Assembly (NCBI GenBank): GCA_012729015.1
Contig: JAAYDY010000044.1
Location: forward strand, 83,891-147,890
DNA from: Phycisphaerae bacterium
GTDB lineage: Bacteria; Planctomycetota; Phycisphaerae; FEN-1346; JAACEH01
DNA: 64,000 nt
Reading direction: 5' to 3'
Positions 1 to 64,000 of the stretch are shown here, piece after piece. Within the stretch, counting starts at the first letter, position 1, and each line of letters starts with the position of its first letter. The notes under the pieces are model-generated. The model searched no databases. It had not been told where the DNA came from and saw only the letters and a list, made by a program, of their open reading frames with translations. The position numbers and the translations under genes were made by a program.

Positions 1-779
1 AGAGCGAGCACATAATCCTGCGGCGCAATCGTTTCGTCGGCTATCGTGACGTGACCGGCGGCAACCCCGACATCACCCAGCGAGGAGCCATCCGCATCGG
101 CGGCGGCGCGACCAACGGCCGCGTTTATCACAATCTGTTCCATGACAACCAGCGAACGATCACCAGCTTCAACATGGGCAAGCCCGTGCCCGGCAACGTG
201 TGGAAGAACAACATCCTCTTCGACAACGCACAGACCGCATTCCTCGGCTTCAAAGACCTCCAGGGGCAGAATCGCATGCCGTTCCTTCACAATGTCCTGC
301 GAGGCAAGGCCGCTGGAGAGAAGCTCATCCAACTCGACAAGGAGTTCTATACGCTGCCCGAGGCGGCCGAGAAGTTCCCCGACCTCTATCGCGGCAACCT
401 GGACGCAGACCCGCAGTTCATCGACGCGGCAAAAGAGGATTTCCGCTTGAAGGATGCCTCGCCTTGCATCGACGCCGGCACAAGCCTGGCCGTGGCGACC
501 GCCGGCGGCCGCGGCAGGACAATCCCCGTTGACGATCCGCTCTGCTTCTGTGACGGTTGGGAACTGATCGACGGCGACGAGGTCGTTGTCGGCGCCAACG
601 CCCCCGCCAGAGTCGTCCAGGTCGATGACCAGAAGAAGACGCTCACGCTCGACCGCGATATTGCATGGAGCAGCGGCGACCCCGTCTCCCAGCCGTACTC
701 CGGGAAGGCCCCGGACATCGGTCCGTGTGAGTTCGAGGCGTCCTCGGCACAGGAGCCTCATGGCCTTGGTCAGCACTGA
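1..779 (+). CDS. Right-handed beta-helix protein, C-terminal part (5' truncated)
   Basis: The reading frame is open from the left edge (first full codon at base 3) to a stop at 777-779, so the N-terminus lies outside the window. The visible ~259 residues hold short turns typical of parallel beta-helix proteins (GRVYHNLFHDN, VWKNNILFDN) and the phrases DADPQFIDAAKEDFRLKDAS and PCIDAGT, which commonly end secreted planctomycete beta-helix proteins. A carbohydrate-binding or polysaccharide-lyase-like extracellular role is typical of the fold, but no catalytic residue can be assigned. The next gene starts 40 bases downstream on the same strand, so co-transcription is likely. Confidence 0.7.
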   Translation, partial: SEHIILRRNRFVGYRDVTGGNPDITQRGAIRIGGGATNGRVYHNLFHDNQRTITSFNMGKPVPGNVWKNNILFDNAQTAFLGFKDLQGQNRMPFLHNVLRGKAAGEKLIQLDKEFYTLPEAAEKFPDLYRGNLDADPQFIDAAKEDFRLKDASPCIDAGTSLAVATAGGRGRTIPVDDPLCFCDGWELIDGDEVVVGANAPARVVQVDDQKKTLTLDRDIAWSSGDPVSQPYSGKAPDIGPCEFEASSAQEPHGLGQH

Positions 780-819
780 CGTCATCCGACGGACGAAGGG
801 ACACAGAACGGCGGTAATC

Positions 820-1599
820 ATGACTCCAGACGCACCGATCATCGACATCCACACGCACTACCCGTTCGGCAAGGCCGAACCCGATCCGGATCAGCTCGCG
901 CGGATCCTCGCGCGTGCCGGGCGTTTCGGCGTCGGACGCCTGTGCATTCTCGGCGACGTGATCCGGTTCGGGTACGCGCCGACGGCCGACGAGGTCCGGC
1001 GGATCAACGATCTGACCGACGCCATGGTCCGCCTGCACCCGGAGTCGCTCATCGGGTTCTGCTTCCTGAATCCGCTTCAGAGCAAGGGCAACTGCCTGCG
1101 CGAAATGGACCGTTGCGTGACGAAGCTGGGGTTCCGCGGCATCAAGCTCTGGGTCGCGCTGAACTGCCGCAGCCACAGGCTGGACCCCATCATGGCTCGC
1201 GCCGCCGAGCTTGGCGTCCCGGTTCTGCACCATGCCTGGTACAGCGCGCTGGGGCACGAGGCCGACGAATCGACGCCGGCCGACATCGCCGACCTGGCCA
1301 CGCGGTTTCCGCAGACGAAGATCATCATGGCGCACCTGGCGGGCTGCGGCATCCGCGGCCTCTGCGACATCGCCCCCTTCCCCAACGTGTCCGTCGATAC
1401 GGCCGGCGCGGGCCCTGTGGCCGGACTGACCGAAGAGGCCGTCGCACGTCTGGGCGCCCACCGTGTGGTCTTCGGCACCGACATTCCGATGCGCGATTTC
1501 AGTTCCGTGCTCGGCCGCATCTACGGGGCTCGCATCACCGCCGCGGACCGGCGACGGATTCTGACGCTGAACGCCAGAGCACTGCTGGGGATACGCTGA
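820..1599 (+). CDS. Amidohydrolase-family TIM-barrel metal-dependent hydrolase
   Basis: This 259-residue protein is a compact amidohydrolase (Amidohydro_2 type). The metal-site pattern is complete: HxH in IDIHTHY near the N-terminus, a strand-end lysine region GIKLW, histidines in VLHHAW and IMAHLAG, and the final aspartate in VFGTDIP. The family hydrolyses or decarboxylates small carbonyl or lactone substrates; the substrate here is unknown. The ATG at 820 is chosen because the HxH strand follows within ten residues, as usual, while the longer upstream frame runs into the preceding gene. The stop overlaps the start of the next gene as TGATG, indicating translational coupling. No signal peptide is visible, so it is probably cytoplasmic. 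Confidence 0.8.
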   Translation: MTPDAPIIDIHTHYPFGKAEPDPDQLARILARAGRFGVGRLCILGDVIRFGYAPTADEVRRINDLTDAMVRLHPESLIGFCFLNPLQSKGNCLREMDRCVTKLGFRGIKLWVALNCRSHRLDPIMARAAELGVPVLHHAWYSALGHEADESTPADIADLATRFPQTKIIMAHLAGCGIRGLCDIAPFPNVSVDTAGAGPVAGLTEEAVARLGAHRVVFGTDIPMRDFSSVLGRIYGARITAADRRRILTLNARALLGIR

Positions 1600-2366
1600 T
1601 GACGATCTTCGACGTGAACCTCTCGTTCGGGCACTGGCCCTTCCAGGCCCTCGGCACCGAAACGCCGTCGCGCCTGGCCGCTCTCATGGCCCGCGCCGGA
1701 ATCTCCGCCGGGCTGGTCTCGTCAATCGATGCCGTGCTGCTGCCGGCGCCCGACGACGAGAATCAGCGGCTCTTTTCGCTGCTGACGAAGCATCCGCACC
1801 TCATCCCCGTGCCCGTGATCAATCCGCTCCTGCCGCAATGGCCGGACACGATAGGCCGCTACGCCGCGCACACTCCGGCCGTGAAGCTCTACCCGAACTA
1901 CCACGGCTATCGCCTCGGCGACCCGTGTGTTGCGGAACTGATGCGGCAACTCGGCCGGCGGCGCCTGGCGCTCGTCCTGCCGCTCCGGATTGAGGATGAA
2001 CGCTCTCACCATCCGCTCATGAAGGTTCCGGCCGTGCCGGCCGACGACGTTCTCGCCCTCGCCCGGGCCTTCCCGAAGGTGCCGATCGTCTGCTGCTGCC
2101 CGTACGCCCGGGAGGCCGCCAGACTCGTCCGGGGACCGGCCAATCTTCACGTGGACATCTCCATGGTGGACGGCATGGACCCCGTCCAGGCCCTGGTCCG
2201 GGCGGGCTCGTCGCGGCGTGTGCTGTTCGGCTCGCACACCCCATTCCTCTACGCCATGGCGGCCGTAATGAAGGTGACCGAATCGGACCTCTCGCGGACC
2301 GATCAGCGACGCGTTCTTCAGGACAACGCCGCGCGCATGCTGTCGACGGGAGGCAGAGGCAGGTGA
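1599..2366 (+). CDS. Amidohydrolase-like protein with altered metal site
   Basis: This 255-residue protein is homologous in layout to its upstream partner but lacks the usual ligands. The N-terminal HxH strand reads FDVNLSFGHWPF, so the histidine positions are N and L. The terminal FGxD aspartate is replaced in LFGSHTPF. VKLYPNYHGY keeps the strand lysine, and a His-rich segment (ERSHHPLM) could supply ligands in a different geometry. The ATG shares one base with the upstream TGA, so the two proteins are probably made together, perhaps as a heteromer. Whether it is a catalytically dead partner or an enzyme with a different site cannot be told from sequence. Confidence 0.7.
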   Translation: MTIFDVNLSFGHWPFQALGTETPSRLAALMARAGISAGLVSSIDAVLLPAPDDENQRLFSLLTKHPHLIPVPVINPLLPQWPDTIGRYAAHTPAVKLYPNYHGYRLGDPCVAELMRQLGRRRLALVLPLRIEDERSHHPLMKVPAVPADDVLALARAFPKVPIVCCCPYAREAARLVRGPANLHVDISMVDGMDPVQALVRAGSSRRVLFGSHTPFLYAMAAVMKVTESDLSRTDQRRVLQDNAARMLSTGGRGR

Positions 2367-2421
2367 CGTTCGCCGCCCGGATCGTGTGACTGAGAGCCAC
2401 AATCTTGTGAGGTTCCCGCGT

Positions 2422-3672
2422 ATGAGCGTGCAGAAGAGCAGTCTGGCCGTGTTCGGTGGCGCCCCCGCCAAAACGGTTCCGTACACCAAGGGCGTGCGTT
2501 TCGGGCCGGCCGAGGAAGAGGCTGCCGTGGCGGCCATCCGGTCGCAGAAGCTGTGGATGAAACAGGGCGGCACGCGCGTCCCGGCCGTCGAGAAGACCAT
2601 CTGCGAACTCTGGGGCGTGCCGCACGCCATCGCCTGCTCCAGCGGCACAGCGGCGCTGCATCTGGCCGCCGTGGCCTGCGGCGTCGAGCCCGGCGACGAG
2701 GTGATCCTGAATCCCACGACCGACTGGGGCACCATCTGCGGCCTGCTCGCAATAGGCGCCGTGCCGGTCTTCGCCGACGTGCATCCCGACACGTTGAGCC
2801 TCGATCCGGCCGCCGTCGCCGGGACCATCACGCCGCGCACCCGGGCGATCATCCTGGTCCATTTCGCCGGCTACCCGGCCCACGTCAAGGAAATCGTCAC
2901 CCTGGCCCGCCGGCATAACGTCAAGGTCATCGAGGACTGCGCCCAGTCGCCGCTGGCCATGCTGGACGGCCGCCCGCTCGGCGTTTTCGGCGACGTGGGC
3001 GCCTTCTCGGCCAACGACTCCAAGCACGTGTCCTGCGGCGAAGGCGGCTTCGTCACGCTGCACGACGACGAGATGGACCGCATCGGCCGACTCTTCATCG
3101 ACAAGGCCTACGAACGCAACAAGGCACGCGGGCAGACCGACGTGACCTTCCTCGGATTCAATTACCGCATGTCGGAACTCTCGGCGGCGGTCCTCGACGT
3201 GCAGCTCCGCGGCCTGCCGGAACAGATTCGCCGACGCACGGCCTACGCCGAACAGCTTCTCGATGGACTCGACGGGTTGCCGGGGCTTCGTGTGCTGCGG
3301 CCCCTGCCCGGCGGCCGTGGCGCGTACTGGTTTGTCCTGTCCTGCCTGGAGCCCGAGCGTCTGTCGGCCGACCGGGCCACGATCGCCAAGGCCCTGGCCG
3401 CCGAAGGCGTCGCGGTGTGGGCCGCCCTGTCGCCGGCCAGCACCCTTTACGGCACCACGGCCCTGCGCGAGAAGAAGCTCTATCCCCAGGGGCGCACCGC
3501 CCCGGCCGATTTCCTGCGCGACCGCCAGTACGGTCCCGGCCTCTGCCCCGTCGCCGAGCGCGTGGCGGCGAACGTGCTGTCGTTCCTCGTGAGCCCCTTC
3601 TACACCGCCCAGGACGCCAACGAAACGGTAGCCGGCGTGCGGAAAGTCATGGAGTACTACCAGTCGAAGTGA
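2422..3672 (+). CDS. DegT/DnrJ/EryC1/StrS-family PLP aminotransferase
   Basis: This 416-residue fold-type I aminotransferase belongs to the sugar aminotransferase/dehydratase family. Visible landmarks are the SSGTAALHLAAVAC cofactor-binding segment, the aspartate of VIEDCAQS (about residue 172) that contacts the pyridine nitrogen, and the Schiff-base lysine in NDSKHVSCGEGG (about residue 201). Members aminate keto-sugars or, in the AHBA-synthase branch, dehydrate and aromatise aminoshikimates; the substrate is not deducible here. The ATG at 2422 follows a GTGAGG ribosome-binding site; a GTG at 2386 would add twelve unconserved residues. It follows the amidohydrolase pair by 55 bases. Its last 26 bases overlap the end of prfC on the other strand. 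Confidence 0.85.
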   Translation: MSVQKSSLAVFGGAPAKTVPYTKGVRFGPAEEEAAVAAIRSQKLWMKQGGTRVPAVEKTICELWGVPHAIACSSGTAALHLAAVACGVEPGDEVILNPTTDWGTICGLLAIGAVPVFADVHPDTLSLDPAAVAGTITPRTRAIILVHFAGYPAHVKEIVTLARRHNVKVIEDCAQSPLAMLDGRPLGVFGDVGAFSANDSKHVSCGEGGFVTLHDDEMDRIGRLFIDKAYERNKARGQTDVTFLGFNYRMSELSAAVLDVQLRGLPEQIRRRTAYAEQLLDGLDGLPGLRVLRPLPGGRGAYWFVLSCLEPERLSADRATIAKALAAEGVAVWAALSPASTLYGTTALREKKLYPQGRTAPADFLRDRQYGPGLCPVAERVAANVLSFLVSPFYTAQDANETVAGVRKVMEYYQSK

Positions 3673-5269
3673 CGCTCGGCCGGGGCGGCCCGTCGTGAAG
3701 CGTCACACCGGAGTTCTTGTCGCGGAAGTACCGCAGACTCCACTCGTCCGGGAAGAGCAGAACGCGCTGCCCCAGGCTGTCGGTGGCCGGACGGACGCCC
3801 TGCGGCAGCGTCAGGGCGCCGATGTCCGTGCCGTCGCCGAGCCACTGCGTCACGGTCCACGGCGCGCCCTCGAGCCGCGACGCCGCGCCGTACTCGCTCT
3901 CCAGGCGATACTGCACGATCTCGAACTGAAGCGGCCCGACGGCCCCCAGCAGCGGCACCCGCCGCAGCGAGTCCGGCAGGTCGTATAGCTGAACCACGCC
4001 TTCCTGGAGCAGTTGGTCCAGGCCGTCGCGGAACCGCTTGAAATTTGCCGGAACCGGGTTTTCCAGGTACGCGAAGCACTCGGGCGCGAAACGTGGAATC
4101 TCGTCGTAGACGATCCCCTGGTCCTCGGTCAGCGTGTCGCCGATGGCCATCGGCACATTGCCCACGATGCCGACCACGTCGCCCGGATAGGCCTCCTCGA
4201 CGGTCTCGCGGTCGCGTCCGAAGAGCTTGGCCGCATGCGACAGCCGCACCGCCCGGCCCGTCCGGGCATGCGTAACGGTCATGTCGCGTTCGAAGCGGCC
4301 CGAGACCACGCGAACGAACGCCACACGGTCGCGGTGCCGCGGGTCCATGTTGGCCTGAATCTTGAAGACGAAGCCCGAGAAGGCCGGGTGCGTCGGCTCG
4401 ACGGTCCCTGCCCCGTTCCGCCGCGACGTCGGCGGCGACGAATGTTCCAGAAACCCGTCCAGCAGCAGTTGCACGCCGAAGTTGTTCAGGGCGCTGCCGA
4501 AGTAGACGGGCGTGGTGCGTCCGGCCAGCACTTCGGCGCCCTGGAAGTCGGCCCCCGCCCCGTCGAGCATCTCCACCTCGTCGCAGACGGTCCGATAGGT
4601 CCGCTCGTCGAGCCGGTCGCGCACCACGGGGTCCGCCAGTCCGGCCGTCGAGACCGGCGCGCGGTACGCGCCGCCCGGCGTCCGCTCGTACAGGTGGGCC
4701 ATCCGCGTCCGCCGGTCCCACACGCCCTTGAAGTTCGGACCCGTGCCCAGCGGCCAGTTCATCGGGTACGCGGCAATGCCGAGCACGCTCTCCAGTTCGT
4801 CCAGCAGCGCCAGCGGATCCAGCGTCGGCCGGTCCAGCTTGTTCATGAACGTGAAGATCGGCACGCCCCTCTGGCGACAGACCTCGAAGAGCTTGCGCGT
4901 CTGGCTCTCGATGCCCTTGCCGGCGTCGATCACCATGACCGCCGCATCCACCGCCGTCAGCACGCGGTACGTGTCTTCGGAGAAATCCTTGTGTCCCGGC
5001 GTGTCGAGCAGGTTGACCCGATAGCTGCGATAGTCGAACTGGAGCACGGTCGAGCTGATCGAGATGCCGCGCTTCTTCTCCAACTCCATCCAGTCGGAGG
5101 TGGTGGCCCGCTGGTTCTTCCGCGCGGTGACCGAGCCGGCCAGCCCCACCGCTCCGCCGTAGAGCAGGAACTTCTCGGTCAGGGTCGTCTTGCCGGCGTC
5201 CGGGTGCGACACGATGGCGAACGTCCGGCGCCGGGCGATCTCGCGATGAAATGGGCTGTCCTTGCTCAT
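3647..5269 (-). CDS. prfC: Peptide chain release factor 3 (RF3)
   Basis: This 540-residue translational GTPase recycles RF1 and RF2 from the ribosome after termination. The G-domain motifs are SHPDAGKT (residues 21-28), the switch II motif DTPGHKDF and the NKLD base-specificity loop, followed by the extended domain II/III typical of RF3 rather than EF-G. The length matches the family (about 525-540). The ATG at 5269 is chosen because MSKDSPFHREIARRRTF is the usual RF3 N-terminus; the frame extends 29 codons upstream without conserved sequence. The 3' end overlaps the convergent aminotransferase by 26 bases. A minus-strand promoter candidate lies about 210 bases upstream. Confidence 0.97.
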   Translation of the reverse strand: MSKDSPFHREIARRRTFAIVSHPDAGKTTLTEKFLLYGGAVGLAGSVTARKNQRATTSDWMELEKKRGISISSTVLQFDYRSYRVNLLDTPGHKDFSEDTYRVLTAVDAAVMVIDAGKGIESQTRKLFEVCRQRGVPIFTFMNKLDRPTLDPLALLDELESVLGIAAYPMNWPLGTGPNFKGVWDRRTRMAHLYERTPGGAYRAPVSTAGLADPVVRDRLDERTYRTVCDEVEMLDGAGADFQGAEVLAGRTTPVYFGSALNNFGVQLLLDGFLEHSSPPTSRRNGAGTVEPTHPAFSGFVFKIQANMDPRHRDRVAFVRVVSGRFERDMTVTHARTGRAVRLSHAAKLFGRDRETVEEAYPGDVVGIVGNVPMAIGDTLTEDQGIVYDEIPRFAPECFAYLENPVPANFKRFRDGLDQLLQEGVVQLYDLPDSLRRVPLLGAVGPLQFEIVQYRLESEYGAASRLEGAPWTVTQWLGDGTDIGALTLPQGVRPATDSLGQRVLLFPDEWSLRYFRDKNSGVTLHDGPPRPSVTSTGSTP

Positions 5270-5484
5270 GATCCGTCCATTGCCGCCTCTGTGACACTCT
5301 GTCGGACAGGCCCCGTCGGCGGATCCAGGTCCGGGGCCGGCGTCGCAGCCCAGCAACCGTGGGCTATGGGTAACGCTGCCAATCCAGTGGGGGAAGCATC
5401 ACGGCGGCGTGACGCCGCAGAGAGAAGACCCGGCGAGCACACAACGGGTCACAGAACCGTGGTCTGCATCGTTCATGGCAGGGG

Positions 5485-5513
5485 ATTATACCGACCCGAG
5501 GTCCCGCGGGCAA
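5485..5513 (-). promoter_or_regulatory. Candidate promoter upstream of prfC
   Basis: On the minus strand TTGCCC (5513-5508), a 17-base spacer and TATAAT (5490-5485) form a sigma-70-type promoter. It would start transcription near 5478, giving a leader of about 210 bases before the prfC ATG. In the 5270-5697 interval between prfC and the hydrolase gene, this promoter and the hairpin repeat at 5536-5611 are the only recognisable elements. Confidence 0.5.
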
Positions 5514-5535
5514 GCCTGAGTCGCGAGCGGGGGGC

Positions 5536-5611
5536 ATTGACGTTTGGGGGCCGTACCGTGGCACGGGCATCTTGCCCGTGGGTGGCAGGGGCATCCTGCC
5601 CCTGCTTCCCC
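5536..5611 (+). repeat. Dispersed tandem-hairpin repeat, copy 1
   Basis: This about 76-base element matches 52676-52752. It has a conserved GGGGGCCGTACCGTGG head, then two adjacent hairpins. The first is CACGGGCA (5562-5569), loop TCT, TGCCCGTG (5573-5580). The second is GCAGGGGCA (5585-5593), loop TCC, TGCCCCTGC (5597-5605). It ends CTTCCCC. Short open frames over it only translate the repeat and are not genes. The style is that of REP-like interspersed palindromes. It lies 87 bases downstream of the PEP-CTERM hydrolase stop, so it could act as a terminator or mRNA 3'-end stabiliser. Confidence 0.8.
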
Positions 5612-5697
5612 TGGACGCTAATCCACCCTCGCGAGCGGTGCCGTCGTCGGACATGGACGGATACCGACCTACACACTCGGTTGCGACGTTGCCGCGG

Positions 5698-6576
5698 TCA
5701 CCTGCTCCGCGGCTTCCGGGCGATCAGGGCCGCCAGACCCAGGCCCAGCAGGCCCATCGTTGCGGGCTCGGGGACCGCATTCATGACGAACTCGAGGCCG
5801 GCCACCGTGTCGGCGTAACTGGTCGAGTGCCCGCCCGTCGGTCGGTCGATCATCAGGACGTCTGACAATCCGAGCGTCTGAAGCTCGGCCGCCAGGCGGC
5901 GAACGCTGTCCGGCGGCACGACCGTGTCGTTGCCGCCAACGGTGAAGGCGACAGGCATGGTGAACTGTCCCGGGAAGAGCTCCGGGCTGCGCATGGTGTA
6001 CTGCTCGGGCACCTGGGCCTTGGTGCCGCCGTAGCTGGCGGCAATGGCCGACGTGAAGCTCGGGTTGTTGTACTCCATCATGTTGGCCGTGCCATTGGAA
6101 CTGCAAACCCCATCCACGAGGTCCGGATGCAGGGCCGTGAAGATCAGCGAACTGGCGCCCCCCATTGAGGCCCCGCAGAGAATGACGTTTCGTACGTTGT
6201 GCTGACTCTTCAGAAGGCCGATCAGTTGCACCACGTCGGCCTCGGCCGCCGGCCCCATCCACGAAGTCGAGGCCCGGTAGTCGGGCGAGATGAAAATCAT
6301 GTTGTGGTTGCCGGCGACATCGCGGGCGCCGCGGCATTCGTCGCGGGTGTTCGTGGCGTACTGCCAGCGGTCGCTGCCGTGACCGTGCAGGGCAATCAGC
6401 ACGTCGTGCGAATCCGTCGGGTCGAAACCCGTGGGCAGCATCTGAACGTACCGTTGCACCGTGCCGTCGTAACCGGCGATGAACTGGAGATCGACCGGCG
6501 ATCCCAGCTGGCCGGCCTGGGCGGCCACCGATGCACAGACACTCAGCGCGACGCTAAGAACAGCACTCTTCTGCAT
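5698..6576 (-). CDS. Secreted alpha/beta-hydrolase (esterase) with PEP-CTERM sorting tail
   Basis: This 292-residue protein has an N-terminal signal peptide (about 1-21, ending AAQAG) and an alpha/beta-hydrolase body. LIALHGHGSD is the oxyanion strand and GASMGG carries the nucleophile Ser137. Asp217 (GGNDTVV) and His250 (GGHST) complete a catalytic triad in the order found in feruloyl or polyhydroxybutyrate-depolymerase-like esterases. The C-terminus has the PEP-CTERM signal: VPEPATMG, a hydrophobic helix, then RKPRSR. This signal directs processing by an exosortase and export with exopolysaccharide. No exosortase gene lies in the window. The substrate is probably an ester on polysaccharide, which is an inference from the family. 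Confidence 0.85.
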   Translation of the reverse strand: MQKSAVLSVALSVCASVAAQAGQLGSPVDLQFIAGYDGTVQRYVQMLPTGFDPTDSHDVLIALHGHGSDRWQYATNTRDECRGARDVAGNHNMIFISPDYRASTSWMGPAAEADVVQLIGLLKSQHNVRNVILCGASMGGASSLIFTALHPDLVDGVCSSNGTANMMEYNNPSFTSAIAASYGGTKAQVPEQYTMRSPELFPGQFTMPVAFTVGGNDTVVPPDSVRRLAAELQTLGLSDVLMIDRPTGGHSTSYADTVAGLEFVMNAVPEPATMGLLGLGLAALIARKPRSR

Positions 6577-6769
6577 GGCACGATCCCCATCCCGGCAGAA
6601 TCAAGTCGTCATTCCTATGGAACGCCCCGTCACCATCGACGCCGGGAGGCGACTTCACGGATCCGTCCTTGGCACACGCCTTCTACCTGCTTTCCGCCTC
6701 GCCACACAGACATCCAACACCCGTGGTGCAGAACTGCCGCAGTTGCCTTGGGGTGGTGTCAGGCTGAAA

Positions 6770-6809
6770 CACAGGGGGGAAGCCTGCACAGTGTCGCTTC
6801 CCCCCTGTG
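6770..6809 (-). terminator. Perfect 14-bp hairpin, probable terminator
   Basis: The arms at 6770-6783 and 6796-6809 pair over 14 bases without mismatch (CACAGGGGGGAAGC with its complement) around a 12-base loop. The element is 74 bases past the stop of the minus-strand PEP-CTERM repeat gene. On that strand only a short T run follows, so it may act as a terminator or a 3' RNA stabiliser. The rest of 6577-6882, between the two PEP-CTERM genes, shows no other clear feature. Confidence 0.6.
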
Positions 6810-6882
6810 GCCTCTCTCGCGAACACGTTGTCGACTGCATCATGGCTGCGTGGGAAGAGAAAGCCCCGGCCCGCCCACCTGT

Positions 6883-7965
6883 TCACCTCTGCCGGCGGCG
6901 ACGGGCGGCCAGACCCACCAGCCCCAGCCCCAGCAGGGCCATTGTGGCCGGTTCCGGCACCAGGTTGTAGCGCGCCTGCAGGAGTGTCGTGCTTGGCTTC
7001 TCAAGCGTCCAGCCCGACTGGACGCCGGGAATGTACTCGTCGCCGCTCTTGAGCAGGCTGGTGCTGAAACCCTTCATCGCCTGGGTTCCGGTGATCGTCA
7101 GCAGGGTGAACACCTGTCCGTCGTACGGGGTGAACCCAGGGGCCAGGTCCATGTCGATCGTGCCGGCCAGAGTAGCGCTGCCGGCCACAATCTGATCCAC
7201 GCCCGAGGCGTCAACGGTGAAGCCCAGTGTGCTGGTGCCGTACATCTTCAACAGGTTGCCGATGGTGACCGTGGTGGCCCCTGAACCGTTGACGTTGAAC
7301 CGGCCCGGACCGGCTGCGGCACTGTAGGCTCCCAGGTACAGGTTCGCAGCCTCAAACGAGCCGCCCGAGATCGTGTAGGTTCCCGAGCAACCGGCGGCCT
7401 GCCCCAGGAAAACGTAGCCGTTGAAGTCCACCGCCCCGCCGTACTGATAGGCCGTGGCCGTGTGGGCCCGCGAGCCGGTGCCGACGTTGCCGCCGAAAAT
7501 GGCGACATTGCTGGTGTTGGTGCCCACGGTCAGACTGCCGCTGTTGACAATCAACGTGCCGACGGCGTCAATGTACTGGCCCGAGGCCATGTTGAAGTAG
7601 TTGGTGGCCAGCGACACTGTGCCTCCGGTAATAACAAGCGTTCCCGTGCCGCCGTTGGCCCCGATGTTGATTGAGTTACCCGCGCCGGTGGCAGACAGGC
7701 CGCCGATGATCGTCAACGTGCCGTTGGAGCCATCCTGACTCGAAGCGCCTCCGTCGGCAATGCTCAGGGCCGTGGTCGCCAGCGACCCACTGCCGGTAAT
7801 GGTCAGGTCGGTGACCGGAACCGTGTTGGGATAGCAGCCTATCCGCGTGTTCGTTTCCGTCACGGGTCCGGTAATCTCCAGACCCACGCCATCGTAGTTG
7901 GCTGCCTCGGCCACTGCGGCCATAGCCAGCAAGCTCAACACCACCCACGCTGCGTTTGCTCTCAT
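6883..7965 (-). CDS. PEP-CTERM secreted glycine/threonine-rich repeat protein
   Basis: This protein of about 360 residues has a signal peptide (through AVAEAA), then repeated strand-turn units such as NGTLTIIGG, TGTLVITGGTVSLA, GTLIVNSGSLTVG and GTYTISGGSFEA. These resemble the autotransporter-associated or PEP-CTERM beta-solenoid repeats of extracellular proteins. The tail VPEPATMALLGLGLVGLAARRRRQR is a textbook PEP-CTERM signal. The ATG at 7965 has a strong GGGAGGA seven bases upstream; an ATG fifteen bases earlier lies within that ribosome-binding site and is unlikely. The gene precedes the PEP-CTERM hydrolase on the same strand, separated by a strong hairpin. No enzymatic motif is visible; a structural matrix role is inferred. 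Confidence 0.8.
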   Translation of the reverse strand: MRANAAWVVLSLLAMAAVAEAANYDGVGLEITGPVTETNTRIGCYPNTVPVTDLTITGSGSLATTALSIADGGASSQDGSNGTLTIIGGLSATGAGNSINIGANGGTGTLVITGGTVSLATNYFNMASGQYIDAVGTLIVNSGSLTVGTNTSNVAIFGGNVGTGSRAHTATAYQYGGAVDFNGYVFLGQAAGCSGTYTISGGSFEAANLYLGAYSAAAGPGRFNVNGSGATTVTIGNLLKMYGTSTLGFTVDASGVDQIVAGSATLAGTIDMDLAPGFTPYDGQVFTLLTITGTQAMKGFSTSLLKSGDEYIPGVQSGWTLEKPSTTLLQARYNLVPEPATMALLGLGLVGLAARRRRQR

Positions 7966-8524
7966 GGTGCATCCTCCCATTCATGGTCAAAACACCGGAT
8001 CACATTCGACACAGACACACATGGAACTCTTCGAATTGCCTGTTGAAAGGATACTGCGCGAATCCCAGGTCTCCAAACGCGAACGGCGCGCCAGGCAGCA
8101 AAACGCCAAGCGGCTCGTATGGCACCCTAACCCATTGTTGCCAAGTGCCTTACGCGCCGCCGCCGACCGTCCGGCGGCTTCTTCGCCGAGAATGCTCCAC
8201 GGCAACGGAGCCACTCTGACGAAGACGGCCACGAGTTGCTTGAGCAGTTTCTTGAACTGAGGCCGTTTTTCATCATCCAGCGGCCCATCGACAGCGTGGC
8301 ATCATCGCTTAGACCCACGGTGGCGTCACGATGGCCCCCGCCGCACACGCACAGGACGCCCGCATATCGGCGAGAAACGACCGTTTTCAGCGGGTTGCCG
8401 ACACGGTTTCGACGGGTTGACAGGCTGCTACCGAATCAGGGGAATGAACACAGATTGCGGAGCCTGACACGGGCCAGTATACTTGCCGATGTGCAGATAC
8501 CGAGGCCGCAACGGGGATGGCGAC
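7966..8524. other. Divergent intergenic region without recognised gene
   Basis: These 559 bases separate the minus-strand PEP-CTERM gene from the plus-strand regulator. Short frames here lack ribosome-binding sites and codon structure. A candidate plus-strand promoter for the regulator is TTGCGG (8455-8460), 17 bases, TATACT (8478-8483), placing a start near 8490, about 35 bases before the regulator ATG. A TTGACA at 8417-8422 has no good -10 partner. Nothing else can be supported. Confidence 0.4.
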
Positions 8525-9679
8525 ATGGGGCGTCCGAGTTCCGCTGAGAAGATGGTCATCGCCCTCGCCCATGGCATCGCCGAGGGGCGGTGGCCGCCAG
8601 GGAAGCCCCTGCCCTCGATTCGCCGCCTGGCCAAGGAACTGGAGCTCTCCGTTCCGACGGCAATCAAGGTGGTCCATCTGGCGGTTCAGCGAGGCATGGT
8701 CGCCTTGCGGTCCGGCAAGCCGGCCATGGTGCTGGCGAACGCGCCGCACGTGGCCGCAGAACTGCTCAGGCAGGTTCCGCTTCCTCCCGCGCTCGCCCGC
8801 GAGGACGAATCGCACAAGACACGCATCGCGCTACTGTATCCCGAGAAGGACCACCCTTTGAGATTCGCCCCGCATGTGGCCCTTGCAAGGCACCTTGCCC
8901 TGGCAGGCGACCGGGCGGGACTTCGGTTCGAGCCGGTCGCCTGGCCGATGAAGGATCAGGTTCCTTTTGCCTTGTCCTTGCCGGCCCGCGGCTTCCGCGC
9001 CGCGGCTTTGCTCGGGATGCACAGCTTCTATCGGGTGGGTCTGGCCGCGCTGCTGGATCAGAGGTTCCCCGCCGTACTCATCAACCGCCGTCACTCGTGC
9101 TCCGGCGTCCCCGCCGTCGCCGGCGACGACTACAAACCGGCCCGGGACCTGGCCCTTAGACTCATCCGCCTGGGCCACCGCAACCTCTCGCTCGTGTGCG
9201 AAGTGCTGCCAACGATCGACATGCAGCCGCACGACGCGCTCCGCGGATGGATTGACGGCCTGGCCGAGGGCGGCGTGCTCGACGAGTGTCCCATGCCGGT
9301 GCATATTCTGCCCAACTTCGAGAATCTGAGGAAGTGTCCGCGCACCTTCAACGAACTGCTCCTGCGACCGGATCGTCCGACGGCCCTGTTCTTCCTCTTG
9401 CCGGACTGGATGGAAATCATCCTGAACGATCCCCGGTTCGCCCGGTTCCGCGTGCCGGAGGATATCAGCCTGATCGTCTCCGGTCCCGGCGAACGGCCGC
9501 CCGTGCTCTCCAACGGCTCTCCGATCAGCGCCCTGGACCTCGACTACCAGCGTCTGGCCGATTGCGTGACGCAGAACCTCATCGACCTGATCGCAGGGAG
9601 GCCCTGCCCGCAGTTGCTGCTCCTGCCCCACAAGCTTCAACTGACCGACAGCATCGGCCCGCCGCCCGAAGCGCCTTAG
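8525..9679 (+). CDS. GntR/LacI-type transcriptional regulator
   Basis: This 384-residue protein has an N-terminal winged-helix DNA-binding domain of GntR type (residues 1-70; PLPSIRRLAKELELSVPTA then VQRGMV). It is joined to a LacI-type periplasmic-binding-protein sensor domain (about 100-380), with ALLYPEK, a VLINRRHS strand and LALRLIRLGHRNLSLV. This is the AraR-like architecture that senses sugars, and such hybrids are frequent in planctomycetes and Verrucomicrobia. The ATG at 8525 starts directly at the domain boundary; an earlier in-frame start would add unconserved residues. Targets are unknown. The divergent PEP-CTERM genes are the nearest candidates. Confidence 0.8.
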   Translation: MGRPSSAEKMVIALAHGIAEGRWPPGKPLPSIRRLAKELELSVPTAIKVVHLAVQRGMVALRSGKPAMVLANAPHVAAELLRQVPLPPALAREDESHKTRIALLYPEKDHPLRFAPHVALARHLALAGDRAGLRFEPVAWPMKDQVPFALSLPARGFRAAALLGMHSFYRVGLAALLDQRFPAVLINRRHSCSGVPAVAGDDYKPARDLALRLIRLGHRNLSLVCEVLPTIDMQPHDALRGWIDGLAEGGVLDECPMPVHILPNFENLRKCPRTFNELLLRPDRPTALFFLLPDWMEIILNDPRFARFRVPEDISLIVSGPGERPPVLSNGSPISALDLDYQRLADCVTQNLIDLIAGRPCPQLLLLPHKLQLTDSIGPPPEAP

Positions 9680-9779
9680 CGTCTGGCCGGTGGGCGTTCG
9701 ACCACGGCCACCGGGAACGGCGGCCTCCTGAGCCTCTGGCAGCACATTCCAGCGGCGTATTCCCGTGTGGGTCTCGGGC

Positions 9780-9807
9780 TTGCATTGAGCGTGGATTCGC
9801 CTATAAT
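9780..9807 (+). promoter_or_regulatory. Candidate sigma-70 promoter for asd
   Basis: A perfect TATAAT at 9802-9807 is preceded, with a 16-base spacer, by TTGCAT at 9780-9785. Transcription would begin near 9814, giving a leader of about 70 bases that includes a small AGCCC/GGGCT hairpin. The asd ribosome-binding site AGGAG follows. Confidence 0.6.
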
Positions 9808-9884
9808 GCACGGCTCTTATCCTTGTGGCGCAGCCCGCCGTGGGCTCGGCACAGGCTTTCTGGACGGGTACAGGAGCTGGAATC

Positions 9885-10913
9885 ATGGGCAAGCGGGTTG
9901 TGGTCGTCGGTGCGACCGGCGCCGTCGGCGAGAATTTCATCAGCATTCTCCAGCAGCGGGACTTCCCGATCAGCAAGATCAAGTTCGTGGCGTCGGCCCG
10001 CAGTGCCGGCCGCAAGGTCGCGTTCAAGGGTCGGGAATACACGATCGAAGGCCTCAGCGACACGACGTTCGATGACGGGTGGGACATTGCCCTGTTCTCG
10101 ATCCCGAAGGCCATGAGCCGCAAGTTCTCGCCCATCGCCGCCTCGAAGGGCTGCATCGTCGTGGACAACTCCAACGCCTTCCGCATGGAAGCGGACGTGC
10201 CGCTGGTGGTGCCGGAGGTCAACGGCGACGACGTGACGAAGGCCTCGCGCGGCATCATCGCCAATCCGAACTGCTCCACGATCGGCATGGTCGTGGCCGT
10301 AAATCCGCTGCACAAGGCCAAGACGGTCAAGCGTCTGGTCATCACCACGATGCAGAGCGTCAGCGGCGTGGGCCTGAAGGCCATCGAGGAGCTCAAGGCG
10401 GAGTCCGCGGCCGTTCTCGCCGGCAAGCCGTACACCCGGTCGATTTTCCCGCACCAGATGGCGTTCAACGTTCTGCCGCAGATTCCGCAGAGCGACGCGT
10501 TCGATGCCAACGGGTACACGTCCGAAGAGATGAAGCTGCTGCACGAGACGCGCAAGATCATGCACGCCGACTCGATCCGCGTGACCATGACATGTACTCG
10601 CGTGCCGGTGATCTACTGCCACAGTGAGGCGGTCAACATCGAGTTCGAGAAATCCTGCACGCCGGACGAGGCCCGCGCCATCCTGTCGAAGGCCCCGGGC
10701 GTGACAGTCCTGGACGACGTTTCTCAGCAGCAGTATCCCCTGGCGACGGACATAGCGGGCCAGGACGACACGTTCGTCGGCCGCATCCGCCAGGACGAGT
10801 CGCTGGACGGCAACCGTGGCATCAACCTGTGGCTCGTGTCGGACAACCTCCGCAAGGGAGCCGCTCTGAACGCGGTGCAGATTGCCGAAACGCTCGTTGC
10901 GAAGGGACTGTAG
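9885..10913 (+). CDS. asd: Aspartate-semialdehyde dehydrogenase
   Basis: This 342-residue enzyme reduces L-aspartyl-4-phosphate to aspartate semialdehyde with NADPH, a step towards lysine/diaminopimelate, threonine and methionine. The NADP-binding loop is VVGATGAVG at the N-terminus, the catalytic cysteine is Cys130 in ANPNCSTI, and the acid/base histidine lies in RVPVIYCHSEAV. The length is normal. The ATG at 9885 is preceded by AGGAG with good spacing, and the glycine loop starts within eight residues. It sits alone between the regulator and the convergent lpxB, sharing a hairpin terminator with the latter. Confidence 0.97.
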   Translation: MGKRVVVVGATGAVGENFISILQQRDFPISKIKFVASARSAGRKVAFKGREYTIEGLSDTTFDDGWDIALFSIPKAMSRKFSPIAASKGCIVVDNSNAFRMEADVPLVVPEVNGDDVTKASRGIIANPNCSTIGMVVAVNPLHKAKTVKRLVITTMQSVSGVGLKAIEELKAESAAVLAGKPYTRSIFPHQMAFNVLPQIPQSDAFDANGYTSEEMKLLHETRKIMHADSIRVTMTCTRVPVIYCHSEAVNIEFEKSCTPDEARAILSKAPGVTVLDDVSQQQYPLATDIAGQDDTFVGRIRQDESLDGNRGINLWLVSDNLRKGAALNAVQIAETLVAKGL

Positions 10914-10948
10914 CAGCCGGCGGCATTCATCGCTGCCCGATCCATTAC

Positions 10949-10986
10949 CAGGCCACGGTTGAAGACACGTCTTCGGCCGTGGCCTG
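10949..10986. terminator. Bidirectional hairpin between asd and lpxB
   Basis: CAGGCCACGG (10949-10958) and CCGTGGCCTG (10977-10986) form a perfect 10-bp stem. The inner segment can extend it through GAAGA/TCTTC. It lies 35 bases after the asd stop and directly abuts the lpxB stop codon, so it probably ends both convergent transcripts. Confidence 0.65.
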
Positions 10987-12177
10987 TTATATGTTCAATC
11001 CGAATCGCCACCAGGGCACGGGCGGGATCTCGCGGCCCACAAGGTCCAGGGCCAGTCTGGCGGCGCCGTCCGACGCGCCGCCCTGGCCGAGCTTCCGATG
11101 CACGTCCGCCAGTTCCTGCCGCATCTGCCGGTTCCGGTCGGCGTTGGTCAGGATGTCCACGGCGTCGTCGGCAATGGGCTCGGGGCCGCCCCAATAGAGG
11201 AAGTACTCGGGGATGATCTTGCGCTGGGCCACGGCATTGGGCAGCGACAGAAACGGCGTCGTCAGCAGCCAGCGGCCGAGCAGGTGGTATTGCCACCGGC
11301 TGACGGGATACAGGGCGATCATCGGCGTGCCGAAGCAGGCCAACTCCAGCGTAGCCGTGCCGCTCGAGGCCAGCGCGAAGTCGGCCAGAGCCATCAGTTC
11401 GTTGGTCTTGCCGACGAACGTTTCTACGGGCACATCGGGAGCCTGTCGCAGGATGGGCGCCGCCTGGGCCGCGTGAGCCTGATTCAGGCAACCCATCACG
11501 ACCCGCATGCCTTCCACACGTTTCTGCATGAGGCGGCACACGTTCAGATAGAGCGGCAGGAGGCCGGCAATCTCGCTTGTCCGGCTGCCGGGAAGAAGCA
11601 GCACGATCTTCTGTCCGGTGGGGCCGCACAGCCGCTCCGCGACGGTCGGGTCGGGCCGAAATCCGGCGAAATGATCGATCAGCGGGTGGCCGACAAAATG
11701 GGCGTCGATGCCGTGGCTGCGATAGAACTCCACCGTGAACGGGAAGATGCACGCCACTCGCGTCAGACGTCGGGCCATCTTGTGAACGCGGAACGAGGCC
11801 CAGGCCCACAATTGTGGCGGCACGTACCACATGGTGGGAATGCGGCGGCAACGGCCGCGGCTGGCCAGGACGAAGTTCAGGCCGGGGTAGTCCACGAAAA
11901 CCATCACGTCGGGTCGCTCGTACTGGAGATGCCGATCCACCTCCGCGATCAGTTTCAGATAATGGCCGATCTGGAGCAGCGGCTCGACCACCAGCATGTG
12001 GCTGCCATGGGCGGTCATGTCTCGGATGAGGCGGCACCCCTGCGCGGCCATGAGCGGACCGCCCAGCCCGAAAAACGTGGCGTCGGGCGACTGGCGGCGC
12101 ACGGCGGCCAGAAAATTGGACGCGTGCAGGTCGCCGCTGGGCTCCCCTGCCGAGATGAATATCCTGGGTCCGCTCAT
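10987..12177 (-). CDS. lpxB: Lipid-A-disaccharide synthase
   Basis: This 396-residue GT19 glycosyltransferase joins UDP-2,3-diacylglucosamine to lipid X to form the lipid A disaccharide at the inner face of the cytoplasmic membrane. Family landmarks are the N-terminal ISAGEPSGDLH, VFVDYPGLNF, the YVPPQLWAW segment and VGHPLIDHF. Its presence implies a lipopolysaccharide-type outer membrane. The ATG at 12177 gives the canonical N-terminus. No other lpx gene is adjacent. It is divergent from rimO, and a candidate promoter lies just upstream. Confidence 0.95.
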   Translation of the reverse strand: MSGPRIFISAGEPSGDLHASNFLAAVRRQSPDATFFGLGGPLMAAQGCRLIRDMTAHGSHMLVVEPLLQIGHYLKLIAEVDRHLQYERPDVMVFVDYPGLNFVLASRGRCRRIPTMWYVPPQLWAWASFRVHKMARRLTRVACIFPFTVEFYRSHGIDAHFVGHPLIDHFAGFRPDPTVAERLCGPTGQKIVLLLPGSRTSEIAGLLPLYLNVCRLMQKRVEGMRVVMGCLNQAHAAQAAPILRQAPDVPVETFVGKTNELMALADFALASSGTATLELACFGTPMIALYPVSRWQYHLLGRWLLTTPFLSLPNAVAQRKIIPEYFLYWGGPEPIADDAVDILTNADRNRQMRQELADVHRKLGQGGASDGAARLALDLVGREIPPVPWWRFGLNI

Positions 12178-12208
12178 GTCCTGTGTCCCGTGTGCCGACG
12201 ACGGGCAG

Positions 12209-12238
12209 ATTCTAGCAGAATGCCGCGGCAGTCGCCAA
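12209..12238 (-). promoter_or_regulatory. Candidate promoter for lpxB
   Basis: On the minus strand TTGGCG (12238-12233), an 18-base spacer and TAGAAT (12214-12209) are seen. The -10 is preceded by TGC, giving an extended -10. The predicted leader is about 25 bases. Confidence 0.45.
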
Positions 12239-12411
12239 ATCCAAACCCGGCAAGACTATGCCGCCGCGAAGGATACCTGTATGAGGGCGCTGCGGCACTC
12301 TCTGGCGCGAAAGCCGCCTTGACCTTCCCGGCCCTGATGCGTAGACTTCCTGTGCGCCGTGGGCGCGCGGCCGCATCACGGTCCGAGATCCGTTGGTTCG
12401 ACTGGAAACCT

Positions 12412-13797
12412 ATGAACTCACAGCCTTCCAACATCACCAACCCGCCGACGGTCGTCGGGTTCGTCAATCTGGGTTGTCCGAAGAATCTGATCGACGGCGA
12501 GCGTATGCTTGCCAACCTGGCCCTCAGCGGCTACGTCGTCACGGGCGACCTGGATTCGGCGGACGTGGGTGTGGTCAACACATGCGGCTTCATCGAGGCT
12601 GCTCGCGACGAGGCCGCCGAGGTCATCGACGAACTCATGGATCGCAAACGGGCCGGCCAACTGCAATTGGTGGTCGTGGCCGGGTGCTACCCGCAGCGAT
12701 CGTACAGGGAAATCCTGGATCGCTGGCCCGACGTGGACGCCGTCGTGGGGCTCTCGGCCCGCAATGAACTGGGCCATGTGATCCGCCGCGCCGTCAGGCA
12801 GAAGTCCGACGAACCCGTCCTGTGCGTATGCTCCTGCGGCAAACCGATCCCCTTCGACGACCGCGAACGCCTCCGCCTCACGCCCCGACACTATGCCTAC
12901 CTGCGCGTCAGTGAGGGGTGCGACAACCGCTGCTCCTATTGCAGCATCCCCCTGATTCGCGGCCGCCTTCGCAGCAAACCCGCCGCCGCCATCGTCGAGG
13001 AGGGGCGCGAGCTGCTCGCCGACGGCGCGTCGGAGCTGATCGTCATCGGCCAGGACACGACCGCCTACGGCCACGACTTCAAGGGCAACCGCCGCAACAC
13101 CGACATCGCCACGGTGCTTGGCAAACTCGACCGCCTCCCCGGAATGCATTGGCTGCGTCTGCTCTATACGCATCCGGCCTCGTTCACCGACCGGCTGATC
13201 GGCGCGTTCGGCGAGTTGGAGCACCTGCTGCCGTACGTCGATCTGCCGCTGCAACACGCCTCGGACCCGATCCTGACGAGCATGGGCCGCCGCACGACCC
13301 GCGCACAGATCGAGGCGCTGATCGGCAAGCTGCGGCGCGAACGGCCGGACCTCATTCTTCGCACCACCATGATCGTCGGCTACCCCGGCGAGTCCGACGC
13401 GGCATTCCGTGAACTGCTGGACTTTGTCCGCGGGATGCGGTTCGACCGGCTCGGCGCCTTCGCCTACAGCAGCGAGCCGGGCACCCGCGCAGCCGACCTG
13501 CCCAACCAGGTGCCCGGACCGGTCCGGCAGCAGCGATACGACGAGCTCATGTCACTCCAGCAGTCCATCGCGACTGAGATTCAGCAGCAGGCCGTCGGCC
13601 AATGCCTCGACGTCACCATCGACCGTGGCGGCGACGAAACCGGTCCGTCCCACGGCCGCTTCTGGGGCCAGGCGCCCGACATCGACGGAATGACCGTTGT
13701 TCGCAGCTCGTCGCCCCTGCCATGCGGGCGCAGCGTCCGCGTCAGAATCACCGCGGCCGACGCCTATGACCTTGAGGGAGAGGCCGTCGGCGAGTAG
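12412..13797 (+). CDS. rimO: Ribosomal protein S12 methylthiotransferase
   Basis: This 461-residue radical-SAM enzyme adds a methylthio group to an aspartate of ribosomal protein S12. The N-terminal UPF0004 domain carries the auxiliary-cluster cysteines in NLGCPKN, VNTCGFI and AGCYPQ (about 22, 58, 92). The radical-SAM cluster is CDNRCSYC (170, 174, 177). The C-terminal TRAM domain covers about the last 65 residues. SIPLIRGRLRS and PYVDLPLQH favour RimO over MiaB. The frame stays open for over 1.3 kb upstream through the lpxB region without conserved sequence, so the ATG just before the PPTVVGFVNLGCPKN segment is used. It heads a tight run with pgsA, addB and addA (gaps of 12 and 10 bases, then an overlap). 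Confidence 0.95.
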   Translation: MNSQPSNITNPPTVVGFVNLGCPKNLIDGERMLANLALSGYVVTGDLDSADVGVVNTCGFIEAARDEAAEVIDELMDRKRAGQLQLVVVAGCYPQRSYREILDRWPDVDAVVGLSARNELGHVIRRAVRQKSDEPVLCVCSCGKPIPFDDRERLRLTPRHYAYLRVSEGCDNRCSYCSIPLIRGRLRSKPAAAIVEEGRELLADGASELIVIGQDTTAYGHDFKGNRRNTDIATVLGKLDRLPGMHWLRLLYTHPASFTDRLIGAFGELEHLLPYVDLPLQHASDPILTSMGRRTTRAQIEALIGKLRRERPDLILRTTMIVGYPGESDAAFRELLDFVRGMRFDRLGAFAYSSEPGTRAADLPNQVPGPVRQQRYDELMSLQQSIATEIQQQAVGQCLDVTIDRGGDETGPSHGRFWGQAPDIDGMTVVRSSSPLPCGRSVRVRITAADAYDLEGEAVGE

Positions 13798-13809
13798 AAT
13801 CGTCACACT

Positions 13810-14469
13810 GTGAAACGCCACATACCCAACCTGCTCACCGCCTCGCGGCTCGCGATGGCCGTGGTCGTCTTCGTGCTTGTCGCCGCATGGCGGAGCGATC
13901 GCCCGGACACCCGTCTACTTCTCGACATGGCCGTCGGCGTATTCCTCCTGGCGATGCTCAGCGACGTGCTGGACGGATGGGCCGCCCGCCGGCTTCACTC
14001 GTCGAGCGCCCTGGGACGAATCGCCGACGCCTTCACCGACAAGATCCTCGTCTGCGGAACCTTCGCCTTCCTGGCAGGAGGCAATTTCATCTCGAACCAG
14101 GATGGAGCCACGGCGGCGTTGACGGGCATCGCGACGTGGATGGTCGTGGTCCTGTTCTCCCGCGAGTTTCTGGTCAATGCCATCCGTGGCTGGAGCGAGA
14201 GCCTGGGCCGACCGTTCCCGGCCACGGTCTACGGCAAAGTCAAGATGAGCCTTCAGTGCGTGACCATCATCTACATTCTGCTCCACGTGGGCCACCTCCG
14301 CCATGCGGCGCCATGGGCCGCCGCCGTGCGGGACACGCTCGTGTGGGCCACGGTGGCGGTCACAGCCCTGAGCGCCCTGGTGTACGTCGGCCGCACGTGG
14401 CGGCTGATACGCACGACCGACGGCAACAGGCCCGCCGGATCGGTGGATTCCTCCAACGCACCCGAGTGA
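13810..14469 (+). CDS. pgsA: CDP-alcohol phosphatidyltransferase (phosphatidylglycerophosphate synthase)
   Basis: This 219-residue integral membrane enzyme makes phosphatidylglycerol phosphate from CDP-diacylglycerol and glycerol 3-phosphate. The CDP-alcohol transferase signature DGx2ARx8Gx3Dx3D is complete (Asp52, Asp55, Gly56, Arg60, Gly69, Asp73, Asp77), and several hydrophobic helices follow. The start is a GTG giving MKRHIPNLLTASRL, the typical PgsA N-terminus. The gene follows rimO by 12 bases and precedes addB by 10. The exact alcohol substrate is inferred from N-terminal similarity; another CDP-alcohol transferase is possible. Confidence 0.88.
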   Translation: MKRHIPNLLTASRLAMAVVVFVLVAAWRSDRPDTRLLLDMAVGVFLLAMLSDVLDGWAARRLHSSSALGRIADAFTDKILVCGTFAFLAGGNFISNQDGATAALTGIATWMVVVLFSREFLVNAIRGWSESLGRPFPATVYGKVKMSLQCVTIIYILLHVGHLRHAAPWAAAVRDTLVWATVAVTALSALVYVGRTWRLIRTTDGNRPAGSVDSSNAPE

Positions 14470-14479
14470 AACGACGCTC

Positions 14480-17400
14480 ATGGCCACATCGGCGACGGTG
14501 ACTCTGCTGCTCGGCCCGGCGCGATCGCGCAAAGCCGCGACCGTCCGCACACGCTACCTGGACCTGGTGGCCGACTGCCCGCCGGGCGACCTGTCGCGAC
14601 GGGTCCTGCTCCTGGTGCCCACCGGCACGCGACGCCAGACCACCATCGACGCACTGCTGCGCGAGAGCCGCGACGGCCTCCTTGTGCAACCGAACGTCTG
14701 GACATTCCCCCAGTACGCCGAGTGGGCCCTTGGCCAGCTCGGCGCGCCCGTCCGCAGGGCCACGGAGTTGCAGCGGCACGGCATCCTCGCTGCGGCTCTT
14801 GCGTGGTGCGCCGCGAGGAAGCAGCTTCGCTACCTCCTGCCCATTGCCGACCGCCGAGGACTCGTGGATTCACTGGCCGACGTCATACGCCGACTGAAGA
14901 CTGAGGCTATCCGACCGCAGGACTTCGCCCGCGCCGCCGCCAAGAGCGGCCTGGCGCGGGATCTGGCGGCCGTCTACACCCGCTACCAGCACCAGTTCGA
15001 GACCTCCGGCCTGTACGACGATGCCGGCCTGTTCTGGCAGGCTCGCGAGGCGCTGGCGGCCGCCAAGGAGCGGTTCCCTTGGCCGGCTCACGTACTCGTG
15101 GACGGATTCCAGGACTTCTCCAGCCCCCAGCGCGCCATTCTCCGCACACTGTACGACCATGGCGCGCAACTGGTGGTCACTCTCCCGTGCTGCCGCGAGC
15201 GGCCCGAGCTGTTTGCCCCGACGCTTCGCACGCTCGACCACCTCCAGACCGCGTTCGATCACCACATCGCGGTCGAAGAGTTTCCGGCTCCTGACGCCAC
15301 AACGCCCCTGGCGCGCGTACAGGAGTCGCTGTTCGCCGACTCCGCCGCACCGCCCCACCCCGACGCCGCCTCGGCCGTCACGTTTGCCGAGACCGCCGGA
15401 TACACGCGAGAAGTGGAGTTCCTGGCCCAGCGCATCAAACAGTGTCTCGTCGCGGGCACGGACGGCCATTCATCGGATGGCGACGCAATCCGCCCTGCCG
15501 ACATTGCGATCATCCTGCCGGCACGACAACCCTACGAGGACCTCATCGCCCGTGTTTTCCCGAGCTACGGCATTCCCGTCAACGGGCTGTCCGGAACCTC
15601 GCTGATCCGTATGCCGCTGGTGCGGTGGCTGCTCGAATTGCTCCGCCTGCCGCTGAACAGCTTCGCCTATGGGGCGCTCGTCGGCGTTCTTCGCTCACCG
15701 TACTTCCCGTGTGAGTTGCTCGACGCCGAGCCGCGCACGCTGGAAGCCGCCTGCCGCATGCTCCATTGCGTTGGAGCCTTCGAGGGGCTGGCCGATCATG
15801 TCGAAGCCCTTCGCGACCACAGCCGCAGGCTTCGCGAGGGGTCCCTTTCGGGCGACGCCGACGCCGCGGAGTCTGCGGCCGAAGCCGATCTGGCCGACAA
15901 GGTGGTTCTGCTTCTGCAGCGCCTCGCGGCCCGGCTTGGCGTTCTGCCGCAACGGGCATCGCGGGCACATCATCTGGCAGCAACCAGAACCCTCGTGGCC
16001 GAGTGCCGGTTCCGGTCGGCTGCAATCGCGGCAAACGACCGGGAACTGGCGGCCCGGGATCTTGCGTGCCTGTCCGCCCTGGAAGCCGTCATCGCGGAGA
16101 TGAGCGGACTCGACGAGTACGCCCCGGCCGACTCCCTGACGGCTGCGGACTTCGTCGCGGAACTGGAGGAGGCCCTGGCCGCAGCCACCGTGGCGCCGCC
16201 GCGACATGCCGGCGGCGCGGTCCACGTGCTCGATACAAGGTCGTCGCGTGCCCTGACGTTCAAAGTTGTCGCCCTGCCCGGCCTGACTGACGGCCTTTGG
16301 CCGCAGCCGATGCGATCCGATCTGGCCGACGCGCCCCAGTCGCAGGATTCGCTGGCCGGCGCCGGCCTGAGTTCCCCCGACCGCCGCGATCATCTGGCCG
16401 AGCAGCGGTTCCTGTTCTACATGGCGGCGTCGCGTGCCTCGCAGCACCTGATCGTCACGCGACCGGCTGCCGACGAGGCCGGACGCCCGCTCTGTGCCAG
16501 TCCATTCTGGGCCGACATGGCTCGTGCCGTGTTCGGTCGGCCGCATCCCGAGGTCCATGTCGTCACGGCCCGCGACGCCGAGCAGCCGACCGAAGGCATC
16601 GCCGGCCCCGAGGCCCTGCGCCGTGCCGCCATGTCCGCCCTGGCCTCCCCCGACGCACGCGGGCTGGCCGTGCTGGCTGCGGCCCACGCGGTCGACTCCG
16701 TGATCAGGCCGACGTGTCACGCCGCGGCAGTCATCCTGGAGCGCGAATCACCTCGCCCCTTCGGCCGGTTCGACGGCGTGCTGAGCGATGGCCGAATCGC
16801 CGAGGCGCTGGCCTCCACCTACCCGTCGGCCCGCCCGCTCAGCATCACCAGCCTGGAGCATTTCGCCCAGTGCCCGTTCTGGTTCTTCGCCGAGACCGTG
16901 TGCCGGCTCGACGCCGTGGAGCCGCCCGAGGAGACCCTGCTCGACGATCAGGCCGGGTTGCTCTACCACGATATTCTGTGCGAGTTCTACCGGACGTGCC
17001 GCCTGGATCAGACGGTGGGCGCCCGACTGAACCGGGTGCCACCGGACCGCCTTCGCCACGCAATGTCACAGGCCGTGGACCGCGTCTTCGCGCGACGGTC
17101 GGGCCAGACGCAGTCTACGTTGCCCGCCCTGCTGGCGATTCAGCGAGAGGATATCCGCGAGCGGCTACTGGCCTACGTGGAGGCAGAAGCCGAGCGCTGC
17201 GCCGACCTGGCCTACGATCTCGAGCCTCTGGTCTTCGAGTGGTCCTTCGGCATGCCTGTTCCGGACAACGCTGCGGGCGAAAGCACCGAGTCGCCCGCCG
17301 TCGTGCCATCGCCCTATGGACCGATACGCCTGCGTGGCCGCGTGGACCGCATCGACCGCGCCACCGACGCTACGGCCGGCCGCGCGTGGCTCGAGATCGT

Positions 17401-17782
17401 GGACTACAAGAGCGGCAGCCGCCCCGGCAACCTGGCGTCCCGGCTGCGCGACGGGCTGGTGCTCCAGTTGCCGCTGTATCTACTGGCGGCGGATCAACTG
17501 CTGTCGCGCTCCCTGAAGGCGCCCGCCGGACTCGGCGCCTACTACTATCTCCGCGACGTGCGGCACCACGTCGGCGTCACGTTGACCGGGGACAAGGCCG
17601 ACTCGGGGCGCGAGCTGGTCGAACTTGCGACCGCCCGGGCGGTGGCAGCCATTGCCGCCTGTCGACGCGGCGAGTTTCCGCCGGTGTCGGCCGACGAGTG
17701 CCCCTCGTATTGCCCCTACGACCGCCTGTGCCGCGCCGCCCGCTGGCGCGTTGATCGCAAGATGCCGGAGGCCCGGCCATGA
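14480..17782 (+). CDS. addB: AddB-like ATP-dependent nuclease subunit with Fe-S PD-(D/E)XK domain
   Basis: This 1,100-residue protein is the AddB-type partner of a RecBCD-class end-resection complex. The N-terminus has a helicase-like fold whose nucleotide loop reads GPARSRKA rather than GxxGxGKT/S, so it is probably inactive. The C-terminal nuclease carries the active-site strand EIVDYKSGS (Asp975, Lys977). It also has the four-cysteine iron-sulphur staple: Cys798 in FAQCPFW, and Cys1074, Cys1078 and Cys1084 in CPSYCPYDRLC. The ATG at 14480 follows pgsA by 10 bases. The stop overlaps the addA start as ATGA, so the two subunits are translationally coupled. Confidence 0.88.
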   Translation: MATSATVTLLLGPARSRKAATVRTRYLDLVADCPPGDLSRRVLLLVPTGTRRQTTIDALLRESRDGLLVQPNVWTFPQYAEWALGQLGAPVRRATELQRHGILAAALAWCAARKQLRYLLPIADRRGLVDSLADVIRRLKTEAIRPQDFARAAAKSGLARDLAAVYTRYQHQFETSGLYDDAGLFWQAREALAAAKERFPWPAHVLVDGFQDFSSPQRAILRTLYDHGAQLVVTLPCCRERPELFAPTLRTLDHLQTAFDHHIAVEEFPAPDATTPLARVQESLFADSAAPPHPDAASAVTFAETAGYTREVEFLAQRIKQCLVAGTDGHSSDGDAIRPADIAIILPARQPYEDLIARVFPSYGIPVNGLSGTSLIRMPLVRWLLELLRLPLNSFAYGALVGVLRSPYFPCELLDAEPRTLEAACRMLHCVGAFEGLADHVEALRDHSRRLREGSLSGDADAAESAAEADLADKVVLLLQRLAARLGVLPQRASRAHHLAATRTLVAECRFRSAAIAANDRELAARDLACLSALEAVIAEMSGLDEYAPADSLTAADFVAELEEALAAATVAPPRHAGGAVHVLDTRSSRALTFKVVALPGLTDGLWPQPMRSDLADAPQSQDSLAGAGLSSPDRRDHLAEQRFLFYMAASRASQHLIVTRPAADEAGRPLCASPFWADMARAVFGRPHPEVHVVTARDAEQPTEGIAGPEALRRAAMSALASPDARGLAVLAAAHAVDSVIRPTCHAAAVILERESPRPFGRFDGVLSDGRIAEALASTYPSARPLSITSLEHFAQCPFWFFAETVCRLDAVEPPEETLLDDQAGLLYHDILCEFYRTCRLDQTVGARLNRVPPDRLRHAMSQAVDRVFARRSGQTQSTLPALLAIQREDIRERLLAYVEAEAERCADLAYDLEPLVFEWSFGMPVPDNAAGESTESPAVVPSPYGPIRLRGRVDRIDRATDATAGRAWLEIVDYKSGSRPGNLASRLRDGLVLQLPLYLLAADQLLSRSLKAPAGLGAYYYLRDVRHHVGVTLTGDKADSGRELVELATARAVAAIAACRRGEFPPVSADECPSYCPYDRLCRAARWRVDRKMPEARP

Positions 17783-20700
17783 CGCTCACCAGCGAACAAC
17801 ACGAAGCGGTCGCCCGCCTGGACGACAACCTCTGCGTGGTGGCCGGTGCCGGCACCGGCAAGACGCGCGTCCTGGTCGAACGATTCCTCCGTCTCCTGGA
17901 GGTCGGCGGCTGCGAGCCGTCGCAGTTGGCGGCCATCACCTTCACCGAGAAGGCCGCCGCCGAGATGCTGTCGCGACTGCGTGACCGCTGCGCGGAGCGC
18001 ATGGCACGGGCCGACGACGACGCCCAGCGACAGATCTGGAAGCGCCGCCTGGAAGACCTCGGCGACGCTGCCGTGACGACGATCCACGGATTCTGTCGCC
18101 GACTGTTGGCACAGAACCCTGTGGAAGCGGGGCTCGATCCCCGCTTCACCATTCTGTCCGACGCTCGGTCGTCGCAGGTGATGGGCGACAGCGTTCACCG
18201 GACGCTGCGCGAGATGTTCGAGGCGTCCGATCCGGACGTTCTGACCGCCACGCAGGCGTACTCCCTGCCGACCCTTCAACAGATGCTGCGCGACGCCCTG
18301 CTGCACCGGGATGGCGTGCGCATCGCCGCGGCCCGGAGCGAACGCCCGTTGCCGGAGCAACTGGCGGACCTGGAGCAGGTCGTCACGTCAGCGATGACGG
18401 CCGCCTGCGACGGGCTCCTGGCGGATGCCGGCCTCACCCCCCTGAGGCACATGGTCACATCCGTCATGGGCCCCCAGGGCGACGGGCGCGAACTCTCGCG
18501 CGAGGTGGCCGCCGAGGCGCTCGCCATGATCGCGCCGGACCAGCCGTCCACGACGCGCATCGCCGGACTCCGTAACCTCGCGGGCCTCAGCCTGCTCAAG
18601 CGCGGATCGCCCGGCAAGTGGCCCAGTCCCGAGCACCATCAGCAGATGGGCGACGCCTTGAAAGCCTTGCGGGAGGCCGCCAGGACGGCCCTGTCCAACT
18701 GCGATGTCGCCGCCGCCGACCTCTGGCCGCGGCAACTGGAGCTCGCGCGGGCCGTGGCCAGGGTGGCGATGCGCACGATCGCGACGTTCCAGGCGGCCAA
18801 GCGAAACCTTGCCGCCGTGGACTTCGACGACCTCCTGCTGATGGCCCGCGACCTGCTGCGCGACCACCCGGACGTGCGGCAGCGCGTCGGACGCCGATTC
18901 CGCCAGATCCTCGTCGATGAGCTCCAGGACACCGATCCGGTCCAGATGGAGATCGTCACGCTGCTCCTGACCGACGGCGCGGCGGAAGTCGCGGCCCTGC
19001 GGCCGGGCAGCTTCTTCGGCGTCGGCGACCCCAAGCAGTCGATCTACCGTTTTCGCGGGGCGGACGTGCAGGTGTTCCGTCGCATCACAGACGAGTTGGG
19101 GCCGTCGCATACGGTACCGCTGACCCGAACATTCCGCTTCCACCAGGGACTGGCCAACGCCACCAATGCCTTGTTCGCGCCGTTGCTCGCAGGGGACTTC
19201 ATCCGCCTGTCGGCGCACGACACACGGACGCCGCCCGGCTGTGTGGAACTGCTGCTGACGGACCACGAGGATGACGACCGGGCCGAGGCGAGGCGCGCCC
19301 TGGAGGCCGCACGCATTGCCGCGCGCATCGGCGACCTTGTGCGCACAGGAAGCATGCGCTACGGCGAGATCGCCATCCTGATGCACCGCCAGACGCAGAT
19401 TCACGCCTACGAAGAGGCGTTGAAGCGGCTCGATATCCCCTACTATGTGGTCAGCGGCCGACGGTTCTACGAGCAGGACGAGGTGCACGATGCCCTTGCC
19501 GCCTTGAGGGCCCTGACCCATCCTCACGACGACCTGGCCGTGGCCGTGGTGCTGCGCGGTCCGCTGTTCGGCCTGTCCGACGACGCCCTGTACACGCTCT
19601 GCCGCCACAAGCCACTCGCATCAGCCCTCCGCGATGACGCGGTCGCAGCAACCTTGTCGCCTTCGGACGCGGCCAAGGTGCGACGCGCCGCGACCTGGTT
19701 CGCCCACTTCGGTCCACGCGCCGGTCGCATCGGCACAGCCCAACTGCTCCAGGGAATCGTGTTTCAGGGTATCCCTTCCGACAACAGCGCCGACAGCTGT
19801 CCGTCGCTGGCCCACGTGCTTCTACCCCAGTTCATCGGACAACAGCGCTACGCGAACCTGCGACGGCTGCTGGAACTGGCGCGTCAGGCCGACCTCGTCG
19901 GCGCGTCGCGCATCGAGGACTTCCTGGCCGAGGTCGAGGCGGGCCTCCGCGAGGGCGTCCGCGAGGCCGAGGCGCCGCTGGATGTCGAGGGCGGCAATTC
20001 GGTCCTGATGATGACCGTCCACGCCGCCAAGGGGCTGGAGTTCCCCTGCGTCATCCTGGCCAACGCCGATGCCGAGCGGCGCGGCGGCACGGGGCCGTCG
20101 TTCTACGCCGATCCCCGCCTTGGCTTTGCCCCCAGGCGGCCGGACCGGCGGCCGAACGAGGAGGAGCCGGCCGCCTACACCCTGGCCTGCCGCGAGGACC
20201 ACGCCCAGGAGAACGAGGAGTTCCGGCGGCTGTTCTATGTCGCCGCGACGCGAGCCGAGGAGCGGCTCATTCTGTCGGGGTCCAAGACGCTCGCCCCCGG
20301 CAGCTGGCTCGCCATGACGTTCCAGGTGGCTGATCTCGACCTGGCCGCGCAGGCGTCCGGCAACCTGAAGGAGCCTCTGGCCCACGGCGGTCCAATGACG
20401 GTGGATCTGGCCACAGCCCCTTCGACGGCCTCGCATCGCGCGTCGGCCGACCTCGGCCCGCTGGCGAAGGTTTTTCACGAGGGCGAACTGAACGACGCCG
20501 AAATGGACCGCCTGCTGGTCCGCTCCGCCGATGCCGCCCTGACGGGCCGACTGGCCGCCCAATGCTCGCACGTGGCCGAAGGCGGCGCAACCGTTCATCT
20601 CACAGCCACGTCGCTGACGGATTACGCCGTCTGCCCGGCCAAGTACTACCTCAGGCACGTACTGGGACTGGACGAGCGCGTTGCCGCGCCGGCATTCGAC

Positions 20701-21357
20701 GACACGGGGGGCCTGAATGCCGCGGCCATCGGGACCGTGGTGCACGAGTACCTTGAGCGGTGCGACGATCCGACGCAGCCGGCAGGCGAGGATGCCCTGC
20801 GGCACCTGGTTCTTCGAGAGCCCCGCATCCGCGCGGATCAGCGCGAGGAGGCCTTGGCTGTGGCGGGGCGACACCTGGAGGCCTTCCGGGAGACGGCCCT
20901 GGCCGGGGAGATTGCCGCCGCGGCCAGACGCAACGGACACCTGTTCCGAGAGTTACGATTTTCCATGGCCCACACCGTCGCCGAGGGGAGCGGTGCCGCA
21001 GGGGCTGCGGTCATCAGCGGCACCATCGATCTGCTCTTTATGGACAGTCGCGGAGACTGGGTTCTTGTGGACTACAAGACCGACCATATCGCTCCCGAGG
21101 ATGCACGCGAGCGTACGATTCGCTATCTTCCACAGCTTCAGGTGTACCGAATGGCGGCGAGGAAATTTCTCAAAATAAACGCAGTGAAGGCTTGCCTTGC
21201 ATTCCTGAGCGCGGGTATAGTTGAGGATATCGAAGACCTTTCTGTCCATACCGTGGTGGACCGTCTGGTGGCAGGTATTGCCGCACAGCGGTTCAGGCCG
21301 GGTGACGCGTGCCGCGACTCTTGTGCGTACGAAGCGTTCTGCCGCATGTCGTCGTAG
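17779..21357 (+). CDS. addA: AddA-like UvrD-family helicase-nuclease, with Fe-S nuclease motif
   Basis: This 1,192-residue helicase-nuclease resects double-strand breaks with AddB. Superfamily 1 motifs are AGAGTGKT (22-29), VDELQDTD, GDPKQSIYRFRGAD, TVHAAKGLEF and VAATRAEERL. The C-terminal PD-(D/E)XK domain has LVDYKTDH (Asp1098, Lys1100). Unusually it also has a full cysteine staple: Cys952 in YAVCPAKYY, then Cys1178, Cys1182 and Cys1188, spaced exactly as in the adjacent addB. In the well-studied Bacillus complex only AddB carries this cluster. The start overlaps the addB stop by four bases. Confidence 0.92.
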   Translation: MTLTSEQHEAVARLDDNLCVVAGAGTGKTRVLVERFLRLLEVGGCEPSQLAAITFTEKAAAEMLSRLRDRCAERMARADDDAQRQIWKRRLEDLGDAAVTTIHGFCRRLLAQNPVEAGLDPRFTILSDARSSQVMGDSVHRTLREMFEASDPDVLTATQAYSLPTLQQMLRDALLHRDGVRIAAARSERPLPEQLADLEQVVTSAMTAACDGLLADAGLTPLRHMVTSVMGPQGDGRELSREVAAEALAMIAPDQPSTTRIAGLRNLAGLSLLKRGSPGKWPSPEHHQQMGDALKALREAARTALSNCDVAAADLWPRQLELARAVARVAMRTIATFQAAKRNLAAVDFDDLLLMARDLLRDHPDVRQRVGRRFRQILVDELQDTDPVQMEIVTLLLTDGAAEVAALRPGSFFGVGDPKQSIYRFRGADVQVFRRITDELGPSHTVPLTRTFRFHQGLANATNALFAPLLAGDFIRLSAHDTRTPPGCVELLLTDHEDDDRAEARRALEAARIAARIGDLVRTGSMRYGEIAILMHRQTQIHAYEEALKRLDIPYYVVSGRRFYEQDEVHDALAALRALTHPHDDLAVAVVLRGPLFGLSDDALYTLCRHKPLASALRDDAVAATLSPSDAAKVRRAATWFAHFGPRAGRIGTAQLLQGIVFQGIPSDNSADSCPSLAHVLLPQFIGQQRYANLRRLLELARQADLVGASRIEDFLAEVEAGLREGVREAEAPLDVEGGNSVLMMTVHAAKGLEFPCVILANADAERRGGTGPSFYADPRLGFAPRRPDRRPNEEEPAAYTLACREDHAQENEEFRRLFYVAATRAEERLILSGSKTLAPGSWLAMTFQVADLDLAAQASGNLKEPLAHGGPMTVDLATAPSTASHRASADLGPLAKVFHEGELNDAEMDRLLVRSADAALTGRLAAQCSHVAEGGATVHLTATSLTDYAVCPAKYYLRHVLGLDERVAAPAFDDTGGLNAAAIGTVVHEYLERCDDPTQPAGEDALRHLVLREPRIRADQREEALAVAGRHLEAFRETALAGEIAAAARRNGHLFRELRFSMAHTVAEGSGAAGAAVISGTIDLLFMDSRGDWVLVDYKTDHIAPEDARERTIRYLPQLQVYRMAARKFLKINAVKACLAFLSAGIVEDIEDLSVHTVVDRLVAGIAAQRFRPGDACRDSCAYEAFCRMSS

Positions 21358-21457
21358 CCGTCGCCGGCCCACATCAACACAGCCGTCTGCCCGCATCGGG
21401 AGGCAGTGCCGCCCGGCGCGACGAGATAGGGCCAGGGAACGGTAAGGAGAGACTCGC

Positions 21458-21970
21458 ATGACCTACGATTTCAGCATCATCCGGCACATTCGCAAGAAGC
21501 TCGGGCTGACGATCTACGGCCTGAGCGAGAAGTGCGGCGTCAGCTACGTCGCCCTCAGCAAACTCGAGCGGAATCTGGGGAATCCTGAACTCAAGACACT
21601 CGACCGGATCGCCCGTGCCCTCGGCGTGCAGACGCACAACCTGCTCGCCCTGGCCGAGCACGACCGGCCGCAGGTGGTCGCCGCCGAACGCATCGTGGAC
21701 GAAAACGGCATCCACTTCCATCGCGCTTCGTTCGACGGCATTCACGTCTCGCAGGTCACCGCCCGCGCCGGCGCCCTGGTCTGCGCCGAGCACGAGCACC
21801 GCGACGACTACGAGGTCTGCTTCGTCCTCAAGGGCAAGGTCAAGCTCACTGTCCGCAACAGCGAATACGAGATTCTGCCCGGGCAGGCCGTGCGGTTCGA
21901 CTGCATCTTCGAGCATCGCTACGAGGCCGTCGAAGACTCCGAGGTGTTTCACGTCGTCACGCGGAAGTGA
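21458..21970 (+). CDS. XRE-family HTH regulator with C-terminal cupin domain
   Basis: This 170-residue protein has an XRE helix-turn-helix (about 5-62; IYGLSEKCGVSYVALSKLER then PELKTLDRIARALGV) joined to a cupin-2 barrel (about 95-168). The barrel shows HEHRDDYEVCFVLKGKVKL and EILPGQAVRF. Proteins of this layout are small-molecule-sensing repressors of metabolic genes. The two histidines and glutamate of the first cupin motif are present, so the barrel may bind a metal. The start has AAGGAG eight bases upstream. It follows addA by 100 bases and converges with the long minus-strand array. Its target is unknown. Confidence 0.85.
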   Translation: MTYDFSIIRHIRKKLGLTIYGLSEKCGVSYVALSKLERNLGNPELKTLDRIARALGVQTHNLLALAEHDRPQVVAAERIVDENGIHFHRASFDGIHVSQVTARAGALVCAEHEHRDDYEVCFVLKGKVKLTVRNSEYEILPGQAVRFDCIFEHRYEAVEDSEVFHVVTRK

Positions 21971-22038
21971 CGTCCGGCACCGGGGACCGAGGACCGCGCG
22001 GAGCCGGCCCGGTCGGCCGTTGCTGAACGTACCGTCTT

Positions 22039-23136
22039 TCACGGACGCAGCGCACTGAGGTTCCATTCGGCCGACTTGTTGCCGCCGAACGTCTGGATGA
22101 TGTGGTCCTCGTCGCGTTCGCTGCGGCCGAACAGGGCACGCACCGTCGCATCGCCCGCCAGGCGGTCGAACGCCTTCACCGACTCCTCGCGCGTTCCGAC
22201 CGGAATGTACTGCCGCTCAATCCTGTTCGGGCGGACCGACACGACATCGTAGGCCAGCGGCCATGTGCTCAATCCGGGCACCGAGAAATGGACGGTCCGG
22301 CCGACTACCTTCCCCGCCGCAAAGCGGTGCGAGGCGCTGATAACAGCCGTCACGTTCTCGTGTCGCCCGAGAATCTCCATCGCTTCGGCCCGATTGTCTA
22401 CCAGACGATCCTGCCACGGCGCCCCCGTGTCCAGCGGATGGAGTGACACCAGTGCGTGGTACGAGAGAATCACCGCCGCCTTGTCGCGATAGCGGGCCAG
22501 CGTCCGATCGAGCCACGCCAGTTGTGCCGCATCCAAGTGCCCGGAACGGGCGCTTCCCTGCGACGACGTGTACAGGCCGATCAGCACCAGGCCGCCGTCT
22601 CGCTCAGCCACCCAGTACGGCAGCGGCCCATTGAAACCGTGGTCCCGGAAAATCCATGTCAGCAGCGACGTGCCAAGGGACGCCGCGGAAGCCGGGGCAT
22701 CGCCGCTCTCGGCCGTAGCCCCTTCGACTGCCGTCGCTGCCGCGGCGTCCAGCCCCTCGGGACCGAGCACCACGAAGTAGGGCTTCTTCAGTTCGCCCAG
22801 CGCCGCCCGTGCCGCGTCCAGCGACCGCGGTTCGCCGCGCGCCAGCAGGTTCCCCAGCACCACAGTGAATTCGATCTTCGATCCGTTGATTTCATCCACG
22901 GTCCGCCGCAGACGCGCCAAGGCCGTTGCATCCAGCGCGGCGTCAGCCGGGCGGTCGTCCCGCACCGAGTCGGCCAGAAGCGCGTTGCCGATCACGGCGA
23001 AGGTCACCGTTCGGTGCGTCCGCCCGGGCACGCACCCTCCGGCCGCCAAGGCGCCCGCCACCACCAGACACATGGCACAGAATGCCGTTCGCAGGGGCAT
23101 CGCTCTGAACCTCAGCCGCACAGGTCGCCCTCTCAC
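22039..23136 (-). CDS. Metallophosphoesterase-fold lipoprotein with degenerate metal site
   Basis: This 365-residue protein has a lipoprotein signal (hydrophobic run then ALAAGGC). Its order of motifs recalls calcineurin-like phosphoesterases, but the ligands are changed. The first Asp strand reads FAVIGNALL; GDxxxxG is LGNLLARG; GNHD is VLGPEG; the later histidine survives in LSYHALV; GHxH is SASHRFA. Loss of most ligands suggests a non-catalytic protein. GTG at 23136 overlaps the upstream stop as GTGA and is used here. ATG at 23100, with GAGG nine bases before it, is a real alternative. It is the last gene of the array, anchored to an envelope membrane. Family assignment is tentative. Confidence 0.6.
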   Translation of the reverse strand: MRGRPVRLRFRAMPLRTAFCAMCLVVAGALAAGGCVPGRTHRTVTFAVIGNALLADSVRDDRPADAALDATALARLRRTVDEINGSKIEFTVVLGNLLARGEPRSLDAARAALGELKKPYFVVLGPEGLDAAAATAVEGATAESGDAPASAASLGTSLLTWIFRDHGFNGPLPYWVAERDGGLVLIGLYTSSQGSARSGHLDAAQLAWLDRTLARYRDKAAVILSYHALVSLHPLDTGAPWQDRLVDNRAEAMEILGRHENVTAVISASHRFAAGKVVGRTVHFSVPGLSTWPLAYDVVSVRPNRIERQYIPVGTREESVKAFDRLAGDATVRALFGRSERDEDHIIQTFGGNKSAEWNLSALRP

Positions 23137-24392
23137 TTAGCCTTGTCGCGCAGCAGGCTGGCCCGCGCCCAGTTCACACGGTCCTGCACGTCGAAATGAT
23201 CTCCCGCCTCGACGATGAGTTCCAGCCGCCTGGCCCCCTGCACCGGAATGTTGATCTGTCGGGCCGGCTCCTGCCACTTGACGTGATCGGCACGAAACGC
23301 TTCCTTGCCGTCCACCTTCACCACGAGATTCACATCGGCGAACTTCCCTGCCGACTCGTCGATTCCCGCCGTGGCGAGGAACCGCTGGTACCCGCCGCCC
23401 AGATCGTACGCGACAAGGCATGGGGCGTGGACCCCGATGCCGCTGTCGAGCGTCACCACCTGTCCGCGCTCGTCCCGCAGACGCATCGGCTCGCCGAGGA
23501 CATTGCGGCCCACCTGCAACGGCCACGACAGCACATCGAGGCTCTGCTGCTGATACTCGCTGGGCTTCAAGGTCTCCAGAGGCACCAGCCTGCCGCCGAT
23601 TACCTCGATCCGAACGATTGAGGCAAGTGGCGTCACGATGGACACCCGGCCGCCGAGAAGGCCGCGCAATCCAGCCGTCTCCGTGGCCGCCGAGCTGAGT
23701 TCCAAGGAACTGCCGCCTCGCGTCGCAACCCGCAGCAGCGGCATGGCAACCTCCGGCCTTCCCTGCGCCGGGGCACCCACCTGGATGGCCGTCACACGGC
23801 TTCGTTCGAGCGAACGATCCCCGAGGGCCGCACTGTGAAACTCCACCGTCTTGGCGTCGATCCGGTTGACCGTGCCCGGCAGCCGGTCGCCGTTGGCCAG
23901 CACCACGACATCCGTCCTGGATTCTTCCGCCCCCAGGCCGCCTACGTCGGCCCCGGCCAGCCGGACCACGCGCACCACGTCAAGCGGCACCTGGAGATCC
24001 CCGAACTCCGTCCCCGTCACAGTAAACGTCTTGCCGTCGAATCCGGTCACGCGGCCACTAAGCACCCCACCCGTGGTCAGCACCTGGTCCGCGGCCTGCG
24101 CCGTCTCGCCCGATGACGAGGCCGCCGCCTCTCTCGCGCCCGAGTCGTCGGCTGACGCGGCATCGCCGGCGGGGGCATGATTGAACTGGACTGCGGCCAC
24201 CTCCTCCAGAGGCCACACGCCGGTTTCGACGCCGTGCGCGTCCCGTGCCGAGAGACGCCCGTCGCCCACGGTCATCGACGCCGCCTCGACCGCGCGGCCG
24301 TCAATCAGACTGATGGCCACCTGTGCCGACGCGTGGTCGGCGATGGAGGCGACGAAGAGAAGGCAGGCGAGCTTGGCGGAGAGTATCTTCAT
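23133..24392 (-). CDS. Exported NPCBM-domain protein
   Basis: This 419-residue protein has a signal peptide (1-23, ending DHASAQ). Two or three small beta modules follow, with repeated phrases (LIDGRAVEA, LSGRVTGFDGKTFTVTG, LANGDRLPGTVNRIDAKTVEF). The C-terminal NPCBM/NEW2-like carbohydrate-binding domain covers about 270-419 (DSGIGVHAPCLVAYDLGGGYQRF, ADVNLVVKVDGKEAF, RRLELIVEAG). It probably binds glycan outside the cytoplasmic membrane. Its ATG shares one base with the upstream gene's TGA, and its stop overlaps the next gene, so it is embedded in the operon. Confidence 0.75.
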   Translation of the reverse strand: MKILSAKLACLLFVASIADHASAQVAISLIDGRAVEAASMTVGDGRLSARDAHGVETGVWPLEEVAAVQFNHAPAGDAASADDSGAREAAASSSGETAQAADQVLTTGGVLSGRVTGFDGKTFTVTGTEFGDLQVPLDVVRVVRLAGADVGGLGAEESRTDVVVLANGDRLPGTVNRIDAKTVEFHSAALGDRSLERSRVTAIQVGAPAQGRPEVAMPLLRVATRGGSSLELSSAATETAGLRGLLGGRVSIVTPLASIVRIEVIGGRLVPLETLKPSEYQQQSLDVLSWPLQVGRNVLGEPMRLRDERGQVVTLDSGIGVHAPCLVAYDLGGGYQRFLATAGIDESAGKFADVNLVVKVDGKEAFRADHVKWQEPARQINIPVQGARRLELIVEAGDHFDVQDRVNWARASLLRDKAK

Positions 24393-25501
24393 CAGCGTTG
24401 TAGAATCGGCAGATAGCGGTTAGGAATCTGAAGGATAATGCACGCCATGGCGGTGCCGTACTCCCTGCCGGCCTCGCCCGACCAGGAACCGTCCTGTGCA
24501 CTCTGTTTGCCGACCAGGTCCTTGCTGATGGCCGGCCACCACTGTTTCCAGTAGTCGCCGCCGGCGATGAACATGGCTTGCGTCGCATAGTAGTTGCCGT
24601 AGAAGTAGAACCCGCCGGCATTGCCCTGCCCGCCAGCGCCGGGCTTGTGCTTCATCAGGTACGCGAGGCCGCGATCGACCTCCGGCCCGGCGTAGATGCC
24701 ACAGTTGTAGAGGCTGCACACCCCCGCGGCCGAGCGCGGAAACGCCGAACCGCGGCTGTTGAGCGTGTACGAGAAGCCGCCGTCCGGATTCTGGCTCTTC
24801 TTGACGTAATCGACCGCCTTGTCGACGGTCGCCTTGGGGACGCGGATGCCGTTGTTGCGCGCGGCGCGAAGGGCCATAATCGAGCAGATCGTCACCGACA
24901 GATCGGCGTCGTACTTGATCGGCTGATAGCGCCATCCGCCCTCGTCGTTCTGCGTTCGCACAATGAGGTCTACCGCGCGGCTCAGTTTCTCGCGAACCAC
25001 TGGGTCCGGGCTCATGCCGTACACCTCGGCCAGGAAGAGCGTGGCGAACCCGTGGCCGTACATCGGGCCATGGCTGACCCCGCCGCCCGAGATGAAGCCG
25101 CTGCGCCCCGTGTGCGCAGTGATGAACTCAAGGCATTTCTGCACGTTCTTGCCGTACTTGCCGCGATCCGGCAGGCTGCCCTGGCTCATGAACGCCAGGC
25201 CGGCCAACCCCGTGATGCCGGCGTGGCTGGAGTAGCCGCCCGTGCGGCCGAAGCCGCCATCCTCGTTCTGAATGCCGGCCAGATACACCAGCCCCTTGTC
25301 CACGGCGGCAAGCACCTCGGGCGACAGCTCCTCTCCCGTGATCGGATCGTCACCGAGGGGGCCCTTCGGCGCGGCGGGTGCCGCGGCAGGTTCCGCCGGA
25401 CCGGCGTCCTGGGCGTACGCCGCCGTGAGGGCACACCCCACAGCCGCAAGACACGCCGCGGCAAGCGCGATCCGCCATGTCCGAATGGTCCCGGGTTGCA
25501 T
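24392..25501 (-). CDS. Exported terpenoid-cyclase-fold repeat protein (prenyltransferase/squalene-oxidase repeats)
   Basis: This 369-residue protein has a signal peptide (TWRIALAAACLAAVGCALTAAYAQ). It then carries alpha-alpha barrel repeats of the prenyltransferase/squalene oxidase type, each with a GGF/GGW turn: NEDGGFGRTGGYSSHAG, NDEGGWRYQP and NPDGGFSYTLNSRG. The DxDD acid motif of cyclases is not seen and export is predicted, so a structural or binding role is more likely than hopanoid cyclisation. ATG at 25501 is chosen at the signal peptide. It follows the Q-rich gene by seven bases and overlaps the next gene by one. Such proteins recur beside MoxR/DUF58 loci in planctomycetes. Confidence 0.8.
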   Translation of the reverse strand: MQPGTIRTWRIALAAACLAAVGCALTAAYAQDAGPAEPAAAPAAPKGPLGDDPITGEELSPEVLAAVDKGLVYLAGIQNEDGGFGRTGGYSSHAGITGLAGLAFMSQGSLPDRGKYGKNVQKCLEFITAHTGRSGFISGGGVSHGPMYGHGFATLFLAEVYGMSPDPVVREKLSRAVDLIVRTQNDEGGWRYQPIKYDADLSVTICSIMALRAARNNGIRVPKATVDKAVDYVKKSQNPDGGFSYTLNSRGSAFPRSAAGVCSLYNCGIYAGPEVDRGLAYLMKHKPGAGGQGNAGGFYFYGNYYATQAMFIAGGDYWKQWWPAISKDLVGKQSAQDGSWSGEAGREYGTAMACIILQIPNRYLPILQR

Positions 25502-25508
25502 CGCTCCG

Positions 25509-26375
25509 TCACTCCTCTTCCTGCGCCTCGGACCGGTTCCCCGCCAGAGCATAGTAGTACCGATCCAGCAGATCAACGTATTCCTGGAGAATCATGCCGC
25601 GGATGCTCTGCATCGTCTCCCGCGGCCGGTTCGGAAGCAAGTCGCCCCACCGCTCCATCAACAGATCCGACACCTCGTCCAGGGCTCCCTCCTCCACCTG
25701 TCCCTTGGTGGCCTGCTCCTGCTGCATCGGCTGATTGCCCTGCCGCGGCCGCTGGCGACCGGTTTGTTGCTGTTGCCTCTGTTGCTGCTGTTGCCGGCGA
25801 CGGCGCTGCTGCTGCGAATCCTGGCTCGATTGGCGTTGTTGCTGCTGTTGCTGCTGCTGTTGCTGCTGGGCCTGCTGCTGCTTGACGTACTCGATCAGTT
25901 CACCAAGGTCATCAATCGCCTTCTTCTCCACCTCGATCGTCCCATCGCCCGGGTCCTGACGCTCGACCAGCCTCTGCGCCGCCTCGCCCATGTGCGTCTT
26001 GATCCGTTCCACCACTTCGGCCGGATCGATGTCCGGTCCCTCGTCCTCATCGCCGGTCTCCGCCTCCGGCGTCTGCTGGTCGGCCGCGTCGGGCTTCGAG
26101 GCCGGCTGCTTCTTCAGCAGTTCGTCCAGTTCGGGCAGCACGATATCCGATTCTTCGAGGTTCATGATATCGTCGAGGTTCAGACGGAACTCCGGCGGCT
26201 CGGCGGACGTTCCGGGCGACGATTCTCCCGCGCCGCCGGTCCCTGACGCCGCCGACTCGCTCCCCCGGTCGCGGTCCTTTGGCTGCGAAGGCGACGAATC
26301 GGCCAACGCCGCGGTCCAGGCCATGGCTGCCACACTCGCCGCGGCCAGACACCTCACGACCCACGCTCTGCTCAT
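25509..26375 (-). CDS. Exported glutamine-rich low-complexity protein
   Basis: This 288-residue protein has a signal peptide (1-25, ending AALA). An acidic linker follows, then a segment with PELDELLKKQ. A glutamine-rich tract at about 166-224 includes an eleven-Q run and R4 interruptions. A conserved-looking tail has WGDLLPNRPRETMQSIRG and YVDLLDRYYYAL. The WGDLLP...YYYAL tail resembles the C-terminus of Q/R-rich planctomycete proteins found with MoxR/VWA genes. The start overlaps the upstream stop as ATGA. The tract suggests coiled-coil or polar-zipper interaction with the adjacent long coiled-coil protein. No enzyme motif is present. Confidence 0.7.
   Translation of the reverse strand: MSRAWVVRCLAAASVAAMAWTAALADSSPSQPKDRDRGSESAASGTGGAGESSPGTSAEPPEFRLNLDDIMNLEESDIVLPELDELLKKQPASKPDAADQQTPEAETGDEDEGPDIDPAEVVERIKTHMGEAAQRLVERQDPGDGTIEVEKKAIDDLGELIEYVKQQQAQQQQQQQQQQQRQSSQDSQQQRRRRQQQQQRQQQQTGRQRPRQGNQPMQQEQATKGQVEEGALDEVSDLLMERWGDLLPNRPRETMQSIRGMILQEYVDLLDRYYYALAGNRSEAQEEE
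25704..25880 (-). repeat. CAG/CAA trinucleotide tract coding polyglutamine
   Basis: This imperfect CAG/CAA repeat (CTG/TTG on the plus strand) lies inside the Q-rich gene and encodes residues about 166-224. The longest uninterrupted glutamine run is eleven codons. CAA interruptions and a CGG/CGC block are mixed in, so the DNA repeat itself is less pure than the protein tract. It is a likely slippage hotspot. Confidence 0.8.
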
Positions 26376-29300
26376 AGCTCGCCTCCCTGCTGCCCGGCCG
26401 CCGGGTCCGTCAGCTTCTCCATGAGCCCTTTGACACGCTCCTGGTCCCGGCCGATCCGCTTGGCCTCGGCCTTGATGCGGGCCTGCTCGTCGGATGCCTC
26501 TTGCGACTTCAGGGCGTCGTTCACCTGAGTCGTCGCGTCATGAATGTCCTGCTGCATCATCTTCAGCATCTTCAACTCGGCCAGCGTCGGCACGAGCTGC
26601 GCTTGTCCCTGCTGACCGCCGCCACCACCGCCGCCGCCGCGACGCCGACGATTCGAAATCTCCTCGTCCAGCGCACGCACCAGCTTGTCCAGGTATTCGA
26701 TGGCCTTCTGCTGCGCCGACTGCGTAATCGGGTCCGTCTGTTCCTTGCGCAGCCGCTGATGCGACTCGTCCATGCGGTCACCCACAATCTTCAGCACGAA
26801 CGTGAAGACGGTGACGTTGGCTTCATCGAGTTCCTTGACAATTCCGGCCGTCTCGCCCAGCAGCTCATTCTGCTGGTCCTGGGTGAAGATCAGCCTCTCG
26901 GCGTCGCTCCTGGCGAACTTCTCCGCCACCCGCTTCGCTTCCAGGTCCACCGTGGCGCCGTGGACCTCGATTTCCCCGTCCTTGATGCGTGCCAACTGCT
27001 GTTTGATCGCCTCAAGCTGTTCCTCGGCGAGGGCCTGCTCGGACTCCTGGATGTCCTGCTGAAGCTCGCGATTCGCCTGATCGAGCTGCTCGAGCGACTT
27101 CTCCTGGTTCTGCTGGGCAGGCTGGCTCTGAGCCTGCGACAACTGCGACTGCGCCTGCCCCATGCTCTGCTGCGCCGACTGGGCCGACTCGGCCGCCTGC
27201 TGCGACCCGGCCTCCTGCATCTTCTCCGACAGCCGCCCGGTCTGCTGCGCCGTCTGGCCTTGCTTGGGCGCCTGCTGCTCGGGCCGGGGGGCATTGGGCT
27301 GGCCCGCCTGGGCATCCTTGTTCTCCTGGAGGTGCCCTTCCTCCTTCTTGCGCACCTCCTGCAACTCCTTCTGGAGTTCCTTGAGCGTGCTGATGCGATT
27401 CTGCAATTCCTGCTGTCGCCGATTCTCCAGCTTCTCGATCATCGCTCGAAGGTCTTCCTCGGCCGATGCCTGGCTGGTCCCGGCTACCGCCGCCTGATTC
27501 TGCCCGATCTGTCGCGAGGCGTTCCGCATCTTCCGCACCGGATCGCGATTCTCGGCGTCCTTGGCGACGTCCTTCAGCGCCTCGGCCACGGCCTCGTTGC
27601 TCTGCTGGAGATCCCGAGCCGACTCCTTCATCTGCTCCACGGCCTCGTTCAGTTCCTGCGCCAGTTCGCTCTGCCGCGACGAGAGTGACTGCTGCGCATC
27701 GCGTTCCTCGGCGGTCAGTTCTCCTTGCGACTTGCCCAGGGTCTGGTTTGCCAGGTCGCCGGTGCGCTCCGTCAGCTTCTCCTGCTGCCTGAGAATCTGT
27801 CGCAGCTTCTGGGCAATGGCCTCGGCCTCGGTGAACCGCTCCAGGCGGCTCAGCGCATCGCGCAGACGATCAATCGCCCGCTGCTGCTCGGCAATCGCCT
27901 CGTCCAGCTTGCCGGTCTGCTGTTCGGCCGTGGCGGCTCCGTCGCGCGACTGCCGCAGGGCCTGCGACGCCTTGGGCATCGGGTCTTTCGCCACGTCGTC
28001 CAGGGCCTGCTGTGTCTCCACCGAGTGGTCGAACGCCTCGTCCTGCGGGATGCGGTTCAACCGATACTGCGACAGCAACTCGTCGAACTCGTCCCGGATT
28101 TCCTCGGCTTGCTGCTTGAGCTGCCGCTGAGAGTCTTCCTGGCCCATGGTCTGCTCGCGGCCGCGCTGGCTCAGCGGCTCCGACGGCTGTTTCTCCGAGC
28201 GGGTGTCCTTGGTCTCGGCCTGGAGATCTTCCTGCCGGCGCACCAGGTCGCCGACCCGGAGCCCCAGCGCCAGCAGTTTCCTCCGCATGGCCTCCGCCAT
28301 CGACTCGACCGACACCACGCGAAGCCGGTATTCCTGGCTCTGGGCCGTGTGCGGCCCCTGCCCACGCCATTGAAAGTTGTCCACGGCCGCACAGCGATAG
28401 ACGATCTCCTCGCCCACCTGCAATTCCGGCTCGATGTCGCGGAGGTCCCACCGCTTGACGGCTGTCAGCGCCAGGGGCCTCGCGTCGGTCCCGCGCTCCA
28501 CCGGCCGCACGACCGTCAGGCCCGCGGCTGCCTTCTCCTGTGACGTGCCTCGCTGCCACCCCAGCGCCGCCCGCGTCACGCCGCAATCGTCCTGAATGTG
28601 GGCCTTGACCGGTATCACGCTACGGAACGTGACGTCCATGATCGCCTGCGTCGGCTCGACGATTCGAACGCGCGGCGGTTCGTCCTGCTCGGCCACGACG
28701 GTCAGCGTGTCGCCGGGCTCGCTGTCGAAACCGTCCACGCATACCATGCGGAAGCCGACGAACTCCGTCTGGTCCACCTCGAACTCGGCCCTCAACAGAC
28801 GCCTGTCGGCCGCCATGCGTGCGGCCGCGGCCTCATCGCCCGCCGCGCCGTCGGCAAGCAGGTCGGACGCCACGAACGACAACGGCAGGGCCCGCTGCTG
28901 CTCGCCCCGACCGAACAGAATGGCCGCCTTGGCTGTCCCATCGCTCTCGGCGGCAATCGGCTTGTTTGTCAACACTTCCACCCACACGCGCGACCCCTGT
29001 AAAGCCCGCGCACTGCCCTGCCCCTCGAACACGACGGCCTCGGCGTCGGCCATGTAAGGAGGCGGCGTGACCTGAAGCACGACGTTCTGCGCCCGTGGCC
29101 GCGGCCGGGCATCGACCAGCACAAGACCGCCGCGGCGCGTGTCGTCGTCGCCGGCGGTCACGTAGTACTCGAACGACTTGCGAACGCGTGTGAACGTGCG
29201 GACAAAGACCGCCTGGTCCGCTCCGACGTCCATCGGCTTCATGATTTCCGGGGGCGCAAAGGCATCGCTGCCAGCCTCACGGTAGTAGATGCTCACGCGG

Positions 29301-29968
29301 TCGGGTACTACGCCCTCGACGGAGACGCGGGCCTGGAAATCCTCGCCGATGGGGATGACGAATCGGCGCGTCCGGCCGACATCCACCAGCGTGCGTCGCG
29401 GCCACTGGCGGCTGCTCAGCGGGTTGAAGAGACGCTCAATCCCGATCATGGCGGCATCGGCCTGCCACGCCCCCAGCGCGGCAATGCCCGCCGCCACGAC
29501 CACTCCGAACAGGAACATGGCCACCAGCGGCCTGGGATTCAGCGCGAGGGTGAACGGCGTGCCTGCGGTCGTCCGGAGCGTGTCGGCAACAACCGCCTGC
29601 CGCAACTCGGCCGACTCGCCGGCGCGGCCCTGCGGACTCTCGATGAAGTTGACGGTGCTGGCCAACCGGTCGTCGAGTTCGGGAAACCGCCCCTCGAGCT
29701 CCACGGCCACGTCCTGCACGCTGATGCGCGTCCGCAACGGCCGCCACAGCCGTCGCACGATCACTACGGCCAGCAGCGCCAGGACGCCGGCCAGCAGACC
29801 CACACGAATCAAGGCCGGGAACTTGATGAGGTAGTCCAGAACAATCGCCACCAGGACGGCCGGCGGCACCGCCGCCAGAAGGCGCCCCAGGCCGTCCAGC
29901 GCAAACAGGGCGCGCACCTTGCGCCTGAGGCCGCGAAGCTGTGACAGGAGGGATTGCTCTTCCATCAT
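26372..29968 (-). CDS. Large membrane protein with long coiled coil (DUF4175-like)
   Basis: This 1,198-residue protein has two membrane helices near the N-terminus (about 28-46 and 52-71) and a third at about 149-167. A mainly beta region with Ig-like character spans about 200-550. From about 570 to the end lies a very long Q/E/R-rich coiled coil with a G-rich break (RRGGGGGGGG). It resembles the DUF4175-type proteins found beside MoxR and BatA-like genes. ATG at 29968 (or the adjacent 29965) follows AAGG; the frame continues 46 codons upstream but is G/P-rich and unlike coding N-termini. The stop overlaps the Q-rich gene as ATGA. The layout fits an envelope-spanning scaffold. Confidence 0.75.
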   Translation of the reverse strand: MMEEQSLLSQLRGLRRKVRALFALDGLGRLLAAVPPAVLVAIVLDYLIKFPALIRVGLLAGVLALLAVVIVRRLWRPLRTRISVQDVAVELEGRFPELDDRLASTVNFIESPQGRAGESAELRQAVVADTLRTTAGTPFTLALNPRPLVAMFLFGVVVAAGIAALGAWQADAAMIGIERLFNPLSSRQWPRRTLVDVGRTRRFVIPIGEDFQARVSVEGVVPDRVSIYYREAGSDAFAPPEIMKPMDVGADQAVFVRTFTRVRKSFEYYVTAGDDDTRRGGLVLVDARPRPRAQNVVLQVTPPPYMADAEAVVFEGQGSARALQGSRVWVEVLTNKPIAAESDGTAKAAILFGRGEQQRALPLSFVASDLLADGAAGDEAAAARMAADRRLLRAEFEVDQTEFVGFRMVCVDGFDSEPGDTLTVVAEQDEPPRVRIVEPTQAIMDVTFRSVIPVKAHIQDDCGVTRAALGWQRGTSQEKAAAGLTVVRPVERGTDARPLALTAVKRWDLRDIEPELQVGEEIVYRCAAVDNFQWRGQGPHTAQSQEYRLRVVSVESMAEAMRRKLLALGLRVGDLVRRQEDLQAETKDTRSEKQPSEPLSQRGREQTMGQEDSQRQLKQQAEEIRDEFDELLSQYRLNRIPQDEAFDHSVETQQALDDVAKDPMPKASQALRQSRDGAATAEQQTGKLDEAIAEQQRAIDRLRDALSRLERFTEAEAIAQKLRQILRQQEKLTERTGDLANQTLGKSQGELTAEERDAQQSLSSRQSELAQELNEAVEQMKESARDLQQSNEAVAEALKDVAKDAENRDPVRKMRNASRQIGQNQAAVAGTSQASAEEDLRAMIEKLENRRQQELQNRISTLKELQKELQEVRKKEEGHLQENKDAQAGQPNAPRPEQQAPKQGQTAQQTGRLSEKMQEAGSQQAAESAQSAQQSMGQAQSQLSQAQSQPAQQNQEKSLEQLDQANRELQQDIQESEQALAEEQLEAIKQQLARIKDGEIEVHGATVDLEAKRVAEKFARSDAERLIFTQDQQNELLGETAGIVKELDEANVTVFTFVLKIVGDRMDESHQRLRKEQTDPITQSAQQKAIEYLDKLVRALDEEISNRRRRGGGGGGGGQQGQAQLVPTLAELKMLKMMQQDIHDATTQVNDALKSQEASDEQARIKAEAKRIGRDQERVKGLMEKLTDPAAGQQGGEL

Positions 29969-30071
29969 GACCTTACCCTCGCCCTCGGGCCCACTCGCCT
30001 GTTCGCTTAGACGCTCGCGGCCGGGGCTTGTTCCGCCCGACGCGGGACGCATGCTACGCCCGTGTGCGTCA

Positions 30072-30080
30072 ATTATAGCA
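30072..30080 (-). promoter_or_regulatory. Candidate extended -10 promoter inside the end of the VWA gene
   Basis: On the minus strand TGCTATAAT (30080-30072) is a consensus extended -10, with no -35 at the expected distance. The TAA stop codon of the upstream gene lies within the TATAAT. It would start transcription near 30065, about 100 bases before the coiled-coil gene, and so could uncouple that gene's expression from upstream genes. Confidence 0.35.
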
Positions 30081-32508
30081 TCCGGTGCCGCTTCCGGAGC
30101 ACCCACTCCATCGTGATCAGCAGCACGAACACGATCAGCACTCCCGGCGAGTCCCAGATTTCGTCCACCAGGTCGTTCTCGATGGTCCGCGTCTGCGCCT
30201 GGATCAGGTCCGGCAACCGGCCGGTCTGGTGCGGCGGCAACACGTGCCCTCGACCGTTCAGGCCACTGAGCTTGGCCAGCATCGCCGCGTCGCGGGTAGG
30301 CTGCTGAAACTCCTCGCGGCTCGGCGCGACAAGAAACTCCCCCTCGGCCTTCACAGTGTCCTTGCTACCGGGCGCCTCGGCCGCCATTGTGAATTTGCCC
30401 GTCACTTCGGGGGTGAACTCGCCCTCGAACAGCGCCAACCCGGGGTTCGTCCGGCCGAGCATCACCTGTTGCTCAGCCGCCTTGCCGTCGGCCCCCTGCC
30501 AGCGCACGGCGGCGGCCACGCGCTGCACCTGCGGCCCCACGGCTGCCGGGTCGGTTACGCGAAGCTGAATCTTCACCTTCTCGCCCAGGGTGTAACGAGG
30601 GCTTTCGGCCTCGATCACCGCCCGCTGCTGCGGCAGAGCCAGGTACCGCACCAACTGGAGCCAGAAGTTGTTGAAGTAGCGGCGCCCCGTATACCAGCGC
30701 CATCGCCACGTCTCGTCGGAGCACGAGTAGAACACCTGCCCCGCCCCGACGCGTTGCAGAAGCATCAGCGGCAACTTCTCGCCGCCTTGCGAACCGATCT
30801 CGTCCGGATGCACCAGGAGCACCTGCGCCCCGGGCTTGGCGCCCCGGGCGCGGTAGTACCAGTAGAAGCCCGGAAGGTCGTCCCAGGTCTTGCGGTTCTC
30901 GTTCATGTCCTTCTCGAACCGCAGGATCGGCGAGATCGTGCCTTCCAGCGTCCGTTGCGGGCGGAACTCGTTGCCCACCTGGCCGATCAATTGCTCCTCG
31001 CCCGGATCCACCGGCAGAAGCGTCTCGATCGGCGATCCGATGTAGCTGTTCGGGTTGTAGCCGCGATTGCCCGCAATCATCACCAGGCCGCCGCCCTTGA
31101 CCCGCACAAACTCGTCGATCCAGCCCAACTGCTCCGCACTGAACGTCCGGCTGTCGACGTCCCCGAGGATAATCACATCGTACTCGAACAGCTTCTCACG
31201 CGATTCCGGGAACGCCGTAATCGGCAGATCGCCCTCCGGAGCGAAGTGCACATCGGCGCTCTTCAGCAGGATGCTCGTCAACACCGTCGGATCGCGGTAC
31301 AGGGCGTTCTTCAGGTAATGGTATTCCCACCGTGGCAGATCCTCGATGATCAGCACCTTGAGCTGCCGGTCCAGCACGTCGATCTCCAGCGGCAGGCTCA
31401 CGTTGTTCTCCAGGTCGCTCTCGCCGTTAACCGCCTTGAGCGACACCTGGAGCGTAAACGTTCCGGCCTGCTGCGGCTTCAGGTGCATTTCGACGGTCTG
31501 TGGGCTGGACTCGGCGCCGAACGTCACCGACTCGGTCACCGCCATCTCCGGGTGGCCCGTCACCGTCAGTTCCAGCTCGCCGGCACGCCCCTGGTATCCC
31601 GTATTGCGAAGATCCACGCGCACAGGCAGATCCTCGTTGATGAAAGCTCGCCGTTCGGCGGTGGCCCGAAGCACCTCCACGTCGCTGGCCGCGGTGACGC
31701 TGCCCAGCCCGATGGTCACCAGCGGCACGTCATCCAGCATCTCTTCGAGCTTCCGCGTGTCGGTCGCCACCGTATCGCGGCCATCCGTCAACAACACCAC
31801 GCCCGTCAGCGTCTGGCCCGCCAGCTGCTCCAGCACCTTGTCCAGCGATTGCGGAATCATGGTTCTCTTGCCGCCCGGCTCGATTGCGGCCAGGTCGGCC
31901 AGCGCGGCATCCACCTCGTCCTCGCCGTCGATGCGACGGACCAGTTGCGGCGACTCGTCGAACACATACAGGTACACCCGCTGCTCCGAGGCCAGCCGCT
32001 TCAGCGCATTGCGCGTGGTTTCGCGATCGCCGCTGTCCAGCGTCAGCGCGGCCCGGGCCAGCTCGAACCGCGTCGGTTCGCCTTCGCGGGCCGGCGTCAC
32101 CGAACCCCGTCGCAGCATCTCCGCCACCGTCGGTGCGTCGGCGTCGCGCTTCGCCTCATCCTCAAAGGTCTGCCAGTCGGTGATGCCCATGCTCGCCGAC
32201 CGATCCACCAGAACGGCCACGGTCGAGCGAATCTGCTCGTCGCGCTCCAGCCGCAACGCCGGCTCGAAGATCATTCCCAGGGCCAGCAGGATCAGCGACA
32301 CGCGCAGGAACATCAGCACGCCGCGAGCCACAGGAGGCGTGGCCGGATTCTCCCGGCGGTAGATGCTCCAGACGTACACGGCCGTCACCACCACGGCCAG
32401 AAAGACGGCCCACGCCGGCCATGCCGAAAGGAAATCGAAGACCACGCGCCCACCCTCGCCGAGGCGGATGCGATCGATCCCCAGAAACCATTGAAGAAGC
32501 TGCGTCAT
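30073..32508 (-). CDS. Membrane von Willebrand A protein with glutamine-amidotransferase-like domain
   Basis: This 811-residue protein has two N-terminal membrane helices (about 30-50 and 63-82). A VWA domain follows, whose metal-ion site begins DRSAS at 102-106 with a later GGKRTMIPQSLD loop and LLTDGRDT. A CARDB-like beta region, a class I glutamine-amidotransferase-like domain (about 390-620; VLIIEDLPRWEYHYLKNAL, GGGLVMIAG, QVFYSC) and a C-terminal helix (about 785-803) complete it. The amidotransferase-like domain shows no clear Cys-His-Glu triad, so it is probably structural. The TAA stop sits inside a -10-like sequence. It lies 60 bases after the other VWA gene and belongs to the same locus. 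Confidence 0.8.
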   Translation of the reverse strand: MTQLLQWFLGIDRIRLGEGGRVVFDFLSAWPAWAVFLAVVVTAVYVWSIYRRENPATPPVARGVLMFLRVSLILLALGMIFEPALRLERDEQIRSTVAVLVDRSASMGITDWQTFEDEAKRDADAPTVAEMLRRGSVTPAREGEPTRFELARAALTLDSGDRETTRNALKRLASEQRVYLYVFDESPQLVRRIDGEDEVDAALADLAAIEPGGKRTMIPQSLDKVLEQLAGQTLTGVVLLTDGRDTVATDTRKLEEMLDDVPLVTIGLGSVTAASDVEVLRATAERRAFINEDLPVRVDLRNTGYQGRAGELELTVTGHPEMAVTESVTFGAESSPQTVEMHLKPQQAGTFTLQVSLKAVNGESDLENNVSLPLEIDVLDRQLKVLIIEDLPRWEYHYLKNALYRDPTVLTSILLKSADVHFAPEGDLPITAFPESREKLFEYDVIILGDVDSRTFSAEQLGWIDEFVRVKGGGLVMIAGNRGYNPNSYIGSPIETLLPVDPGEEQLIGQVGNEFRPQRTLEGTISPILRFEKDMNENRKTWDDLPGFYWYYRARGAKPGAQVLLVHPDEIGSQGGEKLPLMLLQRVGAGQVFYSCSDETWRWRWYTGRRYFNNFWLQLVRYLALPQQRAVIEAESPRYTLGEKVKIQLRVTDPAAVGPQVQRVAAAVRWQGADGKAAEQQVMLGRTNPGLALFEGEFTPEVTGKFTMAAEAPGSKDTVKAEGEFLVAPSREEFQQPTRDAAMLAKLSGLNGRGHVLPPHQTGRLPDLIQAQTRTIENDLVDEIWDSPGVLIVFVLLITMEWVLRKRHRML

Positions 32509-32568
32509 AGTCTCACAGTTCCCCGGCCTCGCGCCGCCGGGCCGCTCGATTCTCGTACGCGGCGCCGA

Positions 32569-34812
32569 TCAGGCGTCGCGGTTGAACCACCACGCCAGCA
32601 ACGTCTCCAGAAGAAGCAGCCCGAGCATGGCCCACAGCAGGTTCCGCGCCCAGCCGCCCGCGGCCTCCTGCTCCAGCAGCGACTGCCTCAGCCCCTCGGC
32701 CCCACGAGCATAGACCACCTCCGTGCCGCCGAGCCGTCGGGACAGCGACGCCTGGTCCAGGTGCGTCAGGTCGCTCTCGGCCGTGTCCACGTTGACGGCC
32801 AGGCGGAATTCCTTCCCCGTGCCGCCACGGCTCGGACGCACAGCATACAGGCCGCTCTGGTCCAGCATCGCCCCTGCCGGCGAGCGTTCCCTGTCCCCGA
32901 TCACCAACGCCCGACGCTGGCCGCCGATGTCGGTCGGCGCCAGGGCGATGGTCTCGCGCCCCGGCTTCTCCAGGAGGAAGGTGGTGCCGAAGTCCGCCGC
33001 GGAAACCGGCAACTGCGTCTCTGCGTCCACCAGACGGTTCAGCCGCCACAGGACGTCGGGCATCAGGTACTTCATCATCTCCTGGACCAACTGCAGATAC
33101 GCCGGCAGCTTCGGCAGGTCGGTCCACTCGGCGTCGGCCGTGGTCGCCACAAGGAGGACGCGGCCCCGACCCAGACGCCGCTCGACGACCGCCGGGCTGT
33201 TCTCCGCGTTGGCAAACCGAAGGACCGTCTGCACGCTATCGTCGCCCGCGGGCGGAGCGAGCTGGAAGTACTTGTACACCTGCACGCCGCCGAGCCCTGC
33301 CGCCCCCTGCTGGGCCTTCAGCCGCGAAAGGCTCGCGTGATCCATCGCGCCGACGTCGAACGTGGTGTACTGGTCCGGCCGGTCCAGGTCCGTCGTTCCA
33401 AGAACGGGCCCCAACGCCGCCGGAAGCAGCCCCTTGCCGTTCATGTAGAGCGACTCGTTGTAATCCCGCGGCCGCACCTGGTCGCCCAGGAAAACAATCG
33501 CCGATCCGCCGCCTTCGATAAACCGCTCCAGGGCCTTCGCCTGCGCCGCGTTCAGCGACGCGACATTCGCCAGAAGGATGAAATCCACGCCGTCGGCGTC
33601 CGCCGCCGAGAACTCCGTGTCGCGCACAGTGCGAACGTTGTAGCTGGTGACCCGTCGCCCATCGCGGCCGCGCGGATCGACGGCCTCCCGCAGATACTCC
33701 ACGTCGCCGCCAAAAGCGCCCTCGCCGGGCTCGCCGTCCACCAGCAGGACGTCCACCGCCGGCCTCACGTCCAGCGCGATCACACGCACGCTGTCCACCG
33801 CCACATCGTCGCCCGGTTGGTCACGCAGCGACGCCGCAATCGTATGGTTGCCCGGCTCCGTGAAGTTCCACGACCACGTGCGGCTCTCCGCCTTCCGCGG
33901 GGGAAGGGCGCCCACCACCACCGGGGCCACCCGCTGTCCGTCCACTGCCATGTTGACCACCACGTCGGCGGCTGCACGGTCCGAGTGGTTCTCGATCTCC
34001 ACACGGAACACCGTGTCGATCCCGCTGGTGACCACGGACCGGTCAGGCCGGAGGTCGCGCACAACCACATTCGACGGCTCGTCCTGGCCGAAGTCCACCA
34101 CCGTCACCGCGGCCTTCTCCGCAATCGCCGCCATGAGCGACGACAGCGACCCCGCGGCATCATCGGTCCACGCCACAGCCGTGTTGTCCGTCAGAACGTA
34201 GACGACCTTCCGCTCCAGTTCGCTCTCGTCGACGATCTTCTTGACCACCTCCAGCGTCCCGATCATGTCGGTCGTCGAATCGCCGGCGGTCAGACCTTCG
34301 AGCTGCTCCAGAACGTAGGGGTGATCGTAGCTGGCGGTGGTGATCCGGCCATGCGGCCGTGAGCCCGCCAGCACCAACGACACGCCGTCGCGCGGGTCGA
34401 AGCCCTCCACCAGTCGCACCGCCGCCTGGCGGGCCTCCAGCATGATCGACCCGCCCTCGACGTTTCCGCGATGCTGGGCCGACATGCTGAACGAATCGTC
34501 CATGACGAGAATGGCGTGTGTGGCGCTGCGCCCGAACTGGCCCAGCACCCCCGTGAGCACCGGCCGCGCCAATGCCGCCGCCAGCAGCAGAATGATCAGC
34601 GTACGGATCACCAGGAGAAGAATCTGTTCGATTCGGACGCGCCGGGCGTTCTTGCGATGCGCCGCCAGAAGGAATTCCATGGCCGCCCAGACCACCCGCT
34701 TGAACCGCAGGCGATTGAGCAGATGGATGATGATGGGAATCGCCGCCATGGCTGCGCCTGCGGCCATCAGCCAGGGGTGAAGCACTGTCAGAGCCAGGGT
34801 CACCTGTTCCAT
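32569..34812 (-). CDS. BatA-like membrane VWA protein
   Basis: This 747-residue protein begins with a BatA N-terminal module: helix at 10-33, the conserved IPIIIHLLNRLRFKRVVWAAMEFLL, then a helix at about 61-86. A VWA domain follows with DDSFSMS (metal-site Asp105, Ser107, Ser109) and VYVLTDNT. Beta-sandwich and amidotransferase-like regions follow (about 380-600; GGGSAIVFLGDQV, GRGRVLLVATT). A C-terminal helix (about 727-745) ends in a short RDA tail. ATG at 34812 is used instead of an upstream TTG. In Bacteroides and other bacteria Bat proteins accompany MoxR in stress tolerance; the same role is inferred here. Confidence 0.82.
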   Translation of the reverse strand: MEQVTLALTVLHPWLMAAGAAMAAIPIIIHLLNRLRFKRVVWAAMEFLLAAHRKNARRVRIEQILLLVIRTLIILLLAAALARPVLTGVLGQFGRSATHAILVMDDSFSMSAQHRGNVEGGSIMLEARQAAVRLVEGFDPRDGVSLVLAGSRPHGRITTASYDHPYVLEQLEGLTAGDSTTDMIGTLEVVKKIVDESELERKVVYVLTDNTAVAWTDDAAGSLSSLMAAIAEKAAVTVVDFGQDEPSNVVVRDLRPDRSVVTSGIDTVFRVEIENHSDRAAADVVVNMAVDGQRVAPVVVGALPPRKAESRTWSWNFTEPGNHTIAASLRDQPGDDVAVDSVRVIALDVRPAVDVLLVDGEPGEGAFGGDVEYLREAVDPRGRDGRRVTSYNVRTVRDTEFSAADADGVDFILLANVASLNAAQAKALERFIEGGGSAIVFLGDQVRPRDYNESLYMNGKGLLPAALGPVLGTTDLDRPDQYTTFDVGAMDHASLSRLKAQQGAAGLGGVQVYKYFQLAPPAGDDSVQTVLRFANAENSPAVVERRLGRGRVLLVATTADAEWTDLPKLPAYLQLVQEMMKYLMPDVLWRLNRLVDAETQLPVSAADFGTTFLLEKPGRETIALAPTDIGGQRRALVIGDRERSPAGAMLDQSGLYAVRPSRGGTGKEFRLAVNVDTAESDLTHLDQASLSRRLGGTEVVYARGAEGLRQSLLEQEAAGGWARNLLWAMLGLLLLETLLAWWFNRDA

Positions 34813-34896
34813 CCGTCCCAACCGTTATCGTCGCCATCCCGCCGAAGCGGCACCACCGTCGCGCGGCCTCCACGAACCGCGCGGCTGACGGTCAAC

Positions 34897-35808
34897 TCAT
34901 CTGCCCGGCATCGCCGTCCGCACCGCTCGCGTCGCCAGATACGCCGACAGAGCCACGTCCAGCGGCTGGCCGGTGTTCATCAGCACATAGTCCGCGTTCA
35001 GCCCGCGGCAGCCCTTCTTCAGACGGTCCTGGAACGCCGCCACCTCTTCCAGGTACCGATGCCGCAGGCTTCGCGGCTCGGCCAACAGCTCCGGATACTC
35101 CTCCAGCCCTTCGAACAGCGTCGCGTCCTTGAACGGAAACTCCAGTTCCCACGGGTCCAGCACGTTCATCAGGATGATCTCGTGCCGCTTGTACCGCAGG
35201 TGCTTCAGGCCCGACAGAATCTCGTCGAGCCGGTCGAAGCAGTCGCTCACCAGCAGCACGATGCCGCGCCGCGGAAAGCGGTCGGCCACTTCGTGCAGCG
35301 TCGTACCCATCTGCGTCTTTTCCTTGCTGCGAGCAGTCTCCAGCAATTGGCAGATGCTCCGCAGGTGAGCGGGATTGGTGTTCGGCTTGAGCACCTGGTA
35401 CGGCTCCCGGTCGAACAGGGACAGGCTGACGGCGTCGCGCTGGTGCAGCGTCAGGTACGCCAGGCTCGCCGCAATGTAGCACGCATAGTCCAGCTTCGTC
35501 ACGGGGCCGTGACCGTAGGTCATCGACTCACTCGTGTCAATGACAAGGTAGAGAATGAGGTTCGTCTCTTCCTCGTACTGCTTGAGGTAGAACTTGTCGG
35601 TGCGGCCGTGGACCTTCCAGTCCAGGTGGCGCAGGTCGTCGCCCCAGACATATTCGCGGTGCTGGGCGAACTCGACGCTGAAGCCCTGGTACGGGCTCCG
35701 ATGCAGGCCGGCCATGAATCCTTCCACAATCAGCCGCGCCTTGACGTCCAGTCCCGAAATCTTAGCCAGCGTCCTGGGGTCTAAATACTTGCGGAACTCT
35801 TCCGCCAC
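34897..35808 (-). CDS. DUF58-domain protein
   Basis: This 303-residue cytoplasmic protein is the usual partner of MoxR. It shows the DUF58 core REYVWGDDLRHLDWKV (51-66), RTDKFYLKQYEEETN, and a VWA-like metal site DTSES (91-95). The start is a GTG at 35808, because conserved family sequence (YLDPRTLAKISGL) begins at residue 8 and no later ATG would keep it. This places the first 47 bases inside moxR, an unusually long overlap. DUF58 proteins are thought to be MoxR clients or adaptors linking the ATPase to membrane VWA proteins. Confidence 0.9.
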   Translation of the reverse strand: MAEEFRKYLDPRTLAKISGLDVKARLIVEGFMAGLHRSPYQGFSVEFAQHREYVWGDDLRHLDWKVHGRTDKFYLKQYEEETNLILYLVIDTSESMTYGHGPVTKLDYACYIAASLAYLTLHQRDAVSLSLFDREPYQVLKPNTNPAHLRSICQLLETARSKEKTQMGTTLHEVADRFPRRGIVLLVSDCFDRLDEILSGLKHLRYKRHEIILMNVLDPWELEFPFKDATLFEGLEEYPELLAEPRSLRHRYLEEVAAFQDRLKKGCRGLNADYVLMNTGQPLDVALSAYLATRAVRTAMPGR

Positions 35809-36859
35809 TGAGGGCCTCGCTTTCGCCGCTGGGGATGACCTCGATCAGTTGCCGCACGATGTCGTCCGACTTGATGCCCTCGGCCTCGGCATTGAAGTTC
35901 GTAATCACCCGGTGCCGCAGCACGGGGTAGGCCACCTGCCGGATGTCGTCGGTCGAGACATAGTACCGGCCGTGCAGAATCGCCCGGGCCTTGCCGGCCA
36001 GCACCAGGTACTGCGAGGCGCGCGGCCCGGCGCCCCAGGCGACGTAGTCGGACACGAACGGCGGCACATCCGTCTTGCCCACGCGCGTCAGCCGCGCCAG
36101 CGTCATCGCATACCGCACCACGTGGTCGGCCACCGGCACGCGCCGCACGATCTCCTGGAGCCGCAGAATCCCCTGCCCGTCGATCACCGGCTCCACCTGC
36201 GGCGTCTCCACAGCCGTCGTCCGGCGGACGATGTCGAACTCCTCGTCCTCGCTCGGGTAATCCACGAGGATATTGAACATGAACCGGTCGAGCTGAGCCT
36301 CGGGCAGCGGATATGTGCCTTCCTGCTCGATGGGGTTCTGCGTCGCCAGAACGAAGAACGGATCGAACATCGGCCGCCGCTGGCCGCCGGTCGTCACCTG
36401 CCGCTCTTGCATGGCCTCCAGCAGCGCCGCCTGGGTCTTCGGCGGCGTGCGGTTGATCTCGTCGGCCAGGATCACATTGGCGAAGATCGGCCCCGAGATG
36501 AACCGCAGCTCGCGCTCGCCCGTGGTCTTGTTCTCCTGGATCACCTCGGTGCCGGTGATGTCCGAAGGCATCAGGTCGGGCGTGAACTGAATCCGGTGGA
36601 ACGACAGGTTCAGGCACTGAGCCAGGGTCGAGACCATGAGCGTCTTGGCCAGCCCCGGCACGCCCACCATCAGGCAATGCCCGCGGCAGAACACCGTCAC
36701 GAGCAACTCCTCGACCACGCGCTCCTGGCCGACGATCACCTTGGCCATCTGCCGCCGAATGGTCTGGTACCCCTCGTTCAGGTGCTTGACGGCTTCGAGG
36801 TCCGAACCGCTCAGTTCGCCCTGCGGCCCACCGGCATGCGTGGTTTCGTCCTGCGACAT
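35762..36859 (-). CDS. MoxR-family AAA+ ATPase
   Basis: This 365-residue chaperone-like ATPase has Walker A GVPGLAKT (66-73), Walker B VILADEINR (129-137), the sensor region FVLATQNPIEQEGTYPLPEAQLDRF and a C-terminal lid. MoxR proteins assemble or activate multiprotein complexes, often via VWA partners. The ATG at 36859 has a strong AAGGAG. The last 47 bases overlap the DUF58 gene. It lies 195 bases downstream of the propeller gene on the same strand; that gap shows no convincing promoter, so it may be read from upstream. Confidence 0.95.
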   Translation of the reverse strand: MSQDETTHAGGPQGELSGSDLEAVKHLNEGYQTIRRQMAKVIVGQERVVEELLVTVFCRGHCLMVGVPGLAKTLMVSTLAQCLNLSFHRIQFTPDLMPSDITGTEVIQENKTTGERELRFISGPIFANVILADEINRTPPKTQAALLEAMQERQVTTGGQRRPMFDPFFVLATQNPIEQEGTYPLPEAQLDRFMFNILVDYPSEDEEFDIVRRTTAVETPQVEPVIDGQGILRLQEIVRRVPVADHVVRYAMTLARLTRVGKTDVPPFVSDYVAWGAGPRASQYLVLAGKARAILHGRYYVSTDDIRQVAYPVLRHRVITNFNAEAEGIKSDDIVRQLIEVIPSGESEALSGGRVPQVFRPQDAG

Positions 36860-37054
36860 CGGAGTCTCCTTATCGTAGATCGGCCCAACTCGAGCGCGTC
36901 GCCGTTGACGGGACATGGCTGCACATGCTGTAACCCCAGTGCGGCCGCCAAGGTGGCTGCAAAACCGCCGGGGGGCGACAGACGCCCTCATCAATACGAC
37001 CGACACTCGCCAATCGGCAGACAACTTGCGAAATCCGCAGCCGGCGCGCCCCGC

Positions 37055-40000
37055 TCAGTGCCGGCCCCCGGCCGACGCCGCCCGCACCGTCAGCATTTCG
37101 TCCCCATTTAGAACAAACAGACCGCCCGCCACGGGATAGACCTCGATCTGAGGATGCATCCCGTCACGCGACGACCCCGCACCGAGTTCCACCGATCCCA
37201 GGTACTTCCCGCTCTGTGGATCGAGGAAATGGAGGCTGCGCTCCCGACCGATATCATCCTCGCCAATGCGGCGAAAGGCAACGTCGCCCACGTCGTGGTA
37301 GAGCAACATCCCGCCACACTGAACGAAGTTGCAGCCCGCCGACGAGGACTCGTCCGGACGATGCTGCCACACCACCGCCCCGTCGCGGAGCCGCCGCGCC
37401 ACAACGAGCCCCCCGTCCTCGGCCTCCTCCCACGTCACCAACAGGGAGCCGATCACCGCCTCGCGGCTCCAGGAACCCATCTGTGCCGCCCCGGCAATGA
37501 ACACCGACTCGCGAACCACCGGCGCCGTCCCATTCTGCCACAGAGCGGCCCCCGTGCTGTTCGAGCAGACCACGTGCCCGCCCGTGAACGAGAACACCGT
37601 CACGTCCCGGTCGGCATAGACCGGACGGGACTCCGGCCATTGGCTGCTCGCCCGCTCGGACTTCCACAGGGTGTCACCCGAGACGGCATCAATGACCCAC
37701 GGCCGCCCGGCCGCATCCATGTGGACCACCACGCCCTGACCGACGAAGAGACTCTCGCTGTGCCCCTGCGGCGCGAAGGAGGCCGACCACCGACATTCGC
37801 CACGAGCCGCATCAATGCACTGGATGTTCAGCAGTCCCTGCCGTCGCTGCGTCGCCACGAAGAAGACCCCATCGCCAGAGGCCAGATGCTCGACGTTGCC
37901 GTCCTTGGCCAACGGCCACTGCCATCGCTCCTGCCCGCTCGACGCATCCAGGCCGTGCAGCACCGGCGCATTGCCGTTGGCCTGGTAACTGACCGTGGCG
38001 ACGGTCTCTCCGACGGCGACCAGCGCCGTGCCCTCCTCGGCACGCTCAACCGGGTTGAGCACCCTGAGACGCCGCCCGTTGATAATCACCACCGCTTCCA
38101 CGCGACGAACCGGAAGCAACCGATTCTCCTGCGCCCATTGCGACGTCACACGGCCCGCCGGCACACGCCAGGCCCAGGCCACGCGGCCGTCGTTCAGCCG
38201 CCGCGCCAGCATGTTGTCGCGGGAACACTCGTAGAACATGCCTCCGGCCATGACGGGCACGTCGTAGCTGTCGGCGGCATATCCCACGCGAGCCTGCCGC
38301 CAGCGCACCTCCCCCGCCGGCCCCATCGCGATCAGCCCGTCCGTGCGCGACCACAGCACCGGAGCCGTCGTGTGCCTGGCATCCACCTGCGCCAGCGACG
38401 GCCCGCCCCAGGTCAGCACCCCGACGCGCTGGACCTCCAGGCGACCCAGTTCGTCGAGCGTCAGGCCGAGCCGTATCGCCGGACGCTCTCTCTCGCGCAA
38501 GGCGTCGAGCGCCGCCCGGGCCTGCGCGCCCAACGATTGCTCGAGCCCGTGATGGTCCGTCGGCACCAGGATTCGGTCGGCCACGCCGCTGCCGGCCACG
38601 CGGGCGTAGTGGGCCGCCGCCTCAAGCCGGTTCCCCTGCCGGTGGTACAGATCCGCCAGCATCATCGTGATTCTGGCGGCCGCTGCCGTGTTCATCGTAC
38701 TGTCGAGAATGCCTGTCAACCGACGGATGGCATCGTCGGTCCTGCCTTCCGCCAGCAGACTGCGCGCCCAGGCCAGTTGCAGACGCCCCATGCGGTCAAA
38801 CGTGGCCAACTTCTCGTCCCGGCCGCGCGACGTGTCCGCCAGGGCGTCCGCTTCCGCAAGAGCCCTTTGCAGCAACTTCTCCGCATCGTCGAAACGCTTC
38901 TCCTGCCGGCGCAACTCGGCCAGACGACGCGTCCAGGCCGGATCGCCCGGATGTTCGGCCATGCCTCGCGACACGCGGGCCACGTAATCCTCCAGGCGAC
39001 CGAACAGCTTCAGGTGCGATCCGTGGTTGCTCACCAGCCCGCCCGACAGCGGCGACAGCGACGCCGGCGCCGACTCCCCTTCCTCCATCGCATGGACGAC
39101 CACCGCCTTGCGGCTCTTCAGGTCCACGGCAACAATCCCAGCCGTCGTCGGCAGGTACACCGCGTCGTTCGTGGCAAAACCGCGACCGCTCACCTGCGTT
39201 TCCAGAGGCATCGCCGTGGTGAACAGCTCTCGCCCGTCGGCAAGACCGTAGGCGGTCAGGGCGTGGCGACTGACGGCCAGAAGCATGTCGCCGGCCACCA
39301 TGCGACGGCACGGCTCGATCAATCCGGCATGCCACTGGTCCTGCCCCGTCCGGGCATCGAGACTGCGCAGCACAGGCTGGGCCTTGTCGCCGTAGACGTC
39401 CACGATCAGAAGCCGGCCGTCCTCGGTCGCAATCGGCGCATCGGTGATCGCCCCTTCCCAGTTCGCCACCGCCACGCCGAGTGCGTTCGCCCCCACGTCG
39501 GCCGCCACCCGGCGCGTCCACACCAGATCGCTCGTGGCCAGGTCCACGGCCGTCAGCGTGCCCACGGCGCTCTCGACATACACTCTCCGGCCGTCCGTCG
39601 CAGGAACCATCCGGTCGGCCGTGGTGCCCGACGCGCCGCACAGGGCGACCGCCCCGCTGCCCAGGAACCGTTGCCACAACAGCCGCCCGTCGCCCAAATC
39701 AAAGCACATCAGGAAACTGTCCACGAGTTTGTTTTCGAATTGCCTGCTCACGGCCCCGACGAACACCCGCCCGCCGTAGGCCAGCGGCGAGCCCACCGGC
39801 TCCAGCCCCACGCGGTCGGAGGCGTCACCGTGTTCACCGGGCCGTCCCGCCGCGGACTCCCGTTCGGCCAGTGCGCCGTCCCAACTCCAGAGCAGCCGCC
39901 CGTCGTCCTCCGACAGAACCACCAGCCGCTGCTGCTCGTCCGGCACCCTGGGCGGCGCCCCCAGGAGCAGCACCTGCCGCTCATACGGGTCGTCCGCCAC

Positions 40001-41167
40001 GGACCCCGCCGTGATCATGGCCACCGTGTCACCGTCGGCCGACGGCCAGGACCGCCGCGTTCGCCTGTGCTCCGCGCTGTCGGCCACACGCCACAGCATG
40101 TCGCCGTCCAGACGGTCATACGCAACCAGAGAATCGTCCCCCACGGCAATCAGCGACCGGGCTGTCACCAGCACCGGCTGTTCGGCCAGCCAGGGTCCCA
40201 CCACAGGCTGCCGCACTCCAAGCAGTTGCCGACGACTGGGCGCCAGATCGGACGCCCATCCCGTGCCACCCCGCTCAGAGTCCCTGCCGAGGGTCATCAG
40301 CCCCTTCAGCGCCACCGGCAGCGCCGACCGGCCCGCCCGCCGCGCGTCACCGCCGACATCCGTCCACAGACCAGGACACTCCGACGCCCGGGCCATCGCC
40401 TCCGTCAGCAGTGCCGACGGGTCCACCGAACGCCCAAGGAACTGAATGCCGGCCTTGCCGCCCCGCTGAAGCTCGTCCATCGCGTCGGCACAGACAGCCC
40501 TGTCCCCAAGCGCCGCGGCCGCCAGCCCCATCAGCAGCAGTGCGTGCGTCCGCCGCCGCGCCGCAAGGTCCGGATCCGCAAGCGTCATGCGGGCCAGCTC
40601 CATCGTGCGGCGGAACCGCCCCTGCTCAAACGCCATGGCTGTCAGGTGAAGGGCCGCCTCGCGCGCGGCCTCTGTGGCGGGATACCATCGGACAACGTCG
40701 ATCCACCCTTGTTCGCCCCCCTGGCGACGTGCGCGCACCAGGGCCTCCCGAGCCTGGCTCTCGACGCTGTTGGCCCACAGCCGCCGCGTCGCCTCGGGCA
40801 TCGCCGGAAACGTCTCACGCAGCGCCACCAGAACGCCGCGACCGTCCCGCGGCAGCACCACCTCCGGGCCAATCTCTCGCAACTGCTCAAGGAGCCGCAC
40901 GGCAGCCTCGTAGTTGCCGTCGCCCACCTGTTTCTCAATGTCCGTCAGAACGAGCTGTGCCCGCTCAGACACCTCGATGCGCGGCCCCGAGGCCTCGCCG
41001 TCCCCAATCGCCGCGGCGTTCTGGCCCAGGACCTGAGGCACTTGCACGGCCCACGAACACAGAACCATAGCGACAAGGCACACGGACCTCGTCGCCCGGC
41101 GACCGGACCGGGAGGATGGAATCGCCGCGACACTGCGGCCGATACTGGCGTGCCCCATCGTGTGCAT
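37055..41167 (-). CDS. Giant exported PQQ-type beta-propeller protein with TPR segments
   Basis: This 1,370-residue protein has a signal peptide (hydrophobic run ending VPQVLGQ). A helical TPR-like region (about 60-230) follows. Then comes a first set of propeller blades (about 310-720; SLVAYDRLDGDMLWRV, TLTAVDLATSDLVW, LRSLDARTGQDQW, VAVDLKSRKAVV). A second TPR stretch (about 740-900; DPAWTRRLAELRRQEKRFDDAEKLLQ) is followed by a second propeller (about 950-1360). The blade turns are like those of PQQ_2/BamB-like repeats. No quinoprotein catalytic residues are recognised, so a scaffold or adhesion role is more likely. ATG at 41167 or 41158 is possible. It is 30 bases after the TPR gene. Confidence 0.8.
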   Translation of the reverse strand: MHTMGHASIGRSVAAIPSSRSGRRATRSVCLVAMVLCSWAVQVPQVLGQNAAAIGDGEASGPRIEVSERAQLVLTDIEKQVGDGNYEAAVRLLEQLREIGPEVVLPRDGRGVLVALRETFPAMPEATRRLWANSVESQAREALVRARRQGGEQGWIDVVRWYPATEAAREAALHLTAMAFEQGRFRRTMELARMTLADPDLAARRRTHALLLMGLAAAALGDRAVCADAMDELQRGGKAGIQFLGRSVDPSALLTEAMARASECPGLWTDVGGDARRAGRSALPVALKGLMTLGRDSERGGTGWASDLAPSRRQLLGVRQPVVGPWLAEQPVLVTARSLIAVGDDSLVAYDRLDGDMLWRVADSAEHRRTRRSWPSADGDTVAMITAGSVADDPYERQVLLLGAPPRVPDEQQRLVVLSEDDGRLLWSWDGALAERESAAGRPGEHGDASDRVGLEPVGSPLAYGGRVFVGAVSRQFENKLVDSFLMCFDLGDGRLLWQRFLGSGAVALCGASGTTADRMVPATDGRRVYVESAVGTLTAVDLATSDLVWTRRVAADVGANALGVAVANWEGAITDAPIATEDGRLLIVDVYGDKAQPVLRSLDARTGQDQWHAGLIEPCRRMVAGDMLLAVSRHALTAYGLADGRELFTTAMPLETQVSGRGFATNDAVYLPTTAGIVAVDLKSRKAVVVHAMEEGESAPASLSPLSGGLVSNHGSHLKLFGRLEDYVARVSRGMAEHPGDPAWTRRLAELRRQEKRFDDAEKLLQRALAEADALADTSRGRDEKLATFDRMGRLQLAWARSLLAEGRTDDAIRRLTGILDSTMNTAAAARITMMLADLYHRQGNRLEAAAHYARVAGSGVADRILVPTDHHGLEQSLGAQARAALDALRERERPAIRLGLTLDELGRLEVQRVGVLTWGGPSLAQVDARHTTAPVLWSRTDGLIAMGPAGEVRWRQARVGYAADSYDVPVMAGGMFYECSRDNMLARRLNDGRVAWAWRVPAGRVTSQWAQENRLLPVRRVEAVVIINGRRLRVLNPVERAEEGTALVAVGETVATVSYQANGNAPVLHGLDASSGQERWQWPLAKDGNVEHLASGDGVFFVATQRRQGLLNIQCIDAARGECRWSASFAPQGHSESLFVGQGVVVHMDAAGRPWVIDAVSGDTLWKSERASSQWPESRPVYADRDVTVFSFTGGHVVCSNSTGAALWQNGTAPVVRESVFIAGAAQMGSWSREAVIGSLLVTWEEAEDGGLVVARRLRDGAVVWQHRPDESSSAGCNFVQCGGMLLYHDVGDVAFRRIGEDDIGRERSLHFLDPQSGKYLGSVELGAGSSRDGMHPQIEVYPVAGGLFVLNGDEMLTVRAASAGGRH

Positions 41168-41197
41168 CCCACTGTCACCCGCGGCCGACTGCCGGCG

Positions 41198-42517
41198 TCA
41201 TCGCCGCGAGCCGGCCGCCTCCGTATCCGCCGCACCGACCTCGGCAACGCCCGGCGTCTCACGCACATAGGCCGCACGATCCAGTTGCCTCAGGGCGTCC
41301 GTCATCGCCTGAACGCCGCCGGCAATCTCCTGCCTGAGGACCTCGTTCGACGTCTCGACCGAAACTTCCTGGACGAAGCCCAGAGCCGGATACACGGCCG
41401 CCTTGCCCGGGGCCGCCGGGCCCACGACAATCCGCAGCGACAGCCGCCTCGCGGAGTTCGCTCCTCCTCCGGAATCGTATACGAGCGTCCATTGGTCGTC
41501 GGCGTTGCGAACCACCATGCTCGGTATTCTCCAACCCTGCTCGCTGCGACCATAGGCCGCCAATTCCGGGAACACCTCGGCAACGCGCTGTATCTGGGCA
41601 TCCACGTCCGCCAGCAGCCACCCGGCGGCATGAATCGCCACCAGGCGCGCCGCGTCGGCTTCCAGGTCGCGGGGCCCGACCTTGACCAGACGGTCGAATG
41701 TCTCCCGGGCCGCTCTTCGGTCGCCCTTGGCCAGGTAGGTCCGCAGCATCAGCACCAGGGCATCGTCCACGAGGGGCGACTCGGCATAGCGTCCCGTCAG
41801 GCTGATCAATTCCAGAAGGGCTGTGTTGCGTGTGCTGTCACGGCGGGCCAGCCGCTCGCTGCGCCGGTAGATGGCCAGCGGCGCGTCGTCCTCGCCGCGA
41901 TGCGTCCTCAGAAACCGCATGGCCTCCTGGGCCTTCTCCACCACGGCGGCGGCCCCGGGATCCGTGGCGTACTTCAGCGCCAGCGCATCGTAGGCCCTGA
42001 GCGCATCGTCGAACCGTCCATCATACTCCAGCGTTGCCGCCGCCCGAAACTCGGCCAGCCGAGCCTGCGACGAAGTCGGATGCTCGGTTGCCAGCCGCTC
42101 GTACAGCGACCGTGCCCCGGCCGGATCGTCCAACTCCCATTCGCTCACCTGGCCCGCCTGGAGCAACGCATCGGGCGCCGCGCGGCCCGCGGCCGCCTCC
42201 AGATACTGCTTCTTCGCCTCTGCGGCCCGACCGAGCAGGCGAAGACTGTCGGCCATGCCCAGAATCGCTCGCCCGTGCTCGTCCGTCAGCGGCACGCGGC
42301 CCTGGCTCAGTCGCCGGGCCTCCGCGTAGGCGTCGAGCGCTGCCGCCGCCTTGCCCTCCAGATACAGCCTCTCCGCGGCGGCCAGCTGCTCGCGGACACG
42401 CGCCTCTCGCTCGGCGGGAGTGTCCCCTGTCTGTCCCGAGACGACGGCAGCCACACAAACGATCAGTGCGACCCATGCCGCCAAGGCCACGACGCATTGC
42501 CTCCGTCTCGCCGGCAT
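41198..42517 (-). CDS. Exported TPR-repeat protein
   Basis: This 439-residue protein has a signal peptide (VVALAAWVALIVCVAAVVSGQ) and repeated helical pairs of TPR type: LYLEGKAAAALDAYAEARRL, LLGRAAEAKKQYLEAAA, LEYDGRFDDALRAYDALALKY and TYLAKGDRRAARETFDRLVKV. A C-terminal domain of about 110 residues is unassigned. Its ATG is one base after the anti-sigma stop, with GAGGG nine bases before. It probably scaffolds envelope partners encoded in the same operon. Confidence 0.8.
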   Translation of the reverse strand: MPARRRQCVVALAAWVALIVCVAAVVSGQTGDTPAEREARVREQLAAAERLYLEGKAAAALDAYAEARRLSQGRVPLTDEHGRAILGMADSLRLLGRAAEAKKQYLEAAAGRAAPDALLQAGQVSEWELDDPAGARSLYERLATEHPTSSQARLAEFRAAATLEYDGRFDDALRAYDALALKYATDPGAAAVVEKAQEAMRFLRTHRGEDDAPLAIYRRSERLARRDSTRNTALLELISLTGRYAESPLVDDALVLMLRTYLAKGDRRAARETFDRLVKVGPRDLEADAARLVAIHAAGWLLADVDAQIQRVAEVFPELAAYGRSEQGWRIPSMVVRNADDQWTLVYDSGGGANSARRLSLRIVVGPAAPGKAAVYPALGFVQEVSVETSNEVLRQEIAGGVQAMTDALRQLDRAAYVRETPGVAEVGAADTEAAGSRR

Positions 42518-42518
42518 T

Positions 42519-43271
42519 CTAAAGTCCCTCTTGTCGCACCCCATGCCTGAGCTGCCGCACCGTATCGACGACCTTGGCTTTCTCCACCTGCGCCGCCAAC
42601 GCCACGGCCTCTGCATCGTCCCCGAGCGAGGCCACATCGTCAAGAATTCTGCACAGATGGACGAGGCTCGCGCGTCGGCCGCGGTCGATGGCCGACGCCG
42701 CAAGACACGACAACCGAACGGACGTTCCCGACGAGGATGCCTTCTCCCGCAGACGTCGGGCCGCCCCGGGCTCGGTCCGCGCCGACCGCACCAGGTCCGA
42801 CAGCAAAGCCTCTGCCGACGCAAGCACGGCATCCGGCGTAGGCGAACGCGGCGGAACCAGCCGCGGCTCACCGGCCGCAAGGCTCGCCGGTTGTTCCGGA
42901 GGAGATACGCGCGTAAACCGGTGCGCGGCCCAGATCGTCACCGCCAGCACTGCCACGAGAATGCCGAGACGCACCAGGAAGGTGGCCAGGCTGCCGCTGT
43001 TGTGCTGCCACCAACGGCGACGCCTCACGCGGCGGAACGCTCCGGTACGAGACAGCGCCTGCTGCACGCTCGACGCCACGTCGCTGCCCGATTGAACATC
43101 AATCGCGCGCATGCCGCTCCGCAACTGGTCCTCAATGTCCATCATCTGGGCGACCAGAGCCTGACATTGCGGGCAGGAGGCCAGATGCTCCCGGAACCGG
43201 GCGCGGTCCTGGCCCTGGAGTTCGCCGTCAAGATAGGCGCCGACGAGGTTTTCCTGCGGACACTGAGGCAT
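42519..43271 (-). CDS. Membrane anti-sigma factor with zinc-finger motif
   Basis: This 250-residue protein starts with a zinc-binding anti-sigma domain: His29-x3-Cys33-x2-Cys36 in EHLASCPQC, with Cys4 as a possible fourth ligand. One membrane helix at about 96-116 is followed by an extracytoplasmic domain of about 130 residues. It would hold the upstream ECF sigma factor at the membrane until released by proteolysis or conformational change. It follows the sigma gene by 55 bases and precedes the TPR gene by one. The outer domain has no recognised fold. Confidence 0.85.
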   Translation of the reverse strand: MPQCPQENLVGAYLDGELQGQDRARFREHLASCPQCQALVAQMMDIEDQLRSGMRAIDVQSGSDVASSVQQALSRTGAFRRVRRRRWWQHNSGSLATFLVRLGILVAVLAVTIWAAHRFTRVSPPEQPASLAAGEPRLVPPRSPTPDAVLASAEALLSDLVRSARTEPGAARRLREKASSSGTSVRLSCLAASAIDRGRRASLVHLCRILDDVASLGDDAEAVALAAQVEKAKVVDTVRQLRHGVRQEGL

Positions 43272-43326
43272 CGCTCAACGAGCCTGCAACGGTGCGTGTA
43301 TCGAGATCACTTAAGGGATGCGGCAC

Positions 43327-44013
43327 TCAGCTTGCGGCATCGTTCGAGCCGGATTGACGGAAATGACGCTCGTCCTGCTGCCGCCAGCGCTCAAGGGTTT
43401 CCTTGATCATCTGCCTTGCCCGGAAGAGGCGGCTCCGCACCGTGCCGACCTCCAGGGCGAGCATCTCGGCCAGTTCCTCGTAGCTGAGTTCCTCGTAGAT
43501 GCGAAGCGTCAGGATGCTTCGCAGATCGGCCGGCAACATGTCGAGGGCCGCCCGCACCTGGTCGCGGTCCTCCTCCTCAATCAACCGGGCCACCGGACCG
43601 CTGGACCCCTGCCCCGGAAAGGCCTGGGCCATCGCCTCGATCCGACGCCTCTGGCTGTCCACCTGCCGCCAGTGGCTGATCACGGCGTTGACCGACACCG
43701 TCTTGAGCCAACTGGCCAGCGCCGCCGCCGTCGTGAACGCCGGCAGCACCTGCCACAGCCGCATGAACACGTCCTGTGCCAGGTCCTCGCTCAACGCCGC
43801 GTCGCGGGTCTGGCGGAAGATCAGCCCATGGACCATGCGCTCGAACCGCGCGACGAGCTGCCCGAAGGCCTTCTCGTCCCCCCCCTGCGCGAGGCTGAGC
43901 AGCGTATCCAGGTCCAAGGTGGCTGCTGCACTCTGGTCGGCTGTGTCCATCGCGACGACCGGCACGGCGGCCGCCAACGATCCCACAGCCGAGGTTCTCA
44001 GGCTCCTAGCCAT
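43327..44013 (-). CDS. ECF-type RNA polymerase sigma factor
   Basis: This sigma factor of about 228 residues has region 2 (DEKAFGQLVARFERMVHGLIFRQ, with LSEDLAQDVFMRLWQVLPAF) and region 4 (LDMLPADLRSILTLRIYEELSYEELAEML, then LEVGTVRSRLFRARQMIKETL). It is joined by a longer than usual linker containing PGQGSSGP. The start is uncertain: ATG at 44013 has AAGG ten bases upstream, while ATG at 43950 has none. With the anti-sigma gene it forms a standard cell-surface signalling pair. Its regulon may include the downstream envelope genes; no recognisable autoregulated promoter was identified. Confidence 0.9.
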   Translation of the reverse strand: MARSLRTSAVGSLAAAVPVVAMDTADQSAAATLDLDTLLSLAQGGDEKAFGQLVARFERMVHGLIFRQTRDAALSEDLAQDVFMRLWQVLPAFTTAAALASWLKTVSVNAVISHWRQVDSQRRRIEAMAQAFPGQGSSGPVARLIEEEDRDQVRAALDMLPADLRSILTLRIYEELSYEELAEMLALEVGTVRSRLFRARQMIKETLERWRQQDERHFRQSGSNDAAS

Positions 44014-44299
44014 AGTCAGCCAACCTTGTACCTGCACAATAACAGACGCCCCTGGGACGGAAGAGTTCACACAAAAAACACTCGCCCGGCCCCATACGTT
44101 GCCCTGCCACTATACTATACATCGGAAATCATGCCTTCGGCGATTCTTTTTCCTCCCGCCACACGACTTTTTTCGCCCCCAAGCCCGCCAATCGCCGAAG
44201 CCCCCCGCCACGCAATCCTTGATGAAACCGCCGAAATCGGCGATAATGCCGTCAGCGTATCCGTGATGCTTGCGAGTCCACGACGTTCAGAGCCGATCT
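44014..44299. promoter_or_regulatory. Divergent control region with repeated TCGGCGAT boxes and kinase promoter
   Basis: Between the sigma factor and the kinase lie an 11-bp inverted pair, CTTCGGCGATT at 44135-44145 and AATCGCCGAAG at 44190-44200, and a related box ATCGGCGAT at 44236-44244. The third box overlaps the -10 of a good plus-strand promoter, TTGATG (44219-44224), 17 bases, GATAAT (44242-44247), that would start the kinase mRNA near 44254. The boxes could be operators for a common regulator. Confidence 0.5.
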
Positions 44300-46099
44300 A
44301 TGCCCACACGCGTCCTGTCCCATACCACACTCGAGCGCAAGGTCCGGCTCATTTTCGGTCTCATGATCCTCCTGATCATCGTCGCCGTCCTGTTCTTCCC
44401 GTGGTACCAGATGGAGTCGCTCGTGCGGGACCTGGATCGCGAAAGCGCCCAGCACATGGCGACGACCGCCTGGATGCGAATGCCCGCACACGCCCAGTCG
44501 AAGGAAGCCGCCGACACGCTCCAGAGGTTCGCCGCCATGGGCCCCGCCTCCGTCAAGCCGAAGGCCGACCCGCCGCGCATCATCGTCCCCGGCGCGCCAC
44601 TGGACCGCCCCGACCTCCAGCCCCGCGACGAGAAAGAACAGCGATGGCTCCAGAAGTTCGCCGCGTCACCCGTCAAGGCCTACGAGGAGGACCGCGGCTA
44701 CCGCGACGACGGCTTCTACTACCGCTACGCCGAGCCCCTGCGAGCGCGGGCCGCCTGCCTCGACTGCCACAGGTCCCTCGGCCGCGAAAACCTCCAGCCG
44801 GGCGACCTCATGGGCGCCATCGTCATCGCCTTCCCCGTCGAGGAGACCCGCGAGAAGATCATCATCAACCGCTCCATCCTCATTGGCGCGGCCATCGCCA
44901 CCGCCATCTTGAGCATGATCGTCTTCTACGCCCTGTTCCGCTGGGTCATCGTCCAGCCGGTCCAGCACCTGCGGACCGTGGCCGAGCGCGTCGCCGCCGG
45001 CGACCTGCACGTCAGGGCCGACATCAGCACCGGCGACGAGTTCGAGAACCTCGCCCGCACCTTCAACCGCATGCTCCAGGCCCTGGAATCCTCGCGCGAG
45101 CAGCTGCGACAGGCCAACGTCTCTCTCGACCACAAGCTCGAAGAGCTGGCCCGCGCCAACGTCTCGCTCTTCGAGATGAACCAGGTCAAGAGCAAGTTCC
45201 TGACGACCATGAGCCACGAACTCCGGACGCCGCTGAACGCCATCATCGGCTTCGCCGACATTCTCCGCGAGAACCACGCCATCGCCGACGATCCGAAGCT
45301 GGCCCGCTACGTCGGCAACATCCAGAGTTCCGGGCAACTCCTCCTGGACATCATCAACGACCTGCTCGACCTGGCCAAGATCGAGGCCGGCAAGATCGAG
45401 GTCAAGCTCGGCCGCGTTTCGCCCCTGGACATCGGCGAGACAGCCATGAACATGGTGCGTCCGATGGTCGGTCCCAAGGACCTCGCCCTGGAACTCGACG
45501 TCGCCCCGCAGTGCCCCATCATGACCACCGACGCCAACAAGCTCCAGCAGATCCTCTACAACCTGCTCTCCAACGCCGTCAAGTTCACGCCCCAGGGAAC
45601 CGTCCGATTGACCGTGCGGCCGATCGACGCCGAGACCCTCCTGTTCCAGGTCAGCGACACCGGCCCCGGCCTGACGGCCGAACAGCAGAAGATCATCTTC
45701 GACCGATTCAGCCAGGTGGACCAGGGCCACACGCGCCAGTACGGCGGCACCGGCCTCGGGCTGTCGATCGTCAGGGAGCTTGTCGATGTGCTGGGCGGCG
45801 ACGTAGCCGTGCAGAGCACGCCGGGCGCCGGCGCCACGTTCAACGTCACGCTGCCCCTGGTGACCGCCGCCGAACCGGAGTCGGCAACCGACCGGGCTCC
45901 CGTCACGCACGTCGAGAGCCGCCCCGAACAGCGCCTGCCGTCGCCGGCCAAGGCGCCCGAGTCCATCACCGCCGAAGACACCGTCATCGCCGCCGACGTC
46001 GAGAGCGACCTGCTCGATGCCCAGGCTGAAGGCCGCGCCGACGTGAAGCCCGCCGCCGCGGACGGTCCGTTGCCGCCCGCAGCCGACGACGACCGCTGA
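44300..46099 (+). CDS. Membrane sensor histidine kinase with haem-c type sensor domain
   Basis: This 599-residue kinase has a membrane helix at 17-36 and a periplasmic sensor of about 150 residues containing CLDCHRS (153-157). That CxxCH motif, with the Y-rich lead-in and GAIVIAFPVEE that follow, fits the Tll0287/DUF3365 haem-sensor family. A second helix spans about 193-213, then a HAMP linker (213-265), a coiled coil, HisKA with MSHELRTPLN (His306), and the ATPase domain (NLLSNAVKF, DTGPGL, GGTGLGLSIV). The C-terminal 80 residues are A/P/D-rich with no domain. No response regulator is adjacent. It is divergent from the ECF sigma operon. Redox, oxygen or NO sensing is inferred. Confidence 0.88.
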   Translation: MPTRVLSHTTLERKVRLIFGLMILLIIVAVLFFPWYQMESLVRDLDRESAQHMATTAWMRMPAHAQSKEAADTLQRFAAMGPASVKPKADPPRIIVPGAPLDRPDLQPRDEKEQRWLQKFAASPVKAYEEDRGYRDDGFYYRYAEPLRARAACLDCHRSLGRENLQPGDLMGAIVIAFPVEETREKIIINRSILIGAAIATAILSMIVFYALFRWVIVQPVQHLRTVAERVAAGDLHVRADISTGDEFENLARTFNRMLQALESSREQLRQANVSLDHKLEELARANVSLFEMNQVKSKFLTTMSHELRTPLNAIIGFADILRENHAIADDPKLARYVGNIQSSGQLLLDIINDLLDLAKIEAGKIEVKLGRVSPLDIGETAMNMVRPMVGPKDLALELDVAPQCPIMTTDANKLQQILYNLLSNAVKFTPQGTVRLTVRPIDAETLLFQVSDTGPGLTAEQQKIIFDRFSQVDQGHTRQYGGTGLGLSIVRELVDVLGGDVAVQSTPGAGATFNVTLPLVTAAEPESATDRAPVTHVESRPEQRLPSPAKAPESITAEDTVIAADVESDLLDAQAEGRADVKPAAADGPLPPAADDDR

Positions 46100-46149
46100 T
46101 CCAGTGGCCGCACCGCCGCCGAAGGCCTCACGGCCCGCGTGCCGGCGCC

Positions 46150-47157
46150 TTACGCCGACGCCGCAATCACCTCTTCGCAGAATTCCCGCGCCGTGACCCA
46201 CCGAACGCGGTCGCCCAGGTGCTTCTCCACGCGCGACACCACCAACTGCAGCGACTGGAACCCCTTCTCCGTTCCGTTCGAGAAGAGGGTCTGCGAATGC
46301 CCGTGAAACACAAGCGCGCTGCCGGTCGCCGCAAGATCGATGAACCGTCCCCGGCTGCCGTCGGCCGTGATGAAGTAGTCCGCCATCTCCTCCACGTCGC
46401 CGTCGCCGTACAACGACTGCCAGAACGGCTCGTCGGGGCGGATGGCACTGACCACGCTGACCACGTAGTCCCCCGACGCCGGATCCGCCAGCTTCACGGT
46501 CGAGGCCACTGAATGCGACTCGCCGTCGCAGTGCAGGAAGTAGAACGTCCGAGAGATGCCGTTGACCTCTTTCTCGGCGGCCAGAACCGCCCGCGCGTAG
46601 AGATCCTCGTCGCCGCGGAAATTGCATGGCTGCGTGATGCCCGGAGCCTCGATGCCCACGCGCTTCAGAACACGCAGCGCCTCGGCCATGTACGCCGTCA
46701 AGGTCGGCTCGTCCTGCCGCCCCATCCAGTCGTGCTCGGTCTCCGGCAGAAGCATCTTCCTCTTCAGATCCCAGGCCATCGTGTGCGTCAGAATCTCGGG
46801 CGTGATGCTGAACTGCCGCGTGTACTCCTCGCGGACCATGCCGACCAGCTCCGACAACTCGCCGTCCGAGTAGCCTTCCACCTGGTCGTCAATGAACCCG
46901 AGGCCTGCCGGACACGGCAGCAGCGTGAACTTGCCACGCACCCCGCAGCCCCGGGCCCAGTCAATGAACTTCCGCCAGAACGCGTTCGGGATGAGCTTTC
47001 CCGGCTCCTGACGCCGCCAATCGGCCACGTACCGCCCGAACGAACCTCGCGGCTCCGTCGCCACCCCCATCTCCTCCGGCTGGCGACGAAGCCAGTACGT
47101 CGTGTTCACCGGCGGATCGTCCACAATGAACAGGATCGGAATTCGTCCTGACGCCAT
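46150..47157 (-). CDS. Polysaccharide-deacetylase-like barrel protein, uncharacterised
   Basis: This 335-residue protein has no signal peptide. The start ILFIVDDPPVNTTYW, the strand RGKFTLLPCPAGLGFI, the long helix DGELSELVGMVREEY, and the end VFHGHSQTLFSNGTEKGFQSLQLVVSRVEKHL recall NodB-like deacetylase barrels, including Asp-Asp on the first strand and a late His-x-His. The family call is by layout only. It begins two bases after the CGGC-domain gene stops and may act on the same substrate as the DUF4838 glycosidase-like gene upstream. Confidence 0.5.
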   Translation of the reverse strand: MASGRIPILFIVDDPPVNTTYWLRRQPEEMGVATEPRGSFGRYVADWRRQEPGKLIPNAFWRKFIDWARGCGVRGKFTLLPCPAGLGFIDDQVEGYSDGELSELVGMVREEYTRQFSITPEILTHTMAWDLKRKMLLPETEHDWMGRQDEPTLTAYMAEALRVLKRVGIEAPGITQPCNFRGDEDLYARAVLAAEKEVNGISRTFYFLHCDGESHSVASTVKLADPASGDYVVSVVSAIRPDEPFWQSLYGDGDVEEMADYFITADGSRGRFIDLAATGSALVFHGHSQTLFSNGTEKGFQSLQLVVSRVEKHLGDRVRWVTAREFCEEVIAASA

Positions 47158-47159
47158 GG

Positions 47160-47579
47160 CTACTCCTCTCTCTTGCGATATGTTCCATTCTGTCGTCGCT
47201 GCTCGGCCCGCTGGCTGATGCGGCTGCCGTCGGCCACGCGAAACCCCTTGCGCGACAGAATCAGCCGCATGTCATCCACATGCGGGCACGGTGGATAGTG
47301 CCCGTTGTCGTTCACCACGCACGACGCCAGATGCACGACGATCTCGTCCTGCTCCACGCCGCTCTTGGTCATGACCTTGCGCACATTCTCCACAAGCCGC
47401 GACACGCGACGCCCCGGACATCCCCCACACGTGAACGGCACATAGTAAACCGCCTCGCGGCCGTACCCGGCGAAACAATCCTTCCGCTCCGCGAACGCCG
47501 CAGCACACTGCGTCCCGGGACACCTCTCGTGAGCCACGGCACACTGAATCACGACAACGCACCTGGCCGTCTTCGACAT
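47160..47579 (-). CDS. CGGC-domain metal-binding protein
   Basis: This 139-residue cysteine-rich cytoplasmic protein contains the CGGC motif in FTCGGCPGRRV. Further cysteines lie near the start (ARCVVVIQC, ERCPGTQC) and in HLASCVVN and PPCPHVDDM. CGGC-domain proteins are small predicted metal-binding proteins of unknown role in anaerobes and planctomycetes. It lies between the DUF4838 gene (gap 114) and the deacetylase-like gene (gap 2), so co-transcription is likely. No catalytic function can be assigned. Confidence 0.8.
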   Translation of the reverse strand: MSKTARCVVVIQCAVAHERCPGTQCAAAFAERKDCFAGYGREAVYYVPFTCGGCPGRRVSRLVENVRKVMTKSGVEQDEIVVHLASCVVNDNGHYPPCPHVDDMRLILSRKGFRVADGSRISQRAEQRRQNGTYRKREE

Positions 47580-47693
47580 CTCCGTTCCCTCTCACCCGCA
47601 GAATCCGCGCGTCGGCACAAACCAGCGCGGCGACCCAGCGGCCGCCGCGCCTATCCGCGATCACGTACTGCCGTCCCCGACGGCCGCCTTGCA

Positions 47694-49979
47694 TCATTCT
47701 CCCGCCACCTGCTCCAGCCAGATGCAGTCGATCACCACTTCCTCGGCCGCATTCGGTTCGTTGGCGAAGTAGAACATGTCGCCCTCAACAGGAACAAACT
47801 CGCCCAGGTCCACGACATGCCACGCCCCGTCGCTCATCGTGGACACATCGACCTTCGCTCCGGCCGGCGCCTTGCCATCCTTGGCGCGCCACACGCCGCA
47901 CTGCCACGCACGCCCTGAGGCGCCGGCCTTCAGCACCGACCTCGCGCGGACAAACATCCTGTACTTCTTCCCCGGCTGGTAATGGTCCGGAGTGGCCAGT
48001 GCACACGTGGCCGTCCAGCCGACCGTCGGCTGGCGAACGCCCCAACCGTCGCTCGCGCCCTCAGCCGGAGCGTACCAGCGCCCGCGGCCATCGAACTGGC
48101 ACCCTTGAATCAGATGGTACGTCGCGGGATCCTTGCCCACCAGTTCTGGCGGCACTGGCACGCCCTTCTCGGCCACCTGCGACGCATAGGCGCCCAGCCA
48201 ATCCAGCCACGGCTTCAGCACCTCGCCGTCGGAAATCGCGTTGACCTGGTACTCCTCGGCCACCCTGGCGAACCCCTCCGCGACGGCCTTGATGTCCAGC
48301 TTGCCCACCTTCTCCTCGACCGCCTTCCACGTCGGGCTGGCCGGACCGCGCTTGGCCAGCACATACCAGACGGGCATGTGAGCGTGACGCACCCGCCGCT
48401 CCAGCACCGGGTCGCCCTTGGCCGCCTGCTCGGCCTCGCGCAGCGCCGCCTCCGCGCCGGCCATCACCGCCGGCGCCATGTACGGCGCGTCCAGAAGCCG
48501 GTAAATGCGCATCACGAAGTCCTGCTCCCGGGCCGGCGCGTGGATCACATCAATGTACTTCTGAATGGCCGGACTTGCCGCCCCGTAGTACCCGTCGCAG
48601 AACTCCCGGACCAGCGCCTTGCCGTCGGCCTCCGGGTTCCAGAGGGCCTGGGCCATGACCCACATGCGCAGCCCCACAAACTCCGAGCCGCGAGCCTTGT
48701 GGGCCCCCTGCTCGAAGATGCCGCGGGCCCCATTGTCGGCCAGGAACTTGATGTTCGGCACCACGGCCTCAAGATTCGGAAACGGCGCCAGGTGATGCCG
48801 GTAATTGGTCACGTAGTCCCACACGTAGAACCGCTGCGCGATCTTGTTCCAGTTCTGGATGTCCTCGCGAAATGCCGCATTCACCTCGTTGGTCGCTGTG
48901 GCCAGCGGGTGCGCGAAGTCGCACTCGATGGTGCACAGCGTGATGTACACGTTCTCGCGAGGCTTGATCGTCTTCGGCGGCTTGCGCGACCACTCGTACG
49001 CCGGCGTGCACACCTTCGCTCCCGGAATCTCCTTCTCCAGCGCCTCGGCCACCCGGTTGGCGAAGGCAATCACCTGACCGCTGTGCGACTCCTCCGCCGC
49101 ATCGGTCGCCGCGCACTTCTCGCACTGGCAATACGATTTGTTGTCCTCCTGCCCGACGACAATGAATCGCGCATCCGGCGTCTTGCGGTAGAGCGCAATC
49201 GCCCCCTTCACCATGGCATCGAACACCTTGTCGCTGCTCAGGCACGGCTGCGTATTGGGTTTGCGTTTGCCGTCGCGCAACGCCCACATCTCCTCCGTGA
49301 TCGGCTCCCCGGAGGCCTTCAGCAAGGTCACGTACGAATGCACCAGGTTGCCGATGAACTTGTAACGGCCGCCGAACTTCGCCGGCGGGTCGCTCCAGGC
49401 GAACCCGTTCAGCTTGTTGCGGACGTACCACAGCTTGCCGTCGCCATCCCAACTCTCCTGGTACATCATGTCACGGTACTCCAGCCGCGGCGCCTGCCGC
49501 ACCTGGATGCCCTTGGCCGTGATGGAGGCCATCTTCGGAATCGTGCTCTCGGTCGGAGTCCACCATCGGCACCCCAGCGATTCCAGGTACGTGTACACGC
49601 CGTACAGCGTCCCGCGATCGTTGTCGCCGCAGATGACCAGCGACGTGTCGTCGCTGCGGATCAGAAAACCGTCCAGCGCCGTTTCCGTCTTGCGCTCGAA
49701 GCCCTTCCTGGCCACCTGGCCCGTGCCGACAAAGATGCCGGGCGTCTCGACGCTTCCGACGGGCGCCGTGGTCACCTGGAACTCCGACCCGCTCATCTGG
49801 TTCAGGTGCGACCGCAGCTCCTCGGCGGCGAATTGCTCCGCTTCGCCGGCGCCTTCCCTCAGCACGATCGGGCACTGCGCCTTGCCGTCGGCGACCAGAA
49901 CGAACCCGTCGGCCGCCATTGCCGGCCACGCGACGCCCAACAGGATCGCCGCTACGCTTGCCATTCGATACATGCCCAT
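47694..49979 (-). CDS. Secreted DUF4838 glycosidase-like protein
   Basis: This 761-residue exported protein has a signal peptide (MASVAAILLGVAWPAMA). An alpha-glucuronidase-type N-terminal domain follows (ADGKAQCPIVLREGAG, FAAEELRSHLNQM, LIRSDDTSLVICGDNDRGTLYGVYTYLE). A DUF4838 barrel (about 180-560) carries YCQCEKCAATD, YEWSRKPPKT and YITLCTIECDFAHPL. A C-terminal beta domain of carbohydrate-binding style completes it. The CxC..C cluster may bind a metal. The ATG at 49979 has GGGGAGGT seven bases upstream; a GTG two codons earlier would sit on that site. A role in degrading acidic polysaccharide is inferred. Confidence 0.85.
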   Translation of the reverse strand: MGMYRMASVAAILLGVAWPAMAADGFVLVADGKAQCPIVLREGAGEAEQFAAEELRSHLNQMSGSEFQVTTAPVGSVETPGIFVGTGQVARKGFERKTETALDGFLIRSDDTSLVICGDNDRGTLYGVYTYLESLGCRWWTPTESTIPKMASITAKGIQVRQAPRLEYRDMMYQESWDGDGKLWYVRNKLNGFAWSDPPAKFGGRYKFIGNLVHSYVTLLKASGEPITEEMWALRDGKRKPNTQPCLSSDKVFDAMVKGAIALYRKTPDARFIVVGQEDNKSYCQCEKCAATDAAEESHSGQVIAFANRVAEALEKEIPGAKVCTPAYEWSRKPPKTIKPRENVYITLCTIECDFAHPLATATNEVNAAFREDIQNWNKIAQRFYVWDYVTNYRHHLAPFPNLEAVVPNIKFLADNGARGIFEQGAHKARGSEFVGLRMWVMAQALWNPEADGKALVREFCDGYYGAASPAIQKYIDVIHAPAREQDFVMRIYRLLDAPYMAPAVMAGAEAALREAEQAAKGDPVLERRVRHAHMPVWYVLAKRGPASPTWKAVEEKVGKLDIKAVAEGFARVAEEYQVNAISDGEVLKPWLDWLGAYASQVAEKGVPVPPELVGKDPATYHLIQGCQFDGRGRWYAPAEGASDGWGVRQPTVGWTATCALATPDHYQPGKKYRMFVRARSVLKAGASGRAWQCGVWRAKDGKAPAGAKVDVSTMSDGAWHVVDLGEFVPVEGDMFYFANEPNAAEEVVIDCIWLEQVAGE

Positions 49980-50074
49980 CAGCACACCTCCCCTTCGGAC
50001 TGCGGACCCGCGCGGAACCGACCACCTTCCACCTGCGTCAGCGATGCCTGCCTGGGACCGGATACCGGTCGCAC

Positions 50075-50611
50075 TCAGTACCAGATGTTGACGATCAGGT
50101 GCTGCTCAGTCGTCTTGCCCTGCACGTCGCCGATCGTGGTGGTCGCCATCTTGACCTCGTAGCCCGTCTCGTCGAGCCACATGTTGATCTGCTCATCCAT
50201 CAGTTCCATGGCCGCGCGCGACAGCTTCGTGTCGAACGTCTTGACGCGAATCGGCCCGGTGCCCGACACATGCGGCTCCCGGCGATACCGGACTTCCGCC
50301 CGATGCTCCTCACCGCGGGAGATGATCTCCGTACGGCCGTCCCCGGCCGCGGGCCGACCCAGCGTCAATGGTTCGACCGGATCGTCCGGCAGCGAGATCA
50401 GGCCGGCCCCGGCGCCTTGCGATGCAGCCGCAACAACCGGTGCTGAAGGACGCATGGGGGCAGGCTCCGTCGCAGGAGCAGGCGTCGCCACCCCGCTGGC
50501 GGCGCAATCGCCACACAGCAACTGCCCGCTGATCAACTTCGCCTTCCCGGCCAGGATATCGGGCATCGGGATGCTCGATCCGCATTTCGAACAGACTTTC
50601 ACCTCGGCCAT
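50075..50611 (-). CDS. Zinc-ribbon protein with uncharacterised C-terminal domain
   Basis: This 178-residue protein starts with a four-cysteine zinc ribbon (Cys7, Cys10, Cys33, Cys36). A P/A-rich linker (about 43-70) follows. The C-terminal domain (about 110-178) is rich in charged strands and helix: IRVKTFDTKLSRAAMELMDEQ, then GYEVKMATTTIGDV and EQHLIVNIWY. The start has AAGGAG eight bases upstream. It is divergent from the dockerin gene at 50883. No known family was recognised for the C-terminal domain; a regulatory or nucleic-acid-binding role is only a guess from the ribbon. Confidence 0.7.
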   Translation of the reverse strand: MAEVKVCSKCGSSIPMPDILAGKAKLISGQLLCGDCAASGVATPAPATEPAPMRPSAPVVAAASQGAGAGLISLPDDPVEPLTLGRPAAGDGRTEIISRGEEHRAEVRYRREPHVSGTGPIRVKTFDTKLSRAAMELMDEQINMWLDETGYEVKMATTTIGDVQGKTTEQHLIVNIWY

Positions 50612-50784
50612 GATCCGACTCCTTGTTGTGACGTAGACTCAATTGGCGGCTGGAACCGCCGACGTGCTGCTCACCACTGTATTGCCGCCCCCCGGCGAAT
50701 TCAACTGCTTTCCAGGCACCCGGTGTCGCCAAATCGCTCAAACGCCAAACCCAGCCCGCAACACAGGTTGCGTATTCGCCACAC

Positions 50785-50813
50785 TTGACCCTGGCCGCTT
50801 TTCGTGCTATGCT
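50785..50813 (+). promoter_or_regulatory. Promoter with GCTTTTCGTGC spacer, dockerin gene 1
   Basis: TTGACC (50785-50790), a 17-base spacer ending GCTTTTCGTGC, and TATGCT (50808-50813) form a promoter 70 bases before the ATG. The same arrangement and spacer end occur at 60406-60434 before the other dockerin gene, and a following xTGGCTT is also shared. Confidence 0.65.
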
Positions 50814-50882
50814 GAACCTTATCGATGTGGCTTCCATGACGCCTTGCCGCGCGTAATGTCTCACCAGGAAGGGAACACCCCT

Positions 50883-52628
50883 ATGGCCGCTCCACGGCGT
50901 GTCGTTGTCGTACTGGCGGCCGCGCTCCTGCTGACCGCCTCTTGCGGTTCCGTCCTGCGAGCCGAGAGCCCCTATGCCCAGTGGGCCAACGGGCCGTCCA
51001 CCGACCCCAACTGGTTCCCCATCGGCGTCTGGCTCCAGAGCACCTCCACCTCGCGCATCGCCCAGTACCAGGCCGCGGGCTTCAACATCTATGTCGGTCT
51101 CTGGCAAGGCCCCACCGAAACGCAACTGGCCAACCTCAAGGCCCGCGGCATGAAGACCATCTGCTCCCAGAACACCCTGGCCCTGAATTCCGTGAATCGC
51201 GACGTCATCATCGGCTGGTCGCAACAGGACGAGCCCGATAACGCCCAATGGAACAGCGTGACCCAGACCTACGATCCGCCCATCCTCCCCTCCGAGATCG
51301 TCAACCGGTACAATGCCATGAAGGCCAACGATGCCACGCGGCCGGTCTTCCTCAACCTCGGCCAGGGCGTCGCTTGGGACGGCTGGTGGGGACGCGGCAC
51401 CAGAACCAACCACCCTGAGGACTATCCGCTGTACCTCCAGGGCTGCGACATCGCCTCCTTCGACATCTACCCGTTCGCCGGCAGCACCGATCCCCGCTAC
51501 GAACCGGTCAAGAACAAGCCCTGGCTCATCCCTTACGGCGTCGATCGGCTCCACACGTGGAAGCAGGGAACCCAGACCGATGTCGTCTGGAACTTCGTCG
51601 AATGCACCAACATCAGCGGCAACGGCGTGGCCACGCCCACCCAGGTGAAGGCCGAGGTCTGGATGTCGCTCGTCCACGGCTCCATGGGCATCCTCTACTT
51701 CGTTCACCAGATGGACCCGTTCATCGAGGCAGGCCTGCTGGCCGACCCGGTCATGACCGCGGCCGTCACGGACATCAACAACCAGATCCACACCCTCGCC
51801 CCGGTCCTGAACAGCCCGACCCTCCCCGCCGGCGCCGCGGTCCAGTCATCCAATCCTGATGTGCCTGTGGACATCATGGCCAAAGCCTACGACGGCGCCA
51901 CGTATCTGTTCGCCGTCGGCATGCGCGACGGCACGACAACGGCAACCTTCCAAGTGGCCGGCATGAGCGGCCCCGCCCTCGCCGAAGTCCTCGGCGAAGG
52001 TCGCTCCATCCCCGTCGCCGGAGGGTCATTCCAGGACGCGTTCGCCCCCTACGCCGTCCACCTCTATCGGATCGTGCAGACCGCAGCGCACGTGACGGGA
52101 TGGCAGGTCGTGGCCGCGCACGGCCCCGCCGGCGAGTTGGCCTCCGATGTCGCCGACCACTACGTCGAGCCCCGAATGGCCGGACTGGCCCGCTTCCGTA
52201 TCCGGTTCGAGGCGCCCATCGACCCGGCCACCGTCACCGACGGCGCCGTCACGATCCTCGGTGCCGCCAGCGGCAACCAGACCGGCACGATTGCGGGCAT
52301 GACGCTTGACGGCACACAGACGTTCCTCACCGTCACCCTGGCGTCACCCCTGCCCGACGCCGACACCTACACGATCACCGCCGGCGGCCCGCTGCGAACC
52401 ACGGCCGGGCTCGGCATCACCGGCGACACCGACATCGTCATCCGAACCCTGGCCGGCGACCTCGACGGATCAGGGGCCGTCACCGCAGCCGATTTTCTGG
52501 CCGCCCGTGCCACCGCGGGCGCGCCGCTCGCCTCTTCGGTCGCCCGCTACGACCTGGATGGGTCGGGTGTCATCACCGCAGACGATATGCGCCTCCTGAG
52601 ACCCCTGCTCGGCCACAGCCTCCCGTGA
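50883..52628 (+). CDS. Secreted TIM-barrel glycosidase-like protein with dockerin tail
   Basis: This 581-residue protein has a signal peptide (VVVVLAAALLLTASCGSVLRAES). A barrel of about 330 residues resembles glycoside hydrolases (FPIGVWLQ, FNIYVGLWQG, WSQQDEPDN, CDIASFDIYPF, VVWNFVECTN). A beta domain (about 350-430) and an Ig-like domain (about 445-525) precede a type-I dockerin-like end. That end has two calcium loops, GDLDGSGAVTAADF and YDLDGSGVITADDM. Glu in SQQDEPDN and in NFVECTN are candidate acid/base and nucleophile. ATG at 50883 has AGGAAGGG upstream; an ATG at 50856 is also in frame. The hydrolase family is not certain. Confidence 0.82.
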   Translation: MAAPRRVVVVLAAALLLTASCGSVLRAESPYAQWANGPSTDPNWFPIGVWLQSTSTSRIAQYQAAGFNIYVGLWQGPTETQLANLKARGMKTICSQNTLALNSVNRDVIIGWSQQDEPDNAQWNSVTQTYDPPILPSEIVNRYNAMKANDATRPVFLNLGQGVAWDGWWGRGTRTNHPEDYPLYLQGCDIASFDIYPFAGSTDPRYEPVKNKPWLIPYGVDRLHTWKQGTQTDVVWNFVECTNISGNGVATPTQVKAEVWMSLVHGSMGILYFVHQMDPFIEAGLLADPVMTAAVTDINNQIHTLAPVLNSPTLPAGAAVQSSNPDVPVDIMAKAYDGATYLFAVGMRDGTTTATFQVAGMSGPALAEVLGEGRSIPVAGGSFQDAFAPYAVHLYRIVQTAAHVTGWQVVAAHGPAGELASDVADHYVEPRMAGLARFRIRFEAPIDPATVTDGAVTILGAASGNQTGTIAGMTLDGTQTFLTVTLASPLPDADTYTITAGGPLRTTAGLGITGDTDIVIRTLAGDLDGSGAVTAADFLAARATAGAPLASSVARYDLDGSGVITADDMRLLRPLLGHSLP

Positions 52629-52675
52629 GCCGCCAAGCCGCCCCTGCCAGCCCTGCCCCGGGAAAACCATGCGGG

Positions 52676-52752
52676 ATTGGCGTCTTGGGGGCCGTACCGT
52701 GGCATGGGCATCCTGCCCATGAGTGACCGGGCCATCTTGCCCCTGCTTCCCC
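52676..52752 (+). repeat. Dispersed tandem-hairpin repeat, copy 2
   Basis: This matches copy 1 at 5536-5611: ATTGGCGTC, GGGGGCCGTACCGTGG, then hairpin CATGGGCA (52703-52710), loop TCC, TGCCCATG (52714-52721). The second hairpin is degraded here, and the end CTTCCCC is kept. It lies 47 bases after the dockerin gene stop and upstream of aspS. In the first stem, C:G of copy 1 is T:A here on both arms, a compensatory pair of changes. Confidence 0.8.
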
Positions 52753-52785
52753 GAAACGTTGGTGCATGCGAAAACCATCGTCCGC

Positions 52786-52814
52786 TTGACAATCGCCCTC
52801 GTGGCGGCGAAAAT
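52786..52814 (+). promoter_or_regulatory. Candidate promoter for aspS
   Basis: A perfect -35 TTGACA at 52786-52791 is followed after 17 bases by GAAAAT (52809-52814), a four-of-six -10. The start would be near 52821, giving a leader of about 105 bases to the GTG start codon. Confidence 0.45.
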
Positions 52815-52925
52815 GCTGCGTCTTGTGCTGCCCACGGAGCCTGTCACGTCATAGGCCCGCTGCGACGGCGCGCCTGGCCGATGACCGACCCGGCAACACA
52901 TGCCATCTGGCGAAGGAGTCTTCTG

Positions 52926-54686
52926 GTGTCAAAGCCTACCACAATGCGCACGCACACGTGCGGCGATCTGGGCATCTCCGATGTCGGCGCCACCGTCACT
53001 CTTTGCGGCTGGGTCGCCAACTTCCGCGATCACGGCGGCCTGATCTTCGTTGACCTCCGGGACCGTTACGGCCTCACCCAGTGCGTCTTCGATCCGGCCA
53101 TCGCCCCCGAGGCCCACACCGTTGCCGAACGCGTCCGCAGCGAATGGGTGCTTCAGGTTTCCGGCCGCATCCGCCCGCGACCCGAAGGCATGATCAACCC
53201 CAAGATGACCACCGGCGCCATCGAAATCGAAGCGACGACTCTGGCCGTCCTCAACCAGTCCCTGACGCCGCCGTTCGAAATCTCCGCCGAGAGCGACGCA
53301 GGCGAAGACCTGCGGCTGAAGTACCGCTATCTCGACCTCCGCCGGCCGCCCATGCGCGACTTCTACGACCGCGAAGGTTTCATCGACGTCGAGACGCCGT
53401 TCCTCACCAAGAGCACCCCCGAGGGCGCCCGCGACTTCCTCGTCCCCTCGCGCGTCAACCCCGGCATGTTCTTCGCCCTGCCCCAGTCGCCGCAACTGTT
53501 CAAGCAGATTCTCATGATCTCGGGCTTCGACCGCTACTACCAGATCGTCCGCTGCATGCGCGACGAAGACCTGCGGGCTGACCGTCAACCGGAGTTCACG
53601 CAACTCGACGTGGAAATGGCCTGTGTCACGGCCGAGGACGTCATCGCCACCACCGAACGCATGATCGCCCACGTCGCCAAGGCCGCCCTGGACCTCGACG
53701 TGCCCCTGCCCATGCCGCGCATGACCTACGACGAGGCCATGCTCCGCTACGGCAAGGACGCACCCGACACGCGATTCGAGATGCTCATCCGCGACGTCAC
53801 GGCCCTGGCCGACGAAACTGATTTCCGCGTCTTCAAGCAGGTCATCCAGGCCGGCGGCGTGGTCCGCGGACTCTGCGCCAAGGGCGGCGCGCGCCTGACG
53901 CGCAAGGAAATCGACGACCTGACGCCTTTCGCCGCCACCTTCGGCGCCAAGGGCGTCGCCTGGATGAAGATCGACGCCACCGGCCCCACCGGCCCCATCG
54001 CCAAGTTCTTCAACGACGATCAACGCAGGCGACTCCTCGCCGAGTTCGACGCTGGAGAGAACGACCTCCTGCTCTTCGTCGCCGACACCATCCCCGTCAC
54101 GTGCCGCTCGCTGGCCGAGATTCGTCTGAACGTCGGCCGCAAGCTCGGACTCGTGGACGAGGCCAAGTTCGCCTTCACCTGGGTCGTCGATTTCCCGATG
54201 TTCGACTACGACGAGCAGGAGAAGCGATACGTCTCGATGCACCACCCGTTCACCTCGCCGCGCGACGAGGACCTGGACCGACTGGAGAGCGACCCGCTGA
54301 AGGTCCGGGCGAAGGCCTACGACGTGGTTCTCAACGGCACCGAGCTGGGCGGCGGCAGCATCCGCATCCACCGGACCGACGTACAGCAGCGGGTCTTCAA
54401 CCTCCTCGGGATCCAGGAAGCCGATGCTCGCGTGAAGTTCGGCTTCCTTCTGGACGCGCTGGCCTACGGCGCCCCGCCCCACGGCGGCATCGCCCTCGGC
54501 ATGGACCGCTGCGTCATGCTGCTGCTCGGCCTGAAGAACATCCGCGACACCATCGCCTTCCCGAAGACGCAGAAGGCCGTGTGCCTGATGACCAACGCTC
54601 CGGGACCGGTGGACGACCGGCAGCTTCAGGAACTTAGCATCCGCCTGGCCCCCGAGGTCAAGGCCGCCCAGAACGCCCAGAAGTAG
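52926..54686 (+). CDS. aspS: Aspartyl-tRNA synthetase with a local internal deletion
   Basis: This 586-residue class II synthetase charges tRNA-Asp (possibly tRNA-Asn). It has the OB-fold anticodon domain (THTCGDLGIS, VTLCGWVANFRDHGGLIFVDLRDR), motif 1 EGFIDVETPFL, the QSPQLFKQILM loop, motif 2 RCMRDEDLRADRQPEFTQLD, a bacterial GAD insertion (about 280-410) and motif 3 near GGIALGMDR. Compared with the usual family sequence, about 14 residues are missing between LDLRRPPM and RDFYDREGF. The missing piece is the helix before motif 1; the frame is kept. GTG at 52926 is preceded by AAGGAG with seven bases' spacing; ATG at 52944 is too far from it. pyk follows by 61 bases. Confidence 0.93.
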   Translation: MSKPTTMRTHTCGDLGISDVGATVTLCGWVANFRDHGGLIFVDLRDRYGLTQCVFDPAIAPEAHTVAERVRSEWVLQVSGRIRPRPEGMINPKMTTGAIEIEATTLAVLNQSLTPPFEISAESDAGEDLRLKYRYLDLRRPPMRDFYDREGFIDVETPFLTKSTPEGARDFLVPSRVNPGMFFALPQSPQLFKQILMISGFDRYYQIVRCMRDEDLRADRQPEFTQLDVEMACVTAEDVIATTERMIAHVAKAALDLDVPLPMPRMTYDEAMLRYGKDAPDTRFEMLIRDVTALADETDFRVFKQVIQAGGVVRGLCAKGGARLTRKEIDDLTPFAATFGAKGVAWMKIDATGPTGPIAKFFNDDQRRRLLAEFDAGENDLLLFVADTIPVTCRSLAEIRLNVGRKLGLVDEAKFAFTWVVDFPMFDYDEQEKRYVSMHHPFTSPRDEDLDRLESDPLKVRAKAYDVVLNGTELGGGSIRIHRTDVQQRVFNLLGIQEADARVKFGFLLDALAYGAPPHGGIALGMDRCVMLLLGLKNIRDTIAFPKTQKAVCLMTNAPGPVDDRQLQELSIRLAPEVKAAQNAQK

Positions 54687-54747
54687 GCCGTTCCCGGGCT
54701 GCCGGCTGCTCAGCGCCACCACCCGACACCCACGGAGGCCACTGGCC

Positions 54748-56208
54748 ATGGCATCGGACATTCGCTTCACCAAGATCGTCGCAACGGTCGGCCCCGCCAC
54801 GGAGGGCATGGAGCGCCTGCGGGCCCTCCTGGACGCCGGATGCAACGTGATTCGTCTCAATGCCTCCCATGGCACGCCCTCGTGGCGCACCGACGTCCTC
54901 GCGCGCGTGCGTCGCGCCGCCGACGAAATGCACCGTCATGTCGCCGTGCTCCTGGACCTCTGCGGACCGAAGATTCGCGTCGCAGCCCTCAGCGCCGATC
55001 CGCTTTCGCTGGCCGCGGGCGACACCGTCCTCATCGGCCGCAACAGCCTGCCGCAGGGAGCCGTCGGATTCACCTCCACCTATCCGGCCATCGTTGACGA
55101 TTGCCGCGTCAACGAGGCCATTCTCCTCGACGACGGGGCAATGCGACTGACCGTCACCGACATCGGCCCCGATGCCCTGACGTGCCGCGTCGAGGTTCCC
55201 GGGTTGCTCCTGCCGCGCAAGGGCATCAACCTGCCCGAGACCGCCATCTCGTCCCCCTCGCTCACGCAGAAGGACCTCGACGACCTGGCCTGGGGCCTTG
55301 CCGCCGACGTGGACTACATCGGCCTGTCCTTCGTTCGCCGCCCCGAGGACATCTCGGACCTGCGCCGCCGCATCCGCGAGGCCGGATCGGCCGCACGAAT
55401 CATCGCCAAAATCGAGAAGCCCGAGGCCGTCGCCGACGTCGAGCGGATCATCGCCCTGAGCGACGCCGTCATGGTGGCCCGAGGCGACCTCGGCGTCGAA
55501 ATGGACGTCGCCGAGGTCCCCCTCATCCAGAAACGCATCACGCGCATGGCCGTCCGTTCCGCGACGCCCGTCATCATCGCCACCCAGATGTTGCAGACGA
55601 TGATCCACCAGCCCTATCCCACGCGGGCCGAGGTGTCCGACATCGCCAACGCGATCCTCGACGGAGCCGACGCCATCATGCTGTCGGGCGAAACCGCCGT
55701 CGGGGCGTATCCGCGCGAGGCCGTCGCCGTCATGGACCGCATCGCCAATCTCACCGAGGACCACGAGAAGGAGTTCGGCGCGCCGTGTCCGCCGGCGGCG
55801 CCGACGCCCAGGCCGGCCTCCTCAGACGACGATCGCCAGCCCATGCCGCCCCTGAATCGCGCCCTGGCCGACGGGGCCGTCCGCGTCGCGACCGATGTCG
55901 GTGCCGCGGCCATCGTCGTCCTGACCCATACCGGCGCCACCGCCCTGGCCGTCAGCAAACAGAGGCCGGGCATCCCCGTCTTCGCCGTCAGCGACCGGCT
56001 CCAGACATGCCGCCAGGCAACACTCTATCATGGCGTGATCGCCATCCACCATCCCGACCATATCCAGACGCCGGACGTGCGGCAGCGCGTCACCGAATTG
56101 CTGGCCGACGGGAAATGGGTTGAGCCGGGCTCGACCGTCGTTATAATCAGCGGTCAGTTCCCGGGCACGCCCGGCCTGAGCGACATTCTTCAGGTTCACC
56201 GACTCTGA
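54748..56208 (+). CDS. pyk: Pyruvate kinase
   Basis: This 486-residue enzyme transfers phosphate from phosphoenolpyruvate to ADP. Landmarks are IVATVGPA, VIRLNASHG, the metal/substrate motif AKIEK (Lys221, Glu223), VARGDLGVE (Asp247), ATQMLQTM and DGADAIMLSGETAVGAYP. The C-terminal effector domain spans about 360-486. The motif usually DTKGPEIR reads DLCGPKIR (70-77), a variant whose effect is unknown. GGAGG precedes the ATG. It follows aspS and lies 34 bases before a lipoprotein gene. A promoter-like element for the latter lies in its 3' end. Confidence 0.95.
   Translation: MASDIRFTKIVATVGPATEGMERLRALLDAGCNVIRLNASHGTPSWRTDVLARVRRAADEMHRHVAVLLDLCGPKIRVAALSADPLSLAAGDTVLIGRNSLPQGAVGFTSTYPAIVDDCRVNEAILLDDGAMRLTVTDIGPDALTCRVEVPGLLLPRKGINLPETAISSPSLTQKDLDDLAWGLAADVDYIGLSFVRRPEDISDLRRRIREAGSAARIIAKIEKPEAVADVERIIALSDAVMVARGDLGVEMDVAEVPLIQKRITRMAVRSATPVIIATQMLQTMIHQPYPTRAEVSDIANAILDGADAIMLSGETAVGAYPREAVAVMDRIANLTEDHEKEFGAPCPPAAPTPRPASSDDDRQPMPPLNRALADGAVRVATDVGAAAIVVLTHTGATALAVSKQRPGIPVFAVSDRLQTCRQATLYHGVIAIHHPDHIQTPDVRQRVTELLADGKWVEPGSTVVIISGQFPGTPGLSDILQVHRL
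56120..56147 (+). promoter_or_regulatory. Candidate promoter within the end of pyk
   Basis: TTGAGC (56120-56125), 16 bases, and a perfect TATAAT (56142-56147) lie inside the pyk coding sequence. They would start a transcript near 56154, about 90 bases before the lipoprotein ATG. The fixed codons make chance occurrence possible. Confidence 0.35.
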
Positions 56209-56242
56209 TGCGCATGACGCAATCCATGGAGAGCTCGTCCTC

Positions 56243-56863
56243 ATGCACGCTCCACAGAGAATCGTCCTGATGGCCTGCCTCGCGGCCGCTGTCATCGCAA
56301 CCGCCGGTGGCTGCCGTCCTGCTTCCGAGCCCGCGAATCCCACGCTCGTCGCATCCCACGACCGCCTCCTCATCCGTCAGCAGGTCACCGAGATGCTGGA
56401 GGACATGTTCTTCGAGGTGGAGCGCCCGCCGCGCGACCTGCAACGCATCGACACCCTGCCCCTCGTCTCGGCGCATCCCACCGAGTTCTGGAGGCCCGAC
56501 GTGCGGACATTCGAAGACAAGGTCGAAAGCTCCCTGCACACCATGCGGCGCACGGTCACCATCTTCATGCGCGATCCGGCCCAGGACGAAGCGTCTCCGT
56601 CCACACCCACTGCCGCGCCCTCTGCGCCGGCCAACGGCGGCTTGAGCATCGAAGTGATTGTTCGCAAGGAACGGCTGGCGGTTGCCGGTGCCATCAACGC
56701 CACCAGTGCCGGCGACATGTACTCGGTCTACAGCGGCCGCATCAGGGCCCTCGAAGACTACGAGGCCCACTACGGCGTCGGCGAAACCTGGGTGGACCAC
56801 GGCCGCGACGCCGCCCTTGAGCAGTATCTCCTGAAACGCATCCTGAAACAAATAGGCTCTTAA
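56243..56863 (+). CDS. Putative lipoprotein, unknown function
   Basis: This 206-residue protein has a lipoprotein signal (VLMACLAAAVIATAGGC, cleavage before Cys24). The mature part has an amphipathic helical segment (DRLLIRQQVTEMLEDMFFEVERP) and an RTFEDKVESS...RRTVTIFM section. A low-complexity linker (SPSTPTAAPSAPANG) precedes a conserved-looking beta segment, SIEVIVRKERLAVAGAINATS, and an ending in GRDAALEQYLLKRILKQIGS. Its last four bases overlap the end of the convergent LTxxQ-like gene. No family was recognised; an outer-membrane-facing lipoprotein is likely. Confidence 0.7.
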   Translation: MHAPQRIVLMACLAAAVIATAGGCRPASEPANPTLVASHDRLLIRQQVTEMLEDMFFEVERPPRDLQRIDTLPLVSAHPTEFWRPDVRTFEDKVESSLHTMRRTVTIFMRDPAQDEASPSTPTAAPSAPANGGLSIEVIVRKERLAVAGAINATSAGDMYSVYSGRIRALEDYEAHYGVGETWVDHGRDAALEQYLLKRILKQIGS

Positions 56864-57675
56864 TCCCCTGCGGTCTGGTACTGGATGGACTGGCTGGTGA
56901 CCTGCCGTGGCCCGTAGAGTTTGCGCGTGTCGCCGACCGTGCGCGCCTCTTCGGAGAAAAGCTTCATCTGCGCCTCGGTGAGCACCTCGGCAAGAAGCGA
57001 CTTGTACCGTTCGTTGAGCTGCTCACGACGCAGACGCGACTCCTCGCCATAGAGTCGCGCGTACTCCCCTCGCAGCATCTCGACGGCCCCCTGGTTCTTC
57101 TCCACGATGGCCGCCCGGAGCCGCACGCGGACATCCTCCCGCTGCGACCAGACCGGTCCCAGCGTCGCCTCGATGGCGGCCTTCATGCCCTCGTCGATGC
57201 GGTCCACGGCCTCCCGCTGATCGTCCGTCAGCCGCAACTCCGCGTCGTCCGACCGATCCAGTTGCTGAACCACGTACGTGCCGGGAAGACGATACTTCAC
57301 CTCGCTCCTCATGCGAGTCCACCGCTGCGACACCATCGCACTGCGATCCGCCGAGCTCGCAGGCACACTCGCCGGCGCCGACGCCTCCCGGCTCACCGGT
57401 CGCGACGGCCCTGCCCACGCCCCCGGCGACTTCGCCGCCGGCGTCCGCGCAGCCGGCACGTCGCCGGACGGCTCGGCTGCCGCGAGGTCCCGCGCCACAC
57501 TCTCGACCGCATCACGCGGCGTCGCCGCCTCCGGCACTGCCTCGCCCACGACGACCGACGGCGGCCCGTCGCCGCACCGGGTGACGTGCCATACCCACAG
57601 GCCGCCCGCTGCCGCCGCCATGGCCAGGCCGATCGCCGCCAGAAACTGTTTCCGCCTCGCCTGCATCTGCGCCAC
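56860..57675 (-). CDS. Membrane-anchored LTxxQ-like (Spy/CpxP-type) helical protein, paralogue 2
   Basis: This 271-residue protein has a short N-terminus, one membrane helix (about 9-27) and a long A/P-rich linker (about 45-120). A helical domain (about 125-255) resembles Spy/CpxP proteins, with LTDDQREAVDRI and LTEAQMKLF as LTxxQ-type motifs. It aligns with the gene just upstream (RYRLP/KYRLP, then EALWAREGELRQAI against ATLGPVWSQREDVRVRL), so the two are tandem duplicates. GTG at 57675 is used because GGGAG lies five bases before it; ATG at 57666 is the alternative. A periplasmic stress-chaperone or metal-sensing role is inferred from Spy/CpxP only. Confidence 0.65.
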   Translation of the reverse strand: MAQMQARRKQFLAAIGLAMAAAAGGLWVWHVTRCGDGPPSVVVGEAVPEAATPRDAVESVARDLAAAEPSGDVPAARTPAAKSPGAWAGPSRPVSREASAPASVPASSADRSAMVSQRWTRMRSEVKYRLPGTYVVQQLDRSDDAELRLTDDQREAVDRIDEGMKAAIEATLGPVWSQREDVRVRLRAAIVEKNQGAVEMLRGEYARLYGEESRLRREQLNERYKSLLAEVLTEAQMKLFSEEARTVGDTRKLYGPRQVTSQSIQYQTAGD

Positions 57676-57683
57676 GGCACTCC

Positions 57684-58478
57684 CTAACGTTTCTGCTCGA
57701 TCCACTGCGGCCGCTGGCCCGCCCCATCCCGGGCTTTCAGCCACTCCTGCTGCTCCGGATTCAGAACATCCTGCAACTGAAGCCGCAGTTCGTCGTTGAA
57801 CTGAGCTTTGATCCCCTCGATCTCGCGCGACACGTTGCGCAGTTCCTCGGTCAACGGCGAGACTTCGTCCCGGCGCCCCTCACGGTACAACTGGCCTATG
57901 GCCTGCCGCAATTCGCCCTCGCGAGCCCACAGCGCCTCGAGCGATGCCTTCATCCGCGGTCGCAGCGACTGGGCCGCGGCATCCACTTGCTGGCTCTGCA
58001 ACTCCGTGAGCCGCAGACCGCCCTCCCGTTGGAACTTCAGGCTCCCCACCAGCGCCTCCGCCGGCAGACGATAGCGCGACTCTTCCATGAACCTCTCTCG
58101 CCGCTCCTGCGTGAGTTGCTGCAACAGTTCGTCCTTCTCCTCCTGCGACGCCGCGGCCAACAGATCGCCAATCCGCTTCTTCAGTTCATCGCGAGTCTCC
58201 GCGACAGGCGCCGCCTCCGCTGGCGTTTCCGGAACAGCCGCCTCAGTCGGCGCTGCCGCTTCGGCCGCCGGCTTCACCGCAGCCGGTCTCGCCCTCGACT
58301 TTCTGGGCGCCTCCTCGGACTGGACAGTTGCCGGCTCCTCAACCTCGCTCGGAGCCACGGACACCTGCGGTCCCGCAGCGCGACCCGCCGCCGCCACATG
58401 GCGATAGACCACCAGGCCCACTACCGCCACCGTCACCGCCAGCGCCGCCCCCGCGATAACCAGTATCGGCCGGTGCAT
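57684..58478 (-). CDS. Membrane-anchored LTxxQ-like (Spy/CpxP-type) helical protein, paralogue 1
   Basis: This 264-residue protein has a membrane helix near the N-terminus (ILVIAGAALAVTVAVVGLVV). An A/E/P-rich linker (about 45-100) and a helical domain follow, with RYRLPAEALVGSL, LTELQSQQVDAAAQ and VLNPEQQEWL. The second and third segments fit LTxxQ-type motifs. It is eight bases upstream of its paralogue and probably co-transcribed. ATG at 58478 is chosen with GGAAGGA six bases before; ATG at 58484 sits directly on that site. It could be a periplasmic sensor or chaperone. The function is unknown. Confidence 0.65.
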   Translation of the reverse strand: MHRPILVIAGAALAVTVAVVGLVVYRHVAAAGRAAGPQVSVAPSEVEEPATVQSEEAPRKSRARPAAVKPAAEAAAPTEAAVPETPAEAAPVAETRDELKKRIGDLLAAASQEEKDELLQQLTQERRERFMEESRYRLPAEALVGSLKFQREGGLRLTELQSQQVDAAAQSLRPRMKASLEALWAREGELRQAIGQLYREGRRDEVSPLTEELRNVSREIEGIKAQFNDELRLQLQDVLNPEQQEWLKARDGAGQRPQWIEQKR

Positions 58479-58621
58479 GCTCATTCCTTCCAAGGAAACC
58501 CCTGGGCAACATACAGGCTCGCCGCCTGACTCTCGCCCACGCGCGGCGGTGCCGCCATCTCCTTATACGGCCGACCGTGCCCGATGCGCAACCGCCCCGC
58601 GCCGCCATCGGCAGCCGCCAT

Positions 58622-60199
58622 TCAGTGACCTACGTAGCTGAACCAGTCGAAATCCGCTCTCAGCCGCGTCCCCGACAGGTCCACGGCCGCCAATCCCACG
58701 AAAGCCCCCGTAAACGCAAAGCCGAAGGCCCCGGCCTCCTCGTCCGACAGCAACGACCCGTCCTGCGCCTGCCCCACGTCCTGCCACGAACGGCCGTCCG
58801 GCCCAGCGGAGAACTGGTATCGGTCCTCACGGGCCTGCACCCTCAGATGGAACTGCGGCCACCCGACGGCACTGATCCGACCCTCCAGCGTCAAATCGGC
58901 CCCCTGACGCCGTACCAGGTCGACGGTCACGGCCCCCTGCTCGTCCCGCCCCGCGCGCAGCCAGTAGTAGTTCGTATGACCATAGTAGCACGTCAGGCCG
59001 GCATACTGCCATGGATTCTCCGGCTCGTATTCCATGCACGTCGCGGCATCGAAGTCGCGGCTCTCGATGCGACGCGCCACCAGCGCCTGCCGCTGGTTCG
59101 TCTCCAGCGGACGCGCCTGCCCCGTCAGACGCAGCCATCCCTTTCGCGCCGTCAGCGACACCTCGTCCTCGTGCGGCAGGCGGAGCGTGTTCCAGTGCAA
59201 GGCCAGCGACGCATCGTCGAAATCGTCGTAGTCCGCGGCCAACTCCACCGGGCTTGACGCCAAATCGGGCGCAGGAACCTCAAGCCGCGGATTCGGACTG
59301 TCGAAGTAGAACCACCCGTCGTCGCGCCATTGGCCGCGCTCGATGGCGGTTTCGCGGCCCAGGATGCACCGGCGGTCCTTGTTCGGACGCCCGCACAGGA
59401 ACACCCCGTACCACTCCCCGTTCGGCGTTTCCACCAGGTTCCCGTGGCCCGCCTTCTGCAAGACGCACTCCGTCCCGCGAGCCGTCATGATCGGGTTCGC
59501 CGGATGGACCTCGTACGGTCCCAGCAGCGACTTCGACCGCGCCATGGTCAGGGCATGACGGTATCCCGTCCCGCCCTCAGCGCACAGAATGTAGTAGTAC
59601 CCGCCTCGCTTGAGCAGGTGCGGCCCCTCGGCCGCGCCGATCGGGCTGCCCCCGAACACGTTCGTTACCGGGCCCACCAGACGCTTCTTCTGCCGATCGT
59701 ACTCCTGCACAAGCAGGCCGTCGAACGAGTTCTGACCCGGCCGATGGCCCCGGTGCATGTTGATCATCCAGGTGCGGCCGTCGTCGTCGTGGAAAAACGA
59801 AGGATCGAAGCCCGTGCAGTTCAGGTACACCGGCTCCGACCACGGGCCGCGCGGATCCTCGGCCGTCACCACGTAGTTGGGCATCTCGAGCGGCGCGTAG
59901 CGGCTCGTCCGGTTGACGTTCGTGTACACCAGGTAGAACAGGCCGTCGGCCTCTCGGTAACTCAGCGCCGGCGCCCAGATGCCGCCCGAATCCGGGATGC
60001 GGTCCATCTCCAACTGCGACCGTCGCGTCAAGCCGTAGCCCAGCAGACGCCAGTGGACCAGGTCGCGTGAGTGGTAGATGGGCACCCCCGGCCACCACTG
60101 GAAGCTCGAATTCGCGATGTAGAAGTCGTCTCCCTTGCGGCAGATGCACGGGTCCGGGTGAAAGCCCGGAAGAATCGGGTTCCTGATCGTCGCCTGCAT
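58622..60199 (-). CDS. Glycoside hydrolase family 43 (beta-xylosidase/arabinofuranosidase-like)
   Basis: This 525-residue GH43 enzyme has no signal peptide and so is probably intracellular, cleaving imported xylo- or arabino-oligosaccharides. The five-bladed propeller carries general base Asp16 (FHPDPC), pKa-modulator Asp132 (GFDPSF) and acid Glu191 (AAEGPH). A C-terminal beta-sandwich (about 330-520) has CTGFDPS-type turns and WLRAGRDEQ, typical of the two-domain XynB3-like subfamily of about 530 residues. The ATG at 60199 has GGGAG eight bases before. It lies 143 bases upstream of the LTxxQ paralogues on the same strand. Confidence 0.92.
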   Translation of the reverse strand: MQATIRNPILPGFHPDPCICRKGDDFYIANSSFQWWPGVPIYHSRDLVHWRLLGYGLTRRSQLEMDRIPDSGGIWAPALSYREADGLFYLVYTNVNRTSRYAPLEMPNYVVTAEDPRGPWSEPVYLNCTGFDPSFFHDDDGRTWMINMHRGHRPGQNSFDGLLVQEYDRQKKRLVGPVTNVFGGSPIGAAEGPHLLKRGGYYYILCAEGGTGYRHALTMARSKSLLGPYEVHPANPIMTARGTECVLQKAGHGNLVETPNGEWYGVFLCGRPNKDRRCILGRETAIERGQWRDDGWFYFDSPNPRLEVPAPDLASSPVELAADYDDFDDASLALHWNTLRLPHEDEVSLTARKGWLRLTGQARPLETNQRQALVARRIESRDFDAATCMEYEPENPWQYAGLTCYYGHTNYYWLRAGRDEQGAVTVDLVRRQGADLTLEGRISAVGWPQFHLRVQAREDRYQFSAGPDGRSWQDVGQAQDGSLLSDEEAGAFGFAFTGAFVGLAAVDLSGTRLRADFDWFSYVGH

Positions 60200-60240
60200 G
60201 AATCGTCTCCCTTGGCAAGCCTCATGGATGACTGGGAAGG

Positions 60241-60295
60241 TTGCTGCATCCAGCAAAACCAAGAGGAATATACCGCCACCGGCACGCTGCCGCAA
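60241..60295 (-). promoter_or_regulatory. Candidate GH43 promoter and palindromic operator
   Basis: On the minus strand TTGCGG (60295-60290), 17 bases and TATATT (60272-60267) predict a start near 60260. Just inside the leader is the palindrome TTGCTG-CATC-CAGCAA (60241-60256), a plausible repressor site. The rest of 60200-60522, between GH43 and the divergent dockerin gene, holds only the promoter at 60406-60434. Confidence 0.4.
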
Positions 60296-60405
60296 GACCC
60301 GAACGTCGGCTCAGAGTCGGCCCCATTGATCGCCAAGACACATAACCGCTTGGACCCCAAGGACTACCGGTGCACTCCAAGGTCTTCGTACCGGGGCACC
60401 CTCGC

Positions 60406-60434
60406 TTGACTTCGGGGGCTTTTCGTGCCAGACT
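60406..60434 (+). promoter_or_regulatory. Promoter with GCTTTTCGTGC spacer, dockerin gene 2
   Basis: TTGACT (60406-60411), a 17-base spacer ending GCTTTTCGTGC, and CAGACT (60429-60434) parallel the promoter at 50785-50813. A TATGGCTT follows a few bases later, like the ATGTGGCTT there. It lies about 90 bases before the GTG start codon. Confidence 0.5.
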
Positions 60435-60522
60435 TACCTATATGGCTTGCCCGCCTCAGCCGCTGGGCCCCTGGGACCGCCGGCGCTGCGGCGCGACCCC
60501 CCTCCCACGAAAGGAGGCCACA

Positions 60523-61698
60523 GTGCGACACGTCACGCTTCTGGCCGCTCTGGCCCTGGCGGCATCTCCGGCCCTGGCCACCGACATCTACTGGTGCGGT
60601 TTCGAGAACGACGAGGGCTATGTCCTCGGCGCCCTGGACGGGCAGAACGGGTGGCTCGCCGAGGAGGACGTCTACGTTCAGGCCGACTACATGGCCTCCG
60701 GGCAGCAGGCCATGACCATCGAGAGCGGCGGCGGGTACGACGGCACGTTTCACTGGGCCGCCGACCAACTCATGCCCGACCACCGGCCCTACGGCAGCGT
60801 CGTCGTCTTCACGCAAACCATTGCCATCAGCGACCTTGGCGAAGCGGAGTGGCTCATCCAGTTCTGCGACTTCGACCTGGACACCGTCATCGCCCAGATG
60901 CAGTTCACCTACGACGGCTATATCCTCTTCAACGGTGACACCGTCGGCACATTCGCCGCCAACACGTGGATGATCATGACCCTGACATTCGACCTCGACA
61001 CGCAGACGGTCACGATGAGCATGGACGACGATCTCCTGGTCGAGGACGCGCCGTTTCAGAGCCCAGCCGACAAGTTCGACCAGGTTATCTACGGCACCGA
61101 CGAATACCCCGAGCCGGGAGTCAATTACATGGATGTGGACGACCTGTGGCTGTTCACGCCGCCCGGAGCGCCCTCGATTCACCTGGAGACGTCTCACGAG
61201 GGACACTGGGTCTACCAGAACACGGGCGTCACGATGTCGCGTGGCGGCCACTACATCGATCTTCAAGTTGTCGTGGATGACCTCAACGGCAACAATGACG
61301 TGAGCCTCTCCGTCGCCAAGCTGCCCGGCAGTGGCCCCGGCGAAGTGGTTCTCAGCGACCATCCCGAGCTTCCGCGCTGCTGGCGCGTCCACGGGAGCCC
61401 GCGGGACAACAACGCTCCCACGGCCGGCTGCGGCACCCTCACGCTCAGAGTCACCTGCGCTGGCGACCTCGCCGGCGAGGCGACCGCCGACATCGACCTG
61501 ATGTGCCGCACGCTCGGTGACCTCGACGGCAATGGCGGCGCCGAACCGACCGATGTCAGCCTCCTGGTCAGTACCCTGAACGGGATGCCGCCCGTGGGAT
61601 TCGAGCCGCGCGCTTTCGACCTTGACGCCAACGGCGGCGCCGAGCCCGGCGACCTGTCGATCCTGATCAACATCTTGAACGGGATGCCCATTCTCTAG
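60523..61698 (+). CDS. Secreted LamG-like protein with dockerin-like tail
   Basis: This 391-residue protein has a signal peptide (MRHVTLLAALALAASPALA). A beta-sandwich domain (about 20-215) is LamG-like in style (YWCGFENDEGYVLGALDG, WLIQFCDFDLDT, NYMDVDDLWLF). A second beta region with cysteine pairs (about 220-335) follows. The end has two dockerin-like loops, GDLDGNGGAEPTDVS and FDLDANGGAEPGDLS. The start is a GTG with AAAGGAGG five bases upstream, one of the strongest ribosome-binding sites here. Loop residues differ from cellulosomal dockerins, so calcium binding is likely but a cohesin partner is unproven. No catalytic residues were recognised. Confidence 0.78.
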   Translation: MRHVTLLAALALAASPALATDIYWCGFENDEGYVLGALDGQNGWLAEEDVYVQADYMASGQQAMTIESGGGYDGTFHWAADQLMPDHRPYGSVVVFTQTIAISDLGEAEWLIQFCDFDLDTVIAQMQFTYDGYILFNGDTVGTFAANTWMIMTLTFDLDTQTVTMSMDDDLLVEDAPFQSPADKFDQVIYGTDEYPEPGVNYMDVDDLWLFTPPGAPSIHLETSHEGHWVYQNTGVTMSRGGHYIDLQVVVDDLNGNNDVSLSVAKLPGSGPGEVVLSDHPELPRCWRVHGSPRDNNAPTAGCGTLTLRVTCAGDLAGEATADIDLMCRTLGDLDGNGGAEPTDVSLLVSTLNGMPPVGFEPRAFDLDANGGAEPGDLSILINILNGMPIL

Positions 61699-61792
61699 GC
61701 ACGGACCACGCGATCAGGGGTGCGTCGTGGCGACGGCTTCGGCCTCCCAACCCACCCTGCCGACCGGCTTCAGCTTCGCTCTGGCCAAAGAA

Positions 61793-61822
61793 AAACCCCC
61801 ATTCCTTTCGGAACGGGGGTTT
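61793..61822 (-). terminator. Rho-independent terminator of the cold-shock gene
   Basis: AAACCCCC (61793-61800) pairs with GGGGGTTT (61815-61822), with an inner TTCC/GGAA. Read on the minus strand the stem is followed by TTTTTCTTT, so it ends the cold-shock mRNA 25 bases after its stop. It could also act for the convergent dockerin gene. Confidence 0.85.
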
Positions 61823-61847
61823 CGCTTGTTACAACGTGCTCAGTAAC

Positions 61848-62051
61848 TTACGACACGCGGCGCACGTTCTCGGCCTTCGGGCCCTTCGGGCCCTGGGCAA
61901 CGTCGAACTCGACCGTGTCGCCTTCGGCCAGGGTCTTGAAGCCGTCGCCCTGAATGCCGCTGTGGTGGACGAACACATCGCCGCCGCCGTCCTGTTCAAT
62001 GAATCCATAACCCTTCTGATCATTGAACCACTTCACTCTACCTCGAGCCAT
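61848..62051 (-). CDS. Cold-shock (CspA-family) RNA-binding protein
   Basis: This 67-residue OB-fold protein carries both RNP motifs: KGYGFIEQ (about 15-22) and DVFVHHSGI. The start [11 protein letters not shown] and the length are canonical. Such proteins melt RNA secondary structure and bind single-stranded nucleic acid. An ATG at 62066 would add five residues and has GGAAGG upstream, so it is possible. The gene has its own promoter (62221-62249), a leader of about 160 bases with a GAACTGCC/GGCAGTTC hairpin, and a strong terminator. Confidence 0.97.
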
Positions 62052-62220
62052 TACCGTACTCTCCATAAGTCCTTCCCGGTCAGTGTTTTGATCGGCAAGC
62101 CGCCCCCAGGAAGAATCCGACGGCGCCGACATTCTGTGCGAACTGCCCCCGGCAGTTCCAGCTCCGGGAAAATAGGCTCATACGGCTGTGCCCACGATCC
62201 GCAGAGTCTCGCAGTACGGA

Positions 62221-62249
62221 ATAATAGCGACCTGTCTCTACCGTGTCAA
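62221..62249 (-). promoter_or_regulatory. Near-consensus promoter of the cold-shock gene
   Basis: On the minus strand TTGACA (62249-62244), exactly 17 bases, then TATTAT (62226-62221). Transcription should start near 62214. The leader includes a perfect 8-bp hairpin at 62140-62158. Long structured leaders are typical of cspA-type genes and could control expression. Confidence 0.75.
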
Positions 62250-62305
62250 ATCAAATCGCCCATATCCAAAAGAAAGCATGCCGGAGGCGCAGAGGCTCCG
62301 AAACA

Positions 62306-62341
62306 ACGGTGGCGACCTCCCCGTTCGGGCGTCGCCACCGT
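62306..62341 (-). terminator. Terminator of the pyruvate phosphate dikinase gene
   Basis: ACGGTGGCGAC (62306-62316) and GTCGCCACCGT (62331-62341) form a perfect 11-bp stem, with a possible inner CCC/GGG. It lies 38 bases past the dikinase stop. A T-rich tail follows only weakly on the minus strand. The rest of 62052-62379 is the cold-shock promoter and leader. Confidence 0.7.
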
Positions 62342-62379
62342 GATAATATGCCTTTTCAGCTCACAAACGCCACTTTCCA

Positions 62380-64000
62380 CTACTTCCGCAGGGCCGCCTG
62401 GGCCGCCGCCAGCCGCGCGATCGGCACCCGGAACGGGCTGCACGACACATAATTCATGCCCACCCGGTGACAAAATTCCACGCTCGAAGGCTCGCCGCCG
62501 TGCTCGCCGCAGATGCCGACTTTCAGCTTCTTGCGAGTCGAACGCCCCTTCTTGATCCCGATTTCAATCAACTGCCCCACGCCTTCCTGGTCCAGGGCCT
62601 GGAACGGATCGCGGTTCAGAACCTCGCGCTCGATGTACTTCGGCACGAAGCTGCCCACGTCGTCGCGCGAGTACCCGAAGGTCATCTGCGTCAGGTCGTT
62701 CGTTCCGAAGCTGAAGAACTCGGCCGTCTCGGCGATCGTGTCGGCCACCAGGGCGGCTCGCGGAATCTCGATCATCGTGCCGACCATGTACTTCACCTTC
62801 ACCTTCTTCTTCTCCATCACGTCCTTGGCCATCTGGTGCGCCAGGGCCGCCTGGACTTCGATCTCGCGGCGAACGCCGACCAGCGGAATCATGATTTCCG
62901 GAAGAACCTTCACGCCCTTGGCCTGCATGTTGCACGCGGCTTCCATGATGGCCTGGACCTGCATCTCGGAGATTTCCGGGAACACGACCCCCAGGCGGCA
63001 GCCGCGGAACCCGAGCATCGGGTTCATCTCGTGAAGCTGCGACACCTTGGCCTTGACCTTGTCGACGCTCACGCCCAGCCGCGCGGCCATTTCCTGCTGG
63101 TTCTTGTCGTCGTTCGGCAGGAACTCGTGCAGCGGCGGATCGAGCAGGCGGATCGTCACCGGCAGCCCGTCCATGGCCTTGAAAATGCCCTCGAAGTCCT
63201 TCCGCTGCATCGGCAGCAGCTTCTTCAGGGCCTCGCGACGGGCGGGCTCGTCGTCGGCCATGATCATTTCGCGGACGGCCCAGATGCGGTCGCCCTCGAA
63301 GAACATGTGCTCGGTCCGCGTCAGGCCGATCCCCTCGGCGCCGAAATCGCGCGCCACCTGGGCATCATGAGGCGTGTCGGCGTTGGTCCGCACGTTGATC
63401 TTGCGGAACCCGTCCGCCCACTTCATCAGCGTCTCGAAGTCCTGGCTCAGCTTCGGCTCGACGGTCGCCACCCGGCCCAGCATGACCTGGCCCGTCGTGC
63501 CGTCGATCGACAGCCACTCGTGCTCTTTCACGACCGTGCTGCCGGCCGTAATCTGCTTGTTCTTGTAGTCGATGTGCAGCGAACCGCAACCGGCCACGCA
63601 CGTCTTGCCCATGCCGCGCGCCACGACGGCCGCATGGCTCGTCATGCCGCCCGTCGAGGTCAGAATGCCCTGGGCCGCGGCCATGCCGCCGATGTCCTCG
63701 GGGCTCGTCTCGTGACGCACCAGCAGCACCTTCTCACCCATCTCGGCCTGCACTTCGGCGTCGGCCGCCGAGAAGCACACCTTGCCGCTGGCGGCGCCGG
63801 GGCTCGCCGCAAGGCCCGTGGCGATCACGTCGCGCTGAGCCTTCGGATCGAACGTCGGATGCAGCAACTGGTCGAGCATCTGCGGATCGACGCGAAGCAC
63901 TGCCGTCTTCTTGTCGATCAGCTTCTCGCCCACCATGTCCACAGCGATCTTCACGGCCGCGGCCGCCGTACGCTTGCCCGTACGGGTCTGGAGCATGTAC
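62380..64000 (-). CDS. ppdK: Pyruvate phosphate dikinase, C-terminal part (5' end outside window)
   Basis: About 540 residues are visible; the frame is open to the right edge, and full-length enzymes are about 880 residues. The enzyme interconverts pyruvate + ATP + Pi and phosphoenolpyruvate + AMP + PPi. The swivelling phosphohistidine domain has [15 protein letters not shown] (catalytic His codon at 63634-63636). The PEP/pyruvate barrel carries [58 protein letters not shown] and CGEHGG. The start lies beyond the window. A perfect hairpin follows the stop. Confidence 0.97.

Follow-up and report, generated by a model that had tools for sequence, protein, structure and literature searches.

A putative second metal staple, on the AddA nuclease, in a divergent planctomycete AddAB

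The AddAB double-strand-break resection complex encoded in the 64,000-nucleotide stretch of DNA analyzed here (the window) probably carries a four-cysteine metal staple on each of its two nucleases, most likely a [4Fe-4S] cluster, with that of AddA inherited and probably ancestral. The analysis shows where the cysteines lie, how they are conserved and co-occur, that the domain descends from AddA and what fold it is predicted to have; from this we infer the identity of the metal, the structural role of the staple and the direction of change. In the open-licence literature covered here, AddAB is credited with a single cluster, the Fe-S staple of AddB, and we found there no description of a cluster in AddA. 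If the AddA cluster is real and ancestral, studies of Bacillus AddAB describe a reduced form of the enzyme. Lineages with and without the AddA staple would then be natural pairs for testing its effect on a nuclease domain. The four-cysteine pattern would also allow two-cluster resection enzymes to be recognized simply from their sequences. The known resection mechanism is left unchanged by the finding.

The addB–addA gene pair and its eight cysteines

The two genes are adjacent on the + strand, with addB at 14480..17782 (1100 aa) and addA at 17779..21357 (1192 aa). The ATG of addA lies within the stop of addB (ATGA), giving a 4-base overlap. Open reading frames together with Pfam and PDB matches define both genes, and these coordinates were confirmed. 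AddB comprises a helicase-like N-terminal part and a C-terminal nuclease, matched above cut-off by Pfam ADDB_N (E 3.8e-12) and PDDEXK_1 (E 1.5e-35); its best PDB match is 3u44_B of Bacillus subtilis AddAB (E 5.4e-17). AddA comprises an SF1A (UvrD) motor and a C-terminal PD-(D/E)XK nuclease, matched above cut-off by UvrD-helicase, UvrD_C and PDDEXK_1 (E 2.6e-25); its best PDB match is 3u44_A of the same complex (E 7.5e-54). PDDEXK_1 matches the host genome at these two places only (E up to 0.001). The NCBIfam equivalog cut-offs were missed by AddA (addA_Gpos, 311.6 vs 707.65 bits; addA_alphas, 304.7 vs 860.75) as well as by AddB (addB_Gpos, 114 vs 903.7 bits; addB_alphas, 70.7 vs 486.5). Judged by these sequence matches, the pair is a divergent AddAB, outside the Gram-positive and alphaproteobacterial NCBIfam subfamilies.

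The PD-(D/E)XK nuclease domain of AddB spans residues 787–1085 (16838..17734, + strand), with D956, D975 and K977, and that of AddA spans residues 940–1189 (20596..21345, + strand), with H989, E1058, D1084, D1098, K1100, Q1119 and Y1123. The catalytic residues are conserved in both, and both active sites are intact. Each domain also bears the pattern of an iron-staple nuclease, one cysteine before the core and three in the tail. In AddB, the first is Cys798 (codon 16871..16873, + strand), which aligns with Cys801 of 3u44_B, and the others are Cys1074, Cys1078 and Cys1084 of the C-x3-C-x5-C tail CPSYCPYDRLC (17699..17731, + strand). In AddA, they are Cys952 (codon 20632..20634, + strand) and Cys1178, Cys1182 and Cys1188 of the C-x3-C-x5-C tail CRDSCAYEAFC (21310..21342, + strand). 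Translation and counting placed all eight cysteines at the positions claimed for them.

The nucleotide loop of AddB had been suspected of being inactive, and it is indeed degenerate. Its Walker A motif (residues 12–19; 14513..14536, + strand) reads GPARSRKA, vs GPARSGKG and GPARSGKA in the same-order relatives L133 and L134; that of L035 reads GPARSGKT. The erosion is real and looks stepwise within the order. A missing P-loop is common among AddB proteins by a simple pattern scored in the first 260 residues of each frame, which found a canonical loop in 34 of the 79 frames and none in 45.

Occurrence of the AddA staple among relatives and phyla

Conservation of the AddA cysteines in orthologues had been set beforehand as a test, and it was borne out. 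All 11 aligned relatives from the same order or class have a cysteine at the positions of C952, C1178, C1182 and C1188, at 28–46% identity over AddA and 24–35% over the nuclease domain; L141, with Cys1 and two tail cysteines, was omitted from this count as its frame ends early. The window AddA holds 18 cysteines in total. Outside the staple, C106 is Cys in each of its nine covering rows, whereas only four rows each have Cys at C19 and at C71; the remaining ones are Cys in no row or a single row of the same alignment. The AddB proteins of L132–L135, from the same family or order, bear the tail triad as well.

A wider survey covered 141 AddA loci that have a nuclease core and could be read at the 3' end. 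They are best-scoring matches rather than a random sample and comprise 82 planctomycete loci from searches of 294 and 61 genomes, and 59 of the 80 best loci of a wider contig search. Pattern matching and inspection by eye gave Cys1 plus tail triad in 39 loci, neither in 97, Cys1 without a tail in two (L076 and L191) and the tail alone in none. Three loci (L007, L141 and L150) were not assigned a state, the AddA of L007 having only C-x5-C and one further Cys. Given 39 loci with both parts, 97 with neither and none with the tail alone, the four cysteines appear to come and go as a unit. The spacing of the AddA tail varies from C-x1 to x4-C, followed by x5 and up to x9-C, and is looser than that of AddB; the last spacing is longer in three of the 39 two-cluster loci (L039, L042 and L148). 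Nine of the 97 AddA proteins with neither part can still be aligned across the pre-core box; eight belong to family f63, and the ninth is L160 of f31. In the planctomycete loci L144, L160 and L173 (families f63/f31), the box is vestigial, its cysteine is replaced (AESPQRYY in L173) and the tail triad is gone, which looks like loss on the evidence of these sequences. No planctomycete family contained both AddA staple states among its loci with an assigned state.

The AddB nuclease was in view at 113 loci. The AddB triad was present at 27 of 27 such loci with a two-cluster AddA, AddB not being seen in the fetched DNA for the other 12 of the 39. It was also present at 53 of 72 loci whose AddA has neither Cys1 nor tail, at both loci with an unassigned AddA, at one of the two Cys1-only loci, and at all 10 loci without a scored AddA. 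The 19 loci without a staple in either subunit include Lactobacillales, alphaproteobacteria and the planctomycete loci L008–L012. Taken at face value, these counts mean that the AddA staple is dispensable over evolution and that the AddB staple is retained far more often.

Outside planctomycetes, two-cluster AddAB occurs in Bacillota, Myxococcota and Ignavibacteriota; the named loci come from Thermoflavimicrobium and from MAGs of Tissierellia (one), Deltaproteobacteria (one, filed under Myxococcota) and Ignavibacteria (two). Further genomes were searched with profile A2. Because A2 was built from cluster-bearing sequences, the counts that follow lean to cluster-bearing AddA; and because it was limited to sequences spanning the whole AddA nuclease domain, its invariant cysteines are so partly by construction. 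In the family of Thermoflavimicrobium, A2 matched 14 of 23 genomes; 11 of the 14 matches were helicase-linked, all 11 with Cys1 and the triad, and the other three were short proteins without a helicase. In the phylum of L042, 31 of 80 genomes were matched, and the best 11 matches (L237–L247) have Cys1 and the triad, with a wider last tail spacing in most. In the phylum of L046, 43 of 79 genomes were matched, and the best five matches (L207–L211) have Cys1 and the triad. Weaker matches in these two phyla were mixed in staple state. Low-scoring helicase-linked matches (e.g. L214–L216, L220 and L233) were left uncounted, as some of these proteins could be fusions of the UvrD-Cas4 type instead of AddA. 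A peculiarity of planctomycetes alone was rejected, since two-cluster AddAB recurs in several phyla. Thus, the arrangement is less surprising than the original prediction suggested.

Ancestry and nature of the AddA site

AF2 models were made of the AddA nuclease (pLDDT 84.7, pTM 0.84) and the AddB nuclease (pLDDT 84.8, pTM 0.85). In the former, confidence is only moderate over the staple segment, with 10-residue block means of 68, 67 and 74. In VIA-align, the AddA model aligned with AdnA 9np6_A over model residues 1..267 (Z 16.8, rmsd 3.7, 236 aligned) and with AddB 3u4q_B over 1..268 (Z 12.3, rmsd 4.1, 240 aligned), whereas Bacillus AddA 4cei_A covered only 11..227 (Z 16.1, rmsd 3.0, 183 aligned). 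Cas4 8d3l_I (Z 13.8, rmsd 3.8, 183 aligned), Dna2 5eaw_A (Z 13.7, rmsd 4.5, 230 aligned) and DUF3799 3l0a (Z 14.5, rmsd 3.7, 208 aligned) were matched too. The alignments of AdnA, Cas4, Dna2, AddB and 3l0a all reach residue 267 or 268 of the model, and those of RecB, MGME1 and RecE end at residue 252 or earlier. Since the Z values of the two groups of structures overlap, the covered range rather than the rank is informative. As modeled, the AddA nuclease matches the cluster-bearing nucleases end to end and Bacillus AddA in the core only. On the second test set beforehand, whether the four AddA cysteines lie close together in a model, this whole-length match bears only indirectly.

A cluster-bearing AddA could have arisen by replacement of its nuclease domain with a copy of the AddB-type domain. 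The four-cysteine architecture common to the two subunits would fit such a copy, and so would two of the 39 two-cluster AddA cores (L026 and L046), which score better with the AddB model. However, the other 37 score higher with the model of cluster-less AddA. Moreover, a tree of the nuclease core (159 columns, staple parts excluded) separates 105 AddB rows from 120 AddA rows by one change with support 98*. The best PDB match of the AddA nuclease profile is Bacillus AddA (E 7.1e-21, profile positions 51–212 of 267), and 3u44_B is absent from the 27 sequences that the profile matched (E up to 1). Core tree, core scores and profile matches together led us to reject the domain swap, the probability of which we put close to nil. 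On these comparisons, the nuclease domain of AddA belongs to AddA by descent and is no import from AddB.

A helicase tree of 139 rows, built without L136 and L137 because both are short, implies 9 to 10 changes of the staple state, at least three of them forced by starred branches. Along well-supported branches only three independent pairs support co-change, too few for significance. A single clade of two-cluster AddA was rejected by the AU test (p 8.5e-5; LG+G4 and a quick tree, on a 91-row subset with 29 two-cluster rows). Since AddB, AdnA, Cas4 and Dna2 share the staple architecture, repeated loss is likelier than repeated gain. Hence the AddA staple is probably ancestral and was probably lost as a unit in many lineages, a direction set by outgroup logic on an unrooted tree, and the one-cluster AddAB of Bacillus is probably the derived form.

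In the proposed arrangement, the first cysteine would sit on a helical box immediately preceding the core and the other three in a short loop at the C-terminus; the cluster would thereby tie both ends of the nuclease domain together. In Bacillus AddAB, the motor resides in AddA, whose nuclease acts on the 3'-ended strand, and the AddB nuclease acts on the 5'-ended strand. By homology, the nuclease for trimming the 3'-ended strand would have its end pinned by the AddA staple, and AddB, its own P-loop eroded, would serve the 5'-ended strand. The role of AddA on the 3'-ended strand is described in PMC6237815. According to three other studies, the cluster of Bacillus subtilis AddB matters for structural integrity and for DNA-end binding (PMC7430649, PMC4176176, PMC7311471). 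By analogy, it is plausible that the two clusters matter for stability. The host genome encodes a full-length NifU scaffold (299 aa) and gave no match to SufBD; the clusters are thus presumably built by a NifU-type system.

Several other readings of the AddA cysteines were weighed. A real site that binds zinc, as a structural staple in place of the cluster, is unlikely. Although the AddA tail is more loosely spaced than that of AddB, the best whole-length matches are AdnA chains, whose cluster we take to be [4Fe-4S]. The DUF3799 protein 3l0a, with the same four-cysteine arrangement and close to the AddA model in VIA-align, does have zinc in its crystal, but the paper describing it allows that this zinc may be an artefact (PMC3466216). 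That the cysteines are relics without a metal seems scarcely credible. The cluster is missing from AddA in 97 of the 141 loci and is therefore dispensable, and L007, L076 and L191 keep partial sets; however, all four staple cysteines persist in every one of the 11 relatives, despite the low identity of their nuclease domains, while nearly all others turn over. We regard as highly improbable a functional pair in which the two clusters exert redox- or DNA-charge-coupled control of the nucleases and are not structural staples. None of the 27 two-cluster loci with AddB in view had an AddB without a cluster, as such a pair would have it, but the 53 loci that keep the AddB triad beside an AddA without a cluster speak against it, and no feature of sequence or structure suggests electron transfer. 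Also very unlikely is a composite reading, with an ancestral two-cluster AddAB, simplified in Bacillus, in which the clusters form a coupled redox/DNA-charge pair between the strand nucleases wherever both are kept. The preferred reading remains a structural staple on both nucleases, that of AddA being probably ancestral.

Comparison with known nucleases

The DUF3799 nuclease has no helicase partner known to us. The putative exonuclease of this family (PDB 3l0a) resembles the AddA nuclease in its four-cysteine arrangement and differs in the crystal zinc (PMC3466216). Cas4, Dna2, EXO5, Bad and ACE1 are RecB-type nucleases that likewise have one upstream Cys and three in the tail. The structures of Cas4, Dna2, EXO5 and ACE1 align up to residue 267/268 of the AddA model, and Bad is counted among the iron-staple nucleases in PMC7430649. 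All five differ from the window pair in having a single staple domain per polypeptide, outside any AddA subunit.

The AdnA nuclease of mycobacterial AdnAB (PDB 6ppj, 6ppr, 6ppu, 7sjr and 9np6) shares the four cysteine positions with the window AddA and is among its best whole-length structural matches. AdnA (6ppu_A) matches A2 at 16–264, its cysteines aligned with all four AddA positions, and its cluster is presumably [4Fe-4S]. AdnB matches the AddA nuclease profile at 59–215 only, so AdnAB also has its staple in one subunit. In PMC4824097, AdnA is the subunit likened to AddB.

Bacillus subtilis AddAB (PDB 3u44, 3u4q and 4ceh–4cej) is like the window pair in its addB–addA genes, its UvrD-like AddA, the C-terminal PD-(D/E)XK nuclease of each subunit and the four-cysteine staple of AddB, 3u44_B aligning with window-type AddB through all four cysteines. 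The sampled Bacillaceae AddB proteins (L061 and L083) have a canonical P-loop, in contrast to the degenerate one of the window. Bacillus AddA differs in ending just past the nuclease core, without the first-Cys box and without the tail: the match of 3u44_A to the AddA nuclease profile runs up to chain residue 1228 of 1232 and still covers only the core positions given above. As claimed in the original prediction, Bacillus AddAB thus carries the staple in AddB only, and the window AddA has the box and tail that its Bacillus counterpart is without.

Staple cysteines in AddA and AddB

In five loci of the planctomycete family f31 (L008-L012), AddA has lost all four cysteines of the staple, the predicted metal cluster, and AddB retains the first staple cysteine with the tail triad gone. 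Given that their tree neighbours L014 and L035 retain the AddB triad, both predicted clusters, that of AddA and that of AddB, were lost recently in these loci. In loci L039, L042, L237-L242, and L244-L247, from Ignavibacteria and their phylum, the last spacing of the AddA tail is wider, with more than five residues ahead of the final cysteine, which may reflect a different metal geometry at the predicted site.

The AddB P-loop

The P-loop of AddB (14513-14536, + strand) reads GPARSRKA in the window, GPARSGKG/A in the same-order loci L133 and L134, and GPARSGKT in L035. Judged from these motifs, its erosion looks stepwise.

Distribution and genomic setting

Most sampled genomes of the same class gave only weak UvrD-like matches and none of AddA grade; therefore, the distribution of AddAB in this class looks patchy. 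Directly downstream of addA (21458-21970, + strand) lies a putative helix-turn-helix and cupin-like regulator, as read from the sequence alone. Among cluster-assembly genes, the SufBD family, present in 14 of 14 control genomes, had no match in the host assembly (94% complete), and NifU (place L192) is full-length at 299 aa.
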